Shown: piece by piece, positions 1 to 47,259 of the stretch
How the letters are laid out: every line of letters starts with the position of its first letter
Position numbering within the stretch: position 1 is the first letter of the stretch
Source: an uncultured bacterium
GTDB taxonomy: Bacteria; Verrucomicrobiota; Lentisphaeria; Victivallales; UBA1829
Assembly: GCA_949297765.1 (NCBI GenBank)
Contig: CASFTV010000007.1
Coordinates: 1 to 47,259, forward strand
Reading direction: 5' to 3'
Length of the DNA: 47,259 bases
The notes under the pieces: model-generated
What the model was told of the DNA's origin: nothing
Databases searched by the model: none
The model's input: the letters and a program-made list of their open reading frames with translations, nothing else
Position numbers and translations under genes: made by a program

Positions 1-342
1 AAACAGAGACGAGAAGGAATGATCACCGCCGTTTTTTGCGGCGCATGAGGTTTAATATAGCATTGTTCCTCAACTTGTCAAATCCTCTTCCCCGCTTTTC
101 CGGAAAAATTTTTGAAAAACTCTCTGTTTTTTCCTTATTTCTCTGTCTTCCGCTCTCCTCCAATCCCTCCGTCACCCTTCGGGAAAATAAAAAATGCGAG
201 ATGCATCTCTTGAAAAAATCCCTTACGGCTGTACAGTACCCCTTATTGCGGCTCTCCGCAGAATTCCGGGAGAAAAACGCGATCTTGTCCTTCGACATTC
301 CCGCACTCCCGCAACGATCATTCTACACTGCTACGCTGGAAA
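1..342. other. Left intergenic region, no supportable gene
   Basis: The region holds the outward promoter at 54-81, a short hairpin at 27-43 and AT-rich sequence. Open frames exist on both strands but show no ribosome binding site, recognisable domain or bacterial-looking composition, so no gene is called. No convincing promoter for the downstream MATE gene was recognised. Confidence 0.5.
54..81 (-). promoter_or_regulatory. Strong sigma70-type promoter reading out of the left edge
   Basis: On the minus strand a perfect -35 TTGACA (81-76) is followed after 16 bp by a near-consensus -10 TATATT (59-54). The transcript would start near position 48 and run off the window, so its gene lies to the left. 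A small hairpin (CGCCG at 27-31 with CGGCG at 39-43) falls in the presumed leader. This is inferred from box match and spacing only. Confidence 0.55.
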
Positions 343-1743
343 ATGCAGAATCTGAACGACAAATATCACATTGATATGTGCAGAGGCCCCCTGTTCGGAG
401 AGATCGTACTCTTCTCCGTTCCGCTGTTCCTCTCCGGTCTCCTGCAGCTGCTGTTCAGCGCCGCAGACCTCATCGTGATCGGACACTTCGCCCCGCCGGA
501 GGCAATGGCCGCGGTAGGAGCAACGACTTTCGTCACCGCACTGATCGTCAACGTCTTCATCGGACTCTCCATCGGAACCAATGTGCTGGTCGCAAACTAT
601 CTCGGAGCAGACAACAGGAAAAATATCCGGAGAGCAACGCATACAGCGATTGCCGTCTCGCTGATCGGAGGCGTCATTCTCGGAATTGTCGGACTTCTCG
701 TCTCAAAACCAATGCTCGTTCTGACCGAAACTCCGCCGGAGATCCTTCCGCAGTCCTGCCTCTATCTCTGGATCTACTGCTGCGGAATCCCCTTCATCCT
801 GCTCTATAATTTCGGAAGTGCAATCCTGCGGGCCGCCGGCGACACCAGACATCCGCTCTATTATCTGATCATTGCCGGAATCGTCAATGTGGTGCTCAAT
901 CTCGTATTCGTTCTGATCTTCGGCATGGACGTTGCAGGAGTCGCTCTCGCAACAACCATTTCCCAGGCGATCTCCGCATTCCTCGTCATCCGGAATCTGA
1001 CACAGGCACGCGACGCCTGCCGCCTCAAATTCCGGAATCTCCGCATCGACGGAACCATCCTCGGAAGCATGCTCTGGATCGGACTGCCCGCCGGACTCCA
1101 GGGCGCCTTCTTCTCCATTTCCAACCTCATTATCCAATCCTCCATCAACTCCTTCGGGGCAATGGCCATGGCCGGAAGCACCGCAGCTCTCAGCCTCGAA
1201 GGAATCGTCTATGTCGGCTCCTATTCCTATCATCAGACATCCATCAGCTTCACCAGCCAGAATCTCGGAGGGAGGAAACTCAGCCGCATCCGGAAAAGCA
1301 TTTTCTACTGCATGGGCTGCTCCATCGTCATCAATCTGATCATGGGATTCGGATTCTACTGGTTCGGACACTCCCTCCTGGCCATCTACAATCCCAATCA
1401 GGAGGTGATCGAATGGGGACTGCTCCGGATGAAAATCCTCTTTACAACCTATTTCCTCTGCGCGATCATGGACGTGGTCAGCGGCGCTCTCCGGGGACTC
1501 GGACATTCCATTCAATCGGCCGTCGTCACGATGATGGGAGTCTGCGTCCTGCGCGTCTTCTGGGTCTACTGCATCTTCCCGCTCGACCGGACGATGGAAA
1601 ATCTCATGCTCTCCTATCCCGTTTCCTGGGCGCTCACCGCGGCCGTCAACGGATATCTCCTCTACCGGGTCTGTAAAAAACTCTTCGCATCCTCAGGACG
1701 GCACTACATCAATCTTCCCCAGCCGGACGCTCCGCTCCGGTAA
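343..1743 (+). CDS. MATE family efflux transporter
   Basis: This is a 466-residue polytopic membrane protein of the MATE family (Na+ or H+ coupled exporters of drugs and cationic metabolites). It is almost entirely hydrophobic helices, with the two-fold arrangement expected of twelve segments. The N-terminal half reads GEIVLFSVPLFLSGLLQLLF, then AADLIVIGHF and LGADN, typical of MATE helices 1-2. A pseudo-repeat begins near residue 240 (GLPAGLQG). Length fits the family (about 450-480). The start at 343 has only a weak purine-rich upstream sequence; Met12 is an alternative. The secreted esterase follows 38 bp downstream on the same strand, so co-transcription is possible. Substrate cannot be told from sequence. 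A second, divergent MATE gene lies at 14322-15743. Confidence 0.9.
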   Translation: MQNLNDKYHIDMCRGPLFGEIVLFSVPLFLSGLLQLLFSAADLIVIGHFAPPEAMAAVGATTFVTALIVNVFIGLSIGTNVLVANYLGADNRKNIRRATHTAIAVSLIGGVILGIVGLLVSKPMLVLTETPPEILPQSCLYLWIYCCGIPFILLYNFGSAILRAAGDTRHPLYYLIIAGIVNVVLNLVFVLIFGMDVAGVALATTISQAISAFLVIRNLTQARDACRLKFRNLRIDGTILGSMLWIGLPAGLQGAFFSISNLIIQSSINSFGAMAMAGSTAALSLEGIVYVGSYSYHQTSISFTSQNLGGRKLSRIRKSIFYCMGCSIVINLIMGFGFYWFGHSLLAIYNPNQEVIEWGLLRMKILFTTYFLCAIMDVVSGALRGLGHSIQSAVVTMMGVCVLRVFWVYCIFPLDRTMENLMLSYPVSWALTAAVNGYLLYRVCKKLFASSGRHYINLPQPDAPLR

Positions 1744-1781
1744 TTCAAATCACGGTCAGAATCAACCGAAAGGATCTTTGC

Positions 1782-2708
1782 ATGAAACAACTCCTGCTCC
1801 CCTCTCTGATCTGCGCGGCACTCCTCGCCGGATCTGCCGCAGCGGCCCAGACACCCGCACCGGCCAAAGAACCCGCCGCAGCCACAGAACACCCCCTGCG
1901 CCTGTGGGAAGGCGACGCACCCTTCGCAAAAGGAAAGACTCCTCAGGATATCCCAACCCTTCAGCCCTATTTCCCCGACAGGGCAAAACGGCCGATCCCC
2001 GCCATTCTGATCTGCCCCGGCGGCGGATACGGAGGCCTCGCCATCGGACATGAAGGAAAGGATTACGCTCTCTTCTTCAATCAGAACGGAATGGCGGGAT
2101 TCGTCCTGCGCTATCGTCTCGGCTCCAGGGGATATCGTCATCCTGTCATGCTCACCGATGTCTCCCGCGCATTGCGCACCATCCGCGCCAACGCGGAAAA
2201 ATGGGGCATTGATCCGAAAAAAATCGGTGTGATCGGTTCCTCCGCCGGAGGACATCTCGCCGCAACCCTCCTGACAAAATTCGATAACGGAAATCCCTCC
2301 GCTCCAGACCCCGTTGACCGCGTCAGCTCCCGGCCGGATTTCGGCATCCTCTGTTATCCGGTCATCACCATGGAAAAAGGCGTCACCCACTGGGGATCCC
2401 GCTGCAATCTCATCGGAAAAGATGCAACGCCGGAACTCGTGAAGGAACTCTCCGCCGAACTCCATGTCAAGCCGGACACCCCTCCCTGCTTCCTCTGGCA
2501 CACCGCCGCGGACCGCGGAGTCTTTCCGGAAAACAGCATCCGCTTCGCAAGAGCCCTCGCCGCGCAGAAAATCCCCTTCGACCTCCACATCTACCAGAAT
2601 GGCGGACACGGCATCGGACTCCGTGCAAAATATCCGTTCCAGAACGCCCATCCGTGGTCCAGGGATCTGGTCTTCTGGCTGAAGGAAAACAAGATCATTC
2701 CGAAATAA
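1782..2708 (+). CDS. Secreted alpha/beta-hydrolase (esterase, acetyl-xylan-esterase-like)
   Basis: This 308-residue protein has a clear Sec signal peptide (MKQLLLP, hydrophobic core, AxA-type site near residues 20-22). The mature part is an alpha/beta-hydrolase: oxyanion region CPGGGYGG (79-85), nucleophile elbow GSSAGG with Ser154, acid HTAAD with Asp244, and GGHG with catalytic His276. This HGGG-like/GxSxG layout is common in the BD-FAE and carbohydrate-esterase groups that deacetylate plant or host polysaccharides, so a polysaccharide esterase is the best guess; a lipase or peptidase is less likely. A good ribosome binding site (GAAAGGA) precedes the ATG. A perfect 16-bp palindrome follows the stop. 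Confidence 0.88.
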   Translation: MKQLLLPSLICAALLAGSAAAAQTPAPAKEPAAATEHPLRLWEGDAPFAKGKTPQDIPTLQPYFPDRAKRPIPAILICPGGGYGGLAIGHEGKDYALFFNQNGMAGFVLRYRLGSRGYRHPVMLTDVSRALRTIRANAEKWGIDPKKIGVIGSSAGGHLAATLLTKFDNGNPSAPDPVDRVSSRPDFGILCYPVITMEKGVTHWGSRCNLIGKDATPELVKELSAELHVKPDTPPCFLWHTAADRGVFPENSIRFARALAAQKIPFDLHIYQNGGHGIGLRAKYPFQNAHPWSRDLVFWLKENKIIPK

Positions 2709-2724
2709 CCGTTCCGCGGAACGG
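2709..2724. terminator. Palindrome between convergent genes (putative bidirectional terminator)
   Basis: A perfect 16-bp palindrome (CCGTTCCG/CGGAACGG) starts one base after the esterase stop and ends 22 bp before the end of the convergent serine hydrolase gene. It has no loop of its own and no T-run on either side, so termination activity is inferred from position only. Confidence 0.4.
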
Positions 2725-2746
2725 CATCTCCTGACTCCCGTCCCCG

Positions 2747-3823
2747 TTACCAGTGGCGGACGGGAAGTCCAAGCACATCCGAAATCCGGTCGCGCAGAGG
2801 GATCACCGGCATTCCGGGGATGATCCGGTTGCGCGTAAAACCGACCGCCAGACGGCTGCGCTGATCGGCAAATCCCTCCGCTCCGGCGGCTCCGCCGTGG
2901 CCGAACAGCGATCCGAGATCGTCCGGAGGACCGCTCAGCGCCCAGCCGAGCCCGAAACGCGACCACTCGCCCGGACGAGGCGGATCATCCGCCGCACGGC
3001 GCAGACGCGTCGCAAACGAGACCGTTTCCGGCTTCAGAAGACGGACTCCGTCCACCGGAGCAATCACCGCCGCATAGTGGCGCGCGACCGCCTCCGCGTT
3101 CGCCACTCCGTTCGCCGATGGAATGCAGGCATGGCGAATCACCGGATCATGCATGAAATCCGTATGCCAGGTATGCGTCTCCGGCACCGCTGAAAGATCA
3201 ATCGGGACAAAACGCGATTCCGCTTCCGGCGTCGTCCCGAAAAACAGCGAATTCTCCAGATGCAGCGGCGCGATCACCTCCTCCCGGAGAATCTCCCGGA
3301 ACGTCCGCCCGTCCGCACGGTGCGCCACTTCGCCAAGCAGCCACGCATAGGTGATCGGATGATAGCGGCATTTTGTACCCGGTGTCCACGCCGGAGAGGC
3401 GGCTGCCATGCGCGCCGCCATTCTGTCCCAGTCCGCAAGCTCCGCCTGGCTCCCGCACGGCGGAAGTTCAAACAGCGCGCCGCGGTGCGTCAGAAGATGC
3501 CAGACAACCATCTCCTCCTTGCCGTTGCATCCGAACTCCGGCCAGAGATCGGCAATCCGGGTGTCGTAAGAGACCTTTCCCTGCTCCACCAGACGGTGAA
3601 ATGCCGTCGCCATGATCCCCTTCCCCACAGAAAAAACCGGAAACAGACTCTCTCGGCCGATCGGGACCCGGCGGTCCGGCGCAGCAAATCCCGCACAGAG
3701 ATCCACAACCCGCTCCCCCTCCTGATACACCACCAGCTGACAGCCGCATTCCCCGCCGGACGCAACCGCCTCCTCCATACATTTCCGCAGTTGTTCCGCA
3801 GTTCTCTTCCAGTTCCGGATCAT
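2747..3823 (-). CDS. Serine hydrolase, beta-lactamase/class C-like family
   Basis: With the chosen start the protein has 358 residues and belongs to the beta-lactamase-related serine hydrolases (esterase EstB / penicillin-binding-protein-like). The catalytic SxxK is SVGK (Ser65, Lys68); a Tyr motif YHP is near 154; and HGG occurs near residue 300 (LFGHGGAAG). No signal peptide is visible, so it is probably cytoplasmic. That argues for an esterase or amidase rather than a resistance enzyme. The open frame extends to 3886, but a strong ribosome binding site (AAAGGA) sits just before the ATG at 3823, and this start also removes an overlap with the upstream glycosyltransferase, leaving 11 bp. The two genes probably form one transcript. 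Confidence 0.85.
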   Translation of the reverse strand: MIRNWKRTAEQLRKCMEEAVASGGECGCQLVVYQEGERVVDLCAGFAAPDRRVPIGRESLFPVFSVGKGIMATAFHRLVEQGKVSYDTRIADLWPEFGCNGKEEMVVWHLLTHRGALFELPPCGSQAELADWDRMAARMAAASPAWTPGTKCRYHPITYAWLLGEVAHRADGRTFREILREEVIAPLHLENSLFFGTTPEAESRFVPIDLSAVPETHTWHTDFMHDPVIRHACIPSANGVANAEAVARHYAAVIAPVDGVRLLKPETVSFATRLRRAADDPPRPGEWSRFGLGWALSGPPDDLGSLFGHGGAAGAEGFADQRSRLAVGFTRNRIIPGMPVIPLRDRISDVLGLPVRHW

Positions 3824-3834
3824 TGGATTTCCTT

Positions 3835-5493
3835 TCAGAATTTCACAACCGTGAATCCTTTCCGGTGAGGTGTGGATTTGACCCACTCGGGCTTCGGCAG
3901 TTTTTCGCGGTCGCGCACATACTCTTTTGTCGGAAGCGCCAGCAGAACTCCGCCTTTGCCGCGCATCCGGCGGATCATCTCGTTCGTCTTCTCAATGGTC
4001 AGGAGGCGGCGATCCATCATCGCGGGATCCTGCTCCATTCCCCAGCGGATCTCTCCGGGAGAACGGTACATATAAACATCATCCGTCTTGAACACCCAGT
4101 TCACATCCTGGAACGGATAACGGTACGACAGCAGTTTCGTCTCCGGCGAGATCTTATCCTTCACGCTCTCCAGCAGCGGACATGCGGCCCGGCGCAGAAG
4201 AAGCAGATCCGGCAATGCAAAATGCGTCACAAACAGAATCGGACACAGGCCGACAAAGAAAAAGCACAGCTTCACCCACGGATTCTTCTTCTCCTGAACC
4301 GCAAACACCAGCGACACCACCAGCACGATGCCCGTCAGCACAAATACCACCCATTTCCACCCCTCCCCTTTTGCGAACAGTGCCCATTTCACTCCGCTGA
4401 GCTGAACGGAAACCAGCCCGACCGCCGCCAGAGCAAGCGCTCCGATGAAAACCAGGAAAAGGGTATTCAGCAGCTTTTCCTCTCTCTTCTCCACCACGGT
4501 CCGGTAAAGTCCCATCGCCAGCAGGACCGCAAGCGGCGCAAAACAGGGCAGAATATACGTCGGCAGTTTCCCCGTCGAGAGCGACAGGAACAGGAACGGC
4601 AGCGCAAACCAGCAGATCAGATACCGGACAAAATCCTCCTTCAGATGTTCTTTTGCAAACCCCTTCACCGCGGAAGGCACCAGGAACAGAAGCCATCCAA
4701 GCCCTCCGACCAGAATCGGGATGAAAAACCAGAACGGCTCCGGATGCTGCTCCTTTTCCAGGAAACGTTTGATGTGTTCATCGTAAATGAAATAGTCCCA
4801 GTAGGCCGGCTGTTCCAGATGGATCAGCACCGCCCACGGCAGCGCCACCAGAAGCACCCCGATCAGCGGGATCCACGGAAGGGTGAACATCTCCTTCCAG
4901 CGCCGGGTCCATGCCAGCCACGCGAAAATCGAAAGTCCGGGCAGAACAAAGGCGAGAAACCCCTTCGTCAGGAACGCAGCCCCCGCGGCAAGTCCGAACA
5001 AAAACAGATAAAAGGCGCGTTCCGCCTTCCGGCTCTGCGCCGCATAATAGAAGAAAACCATTCCGATCGTCAGGAACGAGGAGAACATCGGGTCCAGAGT
5101 CGCCGCAATCCCGAGGGCAAACACCAGCGGCGTCAGCAGAAAGACCGCCGCCGTCAACAGGCCGAGTTTCTCCCCTCCCCCGGAAAAGCGGCGTGTCAGG
5201 AAGAAGAGAGCCAGCGCGCTCAGCAGGGTCGCCGCCACGCAAGGGAAACGGATTGCAAATGCATTCTCTCCGAACACCATCTGCGACCCCGCAAACGCCC
5301 AGTACCCGAACACCGGCTTCTCAAAATAGAGCACGCCGTTCAGACGCGGAGTGATCCAGTCTCCGGTCGCGATCATCTCCCGTCCGATCTCGGCATACCG
5401 GGTCTCGTCCGGAGAAAAGAGAACCCGGACATTCAGGGGAATCAGGTAGAGCAGAATCGTCAGTGCAATCAGCAGGGGCAGAGCTTTCTTCAT
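3835..5493 (-). CDS. ArnT-like GT39/GT83 family membrane glycosyltransferase
   Basis: This 552-residue integral membrane protein belongs to the ArnT / PMT superfamily, which transfers a sugar from a polyprenyl phosphate on the periplasmic side. The diagnostic first loop is present: SPDETRYAEIGREM with the catalytic Asp-Glu near residues 29-30, then GDWITP, LNGVLYFEKP and GYW, matching ArnT enzymes that add aminoarabinose to lipid A. About twelve hydrophobic segments follow, then a soluble C-terminal part of roughly 130 residues. The likely product is a modified lipid A or other envelope glycan. No aminoarabinose synthesis genes are in the window, so the donor sugar is unknown. A ribosome binding site (AAGGA) precedes the start. 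Confidence 0.88.
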   Translation of the reverse strand: MKKALPLLIALTILLYLIPLNVRVLFSPDETRYAEIGREMIATGDWITPRLNGVLYFEKPVFGYWAFAGSQMVFGENAFAIRFPCVAATLLSALALFFLTRRFSGGGEKLGLLTAAVFLLTPLVFALGIAATLDPMFSSFLTIGMVFFYYAAQSRKAERAFYLFLFGLAAGAAFLTKGFLAFVLPGLSIFAWLAWTRRWKEMFTLPWIPLIGVLLVALPWAVLIHLEQPAYWDYFIYDEHIKRFLEKEQHPEPFWFFIPILVGGLGWLLFLVPSAVKGFAKEHLKEDFVRYLICWFALPFLFLSLSTGKLPTYILPCFAPLAVLLAMGLYRTVVEKREEKLLNTLFLVFIGALALAAVGLVSVQLSGVKWALFAKGEGWKWVVFVLTGIVLVVSLVFAVQEKKNPWVKLCFFFVGLCPILFVTHFALPDLLLLRRAACPLLESVKDKISPETKLLSYRYPFQDVNWVFKTDDVYMYRSPGEIRWGMEQDPAMMDRRLLTIEKTNEMIRRMRGKGGVLLALPTKEYVRDREKLPKPEWVKSTPHRKGFTVVKF

Positions 5494-5638
5494 CGGGAAA
5501 AATCCTTATTCGTCGTCCATCTTCAAAACGGTTATTGGGATAATAATGCCCCCAAAATGTCAAATTTCAAGAAAGATGACGAAATTATCAGGAAAATACC
5601 GCCGTGCTGCGAACGCCGCCAGAATCCGGACGCGTTTC

Positions 5639-6538
5639 TCACACTGCCCCGATCTCCTCGACCAGACGGAAGATCTCCTGTTCCTCCGCCTCCGAGATGA
5701 AAAGATGAGGCGCCAGCATGGTGCTTCCGCAAATTCCGCGGTGCTTCAGGCCGATCTTCAGCGACTCCGCCACCGCGGAGGAATTGCGGGGGCAGCGGTA
5801 GAGTTTCTGAATCCGGACGATTTTCTCCTGCCAGCGGCGCATCTCCGCGAGATTCCCGGACCGGGCCGCCTTCCAGCAGTTCACATAGACCTCCGGAAAC
5901 AGATTCGATCCGCTGTTCACGCCGCCCGCCGCGCCGAACAGGACCGACTCCGCCATCAGCGTGTCGGGTCCCACGAACAGCGAAAAGTCCGGACGGTCCT
6001 TCAGCGCGAGCAGAACTTCGTGAAAAGCATTCATGTTTCCGGAGCTGTCTTTATACCCGGCAATCCCGGGAATTTCCGCCAGACGCAGAATCAGCGACGG
6101 ATTCAGATCCGTCTTCGTCATCGACGGGATATTGTACAGATACAGCGGAAGCGGTATTTCCGATTTCATCTGACGGTAGAATGCGACAATCTCATCCTCC
6201 GTCAGCGGGATGTAGCAGGGCGGCGCCGCGACAACAAGATCCGCCCCCGCCTCCGCCGCCGCGCGTCCGAACGCGATCGAATCCGACGGCGACGCGGAGG
6301 AGATTCCCGCCAGAACCGGAATCCGTCCTGCGGCAATCCGGCAGACCGTCCGGCACATCTCCTCCTGCAGGGCGGGAGAGAGCATCGGCCCCTCTCCGGT
6401 GGTCCCCAGCGGAAAGAGTCCGGCGACCCCTCCCGCAATCAGGAATTCCGTCAAACGCTCCACGCCCCCGGCATCCAGACGTCCGTCGGGCGTCAGCGGC
6501 GTGACCATCGGTGTAATAATCCCTTCCAGACGCTTCAT
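5639..6538 (-). CDS. DapA/NanA-superfamily aldolase (dihydrodipicolinate synthase family)
   Basis: This 299-residue TIM-barrel class I aldolase has the pyruvate-binding motif GTTGEG (45-50), the Tyr of YNIPSMT (Tyr135) and the Schiff-base Lys of GYKDSSGN (Lys163). Family members include dihydrodipicolinate synthase, N-acetylneuraminate lyase, and keto-deoxy sugar acid aldolases; sequence alone does not separate them. Its ATG overlaps the stop of the upstream BNR/sialidase-like gene (ATGA), so the two are translationally coupled. That favours a catabolic lyase (sialic acid or a keto-deoxy sugar acid) over lysine synthesis. A strong AAAGGAG site lies before the start. Confidence 0.85.
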   Translation of the reverse strand: MKRLEGIITPMVTPLTPDGRLDAGGVERLTEFLIAGGVAGLFPLGTTGEGPMLSPALQEEMCRTVCRIAAGRIPVLAGISSASPSDSIAFGRAAAEAGADLVVAAPPCYIPLTEDEIVAFYRQMKSEIPLPLYLYNIPSMTKTDLNPSLILRLAEIPGIAGYKDSSGNMNAFHEVLLALKDRPDFSLFVGPDTLMAESVLFGAAGGVNSGSNLFPEVYVNCWKAARSGNLAEMRRWQEKIVRIQKLYRCPRNSSAVAESLKIGLKHRGICGSTMLAPHLFISEAEEQEIFRLVEEIGAV

Positions 6539-7707
6539 TTTCCAACTCCTTTCAGTGCAAGTTCGCGGAAACGGCGCACGCGATGCAGCGTGATCAGATC
6601 GGTATCGTGCGAATTTTTCGCCTCGCGGTCTCCGGACCGGCTGACCACCAGAATATCCTCTCCGTCAATCACCAGCGAGGCATAATGACGGGAGCAGAGC
6701 CGTATCTCCCCCGCCGCGACAATTCCCGCAAGCTGCCAGTCAAACAGATTGCCCGAACAATACAGCCCCAGCACCCGCCGCTCGCGGTTCGACGGCGGTC
6801 CGTATGCCGTGGAAATCTCCACATGGCTGGCGACCATCCAGTAGAGTTTCTCCTGTTCGTCATAGACAATATGGAATTTCATGTGTCCGCCGGGGAACGG
6901 GAAGAAAATCACGGGAGATCCGTCCGGACGTTTCCAGGTTTCGAGCTTCAGCGTTCCGTCCGCATTCTCGCGGCCGACGAGCATTGCCGCGTAGTGTTCG
7001 CTTCCGTCCATGCGCAGGAACAGCAGCACGGAACGGTCTTCCGGATCGTAAAAACGGCTTTGCGGATCGTAGACCCGCACAACGCTGGATTCCAGCCAGC
7101 AGTTCGCCTCGAACTGAATCGGCGTGGTATTGACAAACCTTGCCGTCTCCTCGAATTTCACGAGATTGGAGAACGTCCAGGAGGAGCGTTGCGTCAGATC
7201 GGCGTGTTCGTCAGCGGACATCAGCAGAGGATCGCCTCCCGCCCAATGCCCCAGATCCGGCATTTTCTCCATGGATAGATAGACTCTTCCGCGGTGGACG
7301 TCAATGCTCCCGCCGCTCTGATGCCAGCGGAGTTCCGGATCCAGAACGGACACTTCGCTCCACGTTTCCCCGTTGTCGCAGCTCCGGGCGATCACCATCC
7401 GTCCGGAGTGACCGAGGATGTACAGCGAGGAGCCGGCCTTGAACACGCGGGCGTGCAGCATCGGAAGATCCGCGCAGTGGGTCCAGGTTTCCCCGTGGTC
7501 GTCGGACCGGTAGATGCGGCACTGGTTGGATCCGTAGTCGCCGTGATCCGACTTCGGCCCGGGAAGTTCCCCGAGGCGCGGACCGGCAATGTCAAACGAG
7601 GCAATCAGCCGGTCGCCGAATCCGTGGCAGATCCACGGTGTATAACAGTAAATCCCGTCCGGTGCGGGAGAGCGGTAAAGTATTCGTTCATCCGCGATCA
7701 TATTCAT
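6535..7707 (-). CDS. BNR/Asp-box sialidase-like beta-propeller protein
   Basis: This 390-residue protein carries at least two Asp-boxes, SDDHGETW (about 68-75) and SCDNGETW (about 108-115), the repeats that mark six-bladed sialidase/BNR propellers. The N-terminus reads YRSPAPDG, roughly where sialidases carry their FRIP-type arginine motif, but the canonical FRIP box is not clearly present and the arginine triad could not be confirmed. No signal peptide is seen, so the protein appears cytosolic. It overlaps the aldolase gene by 4 bp and is divergent from a LacI regulator. A role releasing a sugar acid for the aldolase is inferred; a non-hydrolytic or lyase activity is possible. Start chosen from the AAGGAGAG site. 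Confidence 0.75.
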   Translation of the reverse strand: MNMIADERILYRSPAPDGIYCYTPWICHGFGDRLIASFDIAGPRLGELPGPKSDHGDYGSNQCRIYRSDDHGETWTHCADLPMLHARVFKAGSSLYILGHSGRMVIARSCDNGETWSEVSVLDPELRWHQSGGSIDVHRGRVYLSMEKMPDLGHWAGGDPLLMSADEHADLTQRSSWTFSNLVKFEETARFVNTTPIQFEANCWLESSVVRVYDPQSRFYDPEDRSVLLFLRMDGSEHYAAMLVGRENADGTLKLETWKRPDGSPVIFFPFPGGHMKFHIVYDEQEKLYWMVASHVEISTAYGPPSNRERRVLGLYCSGNLFDWQLAGIVAAGEIRLCSRHYASLVIDGEDILVVSRSGDREAKNSHDTDLITLHRVRRFRELALKGVGK

Positions 7708-7774
7708 TATTCTTCTCTCCTTCGAGTTCTTTTTCTGCTGTCCGGCGGAATCCTCCTCCGGCCTCCTGAAATTG

Positions 7775-7803
7775 ATTTTAGCACAAATTCAAAAAAATAA
7801 CAA
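7775..7803 (-). promoter_or_regulatory. Candidate promoter of the sialidase-like/aldolase operon
   Basis: On the minus strand a -35 TTGTTA (7803-7798) and a -10 TAAAAT (7780-7775) are separated by 17 bp, giving a leader of about 60 nt before the start at 7707. It lies about 30 bp from the LacI half-sites, so cross-regulation of both divergent units is plausible. Confidence 0.45.
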
Positions 7804-7833
7804 GATAAATGACGAAAAATCAACCGTTTTATT

Positions 7834-7870
7834 TTTGAAATATTCTGAAATAATGGTATTTTATTTCAAA
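7834..7870 (+). promoter_or_regulatory. lacI-type promoter overlapped by inverted half-sites (candidate operator)
   Basis: A -35 TTGAAA (7835-7840) and a -10 TATTTT (7857-7862) spaced by 16 bp precede the regulator. The same DNA contains TGAAATAA (7846-7853) facing TTATTTCA (7861-7868), a perfect 8+7+8 inverted repeat. It also contains an outer TTTGAAATA (7834-7842) facing TATTTCAAA (7862-7870). A dimeric repressor bound here would occlude its own promoter. Confidence 0.55.
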
Positions 7871-7886
7871 CACGGGGAGAAACGGC

Positions 7887-8879
7887 ATGAAGATCACCAC
7901 GGCGGATATTGCAAAACAGGCGGGAGTTTCACCGGCGACGGTTTCCCGGGTCATCAGCGGCGGAAACGTCTCGGAAGAAAAGCGCAAAGCGGTTCTCGCG
8001 GTCCTCGACCGGAACGGCCCGAGCCGGATCCGTCCGCGGAAAAAGCGCGGATCGGAAACCCGCTACATCGGCATGCTGATCCTCGATACCGCGCGGAACG
8101 ACTCGAAAACCCTGCTGATCAAACTGACCAGTCTTCTGGAGAATCTTCCGGAGAACTGGCGCATTCTGCTCCTGCCGCGGACGATCTCCCCGTTCCAGCT
8201 CGAACTCGCCTGGAGACGCCGCGACATCTCCGGCCTTCTTCTCAGCGGCCATCAGGCGCCGGAACTGAACGAGGTTCTGGAACACATTCCGAATGTCTGG
8301 CTCAACTCCCATGTCCTGAGCGGGAACGAGTCGGAAATTCTCGCGGGAAACGAGTTCGCCGGACGCCTTGCGGCGCGTCACCTGCTCGAACAGGGAGTCC
8401 GCCATCCGCTGATTCTTGCGCTCTCCAGCGGAAATCCCGGATTCCGGAGCAGAATCGACGGATTCCGTTTCGAATACTTCTCCCGCTTCGGCGCAGAGAC
8501 TCCTTCCGCCGTCGAAGTGGAAAGCGAACCGCTGGAAACCGCCGACGCCGATCTGCTCGAACAGGCTCTCGACAACGCTCTCCTGCCGGAACACATCAAC
8601 GGATGCGACGGGATTTTCGCTCCGGAAGCCCGTCTTGCAGCGCTGCTTCACCGTCTTCTCCGCAAACGCGGGAAACGCAATCTTCCCCCGATGGTCACCT
8701 GCAACCAGGGCGAAGGCTATCTGACCGGACTCTATCCGCGCCCGGCCACGATTGATCTGGGTCCGGAACTTCTCGCCCGCTTCGCACTGGAACAGCTCAT
8801 CGCGAAAACCAACGGGGATGCCGGAAAAGGAAAGCGGATCTCTGTCATCATCAATCCGCGTCTGATTCCCGGCGACTGA
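7887..8879 (+). CDS. LacI family transcriptional regulator
   Basis: This 330-residue repressor has the LacI N-terminal helix-turn-helix (TTADIAKQAGVSPATVSRVI, residues 4-23), a hinge, and a periplasmic-binding-protein-like effector domain from about residue 60. The conserved hinge following the HTH is short and basic (IRPRKKRGSE). A GGGGAGA ribosome binding site precedes the ATG. It is divergent from the sialidase-like/aldolase operon and has inverted repeats in its promoter, so it probably represses itself and that operon, with a sugar or sugar acid as inducer. The inducer is unknown. Confidence 0.9.
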   Translation: MKITTADIAKQAGVSPATVSRVISGGNVSEEKRKAVLAVLDRNGPSRIRPRKKRGSETRYIGMLILDTARNDSKTLLIKLTSLLENLPENWRILLLPRTISPFQLELAWRRRDISGLLLSGHQAPELNEVLEHIPNVWLNSHVLSGNESEILAGNEFAGRLAARHLLEQGVRHPLILALSSGNPGFRSRIDGFRFEYFSRFGAETPSAVEVESEPLETADADLLEQALDNALLPEHINGCDGIFAPEARLAALLHRLLRKRGKRNLPPMVTCNQGEGYLTGLYPRPATIDLGPELLARFALEQLIAKTNGDAGKGKRISVIINPRLIPGD

Positions 8880-8887
8880 TCCGCGGA

Positions 8888-8902
8888 GCGGACGCCGTCC
8901 GC
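8888..8902. terminator. Hairpin between convergent genes
   Basis: A perfect 6-bp stem (GCGGAC 8888-8893, GTCCGC 8897-8902) with a GCC loop sits in the 30-bp gap between the convergent lacI-type gene and the ABC permease gene. There is no T-run, so terminator function is inferred from position. Confidence 0.35.
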
Positions 8903-8909
8903 CGGAATC

Positions 8910-10019
8910 TCAGCTCATCCGCTGACGGTGGAACAGAAACAGCGCGGCGCCTCCGCTTCCGCAGCCGATCAGACAGAGAATCCCGATCGTCGGCAGCATT
9001 GCGCCGATTCCCGCTCCCTCCAGAAAGATCTCCTGAAGCGCCTGAATCCCGTAACGGAGCGGATTCAGAAGCGTGATCCTCTGGAGAATGACCGGCATGC
9101 TCTCAATCGGGGTCGCCAGTCCCGACAGCATCCCGTAGGGGATCATCACCAGAAACGCGCCGATGATCGCCTGATTCAGATCCCGGCTCAGCACCGAAAT
9201 CAGCAGTCCGAGTCCGATCGCACCAAACATGAACGCCGAAAACAGCAGATACACCAGCCCGACCGATCCCGCCAGCGGAATCCGGAACCAGAACAGTGCA
9301 ATCAACAGACCCGCGGTCAGCTGGCAGAACCCCACCGCAAATGTCGAAAGCCCTTTCGCCAGCAGCAGTTCGCCCGAGGAATACGGTGTCAGAAGCAGCT
9401 GATCGAACGTTCCCTCCTCTCGTTCGCGGGCCATCCCGAGCGCCGCAAGAAGCATCAGATCCAGCAGGGCGATCGTCGCAAGAAGAGCCGGAACCATGAA
9501 ATAGCGTGCATTGTAATTCGGGTTGAACCATGCGCGGCTTTCCATCCGGAGGCGCGGGGAAGCGCCGGTCCACGCCGCGTTGAACGATTCGACAATCCTC
9601 TGCGCATAGCCGAGCGCAAGTCCGGCGGAACTGGAGTTGCGGCCGTCAACAATCACCTGAACCGGAGCGGACCCGGAGGAGTGCAGATCCCGTTCGAAGC
9701 GTTCCGGAATCACAAGGGCCATCCGGATGTCGCGGCGGCTGATCCGGTCTCCCATTTCCCGTTCCGAGCGCAGATCCGCCCGGCGGCGGAAGACTCCGCT
9801 GCGGCTGAAGCGCGCGGTCAGTTCCCGCGACGCCGCGCTTCCGGAACGGTCGAGAACGGCGAAATCCATCTCCTTCAGTTCCATGGTCGCGGCGTAGCTG
9901 AGAACCAGAAGCTGGGCCACGGGCGGAAGAAAAAGGGTCAGACGGCTTTTCGGATTCTTCAGCAGAAGCAGCAGTTCTTTTTTCAGAAGAGCCGTAAAAC
10001 GAATCAGGAATGCGTTCAT
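8910..10019 (-). CDS. ABC-2 type transporter permease (YbhR/YbhS-like)
   Basis: This 369-residue permease is the last gene of the MarR-exporter operon. It has one N-terminal transmembrane segment (residues about 20-45, following LLKNPKSR), a large extracytoplasmic region of about 130 residues, and five or so helices in the C-terminal half. This is the standard ABC2 membrane topology with an LNPLRY-like motif near the end. It starts 3 bp after the previous permease stops, so the two are translated together and probably form a heterodimer. Partners are the double ATPase and the HlyD-like adaptor upstream. In E. coli the equivalent set (YbhGFSR) exports drugs or cations; substrate here is unknown. 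Confidence 0.87.
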   Translation of the reverse strand: MNAFLIRFTALLKKELLLLLKNPKSRLTLFLPPVAQLLVLSYAATMELKEMDFAVLDRSGSAASRELTARFSRSGVFRRRADLRSEREMGDRISRRDIRMALVIPERFERDLHSSGSAPVQVIVDGRNSSSAGLALGYAQRIVESFNAAWTGASPRLRMESRAWFNPNYNARYFMVPALLATIALLDLMLLAALGMAREREEGTFDQLLLTPYSSGELLLAKGLSTFAVGFCQLTAGLLIALFWFRIPLAGSVGLVYLLFSAFMFGAIGLGLLISVLSRDLNQAIIGAFLVMIPYGMLSGLATPIESMPVILQRITLLNPLRYGIQALQEIFLEGAGIGAMLPTIGILCLIGCGSGGAALFLFHRQRMS

Positions 10020-10022
10020 GCG

Positions 10023-11120
10023 TCAGCCCTCCAGGGATTTCGGGTTTTTCCATTTGGCGAACACCATCAGGACCACGGTGAACAGCAGCAGAATCAGGAT
10101 ATCCGGAAGGATGCGGCTCCACACGTTGCCCGCCAGAAACACGGTCTGAAGAAAATCCACATAGTAGCGCGCGGGGACCAGAAAGGTGATGAGCTGAATG
10201 AATTCCGGCATGTTCGGTATCTCGTAAAGGAAGCCGGAAAGCAGAAACACCGGCATGAACGAGATCACCATCGACACTTCGCTCGCGACGAACTGATCCT
10301 TCGTAATGCTGGAGATCAGCAGCCCCACCGCAAGCGACAGCATCAGATACACCCCCGATCCCGCAATCAGAATCAGAATACTCCCCCGGATCGGAACATG
10401 AAACAGATATCGGGCGAACAGCAGCGAGATCCCGAGTCCGAGCAGGCCGAGCAGGAAATTATTGACCGCCTTCGCCACCAGCAGTTCTCCGCTCTGCATC
10501 GGCGTGGTGAACATGCTTTCCATATTGCCGTGTTCATACTCCTTCGCCATCAGCATGGAGGTCAGCTTGGTTCCGATCAGGGTCATGATGATGACGATCA
10601 CGCCGGGAATCATGAAGCAGGCGCTTTCGTTGGCATCGTTGAACCACATGCGGCTCTCGATCCGGGCACCGCGGAAGCCGCTTCCGCTCTCCAGAACGGA
10701 GGAGAGGATTCCGCGGATGTAATTATCCCGAAGGCGCGCCTGACTCCCGTTGGTCCCGTTCAGAACGATCAGGATCGAAAGATCGCGCGCGGCAAATCGG
10801 CGGTCGAGATCGGCGGGCAGGAACAGACATGCGTCGGCGCGGTGCGTGCGGACCGCCTCCGTACCCTCCGCCGTCGTCCGGACCGGAATCACATGGAAAT
10901 ATTCGGATGCGCGGAACCGGGCGACGATTTCCGAACTGAGTTCCGTGCGGACCGGCTCCACCACCGCCAGATCAATGTTGCGGATGTCGAGCGAAAGACC
11001 GTAGCCGAACAGCAGAAGCAGGAAGACCGGAAGAAGGATTCCCATGATGACGCTGCTGCGGTCGCGCAGAAGCTGTTTCCGCTCCTTGGCGATCAGAATG
11101 GAAAGACGTCTCAGATTCAT
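10023..11120 (-). CDS. ABC-2 type transporter permease (YbhS/YbhR-like)
   Basis: This 365-residue permease has the same architecture as its neighbour: N-terminal helix (about 25-45, LLPVFLLLLFGYGLSL), soluble loop of about 130 residues, and a C-terminal membrane block with helices around 175-350. An LVPARYY motif near residue 325 corresponds to the conserved C-terminal element of ABC-2 permeases. Its ATG overlaps the stop of the upstream ATPase gene (ATGA), a sign of translational coupling. It probably pairs with the following permease to form the membrane channel of an exporter that docks to the HlyD-type adaptor. Confidence 0.87.
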   Translation of the reverse strand: MNLRRLSILIAKERKQLLRDRSSVIMGILLPVFLLLLFGYGLSLDIRNIDLAVVEPVRTELSSEIVARFRASEYFHVIPVRTTAEGTEAVRTHRADACLFLPADLDRRFAARDLSILIVLNGTNGSQARLRDNYIRGILSSVLESGSGFRGARIESRMWFNDANESACFMIPGVIVIIMTLIGTKLTSMLMAKEYEHGNMESMFTTPMQSGELLVAKAVNNFLLGLLGLGISLLFARYLFHVPIRGSILILIAGSGVYLMLSLAVGLLISSITKDQFVASEVSMVISFMPVFLLSGFLYEIPNMPEFIQLITFLVPARYYVDFLQTVFLAGNVWSRILPDILILLLFTVVLMVFAKWKNPKSLEG

Positions 11121-12673
11121 GAATCCGCCTCCTTCCGTCTCCGGGTTCTCCGGATGATGTTGACAAACGCCTCCTCCAGCGACGGAAGAGCGCCGCCCTC
11201 CACCGGAGCGCCTTCCCGGCGGATCTCCTCCACCGATCCCGCGGCAACCGCTGCGCCGTCCTGCATAATCACCATGCGGTCACAGTACTCCGCCTCGTCG
11301 AGAAAGTGGGTGGTGATGATGACCGCCACTCCCTGATCGGCCAGTCCGGTGATCCGCTCCCAGAATTCGCGGCGGGCGATCGGGTCCGCTCCGGAGGTGG
11401 CCTCGTCGAGAAACAGAATCTCCGGACGATGCAGGAGAGCGCACGCCATGCTCAGGCGCTGTTTGAATCCGAGCGGCAGAGTTCCCGTCTTCACGCGCAG
11501 AAAATCCTTGAATCCGAACTCCTTCACCGTCTGGACGATCCGTTCGTCGAGCAGACGGCCGGAAAGCCCGTACGCTCCGCCGAAAAAACGGAGATTCTCC
11601 AGCGCGGTCATATCCGTATACAGCGAAAATTTCTGTGCGACATATCCGATCTTCATGCGGGCGCTCCCCCCTGCGCGGCGCAGATTCACGCCGCCGATCT
11701 CAATGCGTCCCCCGTCGGCGGAACTGAGTCCGCAGAGCATCCGGAACGTGGTGGTCTTGCCCGCTCCGTTCGCCCCGAGAAGCCCGAAGATCTCCCCCTT
11801 CCGCACCGTGAACGACACATGATCGACCGCGACAAACGATCCGAATTTCTTTACAAGCTCCTCCGCAACGACCATCTTTTCCGCATCCGCCGTCCCTTTG
11901 TTTTTCCTGGTCAGCGGAGGCGGAACCGTTCCGGAAAGAAGATACTGGAATCCGTTTTCAAAGGTGGGATTCTCCGTTTTCCCTTCCGCCTTTCCACGGA
12001 TTTCCGCAGGTGTTGCGTCGGCAATCAGACGGCCCTCAAAGAGAATCAGCGTCCGGTCGCAGTACTCCGCCTCGTCCAGATACGCCGTACTGGCAAGGAC
12101 GGTAATCCGCCCTTCGTCCGCCAGAGTCCGGAGAATCCGCCACAGCTCCCGGCGGGAGAGGACATCCACGCCGACGGTCGGCTCATCCAGAAGCAGCAGC
12201 TCCGGCTCCGAAATCAGCGCACAGGCCAGCGCCAGCTTCTGTTTCATCCCGCCGGAAAGCGCTCCGGCCATCCGTTTCCGGAACGGAAGAAGAGCGGTCA
12301 GATCCAGCAGTTCCGCGAACCGGGCATCCCGCCGTTCCCGCGGCAGCGCGTGCAGCTCCGCATAGAGAAGCATGTTCTCTTCGACGCTCAGATTTTCATA
12401 GAGTCCGAACCTCTGCGGCATGTAGCCGATCACATTCTGGATTCCGGCGGCCTCGCGCACCGCATCCATTCCGAGAACGGACGCGGAACCGGAGGTGGGA
12501 CGGAAAAGACCGGCAAGAATCCGCAGGAGTGTGGTTTTTCCGGCGCCGTCCGGTCCCAGCAGTCCCGTGATCCGCCCGGAAGGGACGGAAAAAGTGACAT
12601 CCGAGAGTGCGGTGCGTTCCCCGGACCTCTCCCGGAACACTTTCCCAATCCCCCGGCATTCGATCGCATTCAC
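11117..12673 (-). CDS. Double-domain ABC transporter ATPase (YbhF-like)
   Basis: With a GTG start the protein has about 518 residues and two nucleotide-binding domains in tandem. NBD1 has Walker A GPDGAGKT, signature LSGGMKQ and Walker B LLLLDEPTVG. NBD2 has Walker A GANGAGKT, Walker B ILFLDEATSG and a non-canonical signature LPLGFKQ, as also found in YbhF/RbbA-type fusions. The start is set at the GTG whose last bases form the stop of the upstream HlyD gene (GTGA), beginning NAIECRGIG. The longer open frame up to 12841 lies wholly inside the HlyD gene and has no family match. It energises the two downstream permeases. The degenerate second signature suggests asymmetric hydrolysis. Confidence 0.88.
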   Translation of the reverse strand: MNAIECRGIGKVFRERSGERTALSDVTFSVPSGRITGLLGPDGAGKTTLLRILAGLFRPTSGSASVLGMDAVREAAGIQNVIGYMPQRFGLYENLSVEENMLLYAELHALPRERRDARFAELLDLTALLPFRKRMAGALSGGMKQKLALACALISEPELLLLDEPTVGVDVLSRRELWRILRTLADEGRITVLASTAYLDEAEYCDRTLILFEGRLIADATPAEIRGKAEGKTENPTFENGFQYLLSGTVPPPLTRKNKGTADAEKMVVAEELVKKFGSFVAVDHVSFTVRKGEIFGLLGANGAGKTTTFRMLCGLSSADGGRIEIGGVNLRRAGGSARMKIGYVAQKFSLYTDMTALENLRFFGGAYGLSGRLLDERIVQTVKEFGFKDFLRVKTGTLPLGFKQRLSMACALLHRPEILFLDEATSGADPIARREFWERITGLADQGVAVIITTHFLDEAEYCDRMVIMQDGAAVAAGSVEEIRREGAPVEGGALPSLEEAFVNIIRRTRRRKEADS

Positions 12674-13662
12674 GGTGTCACAAGCCCCGGGAAACGGACC
12701 GTCGCCGGCGCACCGAGCTTCAGAAGATTCCGCGGGTCGTTCACATAGACCCGGACCTCGTAGACCAGCGAGGTGCGCAGCTCCACCGTTTCCACATTTT
12801 TCGGTGTAAATTCGGCCGTCGGAGAAACATATCCGACCCATCCTTCAAACGGCTGTTCCGCTCCGTCGAAAAAAACCACAGCCCTGTCGCCGAAACGAAC
12901 GCGGGTCAGCAAAGGCTCCGGGACATAGGTCCGGACCCACTTCGGCGAACTCACCGCAATCGCAAACGCGGGGGTCTGCGGCGATGCCATCTCGCCGACT
13001 TCCAGAAGCCGTCTGCGCAGAATTCCGTCACAGGGCGCATACAGTTTTGCATCGGCGAGCGCCTGTTTCCGGATCTTCACTTCCGCACGGGCCGCCTCCA
13101 CCTCCGCCGCCGCCTGAGCAATCTCCTCCTTCCGCGTCCCGGACAGCAGCATGGCCAGATTGCTTTTCTCCCGATCCGCCAGCGCACGGAGAAGGAAATA
13201 GGTGGCCTCGGCATTCTCCTGTTTCTGGGCGGCGACCGCCTGCGTCTCCCGGAGATGCGTCTGCCGCCGGAAGTCGATCTCCGCGGACTTGCACCGGGCC
13301 TCGACCGCGGCAAGTTCCGAACGGGCCATTTCGATTTCCTCCCTGCGCGGTCCGTTCTTCGCCTTCTCAAGAACCGCCTCCGCCGCCGCAAGAGCCGCCT
13401 CCGCCGCCGCAAGACTGTTGTTCAGACGCATGGTTTCCAGAGACGCCAGCAGCATTCCCTTCCGCACCGGCATTCCCTCTTCGACACGGATTTCCGCAAT
13501 CCGTTCCGGAATCTGAAACGCCAGATTTACCTGACGGTCATCCACATTTCCGTAGAGAACCAGCTCCCTCTTCTCCCGCGGAAAAAACTCCCGCACAGAC
13601 CACGCCGCCGCAAGAAGCACAACGACTCCGGGAATCCACCACAACCAGATCTTCCGTTTCAT
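12670..13662 (-). CDS. HlyD family periplasmic adaptor (membrane fusion protein, YbhG-like)
   Basis: This protein of about 330 residues starts MKRKIWLWWIPG with one N-terminal membrane anchor. The first biotinyl-lipoyl half follows (GNVDDRQVNLAF, then IRVEEGMPVRKGMLLASLE). A long alpha-helical coiled coil rich in Ala and Glu comes next (about residues 75-195), then the second lipoyl half (LYAPCDGILRRRLLEVGE) and a beta-barrel. This is the standard membrane fusion protein plan; it bridges the inner-membrane ABC complex to an outer-membrane channel and so implies a diderm envelope. The start overlaps the MarR stop (ATGA); the open frame reaches 13932 but that part is a shadow of the MarR gene. 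Confidence 0.88.
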   Translation of the reverse strand: MKRKIWLWWIPGVVVLLAAAWSVREFFPREKRELVLYGNVDDRQVNLAFQIPERIAEIRVEEGMPVRKGMLLASLETMRLNNSLAAAEAALAAAEAVLEKAKNGPRREEIEMARSELAAVEARCKSAEIDFRRQTHLRETQAVAAQKQENAEATYFLLRALADREKSNLAMLLSGTRKEEIAQAAAEVEAARAEVKIRKQALADAKLYAPCDGILRRRLLEVGEMASPQTPAFAIAVSSPKWVRTYVPEPLLTRVRFGDRAVVFFDGAEQPFEGWVGYVSPTAEFTPKNVETVELRTSLVYEVRVYVNDPRNLLKLGAPATVRFPGLVTP

Positions 13663-14150
13663 TTTCCCGCCCTCCCTGCATATTTCTCTTCTGGGAAACA
13701 GAATCCGTACAGGATCTCCGCGATCCGGCAGAACGCGGCACGATCCATTCCGCTCAGACGGGAAAACAGCTCCTCCGAAGCGCGCTCCACCAGCGGTACC
13801 ACGGCGCCAAGCACCCGTTCTCCCTTCACGGAAAGCGAAATCCGCACACAGCGGCGGTTTTCCGGATCCACCACCCGCTTCAGGAGACGGCTCCGGACCA
13901 TCCCGGAAACCAGAAGCGACGCGGCAGACCACTGCATTCCGAGGTGATCCGCAAACTTTTTCAGCGTGATTCCTTTTCCTCCGCTCCGATTGAAGCGATA
14001 GACCGTCACAATCGCCGCAAGCTGCCGCGAATTGAGTTTTTCAAACAGAGCGCGATCCTCCGCCTCAACCCCTGTCAGGCTCATATCGCGCATCTTCCGC
14101 ACGACGGCGGCCATGTTCAGCAAAGCCTCCAGGCCGGGATTCATCTCCAT
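13659..14150 (-). CDS. MarR family transcriptional regulator
   Basis: This 163-residue winged-helix protein has the MarR core around residues 40-120. A helix-turn-helix is in the stretch ITLKKFADHLGMQWSAASLL, and the wing DPENRRCVRISLSVKG has the conserved DxR-type basic residues. It is the first gene of a five-gene exporter operon in which every junction overlaps or nearly overlaps, so it very likely controls that operon and itself. MarR proteins usually release DNA on binding small aromatic or toxic compounds, which fits a drug or toxin exporter. The ligand cannot be read from sequence. TetR-type CecR does this job for the E. coli homologue, so MarR is a replacement. Confidence 0.88.
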   Translation of the reverse strand: MEMNPGLEALLNMAAVVRKMRDMSLTGVEAEDRALFEKLNSRQLAAIVTVYRFNRSGGKGITLKKFADHLGMQWSAASLLVSGMVRSRLLKRVVDPENRRCVRISLSVKGERVLGAVVPLVERASEELFSRLSGMDRAAFCRIAEILYGFCFPEEKYAGRAGK

Positions 14151-14183
14151 ACAGCACCCACCCTTTCTCCCCCTTCCGGAAAT

Positions 14184-14242
14184 AATATAACCGGCCGAAA
14201 ACTCTTTTCAAATCAAACAATTCATTTTTTAAACAATTTGAT
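14184..14242 (-). promoter_or_regulatory. marR operon promoter with candidate operator
   Basis: On the minus strand -35 TTGAAA (14211-14206) and -10 TATATT (14189-14184) are 16 bp apart, about 35 nt before the MarR start. Directly upstream lie ATCAAA (14212-14217) facing TTTGAT (14237-14242) and a direct repeat AAACAATT (14215-14222 and 14231-14238). Such repeats abutting the -35 box are a plausible MarR binding site. Confidence 0.5.
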
Positions 14243-14300
14243 CTGCAAAACAATCCGGAGTCGGGAGAAAGCGGGACAGGGAAACGGCGTCACGGCAGGA

Positions 14301-14330
14301 CCGGAGTTTCTCCGGGAGGCGTCACGCCTC
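14301..14330 (-). terminator. Two tandem hairpins at the end of the clpB-to-MATE operon
   Basis: One perfect 6-bp stem (14316-14321 with 14325-14330) has the MATE stop codon TGA as its three-base loop. A second (CCGGAG 14301-14306, CTCCGG 14310-14315, loop TTT) follows at once. No T-run follows, so this may be a processing or Rho-type end rather than an intrinsic terminator. Confidence 0.4.
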
Positions 14331-15743
14331 TTCGTGAAGGGGAACAAGCTCGCGTTCAATCACGCACATCTTGCGCCATTTCCCCTGACGGAAGCGCAGA
14401 TAGAACACCGCGGCGATGAAGAATGTGTAGAAGACCAGCACCCACCAGTAGAAATTCACCGGGGCGTGGAACTTCATGGCAATCAGGCTCGGGATGATCC
14501 AGATCACCCAGGAGAGGATGGCGCTGCCCCACATGGCGAACGCGGTGTCGCCGGCGCCCTTGATCGCGGAAACATACAGCATCTGGATTCCGTCGCAGAA
14601 GGTGAACATCGCGATAAAGATCACAAACGTGCGCGCCATCTCCATGGTGACAATCTGAGCGGCGTCGCCGGAACGGACAAAAAGTGAAAGCAGCGGACCG
14701 GGAAAGAACGCGAAAATTATCGTCATCACGGTCATATAGACCATCACCAGAAAACGGCCGTTCGCGACCGCGCGCTTCGCGGCGGCGGGAAGACCCGCTC
14801 CGACGGACTGTCCCACCAGAATCGAAATGGTCTGCCCGAGTCCGAGCATCGGAATGAATGCGATGGAATTCAGCGAAAACGCAATGGTCGTCGCCTCCTG
14901 AATCCGCATTTTCTCCAGTGCGTCGGCCCCCACATTGCCCAGCAGAATGATGAAGATATTGAAGGAGGAAAGCTCCAGCAGGAGCTGCACGCCGTTCGGA
15001 GCTCCGTAGCGGAGAATGCGTTTGAACAGCCCGGCTTCAAAACGCGGCGGCCAGGTTCCGTACACCTCCCGGTTCGCCTTCCGGAAAAAGAGCACAAGAT
15101 AAACGATCAGTCCGAGCAGGCCGGAAAGAATCGTCCCGTAGGCGGCCCCGCGGATGCCGAGCTCGGGCGCCCCCCAGTTCCCGTAGATGAACGCATAGTT
15201 GAACGGGATGTTGCTGCCGACCATGATGAAATTGATAATCATGATGGTCAGAGTCAGTCCGCGTCCGCTCCAGAACGCGCCGAACGCGCCGATCAGCAGC
15301 GGAACCCATGCAAAGAGCGAGAGAAGTTTGAAATAGACGATCTCCTGCCGGAGAACCGCATCGGCATGGCCGAACTGCGTCATCAGCCATTCGCCCCAGA
15401 ACCAGCCGGACGCCATGAAGAGGCCGCCGATCAGCGCGATCAGCACCGCCTGCCAGATGGAGATGCCGACCCGGTTCCGCTGTCCCGCCCCGGTATACTG
15501 GGCGACAAACGAGTTGACATACCCGACCGTCCCGATGAAAAAACACGAAATGGTGAAGTTGGTCAGTCCGGAGGGCATGGCCGCGGCGACCGCCTCCGCC
15601 GAGTAGCGTCCCAGCATCATCCGGTCGCAGAACAGATTCAGCGCGTGTCCGGCCGACGCCAGAATCAGCGGAAACGCAACCTTCAGCACATGGGGCATTC
15701 CGCAGGTCTTCTGCGGATCAAACGAAAGGGGGGGAATCCTCAT
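14322..15743 (-). CDS. MATE family efflux transporter
   Basis: This 473-residue protein is a second MATE exporter with about twelve hydrophobic segments. Family landmarks include an N-terminal helix VLKVAFPLILASAGHAL, the DRMMLGRYS loop, and an internal repeat with GAPNGVQLLLE near residue 245 and GQTISILVGQSVGAG near 305, corresponding to the second-half helix-loop of MATE proteins. It differs from the MATE at 343-1743 in the N-terminal signature, so the two are not a recent duplication. It lies 39 bp after smpB with a good site (AAGGA), so it is probably the last gene of the clpB-grpE-dnaJ-smpB transcript, an unusual partner for chaperones. Substrate unknown. Confidence 0.88.
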   Translation of the reverse strand: MRIPPLSFDPQKTCGMPHVLKVAFPLILASAGHALNLFCDRMMLGRYSAEAVAAAMPSGLTNFTISCFFIGTVGYVNSFVAQYTGAGQRNRVGISIWQAVLIALIGGLFMASGWFWGEWLMTQFGHADAVLRQEIVYFKLLSLFAWVPLLIGAFGAFWSGRGLTLTIMIINFIMVGSNIPFNYAFIYGNWGAPELGIRGAAYGTILSGLLGLIVYLVLFFRKANREVYGTWPPRFEAGLFKRILRYGAPNGVQLLLELSSFNIFIILLGNVGADALEKMRIQEATTIAFSLNSIAFIPMLGLGQTISILVGQSVGAGLPAAAKRAVANGRFLVMVYMTVMTIIFAFFPGPLLSLFVRSGDAAQIVTMEMARTFVIFIAMFTFCDGIQMLYVSAIKGAGDTAFAMWGSAILSWVIWIIPSLIAMKFHAPVNFYWWVLVFYTFFIAAVFYLRFRQGKWRKMCVIERELVPLHEEA

Positions 15744-15782
15744 GCAAAAATCCTTTTTTCAGGAATCCGGAACCTTCCGCGG

Positions 15783-16265
15783 TCAGGAATACCGGCCCGC
15801 CGAGCGGCGGACATCCAGTTCATCCTGACGTTTCCGGAGCGTTTCGCGCTTGTCTCCGAAGGTTTTTCCCTTCGCAAGCCCGAGTTCCATCTTGACCCGT
15901 CCATTCTTCAGATACAGTTTCAGGGGCACCAGCGCAATCCCCCGTTCCTTCACTTTCTGGGCGATCTTCAGAATCTCCTTCTTATGCAGGAGCAGACGGC
16001 GCGTCCGCAGCGGCAGATGGTTGAACCGGTTGCCCTCCGCATACGGCGCAATGTGCATGCTGTACACAAAGACCTGTCCGTTTTCCACCTTTGCAAACGC
16101 CTCGGCCAGAGATGCTGCGCGGGCACGGCAGCTTTTCACTTCCGTGCCCACCAGTTCCATTCCGGCTTCGATCGAGTCGATGATCTCGTAATCGTGGCGC
16201 GCCTTGCGATTCTGAGCAAGGAGCGTGTCCGTATCGCTGTTTTTCTGCTGTTTTGCCATACTCAC
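15783..16265 (-). CDS. smpB: SsrA-binding protein SmpB
   Basis: This 160-residue protein is SmpB, which binds tmRNA (SsrA) and delivers it to stalled ribosomes for trans-translation. Hallmarks are [10 protein letters not shown] (19-28), [13 protein letters not shown] (about 35-47), the N-F-N segment near [21 protein letters not shown] (78 on), and the C-terminal basic tail with [14 protein letters not shown], which reaches the decoding centre. Length is normal. Its ATG overlaps the dnaJ stop (ATGA), so it is coupled to the chaperone genes. The ssrA RNA gene was not seen in the window. Confidence 0.96.
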
Positions 16266-17428
16266 TTCATATACTGTTTCGCCGCATCCTCAAACCGGTT
16301 CTGAAGCGGATGGTTGGAGGCCGTCAGCGATTCCGTGAAATAGTTCAGCAGATCCTTCTGCTGCCGGGTCAGGGCAGCGGGAGTCTCCACCTGGATTTTC
16401 ACGAGCTGATCTCCTTTTCCCCCGCCTTTGGTTGCGGGGAATCCGCGTCCCTTGATGCGGAGCATTGCGCCGCTCTGAGTGCCTTCCGGGACCTTCATGC
16501 GGACCTTTCCGGTCATGGTCGGAACGTCGATGACGCCGCCGCCGACCGCGGTTGCGAAGGAAACGGGACGCTCGCAGATCAGGTTCAGTCCGTCGCGTTT
16601 GAACAGGGGATGCGGACGCAGTTTGATGATCACATAGAGATCCCCCGGAGGTCCTCCCTGAACACCGGCCTCCCCTTCCTTCGGGATCCGCAGTTTGGAA
16701 CCGTTGTCCACGCCGGCGGGGATATGCACCTTCAGATCGCGCACGGCCTGCACGCGCCCCTGTCCGCCGCACGCACGGCACGGAGACTGCACAACCTGAC
16801 CGCTCCCGCCGCACTGCGGACACGCCTGGGACATCCCGAAGATTCCCTGAATATGACCGCTTCCGCCGCACTGCGGACACGTTGATTTCCCCGCGGAGGG
16901 ATCCGCTCCGCTTCCGCCGCACACGCTGCACGGATTCGGCTTGGAGAAACGGAACTCCTTGTCCACGCCGGAGAAGGCCTCGTCGAGCGAGATCTCCAGT
17001 TCGTACTGCAGATTTGCCCCGGCCTGTCCGCGGGACGAGCGGCGTCCTCTCCGGGAGCCTCGTCCGCCGAGAAGATCCTCGAAGAACGAAGCGTCCATCC
17101 CCTGCGTTCCGGCCTGACCGAAGATATCGCGGAAAAGGTCGTTGGGATTGCGGAAATTCCCCGAATAGGAGTATCCGCCTTCCGCGCCGCCTCCCGCGCG
17201 GTTGAACATGTCCGGACCGAACTTGTCGTAATCCGCCCGCTTCTTGGGATCGCTGAGCACTTCATAGGCCTCGGAGACCTTCTTGAACTTCTCCTCGGCG
17301 GCCTTGTTGCCCGGATTTTTATCCGGATGATATTTTACAGCAAGTTTCCGGTACGCCCGCTTGATTTCATCGGCGGTTGCCGATTTTGCGAGTCCGAGAA
17401 CTTTATAATAATCTTCATTTCCTGCCAT
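16262..17428 (-). CDS. dnaJ: Chaperone DnaJ (Hsp40)
   Basis: This is a 388-residue type I J-protein. The J domain covers residues 1-70 with HPD at 34-36. A Gly/Phe-rich stretch follows (about 75-125). The zinc-binding region (167-226) has four CxxCxGxG repeats: [24 protein letters not shown] and CRACGGQG. The C-terminal substrate-binding and dimerisation domains follow. It stimulates DnaK ATPase and delivers unfolded clients. It lies 36 bp after grpE and overlaps smpB. DnaK itself is not in the window, so the usual dnaK-dnaJ linkage is absent here. Confidence 0.96.
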
Positions 17429-17464
17429 CAGTCACCTCCAAGGTTTGTCAAACGCAACCTTGTC

Positions 17465-18109
17465 TTATTTGCCTTCCGGACCGGAGCTGACAACCACCAT
17501 CGCCGGTTTGAGCAGACGGAGCGGTGTCTTGTACCCGCAGCTCCACTGCCGGATCACGGTTCCCTGCGGAACGGTGTCGGACGGTTCCTGGGAAACCGCC
17601 TCGTGCAGATTCGGATCAAACACCTGTCCGACCGCTTCGATCCGGGTCACGCCCAGTTCGGAGAACGCCTTGTCGAATTCCCCCTGAATCATCTTCATCC
17701 CGTCGAGCAGACACTTCAGGTTGTCGGATTTCTCCGATGCGGCAACTGCCATCGCGAAATGGTCGAACACCTGCAGGAACGGCGTGATCGTATCCTGCAG
17801 CACGTTGAGCCGGAGATTTTCCATCTCCTTTGCCGTCCGCTTGCGCAGATTGTCCATTTCGGCGATGGTCCGCAGACGTTTGTCTTCGAGTTCCGCGAGC
17901 TTCTTTTCCAGCTCCTTCACCTTTTCCTCCAGGACCTGAGTCCCTTCGGTTTCGGGAAAATTGGATTTCTCTTCCGTCTGCGCGGTTTTCTTTGTTTCGA
18001 TATCGGGAGCGCCGTTCTTCGGATCCTTCGTCTTCGGAGCGGGCTGTTTTTTTTCTTCTTTTGCAGGTGCCATGGCTGCTCGGGTCCTTCTTTTGTTGGA
18101 TTCCTTCAT
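17465..18109 (-). CDS. grpE: Nucleotide exchange factor GrpE
   Basis: This 214-residue protein has a charged, low-complexity N-terminal tail (about 1-55, Lys/Glu/Pro-rich) and a long coiled coil (about 60-110, KVKELEKKLAELEDKRLRTI). The GrpE C-terminal domain includes EMDNLRKRTAKEMEN, MIQGEFDKAFSELGV and the ending DPNLHEAVSQEPSDTVPQGT, matching the family signature for the beta-domain that opens DnaK's nucleotide cleft. It sits 35 bp after clpB and 36 bp before dnaJ in one transcript. Met13 is an alternative start. Confidence 0.95.
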   Translation of the reverse strand: MKESNKRRTRAAMAPAKEEKKQPAPKTKDPKNGAPDIETKKTAQTEEKSNFPETEGTQVLEEKVKELEKKLAELEDKRLRTIAEMDNLRKRTAKEMENLRLNVLQDTITPFLQVFDHFAMAVAASEKSDNLKCLLDGMKMIQGEFDKAFSELGVTRIEAVGQVFDPNLHEAVSQEPSDTVPQGTVIRQWSCGYKTPLRLLKPAMVVVSSGPEGK

Positions 18110-18144
18110 TTGTCCCCCCTAATGTAGCGTCTTTCTTTGATTTT

Positions 18145-20736
<2,592 letters not shown>

Positions 20737-20880
20737 ACACAAATCTCCTTTTTTTTATTTTTATTTCAACAGTAAAGCAAATTTCCTGCCAACTCCGTTT
20801 TCAGCGGACAGCAAACAGAATCTGCGACATTTTGTCACACAAAAACCATCTTTTCCGGGACGTTTTGACCATCTCCGCCC

Positions 20881-20899
20881 GCCCGGTTTCCGACCGGGC
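20881..20899. repeat. Inverted repeat in the clpB leader
   Basis: A perfect 7-bp stem (GCCCGGT 20881-20887, ACCGGGC 20893-20899) with a 5-base loop lies about midway in the long leader expected for clpB. No T-run follows on either strand. It could be an mRNA structure or a pause site; function unknown. Confidence 0.4.
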
Positions 20900-20974
20900 T
20901 CCCGGCACACGCGGACCTGCGCGGCAGTGAGCAGACACGGGAACAGCGGATTCAAAGAGTTGAAAATCGGCACA

Positions 20975-20996
20975 GATCCCCCCTTTCCGGGGGATC
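20975..20996. repeat. Inverted repeat near the clpB transcription start / after the phosphodiesterase gene
   Basis: A perfect 8-bp stem (GATCCCCC 20975-20982, GGGGGATC 20989-20996) with a 6-base loop lies about 32 bp past the phosphodiesterase stop. It also lies right at the predicted clpB transcript start. It may end the upstream transcript, or form a 5' cap-like hairpin on the clpB mRNA. Confidence 0.45.
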
Positions 20997-21003
20997 ATCA
21001 ATT

Positions 21004-21031
21004 ATGTTAGCACAGATTCCGGAATTGTCAA
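21004..21031 (-). promoter_or_regulatory. clpB operon promoter
   Basis: On the minus strand a perfect -35 TTGACA (21031-21026) and -10 TAACAT (21009-21004) are 16 bp apart, predicting a leader of about 260 nt. The TGA inside the -35 box is the stop codon of the upstream phosphodiesterase gene. No CIRCE repeat (TTAGCACTC-N9-GAGTGCTAA) is present, so HrcA control is not indicated. Confidence 0.55.
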
Positions 21032-21831
21032 ATCGGCCGGCCGTCGGATTCTTGTTCTGCCGCGAGCGCTTCGCAGGTTTCGCGCAGAAGATCCATCCGG
21101 TTCGTCAGAATCCCGGCAGCGCCCGCGGCGATCAGGCGGCGGTTGAGAACATCGGTATCCGAAAAAAATACATTTCCGTACATTCCCAGCTCCTCCGCAC
21201 ACGCGAAGGTTTCCGGGCGGAGAAAATCGCGGAAGGGCTGGAAGAAGCGGCATCCGAATTCAGCGCAGCGGCGGATCTCCTCCGGAAGCGCCCTCTGGTC
21301 AGAGGGGCCGAGAATTGCCACTTCCACCTCCGGATCAATCCGGCGGACCATGCGGGCGGCTTCGTGACCGACGGCGAGAAAGCCGCGGTCGAACATTTCG
21401 TATTTCCGATAGAGCGAGCAGATGGTCCGCAGTCCCGGTTCCGAAGTCACATAGACCTGGATATTCATCGTGACGCGGTCATGGAACTCCTCCAGAACCT
21501 CCTCGAACGTCGCCACGCGCATGGATTCATAGACGGGTTCATTCTTCATCACGGAGAAGTTGAATTTCCGCAGTTCCTCCAGCGTATACAGAGCCGGTTC
21601 TCCTTTTCCGGTGGAATTCCGGTCGATCACCCGGTCGTGCTGGAGAATCGGGACGCCGTCTTTTGTGAGGCGCAGATCGAATTCAATCATGTCAGCGCCG
21701 AGATCCAGCGCCTTGCGCATTGCCAGGAGCGTGTTTTCCGGATAGAGTCCGCTGGCTCCGCGATGCGCGATCCGGACCGGGCGCACCCCTTTCAGCTCCC
21801 GATAGAGTTCCGTCAACGAAACAGATTTCAT
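21028..21831 (-). CDS. Glycerophosphodiester phosphodiesterase family protein
   Basis: With the chosen start the protein has about 267 residues and the GDPD TIM barrel. HRGASGLYPENT supplies the first catalytic His-Arg and the metal Glu. EFDLRLTKDGVPILQHD supplies the Glu/Asp metal ligands and the second catalytic His. ILTNRMD near the C-terminus matches the GIxTNxPD family end. It hydrolyses glycerophosphodiesters to glycerol-3-phosphate and an alcohol. No signal peptide is present, so it should act in the cytoplasm. A GGGAAAG site precedes the ATG at 21831; the open frame extends 20 codons further, without support. Its stop codon overlaps the clpB -35 box. Confidence 0.92.
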   Translation of the reverse strand: MKSVSLTELYRELKGVRPVRIAHRGASGLYPENTLLAMRKALDLGADMIEFDLRLTKDGVPILQHDRVIDRNSTGKGEPALYTLEELRKFNFSVMKNEPVYESMRVATFEEVLEEFHDRVTMNIQVYVTSEPGLRTICSLYRKYEMFDRGFLAVGHEAARMVRRIDPEVEVAILGPSDQRALPEEIRRCAEFGCRFFQPFRDFLRPETFACAEELGMYGNVFFSDTDVLNRRLIAAGAAGILTNRMDLLRETCEALAAEQESDGRPI

Positions 21832-21933
21832 TCTTTCCCTCTTTTTTCTTCCGGCGCGGCAGCGGTCCGGCAGCGTTGAACAGACCATCATCTCCGCTCC
21901 GGAAGCATTCCGGCAGCAGTTCGGTCTGTCCTT

Positions 21934-21962
21934 ACCATAGCACGGTCTTTCCTCCGTTTCAA
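21934..21962 (-). promoter_or_regulatory. Promoter of the phosphodiesterase gene
   Basis: On the minus strand -35 TTGAAA (21962-21957) and -10 TATGGT (21939-21934) are separated by 17 bp, giving a leader of about 100 nt before the start at 21831. Confidence 0.45.
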
Positions 21963-22030
21963 TCCCGATCTCTTTTTTTCCCGGATCTTCCGGCCGGCGG
22001 AATGCTTTTCCGGAAAATTTTTATTTTTTT

Positions 22031-22071
22031 AAATTTCAAGTACTTGACATTTTTGCGGAATGTGGTATAAT
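22031..22071 (+). promoter_or_regulatory. Consensus promoter with palindromic operator for the LacI-pseudopilin-glycosidase operon
   Basis: A perfect -35 TTGACA (22044-22049) and a perfect -10 TATAAT (22066-22071) are 16 bp apart. A 22-bp near-perfect palindrome (22031-22052, one mismatched pair, centre between 22041 and 22042) covers the -35 box; its core TCAAGTACTTGA (22036-22047) is perfect. The arrangement fits steric repression of a very strong promoter by the LacI-family product encoded immediately downstream. Confidence 0.75.
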
Positions 22072-22096
22072 TTAAGAAAAAGCAAAGGAGTTTCGA

Positions 22097-23119
22097 ATGA
22101 TTTCGCTGAAAGAAATCGGCAAAATCTGCGGGCTTGCGGAATCGACGGTTTCCAAGGCCTTGAAACAGGCGCCGGGAATCAAAAAAGAGACCGCCGCACG
22201 CGTCATGAACGTGGCCCGGCAGTACGGCTACCAGCCGAACGCAATGGTGGAGTGCATTCAGACGGGACGCAGCAGAAGCATCGGAATCGCCTTCAACAAG
22301 TTCCAGTGCGAATTCGCCGGAGCGGTCATGGAGGGGATTCACCAGACGCTTCATGAATATGAATACGACTCCTACCTGATCTCGTGGGACCGCCTGGTGA
22401 AAGACAAAGTGGATCTTCTCAGCCGCTTCAGCCGCCGGCGCGTGGACGGGCTCCTGCTCTTCCCGATGGCGGAACCGCCGACCCCTGAACAAATCAGCGA
22501 TCTCAACCGTTTTCACAATCCCGTGGTTCTCATCGACGGCCGTCTCCCCGGCAACAATTTCGATCACGTCGGGGCGGACAACCGTTCTATTTTTCCCACA
22601 ATTATCAAGTACTTGAAAGAAGAGGGATACCGGAACATCGGCATCGTCTCCTACACGCGGAACGAAAACGGACGGGAACGGCGGGCGGCGTTTCTGGAAA
22701 CGATGGCGGAATTCAATCTTCCCGTGAACGCCCGCGCATGTGTGGATCTTTCCGACTGCTGGAATGAAGCCTATGACGCGGCAAAACGGCTTCTTTCCGA
22801 CAGGAAGAACCGTCCGGACGCCCTTCTGTGCTTCAACGACTATGTGGCAAACGACGTTCTCGACGCCGCCTGCGATCTCGGAATCCGGGTACCGGAGGAA
22901 CTCGGGATCATCGGATTCGGCAATCTCCCGCTGACGAAACGGGCCCGTCCCCGTCTGGCGACCGTCGACCAGTATCCGGGCAGGATCGGCCAGATCGCCG
23001 CGGAACTGCTCCTCAGCCGCATCAACGGAAAAGAAAAAGGCGCCCGGAAAAATATTATTCTCCCGACGGATTTCATTCCGCGGGATTCCATACAGAAAAA
23101 CAACAAAAAAAGGGTATAA
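22097..23119 (+). CDS. LacI family transcriptional regulator
   Basis: This 340-residue LacI/PurR-type repressor has the HTH in [20 protein letters not shown] (3-22) and the hinge-proximal [12 protein letters not shown]. The effector-binding domain runs from about residue 62 ([10 protein letters not shown]), with typical ends [23 protein letters not shown] and [10 protein letters not shown] consensus promoter with an operator-like palindrome precedes it, and AAAGGAG precedes the ATG. The pseudopilin gene starts 4 bp after its stop, so regulator, pseudopilin and glycosidase are one operon. A second copy of the operator core lies inside this gene at 22605-22616. The effector is presumably a sugar liberated by the linked glycosidase. 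Confidence 0.92.
22605..22616. promoter_or_regulatory. Intragenic second copy of the operator core
   Basis: The 12-bp perfect palindrome TCAAGTACTTGA that lies on the operon's -35 box recurs here inside the LacI-type coding region, 569 bp downstream centre to centre. It uses a TTG leucine codon, which looks infrequent in neighbouring genes. It could serve as an auxiliary operator for looping. Confidence 0.5.
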
Positions 23120-23123
23120 CAGT

Positions 23124-23798
23124 ATGAAAAGAAAGAGTCTCTTCACTCTTGTGGAACTCCTCATCGTGATTGCGATCATCGCCATTCTGGCGGGGCTTCT
23201 TCTGCCCGCGCTGCAGAAGGCGAAACAGAAATCGCTCGCGGCGCAATGCCTTACGAATCTGAAACAGATCGGAGTGGCCGCCATCTCCTACGCGAACGAT
23301 CAGGACGGATGGATCTGCGCGGCGCGGACCGGAAACACCTCAACCGGACTGGTTTACTGGAACATGCTGTTCTCCGACGGGAAGTACATCACCAACACCA
23401 AGGTGTACACCTGTCCGGGCGGACGGTACCCCAAGCCCTACACGCGCGGCAGCGACGTCAGTTACGGAATGTGCAACAACTTCTCCCGCGATGTACGCGA
23501 CGGTTCCAGAATGGAATCGGTCAACATCTTCAAGCATACGAAGGCGCGTCAGCCGTCGATCTGCTGGTACTTCGGCGACAGTCTCGGAACCATCGGCTGG
23601 GGAACTCTGCGCCAGAGCTATGCTCTCGGCTGGTTCAACGGATCCAACATCTTCTTTTCGCTCCGCCACACCCAGAACGGACAGCTCTGGTTCCTCGACG
23701 GAAGCGCAAGAGCGGTCGGCGAGCGGGTTGCGAAAAACCGCGCCTACACCTATCCCTACTTCGAACAGGTCTATATGGACGATCTTTATTTGAAATAA
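23124..23798 (+). CDS. Type II secretion-like pseudopilin with H-X9-DG motif
   Basis: This 224-residue protein begins with a class III (prepilin) signal: short basic leader MKRKSL, then [20 protein letters not shown] with Glu at +5. The conserved head [22 protein letters not shown] follows (Cys42 on). Near the C-terminus it has H182, nine residues, then D192-G193, the H-X9-DG motif of a prepilin family greatly expanded in planctomycetes and Lentisphaerae. The residue before the cleavage Phe is Leu rather than Gly, so prepilin peptidase processing is uncertain. Five cysteines (42, 67, 97, 117, 147) follow the helix. It lies between a LacI regulator and a secreted glycosidase; a surface or secretion role in glycan handling is inferred, not shown. 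Confidence 0.88.
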
Positions 23799-23820
23799 GA
23801 AAACGGAAAGGAAAACTCCC

Positions 23821-24447
23821 ATGAACAAACTGCTCACAGGCACCGGAGTTCTTCTTCTCGCTGCGCTTCTTTCGGCGGAGGAAGTCAAACTCACCAATCC
23901 CTCATTTGAATCGGGAACCGGCGGATACTGGATCAACAATTCCGCCGCGGCACGGATCGACACGGCGGAATCCAGCGCCGGACAGAAAAGCATCGCGGTC
24001 ACACCGCCGGAAGGCAAAACCGTCAGCGTTGTCTTCAACACGCCCTACAAACAGGACACGGTCTATGAACTGAGCTTCGACGCGAAAACCGATTCCCCGG
24101 ATGCGCCTCCCGCGCTGACCCTCCGCATCATGCTCCAGCGCGAAAAACCGATCTGCTTCTACACCAACAAGAAACAGACGGCGTCTCATACCGTTCCCGC
24201 AAAACTCACGACCTCCTGGCAGACCCTGAAATACACGGTCGGCCCCATTCCTCCGAAGGCGATGGGAAAAGAAATCCGCCGCCTGATGTTCTACATCAAT
24301 ACAAAAGGGACGGCCAAAGGAAAGGTCTGGATCGACAATCTGAAGCTGAATGCCGTTCCGTCCGCAACGACGACCCCCTCCGGAGAAAAACCGGCCGTCA
24401 AACAGCCGATCGCCTTTTTTTTTCCCGGAGCCGGTGCAAATTTATGA
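23821..24447 (+). CDS. N-terminal fragment of a frameshifted secreted glycosidase (signal peptide and carbohydrate-binding-like domain)
   Basis: This 208-residue frame has an AAAGGA site and a signal peptide (MNKLLTGTGVLLLAALLSA, cleavage near 19-20). It carries a beta-sandwich resembling CBM4/9-type domains (LTNPSFESGTGGYWIN at the start, WQTLKYTV in the middle, VWIDNLKLN at the end). The domain is followed by a Pro/Thr linker and a run of nine T at 24415-24423, after which this frame ends within seven residues (PGAGANL). Deleting one T joins it in frame to the next entry and would give a continuous protein of about 1071 residues. It is therefore the front part of that enzyme, separated by a mutation, a slippage site or a sequencing error. 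Confidence 0.75.
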   Translation: MNKLLTGTGVLLLAALLSAEEVKLTNPSFESGTGGYWINNSAAARIDTAESSAGQKSIAVTPPEGKTVSVVFNTPYKQDTVYELSFDAKTDSPDAPPALTLRIMLQREKPICFYTNKKQTASHTVPAKLTTSWQTLKYTVGPIPPKAMGKEIRRLMFYINTKGTAKGKVWIDNLKLNAVPSATTTPSGEKPAVKQPIAFFFPGAGANL

Positions 24448-27037
24448 CAAATCCCCCGAAGTCCGGGTGGAGGCGGAGACCGGAAACGGCACTCTGCATG
24501 TAAAGGCGACGGACGCATTCGGGCGGGTCGTCCTGGAGCAGAAGGGCAAACCGGGAGAAAAACACCTGACACTCCGCTTCCCCGGACCGGATTACTACAA
24601 ACTCTCCGCGGAAATCCTCCGCGGAGGACGTTCCATCGCAAAGCGGGAAACCTCCCTTCTCATCACCACACCTCTCCCGGATGATTACTATTCAACGCCG
24701 AATCCCGCTTTCGGCGTCTGGGGCGGCCTCACCCCCCGTCTCCGCGAACTGGGCGGAGCCAAATGGGACCGCCAGCTTTTCTTCACCGTCTTCCAGAAAA
24801 AAGGTGCGAAACCCACGCCCCCCTCTCCTGAGCAGATTGCAAAACGGGAACCGGTCAAAATCATCCGCTGCATGAACATTCTGAATCCGTTCAAGCGGAT
24901 GGTGCCCGTCCCGCCGGACAAGCGGGCGGAACTCTCCGCGGCACTCGGCGTGGAGATTGCCTCCCGGCGCGGACTGGTCGATGTCTGGGAAACCCAGAAC
25001 GAACCGATGGTCGGCGAAAACTTCCACGGCACCATGAGCGATGTCATGGACATCATCAAACTGGAGAGCGAAGCCGTCCGCACGCATGATCCGGGCCGCA
25101 CCATTGCCGGGATCTGCATCAATCCGATGAGCGCGAACCAGTATGCGCAGTACATCGGCTACTACAAGAAACACGGCATCGACAAGTATGTCGATGCGAT
25201 CATGCTCCATCCCTACATTCCCGGCGCGCAGAACCCCGACGCCTCCGGATATGCCGAAACGCTGACCCGTCTTCAGAAGGAACTGCAGGGAATCGCAGGC
25301 CATCCGATTCCGATGTACATCAGCGAAATCGGCTACTCCACCAAACCGGGCGGAGAGATCACGGAACTTCAGCAGGCCGCCTATCTTGCGCGCGTGGTTC
25401 TTCTCAACCGCACGATTCCGGAGCTGAAGGCGTGCGTGTGGCACATCGGACTCTGGAACGACGCGACCAGCCGGCGAGAACTGGACTTCGGTCTTCTCCG
25501 CGGCCATCCGAAGAAATCCCCCGTCCGCGAACCGAAACCGGCGTTCGCCGCCTGGGCAACGGTCTCCCGGATGACCTATGACGCAACCCTTCTCCGGGAG
25601 CTGAATATCGGCCGCAAACTCCGGGTCTGGCTGTTCGACAAAAAAGGAGTTCCGATGCTGGTTGCCTACTCGCTTCTTCCGGAACCGGTGGACTTCCGTC
25701 TTGTCATGAACACACCGGAAGTCTCCGTTACGGAGGTCTGCGGGAAAACCGAAACAAAACAACTGGCGGACGGCGTTCTCAAACTCCGTCTGACGGAGGC
25801 GCCGGTCTACATTGTCGGAGGACGCCTGAGCGACTTCACAGGGAACCGCTTCAATGCCGTCTTCTCTCCGGAAACCCTTTCCGTGGTTCCGGGCGGGGAA
25901 CAGACGGTCGGGATCCGTCTTCCGGAGTCTCTCGCCTCCTCCGCGCCCCGTCTCTCCGTCCAGAGCGATCTCCCGCTGACGGTCAACCGGGTCACCGGAA
26001 GCGGAAGAGACTGGAAAGCCACTCTCGGAGTCGCCGGCCGGACCGCGCCCGGAGAATACGAAATCTTCTTCCGTCTGGAGGAGAACGGTTCCAGCCGTTA
26101 CATCTGGCAGAAAACTCTGACGGTGAAACCGCCGGCGGAACTGGCCTCCGTCACACCCGTTTCCAACGGGACGGATCCCGGAATCCGCTTTCAGGTCAAA
26201 GAGAACCGGAAATCCGCGGCATCGTCGTATGTTCTTGAAATTCTCGAAAACGATCAGGTGGTCTCCATTTCGCGGGTAGCCGGCAGCCGGACCGCGAACG
26301 CAACGCTCCTGAACACGCGGACCGGAAAGAAAAACACCTACTCCGCACGATTCACGGCAGCCGACGGATTCCGCTGGACGCAGTCTCTTCCGAAAGGCAT
26401 CGTTCCGGTGCATATTCCGTATCTGGAGAATGCGCTGAACAGCAATCCGGAAACCTGGCCCGCCGCGGGACGTTATGAAATCGGAAACGGAACGCCGAGC
26501 GTTCACGGACTCAAGGGACGCTTCGACCGGCCGGCCGGAACAATCCGTCTTGCCTGGGACAAAAACAACCTCTATTTCGCCGTCGACGTGAAAGACCGCG
26601 ATTTCATTCCGGCGAAGTCCGCCGCGTCGCTCTGGGACGGAGACTCCCTCCAGATCGGCGTCAGTGTTCCGCAGAAAGACATGATCCGCCCGAACAACGA
26701 CGGCATCCAGGAAACAGCCTATGCGGAATTCGGCGTAAAGGCCTCTTCCGAATCTCCGGATTCATGGGTCTGGGCCAGCATGAATCTCAACAACATGCCG
26801 CTCCACGCTCCCGTTCCGGGAATCGTCACGAAGAACCGCGCGGAAAACGGCGGGATCGCCTACCGCTTCGCCATTCCGTGGAAGACGTTGAACATCAAAC
26901 CCTCCAAAGGAATGGACATGGGCATCAGCATTCTCGTCAATGACCGCGATCCCGCAGGCCGCCACTGGATGGAATGGTTCAGTGGCATTGCCTACGGAAA
27001 AGAACCCTCCTCCTACGGGAGCGCGGTTCTGCAGTAA
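24350..27037 (+). CDS. Clan GH-A glycoside hydrolase with C-terminal CBM9-like domain (downstream part of a frameshifted gene)
   Basis: The open frame has 895 residues, but only the part from about codon 23 (after the T-run) continues the protein of the preceding entry; the first codons overlap it and have no good ribosome binding site. A linker or Ig-like segment (30-110) leads into a TIM barrel with the acid/base WETQNEP (Glu218) and nucleophile MYISEIGYS (Glu326), the clan GH-A pattern (GH39/GH5-like; exact family uncertain). Beta-rich domains follow. A final domain from about 700 (AWDKNNLYFAVDVKDRDF, then WDGDSLQIGV and FAIPWKTLNI) resembles CBM9 family. As written the enzyme would lack its signal peptide unless the frameshift is corrected. 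It is operonic with the LacI regulator and pseudopilin. Confidence 0.8.
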   Translation: MPFRPQRRPPPEKNRPSNSRSPFFFPEPVQIYDKSPEVRVEAETGNGTLHVKATDAFGRVVLEQKGKPGEKHLTLRFPGPDYYKLSAEILRGGRSIAKRETSLLITTPLPDDYYSTPNPAFGVWGGLTPRLRELGGAKWDRQLFFTVFQKKGAKPTPPSPEQIAKREPVKIIRCMNILNPFKRMVPVPPDKRAELSAALGVEIASRRGLVDVWETQNEPMVGENFHGTMSDVMDIIKLESEAVRTHDPGRTIAGICINPMSANQYAQYIGYYKKHGIDKYVDAIMLHPYIPGAQNPDASGYAETLTRLQKELQGIAGHPIPMYISEIGYSTKPGGEITELQQAAYLARVVLLNRTIPELKACVWHIGLWNDATSRRELDFGLLRGHPKKSPVREPKPAFAAWATVSRMTYDATLLRELNIGRKLRVWLFDKKGVPMLVAYSLLPEPVDFRLVMNTPEVSVTEVCGKTETKQLADGVLKLRLTEAPVYIVGGRLSDFTGNRFNAVFSPETLSVVPGGEQTVGIRLPESLASSAPRLSVQSDLPLTVNRVTGSGRDWKATLGVAGRTAPGEYEIFFRLEENGSSRYIWQKTLTVKPPAELASVTPVSNGTDPGIRFQVKENRKSAASSYVLEILENDQVVSISRVAGSRTANATLLNTRTGKKNTYSARFTAADGFRWTQSLPKGIVPVHIPYLENALNSNPETWPAAGRYEIGNGTPSVHGLKGRFDRPAGTIRLAWDKNNLYFAVDVKDRDFIPAKSAASLWDGDSLQIGVSVPQKDMIRPNNDGIQETAYAEFGVKASSESPDSWVWASMNLNNMPLHAPVPGIVTKNRAENGGIAYRFAIPWKTLNIKPSKGMDMGISILVNDRDPAGRHWMEWFSGIAYGKEPSSYGSAVLQ
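24415..24423 (+). repeat. Run of nine T at the glycosidase frameshift
   Basis: A T9 homopolymer lies in coding sequence at the point where the signal-peptide frame must switch by +1 to continue into the catalytic frame; eight T would restore the reading frame. Homopolymers of this length are rare in the surrounding GC-rich genes. Confidence 0.8.
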
Positions 27038-27044
27038 TACCGCA

Positions 27045-27059
27045 CCGCCGGTCCGGCGG
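27045..27059. terminator. Hairpin between convergent glycosidase genes
   Basis: A perfect 6-bp stem (CCGCCG 27045-27050, CGGCGG 27054-27059) with a GTC loop lies in the 37-bp gap between the convergent GH-A and GH95-like genes. GC-rich sequence follows on both sides and there is no T-run. Confidence 0.35.
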
Positions 27060-27074
27060 CGCGGATCCGCCGGA

Positions 27075-29195
27075 TCAGCGGGAGTTCAGCATTACGCTCT
27101 CCCCGCTCTTCAGCTCCACGGTCGTCACAGTTCCGGAGAACGGAACGCCGTTGCAGAGCCAGCCGCCGGGAACAGCGGGAAGATGCACCACCGAACGAAC
27201 GGGACGGGTCGCCGTCAGACGGATTTCCGTCCCCTCTTTTTCCTTCCGGCGCAGATCGGCCTTCAGTCCGCCGGGACAGAACAGGGAATCCACCCGGATC
27301 TCCTTCCAGGACTCGGGGCACCCGCTCATCAGATACAGTTCCCCGTCCAGCGCATAGGCGAACAGATCCTGAACAGCCGCAACCATTCCCATCCCGGCAT
27401 CCATCTGCATCAGTTCGCTGTTCACGGAAAACGACGAAAGCCCCGGAATTCCGGGATTGTGAAGCGTTCCGCCGCCCTTGTTGACGAACACCCGGTGCCA
27501 GAGTTCAATCACCAGTTCCGCCATATCCACATGTCCGAGCCGGTTGTGGATCATTGCGGCCCACGGCATGCTCCAGCCGGTCCAGAGCCCCATGCCCATC
27601 CGGACCCAGTGCTCCACGGAGTTGCGCAGAACCTCGCTCCACTCCGGATCGTCCGGACGGAGCGTGGCGAACGGGCAGATCCCCGCCAGATGAGAGTGGT
27701 GCCGGTGGCTCTCTTCCAGCGGAACGCCTTTCCAGAGGGCGATCTGCCGGCCGTCCCTGGAGTCGATCAGAGTCGCCTTCGGAAGCATGGCGCGGACCTT
27801 TTCCCATGCCGGGTTCACCGCTTCGCCGAGGATTCCCGCAACACGGATCAGATCGCTCGCCAGACGGTGAATTGCGGCAAGCTGGAAACTGGGATCCGCG
27901 CCCCATGCGTTCATTTCCGCTCCGCGGTATTCCGGAGAAACGCTCACCGGAAGCGTAAGTTTTCCGTCGTGCTCCTCCAGCATTGCAAGATAGACGTTCA
28001 TCACGCCGGACATGAAATCGAAGGCGAACGTGCGCAGGAACTCCCGGTCGCCGGTATAGTCATAATATTCGCACATCATCTGCGCCATCCAGGCGGAGCA
28101 GGCGTGGTCGATCGTCCCCGACCAGAAGGATCCCATGCAGACGCAGCGGTCGTCCACCGCATGCGGCATCATATATCCGTCGTCGATCCCGACAAAGAAC
28201 TTCGCATTGCGCCGCAGAACCGGCAGCCAGGACCGGATCATCCGGAACAGCGGTTCAAAATTCCCGCACAGTCCCGCCCGGTATGCCGGCCAGTAGCACA
28301 TCTGCACGTTGATGTTGAAATGGTAATCCCCCGACCAGGGAGGCAGTTTATGATCCTCGATCCAGGGGCCCTGCAGTCCGGCCGGAACTCCGTCGGGCGC
28401 CGTCATCGACTGAAAACGGAAAAGGCCGAGATAATAGCTCTCCTCCACAAGCGGATTTCCGCACCGGAGAGAAGGGATGGATTCCCAGAAATTCCGCCAG
28501 TACGTTCCGTTTTCCCGTTCCAGATCACTCCATGCGGGGAACTCTCCGGACGTTTCGTCTCCGCGGGAGAAGCGGCAGAACACGCCGTCTCCGCGCCGCT
28601 CAAAGAACAGGGAATAGGCGGGATCGGCCGGCATCGGCTGACGGAATCCGCGGTCGAAACGGTCCGGTTCGGCAAAAGAGATCTCCTTCAATTCCGGCGC
28701 AAGATCCCACGACGGAATCGCGCGGATCTCCCGGATATGCGGAGACCGGAACGCAAACACCCCTTTGGCGGACATGGAAAGACGCAGCTCCAGCGCCTCC
28801 CCTCCCCCGCAGAAACTGACCCGGACAAGTCCGTTTGACAGATCCAGCTCCACCTGCTCCAGCTCTTTGTCGAATGCGACGGCGATCCGTCCGAGCGGGA
28901 TCAGGGAAGGACGCTTCGGCATCCCCGGGACAGATTCCGTATCCGTCCGGAACAGCTCCTCCATCCGCTCCCGGTCACCGGCTTCCAGCGCGGCGCGGAT
29001 GGCCGGATAGTTCTGTTTTTCCGTCCACATCATCCCTCCCCGATGATCCCAGAGGGAGGAACAGCCGACGGAAAGATTCAACATATTCCCGGCCCCCCAG
29101 GCGGAAAGCCCGAGATATCCGTTCCCCAGCGTTGTCCCGCAATGAATGTGCGGAAGCGGAAACTGATGCGAAATGCGTGGAAATGAGTGCAACAT
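27075..29195 (-). CDS. GH95-like glycoside hydrolase (alpha-L-fucosidase/galactosidase type)
   Basis: This 706-residue protein matches the GH95 fold: an N-terminal beta-sandwich beginning with a GTTLGNGYLGLSAWG-type strand, then an (alpha/alpha)6 barrel. The barrel entrance has PAGLQGPW (271-278), LPPWSGDYHFNINVQM and CYWPA (300-304), equivalent to the GH95 PGLQGIWN...NINxQMNYWPAE block. HHSHLAGICPF lies near residue 490, equivalent to HRHxSHLxGLxPG. The Glu of the usual WPAE position is Tyr here (WPAY), so the active site may differ. No signal peptide; probably acts on imported oligosaccharides. An AAAGGAG site fixes the start. Confidence 0.78.
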   Translation of the reverse strand: MLHSFPRISHQFPLPHIHCGTTLGNGYLGLSAWGAGNMLNLSVGCSSLWDHRGGMMWTEKQNYPAIRAALEAGDRERMEELFRTDTESVPGMPKRPSLIPLGRIAVAFDKELEQVELDLSNGLVRVSFCGGGEALELRLSMSAKGVFAFRSPHIREIRAIPSWDLAPELKEISFAEPDRFDRGFRQPMPADPAYSLFFERRGDGVFCRFSRGDETSGEFPAWSDLERENGTYWRNFWESIPSLRCGNPLVEESYYLGLFRFQSMTAPDGVPAGLQGPWIEDHKLPPWSGDYHFNINVQMCYWPAYRAGLCGNFEPLFRMIRSWLPVLRRNAKFFVGIDDGYMMPHAVDDRCVCMGSFWSGTIDHACSAWMAQMMCEYYDYTGDREFLRTFAFDFMSGVMNVYLAMLEEHDGKLTLPVSVSPEYRGAEMNAWGADPSFQLAAIHRLASDLIRVAGILGEAVNPAWEKVRAMLPKATLIDSRDGRQIALWKGVPLEESHRHHSHLAGICPFATLRPDDPEWSEVLRNSVEHWVRMGMGLWTGWSMPWAAMIHNRLGHVDMAELVIELWHRVFVNKGGGTLHNPGIPGLSSFSVNSELMQMDAGMGMVAAVQDLFAYALDGELYLMSGCPESWKEIRVDSLFCPGGLKADLRRKEKEGTEIRLTATRPVRSVVHLPAVPGGWLCNGVPFSGTVTTVELKSGESVMLNSR

Positions 29196-29219
29196 GAACG
29201 GCTCCTTTCGTTTTTCTGT

Positions 29220-29248
29220 ACCATATCCCCGAAAAAAGACGATTGCAA
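29220..29248 (-). promoter_or_regulatory. Candidate promoter of the GH95-like gene
   Basis: On the minus strand -35 TTGCAA (29248-29243) and -10 TATGGT (29225-29220) are 17 bp apart, just upstream of the ribosome binding site at the GH95-like start. The gene could also be read through from the GH20-like gene 113 bp upstream. Confidence 0.45.
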
Positions 29249-29308
29249 CCGTTTTCTTTCATCCACATTTCATTTTCAAAATTTTCTACATGGGAAAGTG
29301 GAGATTCT

Positions 29309-31531
29309 TCATATTTTCGGAGCCGTTCCGCACAGAAGGCCCGTCATCCGTTCCAGATAGGCCTTCGGGGAATCGAACGCGATCTTCTCCAGCTCCTCCA
29401 CGGAGGCCCCGGCGGAGCAGGCGCGGAGTTCCTTCCGGAAATCGTTGCGGAGACGCACGAGCTCTTCTCTCAGATCGTTCAGGAGTTCGACCGACCCGGC
29501 GGCCGGAGTCATCCCCTGCGGCTTCTGAAGAAGGGTCACGGCGGCCAGCGCAACCACCAGCCGGTCCGTGATCCGGAACTCCAGACGCAGAAGTTCCTTC
29601 TCCGGATGCGGATTGGCAAAATGCCAGCAGTGCAGTCCAAGCCGGTGATGCGGATTCTCCTTCCGGCATTCCACGTTGGTAAATGCGATCCGCAGCTCCC
29701 CGCTGTCTTCAATGTTCCACCAGTTGTCCAGATTGTTCCGCAGGACCAGCGGAAGCGAAACGGACGAGTCCCGGTAATGAAGAACACATTCGCCGACCTC
29801 CGGCCCGCGCGCAACGGATCCCACCAGCGACTGAATCACAAAAAGATCCCCCGGATGTTTCTGTTTTCCAACGTCCAGAACAATTCTGTCCGGCGTCGTC
29901 TGCCCGGGGAAAGCTCCGTAGACCGCCAGAGAGTCTTTCAGCTCAAACGGAATCCCCGACCAGATGAAACGGCCCTGCGGCAGGAAATCCAGCCGGCCGA
30001 TCGTGAAGCGGCATTCCTCTCCGCCGATCCGGAAATCCGTCGTGGAATTCGCCGCCCGGTCGATCGACAGCATCTCAAAGGCGGAATCCGGAAACAGCGT
30101 CCGGTCGCCGAAAAGGGTCTGAAGCCGGTAGTCCAGAGCGGCTTTTCTTCCGAACAGCGCAAAACGGCCCTCCGCGGCCGCAGGTTTCTCCCAATAGCGC
30201 AGGGGCGCAATCATGGGTCCCTGATTGTCCATCTGCCGGTAGACCTCTCCACAGGAAGGAGAATCGCCCATCTTCTCCGCCAGACGGCGGTAGAACGAAT
30301 CGCGGTTTTCCTGTTCGGCGCGGACATTCCATCCCGCCGCGCCGAGCATGGCCAGTCCGCAGATCCGCCAGGGATACAGCGTGATCGGACTCGTCAGGCT
30401 GTCGGCGGACGCCCAGTAGGTTCCCATCACCGCGCCGGTTCCCTCCTCCGCAGCCGCTCCAGCGTGCGCCAGCATGTTGTCCGACGAGTTGATGTTTCCC
30501 GCGCCGAACGTCCGATATCCGTGTTCCCGCAGCCAGAGCAGATGAGGGAAGCCGAACACGGTCCGGGTCGCAGCATCCGCCTTCAGAAAAGCGGCGTAGC
30601 GGGAGTTCTCCGCCGCCGCCCCGTATGACACTTCATGAATCCCTATGACCGCGGAGGAGGAGCGGACCGCCCGCGGCGAATACTCCCAGTCCACGGCAAT
30701 GCAGTTTTTCCGGATCCGCGGACGGTCGTGCGTCCAGAAGAAATCCGCCCAGAACAGCGGAGTTTTTCCGCAGGCGTTGACCTCGTCGATCGCGGCTTCC
30801 AGATAGTCTCCGTAAAGGCCTTCGATTCCCGACTCCCGCACCTTCGCCGCACATGCGGGGCAGTGCCCCAGAAGCCGCGCCTCGTCTCCGCCGATGTGGA
30901 TATACCGGCTCTCCGGATGCGCCGCCACAATCTCCTTCAGCATCGAGCGGAACAGCTCGAACGTCCGCGGATTCAGCGGGCATCCCTGAGAAACATTCTC
31001 CCGGCTCTCGCGGATTTCCGCAAACTCCTCGTGACGGAGAATATATTCCCAGTGACTGAAACACTGCACAAGCGGAATGAGTTCGACCCGGTTCTCCCGC
31101 GCGGTCCTCACGATTTCCGCAATCTGATCCGCGGAAAATGCTCCGGGAACCGCGATCCGGTCGGTAAAGCGATAGGGAAACTTGTCCTCGTACTCCAGCA
31201 GACACGCATTGATCCTCAGATCGGCAAACAGCGGAAAGAGACTCAGAAGATAATCAAAATTCCAGTCGATGCGTTTCAGGTCGATCATGGCGATCCGGAG
31301 CGGGATATCGGCCCAGTCGTGAATCCTGCCGATCCGGCCGGCCGGCAGATCACGCAGGGTTTTCGCGGCGTAGAAAAATCCGGATTCCGATCCGCTGCGA
31401 ATCAGCGTCTTCTCCTCCGTCATCACGATTTCATATTCATCCGGCCGATCCATTCCGGTGAGTTCCCGGCATACGACGGAAGAACGGCGGCCCTCTTTCA
31501 AATCAATCAAATGCGGATATGGCAACATCAT
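29309..31531 (-). CDS. GH20-like beta-N-acetylhexosaminidase
   Basis: With the start at 31531 the protein has 740 residues. An N-terminal GH20b-like domain is followed by a TIM barrel with the Asp-Glu pair in HIGGDEARLLG (Asp216, Glu217). There Glu is the acid/base and Asp helps the substrate N-acetyl group act as nucleophile. Upstream barrel elements IPLVQCFSHWEYIL and a WADFFW strand also fit. Enzymes of this type remove terminal GlcNAc or GalNAc from mucins, glycolipids or chitin. No signal peptide, so likely cytosolic. The start is set by AGGAGAG; a second ATG follows at once, and the open frame extends 22 codons further. C-terminal part (about 500-740) is not recognised. It lies 46 bp after the phosphatase gene. 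Confidence 0.85.
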   Translation of the reverse strand: MMLPYPHLIDLKEGRRSSVVCRELTGMDRPDEYEIVMTEEKTLIRSGSESGFFYAAKTLRDLPAGRIGRIHDWADIPLRIAMIDLKRIDWNFDYLLSLFPLFADLRINACLLEYEDKFPYRFTDRIAVPGAFSADQIAEIVRTARENRVELIPLVQCFSHWEYILRHEEFAEIRESRENVSQGCPLNPRTFELFRSMLKEIVAAHPESRYIHIGGDEARLLGHCPACAAKVRESGIEGLYGDYLEAAIDEVNACGKTPLFWADFFWTHDRPRIRKNCIAVDWEYSPRAVRSSSAVIGIHEVSYGAAAENSRYAAFLKADAATRTVFGFPHLLWLREHGYRTFGAGNINSSDNMLAHAGAAAEEGTGAVMGTYWASADSLTSPITLYPWRICGLAMLGAAGWNVRAEQENRDSFYRRLAEKMGDSPSCGEVYRQMDNQGPMIAPLRYWEKPAAAEGRFALFGRKAALDYRLQTLFGDRTLFPDSAFEMLSIDRAANSTTDFRIGGEECRFTIGRLDFLPQGRFIWSGIPFELKDSLAVYGAFPGQTTPDRIVLDVGKQKHPGDLFVIQSLVGSVARGPEVGECVLHYRDSSVSLPLVLRNNLDNWWNIEDSGELRIAFTNVECRKENPHHRLGLHCWHFANPHPEKELLRLEFRITDRLVVALAAVTLLQKPQGMTPAAGSVELLNDLREELVRLRNDFRKELRACSAGASVEELEKIAFDSPKAYLERMTGLLCGTAPKI

Positions 31532-31577
31532 TTCTCTCCTGTTTTCTGTTTTCCTGCCGGCCGCCACTCTGTATTTT

Positions 31578-33509
31578 TTAGAGAATCCTGGCCTCAAAGA
31601 TCAGCATTGTAATATCGTCGGACTGCGGGACTCCTTCGGTGAAGGTCTCCAGGCGCCCCATCATGACCCGCAGCTTGTCGTTCAGAGGTTTCAATACAAA
31701 ATCCGCGGAATTGAGCGTTTCAAGCAGCCGTTTTTCTCCGAAGAGTTCATGGCGGCCGTTGACGGCTTCGGTCACGCCGTCGGTATAGCAGAAGATGCGG
31801 TCGCTCCGGGAGAGCTTGATCTTCTGAGTGCGGTAGCTCTTCCCGGGCAGAATTCCAAGAGCCGATCCCGGATCAACGGGAAGATAATCGTATTTTCCCC
31901 GGTTGCGCCGGATGAACGGCGGATTGTGGCCGCCGTTCACATACTCCAGAGTCCCGGTCTTCAGGTTGTACACAGCGAAGAAGAGGGTCACGAACATGCA
32001 GGCGTCGTTGTGTTCGCAGAGGCGGTCGTTGGAGCGCGCCATGATTTCATCCGGCGGACAGCCGCTCAGCGCATAGTTTTTCAGAATGGTCCGGGCGCGC
32101 ATCATGAACAGCGCGGCGGGAACCCCTTTTCCGGAGACGTCGGCGATCAGAAACGCAACCTTCTCGCTGCCGATCCGGAAGAAGTCGTAGAAATCTCCTC
32201 CGACCTCCTTCGCCGAGTGGGTCTCGGCGCAGAGATCAAACGACTCCAGCAGTTCGGGGAACGGCGGGAACGTGCACGGCAGAATGTTGTGCTGAATCCG
32301 GGAAGCGAGTTCCAGTTCGCTGCTGATCCGTTCCCGTTCGGCGGTTTCGCGGGTGTAGCGCTCCACATATTCCTTGAGGTTGTCGGACATCTTGTTGAAG
32401 GTCTTTGCAAGGAGACCGATCTCATCCTGGCGGTCCTCGGAGACCTTCACATCCAGATTTCCCTGTCCGAGACGGACCACTTCACGGATCAGCTTCTTGA
32501 TCGGCGCGTTGACAAACCGGGAGACCATATAATACGCTCCATACAGCATCATCAGCGAAAAGAGGACAAACAGCGTGATGAAAATCCGGTTGCTCAGCTC
32601 GATCAGCGAAAAGATCTCGTCCGCCGGCACCTGCACGGAAAGCAGCATGCCGTTGTTGAGGCGGCGCGAGAACGCATAAAACTCCGCTCCGTTGATGCGG
32701 AAACGCTGCTCCAGGACCTCCATCTTGGATGCTCTGGAAATACTGGAATACCACGGAATCATATCCAGCGGACGGCCGGTCATGCTTTCCGTTTTTTCCG
32801 GTGCGAAGGTGTTGGCCAGCACGCAGTTGTACGCGGGATCGCAGAGCAGGACAAACGAATGGGGAGTCGGACGGATCTTGGCAAGTTCATTGATGACGGT
32901 CTGGACCCTCCAGTCAAGCGTTGCCAGTCCGACAAAAACGTTGTTCTGGCTGTAGATCGGAGCGGAAACCGTAATCATCAGGGCTTTCGTCCCCTCCGAA
33001 TCGTAATACGGCGGCGACCAGTGAAGCTGATAGCGCCGCAGCGCGGAGCTCTTTCCCAGACGGTACCAGATCTGATTGGGATAGTCGTACGACGAAGAGT
33101 TCATTTCCGGATCGTAGACCAGTTTCCGCTCCGGCGAATAATGCACATAGAAGCTCACATGCCTCCTGCGGGGATTGAACACGAACGGCTCAAACCAGAT
33201 TCCACCGCCCGAGGCAAGCACAAAATTCGGCATCAGCTCCAGCAGGATTCTTTTGCCGTGAGCGTCGTTGTGGCGGGCATAGGAGTAATAGGCGCGGCCG
33301 GCGTTTGCAAGCCCCACCGCCTCCTGCTCCATCACGGAAATCGAACGGTTGAGGCGCTCACTCTCAAACTGCACGCGGGAAACCAGCGCTTCCAGACGGA
33401 GTCGCTTGTAATTGGCGGTCGTAATCAGGGAGTAAATGCTGAATGCGAGGCAGAGAATCAGCAGAAACGAAATGACAATGACCAGAATTTTTCCCCGTAT
33501 CGAATGCAT
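31578..33509 (-). CDS. Membrane sensor with Cache-like, HAMP and SpoIIE/PP2C phosphatase domains (RsbU-type)
   Basis: With the chosen start the protein has 643 residues: transmembrane helix 1 (about 5-27), a large extracytoplasmic sensor resembling dCache (about 30-295, with MITVSAPIYSQNNVFVGLATLDW near the end), helix 2 (about 300-325), HAMP (about 325-378), and a PP2C phosphatase (about 410-640). The phosphatase motifs include ASRIQHNILP, EVGGDFYDFF, ADVSGKGVPAALFM and CYTDGVTEAV, with the metal-binding aspartates present. Such proteins dephosphorylate anti-anti-sigma factors in partner-switching pathways; no partner gene is in the window. The frame reaches 33608, but a promoter between the two Met codons favours 33509. 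Confidence 0.88.
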   Translation of the reverse strand: MHSIRGKILVIVISFLLILCLAFSIYSLITTANYKRLRLEALVSRVQFESERLNRSISVMEQEAVGLANAGRAYYSYARHNDAHGKRILLELMPNFVLASGGGIWFEPFVFNPRRRHVSFYVHYSPERKLVYDPEMNSSSYDYPNQIWYRLGKSSALRRYQLHWSPPYYDSEGTKALMITVSAPIYSQNNVFVGLATLDWRVQTVINELAKIRPTPHSFVLLCDPAYNCVLANTFAPEKTESMTGRPLDMIPWYSSISRASKMEVLEQRFRINGAEFYAFSRRLNNGMLLSVQVPADEIFSLIELSNRIFITLFVLFSLMMLYGAYYMVSRFVNAPIKKLIREVVRLGQGNLDVKVSEDRQDEIGLLAKTFNKMSDNLKEYVERYTRETAERERISSELELASRIQHNILPCTFPPFPELLESFDLCAETHSAKEVGGDFYDFFRIGSEKVAFLIADVSGKGVPAALFMMRARTILKNYALSGCPPDEIMARSNDRLCEHNDACMFVTLFFAVYNLKTGTLEYVNGGHNPPFIRRNRGKYDYLPVDPGSALGILPGKSYRTQKIKLSRSDRIFCYTDGVTEAVNGRHELFGEKRLLETLNSADFVLKPLNDKLRVMMGRLETFTEGVPQSDDITMLIFEARIL

Positions 33510-33541
33510 GCCCCGCTTTCCGTTTTTTTGAATGTCAGGAA

Positions 33542-33569
33542 ACAATACCGCCAAAAGGGAAATAATCAA
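33542..33569 (-). promoter_or_regulatory. Candidate promoter of the SpoIIE phosphatase gene
   Basis: On the minus strand -35 TTGATT (33569-33564) and -10 TATTGT (33547-33542) are 16 bp apart. The predicted start of transcription falls between the two possible start codons, supporting translation from 33509. Confidence 0.4.
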
Positions 33570-33588
33570 GAAGAAAGGCGAAAATATT

Positions 33589-33616
33589 TTGCAATTCCGG
33601 ATTTTCATGGTATATT
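33589..33616 (+). promoter_or_regulatory. guaA promoter
   Basis: -35 TTGCAA (33589-33594) and -10 TATATT (33611-33616) are spaced by 16 bp, with an extended TG element just before the -10. The leader would be about 35 nt. No purine-riboswitch-sized leader exists. Confidence 0.5.
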
Positions 33617-33658
33617 TTATCCAATAAACTTCACTCTTTTTTAGACGGGAAACAAGCG

Positions 33659-35203
33659 ATGGCTACAAATGAAACAATCCTTGTCCTGGACTTCGGTTCA
33701 CAATACAGCCAGCTGATTGCGAGACGAATCCGTGAATGCAAGGTATACAGCCGGATCATCCCCTTCAACACATCGGTGGAGGAGATCCGGGCGGAAGCGC
33801 CGATGGGCATCATCCTGAGCGGAGGGCCTGCGAGCGTCTATCAGGAACACGCACCGAAATGCGATCCGGAAATTTTCAATCTCGGCATCCCGATTCTCGG
33901 CATCTGCTACGGACTCCAGCTGACGGTGGCGACTCTGGGAGGAACCGTCTCCCGCGGACAGGCCAGGGAATACGGAAAGGCGGAAATCGAAATCACAAAG
34001 GAATCCGAACTGCTGGACGGACTCCCCTCGCCGCTCCAGGTCTGGATGTCGCACGGGGACAAAGTCACGGCGCTTCCCGAAGGATTCGTCGCCACCGCCC
34101 GGACGGAAAACACGGAATATGCGGCCGTCCGCCATACGGGGAAAAAGATTTACGGCATTCAGTTCCATCCGGAAGTGGTCCACACCCATCGCGGAACGGA
34201 GATCATCCGCAACTTCGCGCTCCGGATCTGCGGATGCTCGGGCTCCTGGACAATGGAATCCTTCATCGAACGCAGCATCCGCGAAATCCGCGAAACGACA
34301 CAGGATCAGCGGGTGATTCTCGGGCTCAGCGGCGGCGTGGACTCCTCCGTGGCAGCCGCCCTGATCCACAAGGCGATCGGCGATCAACTCACCTGTATTT
34401 TCGTCAACAACGGACTCCTCCGGAAAAATGAGGCGGAACGGGTGCAGGAGCTGTTCGCCGGATCGTTCAAGATGCATCTGGTCTGCATCGACGCGACCCG
34501 CCGCTTCCTCGACAAGCTCGCCGGCGTGACCGAACCGGAAAAGAAACGCAAAATCATCGGGCATGAATTTGTCAGCGTGTTCGAAGAGGCCGCGCGGCAG
34601 ATTCCGGATGTCCGGTTTCTCGCACAGGGAACCACCTATCCGGACGTCATCGAAAGCGTCCCGATCGACGGGAACCCGAGCGCGATGATCAAAAGCCATC
34701 ACAACGTCGGCGGACTGCCGGAAAAGATGAATCTCAAGCTGCTGGAGCCGCTGAACCGTCTGTTCAAAGACGAGGTCCGGGAGGTCGGAAAAAAGCTGGG
34801 ACTGCCCGATGAAATGATCTACCGCCAGCCCTTCCCGGGACCCGGACTGGCGGTCCGAATGGTCGGAACGGTCAATCAGAAGGATCTTGACACGCTCCGG
34901 GAAGCGGATGTCATCATCGTCGACGAAATGAAGAAGGCCGGTCTCTACTACAAGATCTGGCAGGCGTTCGCCGTGTTCATTCCGGTCAAGACGGTCGGCG
35001 TGATGGGCGATGAACGAACCTACGACAATGTGATCGCCGTGCGCGCGGTGGAAAGCCGCGACGGCATGACTGCGGACTGGGTCCGCCTGCCCTACGAACT
35101 CATGGAACGCATTTCGACCCGCATCATCAACGAGGTCAACGGAGTCAACCGCGTCGTCTACGACATCACATCGAAGCCGCCCGGAACCATTGAATGGGAA
35201 TGA
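33659..35203 (+). CDS. guaA: GMP synthase (glutamine-hydrolysing)
   Basis: This 514-residue enzyme converts XMP to GMP using glutamine and ATP. The class I amidotransferase domain (about 1-190) has the nucleophile in GICYGLQL (Cys83) and the His-Glu pair in QFHPEVVHT. The ATP pyrophosphatase domain has the P-loop [14 protein letters not shown] (about 220-233). The dimerisation domain ends in [14 protein letters not shown], the conserved C-terminus. Length and order are standard. rsmD follows after 9 bp, so both are likely on one transcript. Confidence 0.97.
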
Positions 35204-35212
35204 CGGAGTAAT

Positions 35213-35776
35213 ATGGAAATTGTCTCGGGAATTCTGCACGGAATGCCGCTGAAAGTTCCCCCGGGGACTGCCGCCCGGCCGACCGCGGTCCGTGCACGGG
35301 AGGCTCTTTTCGCGAGTCTCGGACCGCTGGACGGAACGGCCGTCGCCGATCTGTTCGCAGGAACGGGAGCGCTCGGACTGGAAGCGGCGAGCCGGGGAGC
35401 CGCATCCGTCCTGTTTGTCGATGCGTCCCGGAGTTCATGCAACGCAATCCGGGCAAACTGCGCAAAAGCGGAAACCATCCGCGGGGATTTCCAGTTCGAG
35501 ATCCTTGCCGGAGAGCTTCCGGGATGTGCAAAACGACTTTCCGTCCATCCGCAGCCCGGCCTGATTCTTGCCGATCCGCCTTATGCGGAGTCGGCGGAAC
35601 TGCTGGCGAAGCTGCTGGCGGATCCTGATTTTTCCCGCTGGAGTTCGAACGCTCTGCTGATCTGGGAAACCGCGGCCGACCGAGGCGGACTTCGCCCGCC
35701 GCCCGCTCACTGGAGACTGGAAACGGTCCGTAATTTCGGCGGAGCGAAATTTCTTTATCTGCGCCGGAACAGCTGA
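35213..35776 (+). CDS. rsmD: 16S rRNA (guanine966-N2)-methyltransferase RsmD family
   Basis: This 187-residue Rossmann-fold methyltransferase has the RsmD N-terminal pattern (VSGILHGMPLKVPPG, then ARPTAVRAREALFASL). The SAM-binding motif I is DLFAGTGALGLEAASRGA (about 46-63), and the catalytic motif IV is ADPPY (about 124-128). RsmD methylates G966 of 16S rRNA in the 30S subunit. Length is typical (180-200). A GGAG-containing site (ACGGAGTAAT) precedes the ATG, 9 bp after guaA. Confidence 0.9.
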   Translation: MEIVSGILHGMPLKVPPGTAARPTAVRAREALFASLGPLDGTAVADLFAGTGALGLEAASRGAASVLFVDASRSSCNAIRANCAKAETIRGDFQFEILAGELPGCAKRLSVHPQPGLILADPPYAESAELLAKLLADPDFSRWSSNALLIWETAADRGGLRPPPAHWRLETVRNFGGAKFLYLRRNS

Positions 35777-35836
35777 CCGCCCGGGAGATGCGGCGCTCTC
35801 TTCCTCCGGACGGGAAACGCATCCGGAACAGCTTGC

Positions 35837-35853
35837 TCTCCCCTTCGGGGAGA
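35837..35853 (+). terminator. Hairpin after rsmD
   Basis: A 7-bp stem (TCTCCCC 35837-35843, GGGGAGA 35847-35853) with a TTC loop lies about 60 bp past the rsmD stop. The following bases (attgtcg) are not a clear T-run, so this is a weak intrinsic terminator at best. Confidence 0.4.
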
Positions 35854-35890
35854 ATTGTCGAAAATAAGCGTTTTTTCTCTGCAGAAAAGG

Positions 35891-35919
35891 TTGCGGAAAC
35901 GAAGTTCGGGGTGTATAGT
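35891..35919 (+). promoter_or_regulatory. gyrA promoter
   Basis: -35 TTGCGG (35891-35896) and -10 TATAGT (35914-35919) are separated by 17 bp, with a leader of about 22 nt to the gyrA start. This fits a separate transcription unit from guaA-rsmD. Confidence 0.5.
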
Positions 35920-35948
35920 ACCCGGATTAACAACGGGGATTTCCAATT

Positions 35949-38714
35949 ATGAGTGATTCAACAGACGTCAGCAATGTTCCGCGGAACGACTATCCGGTCC
36001 ATATTGAAGACATCATGCACACGGCGTACCTTCAGTACTCGCTGAGCGTGAATGTCGGGCGCGCGATTCCGGATGTGCGGGACGGACTCAAACCGGTCAA
36101 CCGCCGGATTCTTTACGGAATGAAACAGCTCGGGCTCTCGAAAGGACATGCGACGGTGAAATCGGCGCGTGTCGTCGGAGAGGTCATGGGAAAATACCAT
36201 CCGCACGGAGATGCCGCGGTGTACGATGCCCTTGTGCGTCTTGCACAGCCGTTCTCCATGCGGGCGCCGCTGATCGAGGGTCAGGGCAACTTCGGAACGA
36301 TTGACGGCGATCCCGCCGCCGCCTCCCGGTATACCGAATGCCGGATGGAACGCCTTGCCGAGGAGCTTCTGGCCGATCTGGACAAAGATACCGTCAACAT
36401 GATTCCGAACTTCGACGAAAGCGAACGCGAACCCGAAGTTCTTCCCGCGAAATTCCCGAATCTTCTGGTCAACGGAAGCACCGGAATCGGCGTGGGAATG
36501 GCGACCAACATTCCGCCGCACAATCTCGGAGAGGTGATCGACGGGACCCTGTACCTGCTGGACAATCCGACGGCGACGGTCGCCGATCTGATGAAATTCA
36601 TTCCGGGACCGGACTTCCCGACCGCCGGAATCATTCACGGAATTGATCCGATCCGGAGTCTTTACACGACCGGGCACGGGGTCATCAAGGTCCGTGCGAA
36701 AGCCGAGATTCTGGAGACGAAAAGCGGCGGAGAGCAGATCCTTGTGACGGAAATTCCCTATGCGGTCAACAAGGAGATGCTGGTCAAGCGGATCGCCGAT
36801 CTCGTGCGGGATAAAAAGATCACGGGAATCTCCGGACTGCGCGACGAAACCAGCCACAAGACCGGAATCCGGATCGTCATCGACATCAAGCGCGGAGCGA
36901 TGGCCTCCGTGGTCCTGAACCAGCTGTACGCCCACACCCAGATGGAAGATGCGATCGGCTGCAACATGCTGGTGGTTGACATGAACCGTCCGCGGACCTT
37001 GAATCTGATCCAGATTCTGCAGCGCTATATCGACCACCGTCTGGAGGTGGTCACCCGGCGGACCCGTTTCGAACTGGCGAAGGTGGAGGCGAGACTGCAT
37101 ATTCTGGAAGGTCTGCTTCTGGCCGTCCGCAATCTGGACGACGTGGTCCGCATCATCCGGAACTCGCGGACACGTCAGGAGGCGCAGGACGCTCTGGTTG
37201 CAAAATACGGATTCACGAAAATTCAGGTCACGGAAATCCTGAACATGCGTCTCTACCAGCTGACCGGACTGGCCATCGAGGATCTGGAAAACGAGTTCAA
37301 TGAAAAGACGAAGCTGGCGGAATATCTCCGGAGTCTTCTGGCGTCCCGCGAGCTCCGCATCGGAGTCATCAAGCAGGAGCTGAAGGAGGTCAAGGACAAA
37401 TACGCGGATCCCCGGAGAACGGAGATCACCTTCGATGAAGGGGATATCGACGTGGCCGACCTGATTCCGCGCCACTCCTGCGTCATCACGGTCTCCAGCA
37501 CCGGATACATCAAGCGCGTTCCGGCGGACACCTATCAGACACAGCATCGCGGCGGCGTCGGCATCATCGGCATGGAGACCAAGGAAGAGGACCATGTGGA
37601 GCACCTCTTCAATGCGGACAGTCACGACATCATTCTTTTCTTCACCAACCGCGGAGTCATGCACTGGCTCAATGTCTATGAGATTCCGGAAGGAGCACGG
37701 ACCGGAAAAGGAAAGGCGATCGTCAATCTCATCAAACTGGAGCCGGAGGAGCAGATCCGCACCATGCTCACGGTCAAGAAGAGCATGTTTGAAGAAAACG
37801 AAGAACTCTGCATTGCCATGGCGACGCGCTGCGGCGTCATCAAGAAGACGCCGCTGAGCCAGTTCCGCCATCTCCGCAAGATCGGAATCCGCGCCCTCAC
37901 CATTGAGGAGGGGGATGATCTGGTCGGAGCGGATCTGGTTGCTCCCGGCGATGAAATCATTCTCTCCACGGCGAAAGGCATGGCATGCCGCTTCAAGAGC
38001 AGCGATGTCCGCGCCATGGGCAGAACCGCGCGCGGCGTGACCGGAATCAAGTTCAAGCTGGAAGGCGACCGGATCGTCAGCATGGAGGTGGTCCCCGGCG
38101 ACGGATCGGTTCAGGAGGAGCCGCAGGATACCATTCTCCCGGAAGACATCGAAGAGACCGATTCCGCGGAACCCGAGGAAATCGACGAGGTCGAGGAACC
38201 CCAGGAATCCGATGACGAAAACGAAGCGGATGATGTCGCTCTGGAAGATACCGGAAAACCGCAGATTCTCATCGTCACATCCGGCGGAATGGGAAAACGC
38301 AGCTACGTCGAGGATTACCGTCTGACGCGGCGCGGTGCAAAAGGCGTGAAAAACCTCAATCTCCGCGAAGGGGAAGAAGTGGTCGCCGCGGTTCAGGTCC
38401 GTCAGGGAGATGAACTGATTATCACGACTGAGCGCGGACAAGTGGTCCGCATCTCCGTCGATGAAATCCGAATCGTCGGCCGCGCCTCCAAGGGCGTCAA
38501 GATCATGGAACTGCGCAAAGGCGACCGGATCACCGGCGTCGTCCGCCTGATCGAAGTCGAAGGACAGAAAAAATCCGTTTCCGAAGAGAATGAAGCGGAG
38601 GAATCGCAGAATCCTATCCCCGATACGGAAGAATCTTCTCCGGTCGCGGAGGGGGAAACGCCGGCGCAGGATGAAACGGCCGGAGAAAATACACCGAACG
38701 AACCGGAACAGTAA
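35949..38714 (+). CDS. gyrA: DNA gyrase subunit A
   Basis: This 921-residue protein is the DNA cleavage subunit of gyrase. The winged-helix region has KYHPHGDAAVYD, and the catalytic tyrosine lies in AASRYTECRM (Tyr about 122). The tower and coiled coil follow, then a C-terminal beta-pinwheel with the GyrA-box-like QHRGGVG (QRRGGKG in E. coli) and a second repeat RRGAKGV. That variant box leaves some doubt between GyrA and ParC, but six-bladed length and sequence favour GyrA. Two oddities: the residue equivalent to E. coli Ser83 is Ala, and a highly acidic insert of about 50 residues (38101-38265) sits between pinwheel blades, plus an acidic tail. gyrB is not in the window. Confidence 0.93.
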   Translation: MSDSTDVSNVPRNDYPVHIEDIMHTAYLQYSLSVNVGRAIPDVRDGLKPVNRRILYGMKQLGLSKGHATVKSARVVGEVMGKYHPHGDAAVYDALVRLAQPFSMRAPLIEGQGNFGTIDGDPAAASRYTECRMERLAEELLADLDKDTVNMIPNFDESEREPEVLPAKFPNLLVNGSTGIGVGMATNIPPHNLGEVIDGTLYLLDNPTATVADLMKFIPGPDFPTAGIIHGIDPIRSLYTTGHGVIKVRAKAEILETKSGGEQILVTEIPYAVNKEMLVKRIADLVRDKKITGISGLRDETSHKTGIRIVIDIKRGAMASVVLNQLYAHTQMEDAIGCNMLVVDMNRPRTLNLIQILQRYIDHRLEVVTRRTRFELAKVEARLHILEGLLLAVRNLDDVVRIIRNSRTRQEAQDALVAKYGFTKIQVTEILNMRLYQLTGLAIEDLENEFNEKTKLAEYLRSLLASRELRIGVIKQELKEVKDKYADPRRTEITFDEGDIDVADLIPRHSCVITVSSTGYIKRVPADTYQTQHRGGVGIIGMETKEEDHVEHLFNADSHDIILFFTNRGVMHWLNVYEIPEGARTGKGKAIVNLIKLEPEEQIRTMLTVKKSMFEENEELCIAMATRCGVIKKTPLSQFRHLRKIGIRALTIEEGDDLVGADLVAPGDEIILSTAKGMACRFKSSDVRAMGRTARGVTGIKFKLEGDRIVSMEVVPGDGSVQEEPQDTILPEDIEETDSAEPEEIDEVEEPQESDDENEADDVALEDTGKPQILIVTSGGMGKRSYVEDYRLTRRGAKGVKNLNLREGEEVVAAVQVRQGDELIITTERGQVVRISVDEIRIVGRASKGVKIMELRKGDRITGVVRLIEVEGQKKSVSEENEAEESQNPIPDTEESSPVAEGETPAQDETAGENTPNEPEQ

Positions 38715-38725
38715 GTCAACCGGAT

Positions 38726-38797
38726 CCCCGGAACCTCTTTCCGGGGAATGACCCGGGAACGCCGGAGCTTGTAGTTTCAAGATCCGGCGTTTCCTTT
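38726..38797 (+). terminator. gyrA terminator
   Basis: Two hairpins follow the stop: CCCCGGA (38726-38732) with TCCGGGG (38740-38746), then a perfect 9-bp stem AACGCCGGA (38758-38766) with TCCGGCGTT (38783-38791). The loop of the second is closed by an inner CTTG/CAAG pair, and the stem is followed by a T-rich stretch (TCCTTTTC). The second is a convincing intrinsic terminator. Confidence 0.7.
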
Positions 38798-38818
38798 TCA
38801 ACAGGAGGAGAAGAGAGG

Positions 38819-39700
38819 ATGACGGTTCTCAAATTCCGCGGCAGGCCATTTCCCCTCGGTCCGTTTCCGAAGCTGATGGGAATTCTCAACGTAACCCCGG
38901 ATTCCTTCAGCGACGGAGGGTCTCCTCTGCCGCTTTCCGACCAAATCCGCCGCATGCTGGAGGAAGGTGCGGACATCATCGACATCGGCGGGGAGTCCAC
39001 CCGTCCCGGCGCGGCGGAAGTTCCTGTGGAAGAGGAGCTGGAACGGGTTCTTCCCGCGGTCCGCACCGTCCGGGAAATCTCGGAGGATGTTTTCATCAGC
39101 ATCGACACTCGGAAGGCTCCCGTGGCGGAAGAGGCGCTGAAGCTCGGAGCGGAGATCATCAATGATGTCAGCGGATTTCTTTTTGATCCCGGTCTTGCCG
39201 GAGTTGTCGCCCGCTATCGTGCCGGAGCGGTGGTCATGCACTCCCGCGCGACTCCCGACCGGATGCAGGACAAAGAGTTTCTGCAGTATCATGGCGGAGT
39301 GGTTGAAACGGTGGCCGAAGAACTGCGCAAGATGACGGATCGTCTTCTCGCTCTCGGCGTGGACCGGAATTCCATTGTTCTGGATCCCGGAATCGGATTT
39401 GCCAAAACGGCAGCGCAATCCGCCGCACTGATTCAGGAGGCGGAAAAGCTGCTGGCGCTGGGATATCCTCTTCTCTCCGGACCGTCCAGAAAGTCGTTCC
39501 TGGGGAAAATCACGGGAGAACCCGTCCCAGCGGAACGGGACTACGCCACCTGCGGTTCCACAATCGCTTCCGCGGCAAAGGGATACAGCATCATCCGGGT
39601 TCATAATGTCAAAGCGGCGAAGGATTCTTTGAGCGTTTATTATGCCTGTATGCAGGGGATGATGCCGGCGTTATTTTTTGACGGCGGAAAGCGATTGTGA
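38819..39700 (+). CDS. folP: Dihydropteroate synthase
   Basis: This 293-residue TIM barrel condenses p-aminobenzoate with dihydropterin pyrophosphate in folate synthesis; it is the sulfonamide target. All signature loops are present: NVTPDSFSDGG (about 24-34), DIGGESTRPGA (about 58-68), IDTRKA, INDVSG, LDPGIGFAKT, GPSRKSFLG and the C-terminal RVHNV. A strong AGGAGG site, with a second GAGAGG, precedes the ATG. It lies directly after the gyrA terminator with little room for its own promoter, so expression may depend on read-through. Confidence 0.95.
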   Translation: MTVLKFRGRPFPLGPFPKLMGILNVTPDSFSDGGSPLPLSDQIRRMLEEGADIIDIGGESTRPGAAEVPVEEELERVLPAVRTVREISEDVFISIDTRKAPVAEEALKLGAEIINDVSGFLFDPGLAGVVARYRAGAVVMHSRATPDRMQDKEFLQYHGGVVETVAEELRKMTDRLLALGVDRNSIVLDPGIGFAKTAAQSAALIQEAEKLLALGYPLLSGPSRKSFLGKITGEPVPAERDYATCGSTIASAAKGYSIIRVHNVKAAKDSLSVYYACMQGMMPALFFDGGKRL

Positions 39701-39943
39701 GTGTTTGGGGTTCTGTTTGTTTCGTGCTTCGCATGACCGGCGTATTCGCCGCCGGACCGCGACAAGGGCAGCGGCCCTTGACCCGGTGGAACGCTTCCGC
39801 ATTCCGCCGTTTCAGATGAAAAAAGACCGCAGAGGCAGCACATGTGAGGGGGGGGAATTCATAGTGTGCCTGCTACGGTCTCAGAGATAAGATATCACGA
39901 TTTTTGGAAAAAGCAAGATTTTTTCTGGAAGATTTTTTATTTT
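39701..39943. other. Intergenic region after folP with repeat-like GC block and G8 run
   Basis: No gene is called. A GC-rich block (about 39730-39830) includes the perfect stem CAAGGG (39763-39768) with CCCTTG (39775-39780), of a kind that recurs between genes in many gut bacteria. It is followed by a run of eight G (about 39848-39855) and an AT-rich stretch. It may be a dispersed repeat or remnant; short frames here look non-coding. Confidence 0.4.
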
Positions 39944-39976
39944 CGGGACCGGGAAATTCTGTGGTTCCCGGTCCCG
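39944..39976 (-). terminator. Long hairpin at the end of the hydrogenase operon
   Basis: A perfect 12-bp stem (CGGGACCGGGAA 39944-39955, TTCCCGGTCCCG 39965-39976) with a 9-base loop begins 6 bp past the hydA stop. On the minus strand it is followed by an A-rich, not U-rich, tract, so it may stabilise the 3' end rather than terminate alone. Confidence 0.55.
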
Positions 39977-39982
39977 AAGGTG

Positions 39983-42001
39983 TTATTCCGCAGTGGCTTC
40001 CAGCATTTCCTTCTTTGCGTCCTCCAGCTCGGAGGCCTGGAAGAATCTTCCGCCGACCATGACCTCGCCCGCTTTTCTGCGTGTGCAGGAGGGAGAGAAG
40101 GCGGTTTCGACCACCAGTTTGTCAGCGATGCCCTTCTGTGCCGCGAAATCGAGGATGTCGGCCAGAGTCTTTGCGCTGACCGCCTCATCGGTTCCGGGCG
40201 TGACGCAGACGGAGACGGCAACTTTTCTGGATGCCTTTCCCGAATCGACGACCTCAACGGCATCGAACACGCCGTTCCGGTTTTCGTAGACGGTGTGGAG
40301 CAGATGATGCGCCTTCTCCGAGTTCGGCTGACCGCCGAGGAATTTCTGATAGCAGTCGGCAAGCATGTGGTTTTCAAGAGAGTTCTTGAACTGCATGTTT
40401 TTGTCGCACTTGTAGGTGGCTTCCATACGGAGGGAGCGTTTGACCCGGTCGTTCTGGAGGGGCTGGCCGCCGCCGCAGACGCATCCGCCCGGACACGCCA
40501 TCACTTCGACAAAGTGGTACGGCGATTTGCCTTCCGCCGCCTCTTTCGCGATCTCGCGTGCGGCGCCGAGCGTATTGACCACCGCGATCTTCAGTTCAAG
40601 ATCGCCCGCCTTGATCGAGGTCTCCTTGAAGCGCTGGCTTCCGCGGACCTGTTTGAATTCGAGTCCGTGCATGGGAATTTCGCCGTTGATCTTGCCGACC
40701 GCATAGCGCAGCGCGGCTTCCATCACACCGCCGGAGCTTCCGAAAATCACGCCGGCTCCGGTACCGAAGCCGAAGGGCATGTCGAACGCATCCGGTTCGA
40801 GCTCTTCAAACTTGATTCCGAACGAGTCGATCATTCGGCCGATTTCCGTCGTGGTGAGGACGAAATCCACATCCGGGTTGCCGTCCACTTTGAATTTGTC
40901 GAGACCCGCTTCGAACTTCTTCGCGGTGCAGGGCATGATGGAAACCACCACGATCTCCTTGCGGTCGCGGCCGAGCATTTTCGGCAGTGCCTCCTTCATC
41001 ACCGAACCGAACATCTGCTGCGGAGAGCGGCAGGAGGAAAGATTCCTGCTCAGCGAGGGGAAGTTGATTTCCGCATACTTCACCCAGCCCGGGCAACAGG
41101 AGGTGAACATCGGGAACGGTCCACCCGCCTTGACCCGGCGGAGGAACTCTTCGGCCTCTTCCCAGATGGTCATATCCGCGGCAAAGGTGGTGTCGTAGAC
41201 ATAGTCGAAGCCCATCTTGCGGAGCGCCGCGACCAGTTTTCCCGCAACGTTCTGTCCGGCGCTCTGATCGAAGAACTCCGCCAGAGCAAAACGGACCGCC
41301 GGAGCCACCTGCGCAACCACAATCTTATCCGGATCGTGAATGGCTCCCCAGACATCCTCGCGGTTCTGGTGCGGAATGATTGCGCCGGTCGGGCAGACCG
41401 CGGCACACTGTCCGCAGTTGATGCACTCCACTTCATTGAGTCCTTTGTCGAACGCGGGAACGACTTTGGCCTTGGATCCGCGGAAGGCGAATCCGATCGC
41501 ACCGATTCCCTGCACTTCCGTACACATTCTCACGCAGTCGCCGCAGAGCACGCATTTATTCGGATCGCGCTCCAGGGAGGGAGAGCTCTTGTCGACCGGC
41601 TCCAGATCCTTGAGCTGTTTGTAGCGGATGGTCTCCACGCCGAGACGGCGGGCAAGATTCTGCAGCGTGCAGCTCGCACTCCGGACGCAGGAAGGACATT
41701 CCCGTTTGTGGTTCGCCAGCAGCAGTTCAATGTTGATTTTCCGGATTTCGCGAAGCTGTTTCGTATCGGTCCGGATGACCATTCCGTTTTCCGGCGGAGT
41801 TGAGCAGGCGGCCATGATGCCGCGTTTTTCCACCTCGACAAGGCAGAGACGGCAGGCACCGTACACGCTCAGGTCGGAGTGATAGCAGAACGTCGGAAGT
41901 TCAATCCCGGTCTTGCGGATGACCTCAAGAAGATTGCGTTCTCCCTGAATCTCAACCGGAATACCGTTGACGGTAAGAGTTTTTACAGCAGGTGTTGTCA
42001 T
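39983..42001 (-). CDS. hydA: [FeFe] hydrogenase catalytic subunit HydA (bifurcating type)
   Basis: This 672-residue protein makes or uses H2. The order is: [2Fe-2S] domain (Cys39, 50, 53, 66); His/Cys [4Fe-4S] site (HKRECPSC, about 98-111); two ferredoxin clusters (CVLCGDCVRMC at 150-160, CINCGQCAAVC at 193-203); then the H-cluster motifs TSCCPGW (300-306, proton-relay Cys303), MPCTAKKFE (357 on) and MACPGGCVCGGGQP (501-514). The multi-cluster layout and the hydC-hydB partners mark the NAD/ferredoxin electron-bifurcating group. A C-terminal domain (about 590-672) resembles a thioredoxin-like [2Fe-2S] domain but retains only Cys599 and Cys639. Maturases HydE/F/G are not in the window. Confidence 0.95.
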   Translation of the reverse strand: MTTPAVKTLTVNGIPVEIQGERNLLEVIRKTGIELPTFCYHSDLSVYGACRLCLVEVEKRGIMAACSTPPENGMVIRTDTKQLREIRKINIELLLANHKRECPSCVRSASCTLQNLARRLGVETIRYKQLKDLEPVDKSSPSLERDPNKCVLCGDCVRMCTEVQGIGAIGFAFRGSKAKVVPAFDKGLNEVECINCGQCAAVCPTGAIIPHQNREDVWGAIHDPDKIVVAQVAPAVRFALAEFFDQSAGQNVAGKLVAALRKMGFDYVYDTTFAADMTIWEEAEEFLRRVKAGGPFPMFTSCCPGWVKYAEINFPSLSRNLSSCRSPQQMFGSVMKEALPKMLGRDRKEIVVVSIMPCTAKKFEAGLDKFKVDGNPDVDFVLTTTEIGRMIDSFGIKFEELEPDAFDMPFGFGTGAGVIFGSSGGVMEAALRYAVGKINGEIPMHGLEFKQVRGSQRFKETSIKAGDLELKIAVVNTLGAAREIAKEAAEGKSPYHFVEVMACPGGCVCGGGQPLQNDRVKRSLRMEATYKCDKNMQFKNSLENHMLADCYQKFLGGQPNSEKAHHLLHTVYENRNGVFDAVEVVDSGKASRKVAVSVCVTPGTDEAVSAKTLADILDFAAQKGIADKLVVETAFSPSCTRRKAGEVMVGGRFFQASELEDAKKEMLEATAE

Positions 42002-42022
42002 TTTTCACTGTTCCTTCATCCA

Positions 42023-43933
42023 TTAAATTCCGGTTATGGCGGAGAACTTGCACGCGGCTTTGCAGGCGCCGCACTTGATGCACTTGGCCGCATCAATCAC
42101 AAACGGCTTGCGGATTTCGCCGGAAATCGCGCCCACCGGGCATTTTCTTGCGCACGCGGAGCAGCCTTTGCACTTCTTCGGATCAATCTCGGGACGGGCA
42201 AGCGCCTTGCACTGACCGGCCGGACACCGTTTCTCACGGACGTGGATCAGATACTCCTCCCGGAAATGTTTCAGCGTGGAGAGAACCGGATTCGGCGCCG
42301 TCTTGCCGAGTCCGCACAGCGACCCCATCTGAACCGCTTTCGCGGTCTGTTCGAGGAGGTCAAGAGTGCTTTCATCGGCACGGCCTTTCGTGATGTCGTC
42401 GAGCAGGGCGAGCATCTGTTTGGTGCCTTCCCGGCACGGGACGCATTTGCCGCACGATTCGTTCTGCGTGAAGTGCATGAAGAATTTTGCAACCGCGACC
42501 ATGCAGGTATTGGTGTTCATCACCACCAGTCCGCCCGAACCGACCATCGCGCCGACGCTCTTCAGGGAGTCGAAGTCCAGCGGAAGGCCGAGCATCTCCT
42601 TCGTCAGACAGCCGCCCGAAGGACCGCCGATCTGGACGGATTTGAAATTGTCAATCGAAACTTTTCCGTTCGAATCGGTCACGCCGCCGCCGATCTCGTT
42701 GACGATCTCGCCGAGCGTGGTTCCGAACGGGACTTCGATCAGGCCCGTATTCGCCACATGACCGGTCAGAGCAAATGTCTTGGTACCGGGAGAGGTCGGA
42801 ACGCCCAGTTCGCGGAACTTGGCGGCTCCTTCGCGGATCACATACGGAACCGTTCCGAGCGTTTCCACGTTGTTGATCACGGTCGGCTTGCCCCAGAGAC
42901 CGCACTGTGCCGGGAACGGGGGCTTCGGCATCGGCATGCCGCGCTTTCCTTCGATCGACGCCATCAGAGCGGTCTCTTCGCCGCAGACGAAGGCGCCGGC
43001 GCCTTCCATCACATTGATGCGGAAGGAGAGCCCGCTTCCGAAGATGTCGTCGCCGAGAACACCGGCCTCTTCCGCGTCCTTCACGGCCTTGCGCATCCGG
43101 ACGACCGCCAGCGGATATTCGGCGCGCACATAGACATAACCTTCATCCGCACCGATCGCGCGGGCTGCGATCATCATGCCTTCGATCACCGAGTGGGGAT
43201 TTCCCTCCATCACGGAGCGGTCCATGAAGGCTCCCGGGTCGCCCTCGTCGCCGTTGCAGATCACATATTTTTTCGGGCCGGGGGACGCAAGCGTGAATTT
43301 CCATTTCCGTCCGGTCGGGAAACCGCCGCCTCCGCGTCCGCGCAGTCCCGATTCCTCCATCACGGAGCAGACCTCTTCCGGCGTCATCTGGGTATAGGCC
43401 TTCAGGGCGGCGAGGTAACCTTTCTTGTGGAAATATTCGCCGATGCTGTCCGGTTCAATCGTGCAGTTCGCCAGAACAAGGCGGTGCTGACGGTTGTAGA
43501 ACGGGATTTCATGTTCCCCTTTGTAGCGTTTGCCGTCGGAAGGATTCATATAGAGGAGGCGTTCGATCACGCTGTGCTTGATGATCGTCTCCTGAACGAT
43601 TTCAAGGGCGTCTTCCGGACGGACCTTGGTATAGATGATGCCGTCCGGCTCAATGCGGACGAGCGGTCCCATCTGACAGAATCCCTGGCAGCCGCTCTTG
43701 GAAACGTAGGTGGAGCCCGGATGGACATGATCGGCGGAATCATGTTCCAGATCGACTTCGACAAACTGTCCGGCTTTTTTCAGTTCTTCAACGAGAGCAT
43801 CCCGAACCCGGAGCGATCCGTTCGCCACGCAGCCCGTACCTCCGCAGACAATGATCCGACGGGCGATTTTTGCCGCTTTCGCCTCGTAATCGCGGATCCG
43901 TTTTTCGACATCAGCCGCAGTCAGTTTCGCCAT
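42023..43933 (-). CDS. hydB: Hydrogenase flavoprotein subunit HydB (NuoF-like)
   Basis: This 636-residue subunit carries the FMN that splits electrons between NAD and ferredoxin. It has an N-terminal thioredoxin-like [2Fe-2S] domain (VCGGTGC then SGCQGFC), the FMN-binding GRGGGGFPTGRKW, and the NADH/FMN region CNGDEGDPGAFMDR. The [4Fe-4S] motif is ESCGKCVPCREGT. A C-terminal 2[4Fe-4S] ferredoxin follows (CKGCSACARKCPVGA and CIKCGACKAACKFSA). All expected cysteines are present. Its ATG shares one base with the hydC stop (TAATG), and hydA follows after 21 bp. A GAGGTGG site lies in the end of hydC. Confidence 0.95.
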   Translation of the reverse strand: MAKLTAADVEKRIRDYEAKAAKIARRIIVCGGTGCVANGSLRVRDALVEELKKAGQFVEVDLEHDSADHVHPGSTYVSKSGCQGFCQMGPLVRIEPDGIIYTKVRPEDALEIVQETIIKHSVIERLLYMNPSDGKRYKGEHEIPFYNRQHRLVLANCTIEPDSIGEYFHKKGYLAALKAYTQMTPEEVCSVMEESGLRGRGGGGFPTGRKWKFTLASPGPKKYVICNGDEGDPGAFMDRSVMEGNPHSVIEGMMIAARAIGADEGYVYVRAEYPLAVVRMRKAVKDAEEAGVLGDDIFGSGLSFRINVMEGAGAFVCGEETALMASIEGKRGMPMPKPPFPAQCGLWGKPTVINNVETLGTVPYVIREGAAKFRELGVPTSPGTKTFALTGHVANTGLIEVPFGTTLGEIVNEIGGGVTDSNGKVSIDNFKSVQIGGPSGGCLTKEMLGLPLDFDSLKSVGAMVGSGGLVVMNTNTCMVAVAKFFMHFTQNESCGKCVPCREGTKQMLALLDDITKGRADESTLDLLEQTAKAVQMGSLCGLGKTAPNPVLSTLKHFREEYLIHVREKRCPAGQCKALARPEIDPKKCKGCSACARKCPVGAISGEIRKPFVIDAAKCIKCGACKAACKFSAITGI

Positions 43934-44463
43934 TATGCCACCTCGCTGGAGTTTTTCGCCTGTCTGGCCAGAAGTTCATCAATGATTTTCGGGATATCGG
44001 AGGGTTTGACCTGGCCGTGCACTTCATCGTTCACAAGCATGACCGGGGCGAGACCGCAGGCGCCGAGGCAGCTGACGGTTTCCACCGTGAACATCATGTC
44101 GTCGGTGCTGTCGCGGTCGGGCTTGATGTTGAGCTTTTCATACAGCGCGTCGAGGATCGAGGTGGAGCCTTTGACGTGGCAGGCGGTTCCGTCGCAGAGA
44201 CGGATGATGTTCTTGCCTTTCGGCTTCAGAGAAAAGTGTGCGTAGAAGGTCGCAACACCATACACCCGGGCGGGCGGGAGACCGAGTGCGCAGGCAATGT
44301 AGCTCAGAAGCTCCTTGGAGAGCCAGTTGTAGCGGGCCTGGACCGCCTGCAGGATCGGCACGAGCTTGGTTTTGTCGTAGTTGTACTCCCGGAGGACGGC
44401 CTCGGCGTCCTCCATGCGCGATACGGCTTTTTCCGCTTCGCGCATCGTTGCTGTTGCTTCCAT
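43933..44463 (-). CDS. hydC: Hydrogenase subunit HydC (NuoE-like [2Fe-2S] protein)
   Basis: With the ATG at 44463 (AGGAGG eight bases upstream) the protein has 176 residues. An N-terminal helical bundle (YNWLSKELLSYIACALGLPPARVYGVATFYAHF) precedes a thioredoxin-like [2Fe-2S] domain with CDGTACHVKGS and CLGACGLAPVM, the four NuoE cysteines. It passes electrons within the HydABC complex. The frame upstream of 44463 has no support. It is the first gene of hydC-hydB-hydA, with a promoter at 44625-44653 and a leader of about 155 nt. Confidence 0.95.
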   Translation of the reverse strand: MEATATMREAEKAVSRMEDAEAVLREYNYDKTKLVPILQAVQARYNWLSKELLSYIACALGLPPARVYGVATFYAHFSLKPKGKNIIRLCDGTACHVKGSTSILDALYEKLNIKPDRDSTDDMMFTVETVSCLGACGLAPVMLVNDEVHGQVKPSDIPKIIDELLARQAKNSSEVA

Positions 44464-44604
44464 TCTTGTTCCTCCTGTTATGGATAAAATCTTTATTTTC
44501 CGGCGTCTCCGGTCCGTGATTCGGGCACGGAATCCTCCCGGACGCATCCCGGTTCGCGGAAAACCGGAAACGCATCCCGGAGATTTTCTCATCCAAAAAA
44601 ATTT

Positions 44605-44622
44605 TCGTGATTCGTTTCACAG
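44605..44622. promoter_or_regulatory. Rex-like operator candidate at the hyd promoter
   Basis: The 18-bp site keeps the GTGA-N6-TCAC core of the Rex box (TTGTGAA-N4-TTCACAA) and matches 11 of its 14 defined bases. It lies directly downstream of the -10 box, over the predicted transcription start. Rex senses NADH/NAD+ and is known to control hydrogenase genes in anaerobes. No Rex gene is in the window. Confidence 0.45.
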
Positions 44623-44624
44623 TT

Positions 44625-44653
44625 AATATAGCAATCTTTGCCGCGAATTGCAA
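44625..44653 (-). promoter_or_regulatory. hydCBA promoter
   Basis: On the minus strand -35 TTGCAA (44653-44648) and -10 TATATT (44630-44625) are separated by 17 bp, predicting a start near 44618 and a leader of about 155 nt before hydC. The leader carries an 11-bp direct repeat ACGCATCCCGG (44542-44552 and 44570-44580). Confidence 0.55.
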
Positions 44654-45038
44654 ATACAGACTCAAATTTTTTATGCTTTCACAGCGGTTCAAGGCTAATT
44701 TTTTTCCATTTTTCACACAAGATTCCCCCGGAGGATGCAGCCTCCTGAAATGTGCATTTTTCACAGCAAAACAGTCATACAAATTCTGTGGTTCATCCCG
44801 CAGAGAATCCAGATGGATGAAAATGGAATCCAAACAAAGAGGAGTCTTCCCTTCCCTGCACGTTTTTTCTTTTTCTATATTTTGTAGGAAGGAGGAAATC
44901 AGGATTCCCGCGCCGGGAAACTTCTCCGGAGAGAAAACGGAAATCGAATTTTTTCCACGAATCCCCCAGAGTCCTCCTGAAAAATTGGAAAAAAGGATCT
45001 TTTTTATGTTTTTTTTCCATTTTTTTCTCTTTTCCCTC
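44654..45038. other. AT-rich intergenic region between the divergent hyd operon and cold-shock gene
   Basis: No gene is called. Small inverted repeats occur: GGAGG/CCTCC at 44730-44745, TTCCCG/CGGGAA at 44905-44919, and the palindrome TCTCCGGAGA at 44923-44932. A Shine-Dalgarno-like GGAAGGAGG (about 44887-44895) has no start codon close after it. Long T-runs lie at 44990-45035. An open frame through this stretch is low-complexity and lacks a start signal. Confidence 0.45.
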
Positions 45039-45067
45039 TTCACAAAATCAAATTTATGTTGCATAAT
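45039..45067 (+). promoter_or_regulatory. Cold-shock gene promoter
   Basis: -35 TTCACA (45039-45044) and -10 CATAAT (45062-45067) are 17 bp apart, predicting a leader of about 85 nt. A TATATA (45068-45073) next to it is an alternative -10 without a well-spaced -35. Confidence 0.4.
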
Positions 45068-45094
45068 TATATAGTGGAAGGGGGACACCCTCCG

Positions 45095-45136
45095 GAACCG
45101 ACCGGAAAGAAAACGGGGATCTTCCGGCAGCGGTTC
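45095..45136 (+). promoter_or_regulatory. Stem-loop in the cold-shock mRNA leader
   Basis: GAACCG (45095-45100) can pair with CGGTTC (45131-45136), and directly inside it CCGGAA (45102-45107) with TTCCGG (45122-45127). This gives a 6+6 bp bulged stem with a 14-base loop ending 25 bases before the ATG. Cold-shock leaders often fold to control translation; a regulatory role is inferred. Confidence 0.45.
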
Positions 45137-45161
45137 AAGCAACAAAGTCAGGAGAGAAACA

Positions 45162-45374
45162 ATGAGCAAGGAAAAAGGCAAGGTCAAGTGGTTCAACAAC
45201 GCAAAGGGCTTCGGCTTCATTGAGCGGGAACAGGGCGGCGATATCTTCGTCCATTACAGCTCGATCAAAGTCGACGGATACCGGACCCTGAAAGAGGGGC
45301 AGATGGTGGAATTCATCGTCTCCCAGGGAGAAAAAGGTCTCCAGGCCGACGAAGTCGTCGCGCTTTCCGAATAA
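45162..45374 (+). CDS. Cold-shock domain protein (CspA family)
   Basis: This 70-residue protein is a single OB-fold cold-shock domain with RNP1 KGFGFIE (about 15-21) and RNP2 IFVHYSSI (about 28-35), plus the family start [15 protein letters not shown]. It binds single-stranded RNA and melts structure, aiding translation in the cold or at growth resumption. An AGGAGA site precedes the ATG, a structured leader lies upstream, and a strong terminator follows, so it is a monocistronic unit. Confidence 0.95.
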
Positions 45375-45399
45375 TCACCCCGCCTGTGGAACTCAACGG

Positions 45400-45440
45400 A
45401 AAGACTGCTTCCCGAACGAAGCAGTCTTTCTGTTTTCTGT
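45400..45440 (+). terminator. Intrinsic terminator of the cold-shock gene
   Basis: A perfect 11-bp stem (AAAGACTGCTT 45400-45410, AAGCAGTCTTT 45419-45429) with an 8-base loop is followed by the T-rich CTGTTTTCTGT. Confidence 0.85.
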
Positions 45441-45467
45441 CCTTCAGCCTGCACACCGGAAGCATCA

Positions 45468-46448
45468 ATGCCGTTTGTGTTTGAACATCTCACCCCGGAA
45501 CGTTTCCTTCCCGCCTTGGAGGGGGTTCTGTGCTGTGAACTCAAAGGATTCGCAGCGGCGTTCCACAGTTACATCAACCGGGTTTATGAAATTCAGACGG
45601 CCGGAGGGGAATCGCTGGTGGTAAAATTCTACCGTCCCGGACGCTGGTCCGCCGAAGCGCTGCTGGATGAACACGACTATCTCTGGGAGTGCAGCGATTC
45701 CGGAATTCCCGTGGTCCCGCCTTACGAACTGGCGGACGGTTCCACCCTCGGAGAGTTTGAGGGAATCCGCTTTGCCGTGTTTCCCAAAAAACGCGGCCGC
45801 GACAATGCGTTTGACACTCCGGAGGAACTCGAACAGGCCGGACGGCTCATCGGACGCCTTCACTGTGTCGGCGCGCGCCGGAACGCCCCTGACCGGCTGA
45901 TCCTGGAACCGGAACAGATGATCGGAAACATCATCGAACGGCTCGCGGATGCCGCATTTCCCGGACGGCGATATTTTGAAGAATTTATTGATCTCTGCAA
46001 TGAAATTGCCGACATTGCCTGTCCGGAATTTCCCTCCTCCGGCACCTTTCTCCGTCTGCACGGGGATCTCCACCGGGCGAACATCCTGAACCGCCCCGGC
46101 GACGGACTGATCCTGATCGACTTCGACGACATGCTCAACGGACCTGCCGTACAGGATCTCTGGCTTCTGCTCCCCGATGTTCCTTCCCGCTGTCCGGAGG
46201 AGGCGGAGGCCATCGCACGCGGCTACAACCTCTTCCGGGAATTCCGGGAATCCGACTTTGCGCTCGCAGAATGCCTGCGGACGCTCCGGATGCTCTATTT
46301 TCTCTCCTGGGTCGCAATGCAGCGGAACGATCCGCATTTTGCCGAAACCTTCCCGGGATGGGGATCGGAAAATTACTGGCGGAATGAATTCGCCGATCTG
46401 CGGCGGCAGATCCCCCGCATGAAAGAGGAGATCCGTTTCTGGCGCTGA
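45468..46448 (+). CDS. srkA: Stress-response Ser/Thr kinase SrkA (YihE) family
   Basis: This 326-residue protein has the aminoglycoside-phosphotransferase-like kinase fold. It closely follows SrkA: SYINRVYEIQ and VVKFYRPGRWSAEALLDEH at the N-lobe, FAVFPKKRGR, GRLIGRLHCVG, the catalytic loop HGDLHRANIL, and the metal-binding IDFDDMLNGPAVQDLW. E. coli SrkA is a protein kinase that counters MazF-mediated death and envelope stress; the substrate here is unknown. The start has a modest GGAAG site and lies 38 bp after the cold-shock terminator, so a promoter may lie within the terminator region. It converges on the activase gene with a 22-bp gap. Confidence 0.9.
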   Translation: MPFVFEHLTPERFLPALEGVLCCELKGFAAAFHSYINRVYEIQTAGGESLVVKFYRPGRWSAEALLDEHDYLWECSDSGIPVVPPYELADGSTLGEFEGIRFAVFPKKRGRDNAFDTPEELEQAGRLIGRLHCVGARRNAPDRLILEPEQMIGNIIERLADAAFPGRRYFEEFIDLCNEIADIACPEFPSSGTFLRLHGDLHRANILNRPGDGLILIDFDDMLNGPAVQDLWLLLPDVPSRCPEEAEAIARGYNLFREFRESDFALAECLRTLRMLYFLSWVAMQRNDPHFAETFPGWGSENYWRNEFADLRRQIPRMKEEIRFWR

Positions 46449-46470
46449 TCCTCCTCCGGAAGAGAAAGGT

Positions 46471-47259
46471 TCAGTCGCGTCCGGAGCGGGCGTCCAGGCC
46501 GAATCGTTTCAGGATCTCCGCCGCATGGCGGAGCATCGCATCGGCGGGAGCTTCCGCCTGCGGCATCGTATCGGCCATCCCGAGCGCGGCATATTTCGAG
46601 CGGGCAAGCGAATGATACGGAAGGATTTTGACGCATTCGATTTTCAATTCCCCGAGGAATCGTCCGGCAGCCTCCATTACGGCATCGGAATCGTTGCAGC
46701 CCGGAACAAACGGAATCCGGATCTCGATCTCCGCCCCCTCTCCGGAAAGGAAGCGGAGATTGTCGATGATCCGTTCATTCGGCTGTCCGGTCAGTTTCCG
46801 GTGAACTGCGGAATCGGGATGTTTGAAATCCACGAGAAAGCGGTCCGTAACCGGCAGAACCGCCCGCAGCGTTTCGCGGGGGACAAACGCGCAGGTATCC
46901 ACGGCGGTGTGGATTCCCGCCTGCTTGAGTTTCCTCAGAAATTCGAGAGCAAACTCCGGCTGGAGAAGCGGTTCGCCGCCCGACAGAGTGACTCCGCCGC
47001 CGGAGTTCCGATAGAAATCCTGATCCTCCAGAGCGATATCCAGCGCCTCCTCCACGCTCATTTTCCTGCCGTACAGTTTCAGGGCGGAACCGAGACAGAC
47101 GCTCTCGCACGCGCCGCAGACTTTGCAGAGGGTAAAATCCATCCGATGCCGCTCCCCCCGGAAGGAGTGCGCTCCGGAAGGACAGACGGGAACGCATTCC
47201 CCGCACGAAATACATTTATGGGAGTACCATGCGATCTGCGGCTTCGGCGAAATGCTTTC
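46471..47259 (-). CDS. Glycyl-radical enzyme activating protein (PflA family, with ferredoxin insert), 5' end missing
   Basis: The reading frame is open to the right edge, so the N-terminus is outside the window. Visible are two [4Fe-4S] motifs, CISCGECVPVCPSGA (encoded upstream of 47142) and CKVCGACESVCLGSA, forming the ferredoxin insert of larger activases. The radical-SAM barrel follows, with GGGVTLSGGEPLLQPEF, AVDTCAFV, LVDFKH and LPYHSLARSKYAALG. The radical-SAM CxxxCxxC itself lies beyond the edge. The Met at 47142 is internal, between the two cluster motifs. It installs the glycyl radical on a partner enzyme (pyruvate formate-lyase, diol or choline type); that partner is probably just outside the window. 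Confidence 0.9.
   Translation of the reverse strand, partial: ESISPKPQIAWYSHKCISCGECVPVCPSGAHSFRGERHRMDFTLCKVCGACESVCLGSALKLYGRKMSVEEALDIALEDQDFYRNSGGGVTLSGGEPLLQPEFALEFLRKLKQAGIHTAVDTCAFVPRETLRAVLPVTDRFLVDFKHPDSAVHRKLTGQPNERIIDNLRFLSGEGAEIEIRIPFVPGCNDSDAVMEAAGRFLGELKIECVKILPYHSLARSKYAALGMADTMPQAEAPADAMLRHAAEILKRFGLDARSGRD

Follow-up and report, generated by a model that had tools for sequence, protein, structure and literature searches.

Introduction

Among the described systems closest to the gene reported here is tssM1 of C. rodentium, in which an A11 run just precedes an amber stop; the number of A's in its transcripts ranges from 10 to 15, both protein products are made, and frameshifting amounts to about 25% (PMC4256274). 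With E. coli RNA polymerase, deletion at T8 rescued a +1 reporter, giving about 10% of the level of its in-frame control (PMC6260861). In Thermus dnaX, RNA polymerase slippage on an A9 run yields a long and a short product from one gene, the DNA being in frame for the long product (PMC1088944). An archaeal α-L-fucosidase gene that lies in two frames is still expressed, by −1 ribosomal frameshifting (PMC8037382), and a Bifidobacterium breve pilus is switched ON and OFF by replication slippage, with the variation measured at the population level (PMC9187656).

Here, we describe a secreted glycosidase gene split by nine T's. It lies in the window (the whole stretch of DNA analyzed, positions 1–47,259 of contig C7), which is part of a 4.23 Mb genome (G000; 92 contigs, 98.4% complete) whose kin are Victivallales (Lentisphaerota). 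As in tssM1, the gene is split at a homopolymer with the downstream domain in another frame, two products of different length would be expected, and A11 followed by an amber stop recurs in two orthologs (L033 and L034). Unlike tssM1, it encodes a glycosidase rather than part of a secretion system, the run in the window is T9, and slippage on it is predicted from the DNA. We propose that it shares with dnaX the formation of long and short products by RNA polymerase slippage, but in its DNA the frame of the long product is broken. Like the fucosidase, it is a glycosidase gene in two frames, but the direction of the shift needed varies among orthologs. With the B. breve pilus it shares a gut bacterial host and a surface or secreted function, although it is known from single assemblies.

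Results

Organization of the Split Gene

The gene is on the forward strand. A Shine–Dalgarno-like AAAGGA (23807–23812), read from the sequence, is located 8 nt 5′ of the ATG of the upstream ORF (23821–24447), which encodes 208 amino acids comprising a signal-peptide-like N-terminus, MNKLLTGTGVLLLAALLSAEE, and a CBM_4_9 carbohydrate-binding domain (PF02018; 23890–24237; Pfam E = 3.7e-07). The T9 run (24415–24423) sits in the linker between this domain and the catalytic part; the in-frame lengths are T8 (or T11). The upstream ORF reads GCC TTT TTT TTT CCC GGA at the junction and ends TTTTTTTTT CCC GGA ... TGA, so that the unshifted product is closed by a TGA (24445–24447) a few codons past the run. 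The downstream ORF (24350–27037) reads TTT TTT TTC CCG GAG at the same place; its conserved catalytic part begins near 24422. When one T is skipped, the gene can be read through 1071 codons without a stop, and the junction peptide of the fused product would span IAFFFPEPVQIYDK. Codon usage supports frame 1 before T9 (0.21 per codon; next-best frame, −0.10) and frame 2 after it (0.20 per codon; next-best frame, 0.04). An earlier reading made from the letters alone (the sequence-only reading) had proposed that T9 divides a signal-peptide and CBM frame from a catalytic frame, and that loss of one T would give a continuous protein of about 1071 residues; both proposals were borne out by the exact run, the ORFs, the switch in codon usage and the stop-free reading.

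T9 is the sole A/T run of at least nine in the 47 kb window, and the break is the only place among the ≈35 predicted genes where a high-scoring pair of ORFs on the same strand meets in this way. We considered the possibility that several broken genes in the window would reveal a poor assembly, and rejected it, since the T9 break was the only one found. Of trials in which synonymous codons of the gene were shuffled, 1.1% placed T8 or more at the Phe-Phe-Phe site. The Phe codons of the gene are mostly TTC (30) rather than TTT (4), and two of the four TTT codons sit in the T run. Next to the gene, on the minus strand (27075–31453), are GH95-like and GH20-like glycosidase genes, which suggests a glycan-degradation neighborhood.

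Identity of the Enzyme

The gene product is best explained as one secreted modular enzyme consisting of a signal peptide, CBM_4_9, a short linker, a GH39-like catalytic domain and CBM9. The C-terminal CBM9_1 domain (PF06452; 26525–27034; E = 4.1e-13) was the sole Pfam match in the catalytic ORF, a GH39 match being absent there. An AlphaFold model of the 871-residue part had a pLDDT of 85, and its best PDB match was 5jvk_A, a GH39 enzyme (E = 8.1e-23, TM = 0.74 by target). The predicted GH39-like barrel has two conserved Glu residues, one in an NEP motif and one on a later strand, as is characteristic of clan GH-A. These residues, E194 (WETQNEP; 25001–25003) and E302 (YISEIGYS; 25325–25327) of the 871-residue part, are invariant in 16 of 16 orthologs, including that of the window, and are presumed by analogy with clan GH-A to be the acid/base and the nucleophile, respectively. 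On the strength of the modeled fold and the two invariant Glu residues, the catalytic domain thus looks functional. The sequence-only reading had also noted that everything downstream looks intact and that decay has not followed; both Glu residues are indeed preserved, and the 871-codon frame is unbroken throughout.

The domain organization varies within the family. Many orthologs (L033–L036, L012–L014) have two tandem CBM_4_9-like domains 5′ of the catalytic part, and the genus of the window has one. In the Victivallis-group orthologs (L012, L030, L031, L042 and L124), a T8 run is conserved, in frame, ≈352 nt into the catalytic part.

Comparison with Sister Species

In three sister species of the same genus (L028, L029 and L040; 67–70% identity), one uninterrupted ORF of about 1075 codons covers the whole gene. 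The sequence at the junction there, GCC/GCA TTT GTN TTT CCN, is free of any homopolymer. Since the sisters are uninterrupted and lack the run, T9 is by this comparison a one-T insertion (+1) specific to the lineage of the window, and its in-frame ancestor was most simply GCC TTT TTT TTC CCG (T8). One assembly per species was compared, and no second strain of the window species was present among the genome contigs searched. Taken by itself, T9 is compatible with a +1 mutation that arose recently or with an error in the assembly.

The Same Linker Is Split in a Second Genus

In a second genus of the same family (g3), three species are split at the same linker by A runs: A11 in L033 (genome G005) and L034 (G025), and A12 in L036 (G013). 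In-frame lengths at this linker are A10 or A13, and the fourth species, L035 (G020), has A10 and is in frame. In L033 and L034 the unshifted frame runs into TAG directly after the run. Slippage genes (productive transcriptional realignment) are expected to have an A/T run of about nine or more where two coding frames meet, an arrangement found in the window and in L033, L034 and L036. A linker run is kept in all four g3 species and is absent from the three sisters of the window. Because the base differs (T in the window, A in g3), the runs are of separate origin.

Six of the seven A/T runs of at least nine found in 15 orthologs are located 29–46 nt 5′ of the catalytic part, and the presence of such a run changes at least three times on the protein tree. 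Tolerance of Lys and Phe codons in the linker can explain part of this concentration, and runs may accumulate in a poorly conserved linker without having a function. Synonymous conservation of the A run in g3 was considered as proof of selection and found too weak: when L035 is compared with L033, AAA is kept at 14 of the 24 Lys positions of this kind.

The catalytic part consists of 871 stop-free codons in all four g3 species. Its dN/dS was 0.114–0.122 among the three split species (dS = 0.21–0.43) and essentially equal, 0.110–0.117, between the split species and the in-frame L035; this measure of selection covers the g3 species and cannot be isolated for the lineage of the window. In a neutral simulation, 0.1–0.2 substitutions per site introduced about 7–12 stops into the catalytic part. 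The low dN/dS and the stop-free frame therefore indicate that the catalytic part is still selected as a protein in the split g3 species, even though their assembled DNA is out of frame. Since homopolymers mutate quickly, this result has no bearing on the age of the out-of-frame lengths, and A11, A11 and A12 may each have arisen recently and independently instead of having persisted for long.

Direction of the Shift

The frame is restored in T9 and A11 by the loss of one nucleotide (or the gain of two), and in A12 by the gain of one. This difference among orthologs argues against a ribosomal signal of fixed direction, whereas homopolymer slippage has no requirement for a constant direction. The sequence-only reading had noted that a classic −1 ribosomal slip does not fit T9, and the direction was confirmed: T9 and A11 need +1 (or −2), and only A12 fits −1. 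Translational coupling or re-initiation is unlikely for want of a suitable start near the stop in the downstream frame. In the three split g3 genes, that frame offers no ATG, GTG or TTG over the first 210 nt after the stop. The window has a single candidate, GTG at 24434, whose GGAG is too close and whose product would lack a signal peptide.

Runs Elsewhere in the Genomes

The 4.2 Mb genome has 76 A/T runs of at least nine, nearly all of them intergenic; only about five are intragenic, a strong depletion. In contigs C3 and C5, such a run occurs within the first 31 bases. The idea that all long runs in the genome split genes was rejected: intragenic runs of nine in L053 and L077 are in frame, the one in L116 is −1-like, and L118 is a second split gene. 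In L116 (positions 2022–2030; contig C72), GGATC-A9-GTCC links a 165-residue ORF to one of 88 codons that lies in the −1 frame. The layout resembles the −1 frameshift of phage tail-assembly chaperones (lambda G/GT type), although in the absence of a Pfam match this resemblance is tentative. In L118 (also L076), another secreted-protein gene, an A10 run (contig C10, 77484–77493) separates the N-terminal and main parts. Its sister ortholog (L119) is one run-free ORF, and the more distant homologs examined also lack a run there. This second split could mean either that slippage-tolerated runs are habitual in the organism or that its runs are sites of recent mutation or of assembly error.

Most of the relatives are represented by metagenome assemblies, in which run length may be miscounted. 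Each g3 genome has about a dozen or fewer A/T runs of at least ten, most of them between genes. Apart from those of the split gene, the runs inspected that lie clearly within genes (L136, L137, L156 and L157, from two g3 genomes) are in frame, which makes a general miscounting of runs unlikely. It appears that these assemblies count such runs correctly elsewhere and that the split is specific to the glycosidase gene.

Discussion

The explanation that we favor, at close to an even chance, is that the linker is prone to slippage and that RNA polymerase slippage on it yields mixed mRNAs for a free CBM and a full enzyme. The argument draws on the sequence comparisons above and on analogy with the described systems. 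The linker homopolymer would be prone to slipping by both DNA and RNA polymerases. From DNA that is out of frame (T9, A11, A11 and A12), RNA polymerase slippage would generate a mixed population of mRNAs heterogeneous in run length. Most of these transcripts would encode a short, secreted, CBM-only protein, which may be useful in itself, while a minority (for T9, those with one U fewer or two more) would encode the full enzyme. With no single length required, the run would be free to drift through replication slippage. The pattern of the g3 A runs presumably also holds for T9 in the window.

The sequence-only reading had set slippage or a phase switch against an error. The splits at the same linker in g3, together with the purifying selection downstream of them, support homopolymer slippage, at the level of either transcription or replication, as the means by which the gene family is kept alive; the T9 of the window, taken by itself, fits a recent mutation or error. 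The main rival is phase variation at the DNA level, which predicts the same comparative picture as transcriptional slippage. Replication would here change the run between ON (T8 or A10) and OFF (T9, A11 or A12) lengths, and the assemblies would have sampled OFF cells. We consider this unlikely, if far from negligible. Tracts of 9–12 A or T are short for known phase switches, and all three split species would have to have been caught in the OFF state. Variation among strains, moreover, is not visible with one assembly per species. On the other hand, tract length varies among four close g3 species (A10, A11 and A12), and the lengths seen at the linker, of which three keep the frame and four break it, are about what frame-blind sampling would give. 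The product is also secreted, as is usual for contingency loci (PMC3711429).

A recent null mutation, in which slippage from T8 to T9 killed the gene and decay is not yet visible, appears improbable. The sequence-only reading had associated this outcome with intact, non-homopolymer junctions in sister genomes, and such junctions are indeed found in L028, L029 and L040; L118, a second gene of this genome, is likewise split while its sister is intact. However, a null mutation in the window leaves the three split g3 species, with a dN/dS of ≈0.115, unexplained, and the catalytic Glu residues and the entire 871-codon frame are intact.

We regard a miscount of a true T8 during sequencing or assembly as quite improbable. 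Homopolymer errors of one base are a common artifact, and another gene in the same assembly is split at A10, but the break is the single one in 47 kb, and the nine-base runs inside L053 and L077 of the same genome keep the frame. A miscount would also need parallel errors at the same linker in three other assemblies whose other intragenic runs are right.

A programmed +1 ribosomal frameshift, with P-site UUU moving to UUC next to CCC (in the A11 species, AAA preceding UAG), is scarcely credible as the explanation for the family. Such a slip is conceivable for T9 considered alone, tRNA re-pairing at UUU-C would be good, and a stop immediately follows the run in the A11 species. However, the A12 ortholog needs −1, so that the direction is not conserved, a Shine–Dalgarno-like stimulator is absent directly upstream of T9, and most orthologs lack the site.

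A gene kept alive across a homopolymer frame break is of a known kind; what is unusual here is the product, a modular glycosidase, and the independent acquisition of frame-breaking runs at one and the same linker in two genera. No comparable slippage case in the phylum was found in the literature searched. A bolder version of transcriptional slippage, possible but rather doubtful, is that Victivallales have convergently placed slippage-prone runs at this linker (A in one genus, T in another), with the ratio of free CBM to full enzyme set by RNA polymerase slippage while the run drifts in and out of frame. If transcriptional slippage does operate here, its known uses would extend to separating the module for binding from that for catalysis in a carbohydrate-active enzyme. 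Gut Victivallales of at least two genera would then express a secreted polysaccharide-degrading enzyme from a gene whose DNA appears broken and which automatic annotation would label a pseudogene or two genes.

Follow-up and report, generated by a model that had tools for sequence, protein, structure and literature searches.

A conserved Rex-type operator before a trimeric [FeFe]-hydrogenase operon and a candidate Rex regulon in an uncultured genus of the Lentisphaerota

What decides when an uncultured member of the Lentisphaerota makes hydrogen? The question is raised by a 47,259-nucleotide stretch of DNA, here called the window, in which a short palindrome lies at the promoter of an [FeFe]-hydrogenase operon. 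The window belongs to a genome of 4.23 Mb in 92 contigs (98% complete) assigned to the Victivallales; this order belongs to the Lentisphaerota, and the affiliation proposed by a first-pass annotation, made from the letters alone, fits.

The hydrogenase operon and its promoter

The operon comprises three genes on the minus strand. The first encodes a NuoE-like subunit (43933-44463; PF01257), whose ATG at 44463 and ribosome site align in three genomes of the same genus. It is followed by a NuoF-like, FMN/NADH-binding subunit with a C-terminal ferredoxin domain (42023-43933; PF01512, PF10589, PF00037) and by the catalytic subunit of a group A [FeFe]-hydrogenase (39983-42001; PF02906, PF02256), which exceeds the cut-off of TIGR02512 (471.4 versus 405.95 bits). 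Genes of NuoE, NuoF and group A HydA type in a row are common to this operon and to the trimeric NAD-linked (Thermotoga-type) HydABC. HydABC bifurcates, and the first-pass annotation named the window's enzyme accordingly; for the window operon the likeness is one of subunits only, its catalytic subunit falling narrowly below NF040763, the NCBIfam model of the NADH-dependent group A6 (735.5 versus 765 bits). That the three genes encode a NAD-linked trimeric [FeFe]-hydrogenase is well supported by their domains, which do not separate a bifurcating from a plain NADH-dependent enzyme. At the edge of the window (46471-47259), a gene resembling radical-SAM activating enzymes was seen by eye.

The palindrome occupies positions 44605-44622, reads TCGTGATTCGTTTCACAG on the plus and CTGTGAAACGAATCACGA on the minus strand, and has an exact GTGA-N6-TCAC core at 44607-44620. 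Against TTGTGAANNNNTTCACAA, the Rex consensus given in PMC2883068, it has three mismatches, that is, 11 of 14 consensus bases. A consensus scan placed a sigma70-like promoter on the minus strand directly ahead of it, with a -35 hexamer TTGCAA at 44648-44653 (TTGACT in the three same-genus genomes), a spacer of 17 and a -10 hexamer TATATT at 44625-44630 (identical in all three); it matches 9 of 12 consensus positions and carries a TG ahead of the second hexamer. On the transcribed strand the operator begins 2 nt past the -10, and the predicted start, about 7 nt past the -10 and so near 44618, would lie within it. The first-pass annotation had described just this arrangement, an 11-of-14 site over the presumed start behind a good promoter, and in these respects it holds. 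Another word of Rex type, TTGTTAANNNNTTAACAA, has no match within the window.

Within the window alone the site is not significant, as chance predicts: 1.2 matches are expected for a site of 11 of 14 bases, with at least one in 66 of 100 shuffles, and 0.56 for the bare core, with at least one in 42 of 100 shuffles. A palindrome without function, of which one would be expected here by chance, would account for the site as long as no other genome is consulted.

Conservation of the site and the Rex protein

The picture is different once relatives are compared. We took 30 loci, those of the best NuoE-like matches, and scanned 600 nt upstream of the orthologous gene. Thirteen exact cores were found in nine loci, against a mean of 0.22 and a maximum of two in 500 Markov resamplings, and because of this comparison the site stands far beyond chance. 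The core is present in all four genomes of the window's genus (hereafter g1), in all four of a second genus (g3, two sites each) and in the single genome of a third (g5), and in all nine genomes the gene-proximal core lies at the same place, a few bases past a -10-like hexamer: 2 nt past the called -10 in g1 and g5, and six bases past TATAGT, as read by eye, in g3. The reading as a functionless palindrome is in effect refuted, and we give it next to no credence. In the remaining 21 loci the scanned 600 nt contain no exact core. They include the ten loci of genus g6, although rex is present in nine of these, and one locus (L019, genome G041) that carries a site with two mismatches. In the g3 loci (L006-L009) the two cores before the hydrogenase gene lie about 159 nt apart, a spacing at which looping might occur.

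The site could also be thought to serve the divergent cold-shock-like gene that begins at 45162 on the plus strand, given that both genes share the gap 44464-45161. It lies about 540 nt from that gene, as opposed to 2 nt past the hydrogenase -10, and at the three same-genus loci no cold-shock-like gene was found in 1.5 kb upstream, though the site is kept. We consider this assignment hardly credible. Rfam matches in the window's gap were far below the gathering threshold.

The genome encodes a protein that would recognise such a site. A rex gene, whose presence the annotation had made a matter to check, is there: a single PF06971 match was found (48.8 bits; start taken at L032:1521, end at 2162), its product also carries the Rossmann-type domain PF02629 (77.4 bits), both above cut-off, and three of the nine NCBIfam Rex models listed are exceeded, namely NF003995 (210.5 versus 126 bits), NF003994 and NF003996, the other six scoring below. 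The eight best matches in the PDB are all Rex or Rex-like proteins, the best being 2vt2, a Rex, with the GVGNLG stretch aligned. The rex promoter, TTGACG-17-TATACT, has an operator of its own, CTGTGAACAATCTCACAA, which begins 3 nt past the -10 and ends 32 nt ahead of the ATG; in the three same-genus genomes it begins 2 nt past the -10. A site thus lies at the rex promoter in all four genomes of the genus, the arrangement of an autoregulated gene, and one with at most two mismatches stands within 350 nt upstream in 11 of 30 rex loci. Directly behind rex, which heads the operon, lies a second set of [FeFe]-hydrogenase subunit genes. By manual count among the matches listed, at least 24 of 61 genomes have a rex match and a NuoE-like match no more than about 1.1 kb apart. 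Right after the second hydrogenase operon, a receiver-domain-like gene (L032:6371-6841) was noted by eye.

The same half-site, TGTGA, is that of CRP/FNR-type regulators, and the CRP consensus accommodates TGTGA-N6-TCAC; moreover, the genome has 26 matches to PF13545. However, among the ORFs at the best eight of these 26, seven have a GntR match over cut-off and the eighth has only weak helix-turn-helix matches, and none of the eight has a cNMP-binding domain at E 0.001. Given also that in four genomes the promoter of rex itself carries the site, and that it sits just past the -10, a place where CRP/FNR activators are not known to bind, we regard a CRP/FNR-type regulator as improbable. It is highly probable, in our judgement, that 44605-44622 is an operator of the NADH-sensing repressor Rex.

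Further sites and a candidate small RNA

If so, what else would Rex control? The genome contains the pattern GTGAWNNNNWTCAC at 16 places and the same pattern read backward at none; four of the 16 are promoter-type, 11 lie within longer ORFs and one is at a gene junction. The pattern TGTGANNNNNNTCAC (TGTGA-N6-TCAC) occurs at 19 distinct places, of which five are promoter-type, 13 lie within longer ORFs and one is at a gene junction (C7:54748, set aside for that position). The five belong to rex, the window's hydrogenase operon, pckG (C3:155365), serA (C5:74553) and a candidate RNA (C6:69283). Here 'promoter-type' is a judgement resting on conservation, as mechanically called ORFs overlap these five sites too and were set aside as antisense or too short. 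Sites with three mismatches number 163 genome-wide, against 61 for the control, a number that was discarded as a measure of regulon size since of the 11 two-mismatch sites seven lie within longer ORFs and the three-mismatch sites were listed only into contig 6.

The pckG product, a PEP carboxykinase, is over the cut-off of NF003253, and that of serA, a phosphoglycerate dehydrogenase, has the Pfam 2-hydroxyacid dehydrogenase domains but reaches only 379 of the 454 bits of the phosphoglycerate dehydrogenase model. A site with at most two mismatches lies within 350 nt upstream of pckG in 7 of 30 loci, one of which came without upstream sequence, including all four of g1 and all three retrieved from g3; for serA the count is 4 of 30, in g1 only, the three g3 loci lacking the site. 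When 37 upstream regions of five genes were selected by hand from g1 and g3, 24 had a site with at most two mismatches, whereas 209 permuted half-sites gave a mean of 0.05 and a maximum of four. Five further regions have a site with three mismatches; the best site in the last eight has more, in one of these eight (L006) because the 450-nt cut clipped it. Across the four g1 genomes, eight of eight core positions are invariant at each of the five promoters, compared with 12-43% of the 60-nt flanks; among the roughly 263-307 windows of each promoter region, 2 to 11 equal the operator core in invariance. The motif, which the annotation had proposed to look for upstream of other fermentation genes, was found ahead of further genes of redox or central metabolism, namely rex with the second [FeFe]-hydrogenase operon, pckG and serA. 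In substance the annotation's reading is supported, neither of the two outcomes it named as refuting having been observed. Besides the hydrogenase operons and rex, the regulon would seem to take in pckG, serA and the candidate RNA.

Two arrangements can be told apart. In g1, the operators of the hydrogenase operon and of rex begin 2-3 nt past the -10 (8 of 8). At pckG, the promoter (TTGAAA-17-TATA[AG]T, 10-11 of 12 consensus matches) has the end of its -10 82-84 nt past the operator start in all four genomes; at the candidate RNA, that distance is 69 nt, again in all four, with a promoter of only 8 of 12. From these distances, the sites would therefore lie near -80 (pckG) and -67 (RNA) of the predicted start, from where Rex might either activate or repress in some other way. 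For serA there is a weak promoter candidate only, called in the window's genome.

The site at C6:69283 lies between two convergent genes, and the block that follows it on the minus strand has counterparts of 82-84% identity in the three same-genus genomes, at loci where a search gave no match to thiG or the ligase. The site and the candidate RNA together span L035:2816-3001 (C6:69115-69300, minus strand), the RNA being about 106 nt long (L035:2822-2927) with two hairpins, and the Rex site lies 56 nt ahead of the start of the RNA model in all four genomes. Its alignment contains seven copies, four with a Rex site and three tandem second copies without one of their own. Five of the 11 pairs of the first hairpin are changed on both sides. 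Standard pairing amounts to 98.1% versus 94.2% in shuffles (reached by 0 of 500) and to 32-43% when the structure is slid, and the covariation score was likewise reached by none of 500 shuffles; as many doubly changed pairs, however, arose in 37 of 500 shuffles and as many pair types in 469 of 500. In the window's genome, L035:2822-2980 has a folding z-score of -6.5. Across the seven copies CTCTCTCCTTTGTTGCAGCCCCGTACCG is invariant, the RNA carries an invariant anti-Shine-Dalgarno stretch, and the second hairpin with its T-run looks like a terminator.

Run on 100 genomes, the model of this RNA (R1) gave matches in 11, all four of the genus and seven more. Five of the seven distant matches keep CTCTCTCCTTTGTTG, and the two weakest (G050 and G043) do not; the Rex site is missing from all seven. 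The word CTCTCTCCTTTGTTGNNGCCCCG was found in eight GTDB stretches, five from Victivallales and one each from a Lentisphaeria member, an uncultured bacterium and a Curvibacter. At six RNA loci Rfam gave no match at the gathering threshold; nor did the candidate match Acido-Lenti-1, a structured RNA of Lentisphaerae known from PMC2864571 and included in Rfam.

A word GGAAC-N17-GTC stands 22 nt ahead of the RNA model start in the seven genus copies (L116-L119, L127-L129) and occurs also in L123, L124 and L126, while TATATT precedes the first copies only. We take this word to resemble a promoter of ECF-type sigma factors, which suggests that such a promoter precedes the RNA copies. In the three relatives, the tandem second copy, which has no Rex site of its own, lies beside a gene that by eye is PstS-like. 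In one family member, G021 (C87:20317-22584; L124, L148), the RNA homologue adjoins a divergent PEP carboxykinase gene, which in the window's genus has a Rex-type site.

Targets of the RNA were sought through its seed. On both strands of the four genus genomes, the pattern CAAAGN{0,4}GAGAGA is found scarcely more often than its reversed control (17 versus 19 in the window's own genome, 18 versus 18 in G003, 26 versus 19 in G002 and 24 versus 19 in G001), and 27 of the 46 contiguous seed matches taken lack, within about 21 nt, a start codon that opens an ORF. Two orthologous pairs, one of them RnfA-like, are common to G002 and G003. At the start of the RnfA-like gene, as judged by eye (L237:1208 and L254:1206), lies CAAAGGAGAGA, which is complementary to part of the RNA seed; no rnfA start could be located in the stretch taken from the window's genome, which gave a 36% match to another protein. 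In the window, the cold-shock-like gene (45162-45374, plus strand) has gcaacaaagtcaggagaga ahead of its ATG (45137-45164), nearly complementary to the seed. This duplex reaches -21.7 kcal/mol, equalled by 3 of 300 shuffled seeds; 11 genes were tried, with gyrA at 14 of 300 and clpB at 24 of 300, and we simply note the match.

Proposed mechanism and comparison with known systems

Based on these observations, we propose the following model. When NADH is low, Rex would sit on 44605-44622 and keep the three-subunit hydrogenase operon (44463 down to 39983) from being transcribed. Once NADH rises, it would be bound by Rex, Rex would release the DNA, the hydrogenase would be made and electrons would leave the cell as H2; that NADH relieves the repression is very likely from what is typical of the Rex family. 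A like geometry would let Rex repress its own gene together with the second hydrogenase operon that follows it. More tentatively, and with the balance tipped slightly against it, we suggest jointly that Rex controls a trans-acting small RNA, which would mask ribosome sites via CUCUCUCCUUUGUUGC, and that Rex uses two geometries. In the former part, the RNA at L035:2822-2927 (minus strand), with its invariant CUCUCUCCUUUGUUGC, would relay NADH status post-transcriptionally in the manner of RoxS, with an independent origin; in the latter, Rex would be a roadblock where it binds the promoters of the hydrogenase and of rex, and at the RNA and pckG it would act from about -67 or -80, possibly as an activator.

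Knowledge of Rex regulons comes chiefly from Firmicutes, Actinobacteria and some other phyla. Our literature search, which left subscription journals mostly outside and so does not prove absence, returned no report on Rex, NADH and hydrogenase in Lentisphaerae, and Verrucomicrobia are not named among the Rex papers listed. The operator itself belongs to a type already known; for its phylum the literature searched contains no Rex report. The five promoters, a compact and conserved set, yield a prediction of when this uncultured genus of the Lentisphaerota makes H2.

A close parallel is the Rex regulon of Caldicellulosiruptor bescii, a member of the Firmicutes, in which rex itself, the Hyd [FeFe]-hydrogenase operon and a phosphoglycerate dehydrogenase operon are preceded by sites (PMC6391272), the same three kinds of target as here; the examined text of that paper differs in naming neither PEP carboxykinase nor a small RNA. 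It also reports that, despite Rex binding upstream, deletion of rex changed Hyd operon expression by log2 values of -0.13 to -0.38, that is, without derepression. The operator TTGTGAAW4TTCACAA of S. aureus Rex (PMC2883068) agrees with that of the window in word and spacing, and its targets there are anaerobically induced genes.

For the small RNA, the comparison is with RoxS of B. subtilis, which is repressed by Rex and has its Rex site immediately downstream of the start (PMC5419742). Like RoxS, a small RNA with C-rich regions and a Rex site at its promoter, the candidate has an unpaired stretch rich in C, and a Rex-type site lies close to its promoter, features that it has in common with RoxS/RsaE; in contrast to RoxS as described there, the site of the candidate lies upstream of the predicted start, and the candidate has no Rfam match. 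If true, a Rex-linked small RNA in this genus would be a second, independent coupling of NADH sensing to an RNA regulator, one that resembles RoxS/RsaE in its logic and not in family or sequence.
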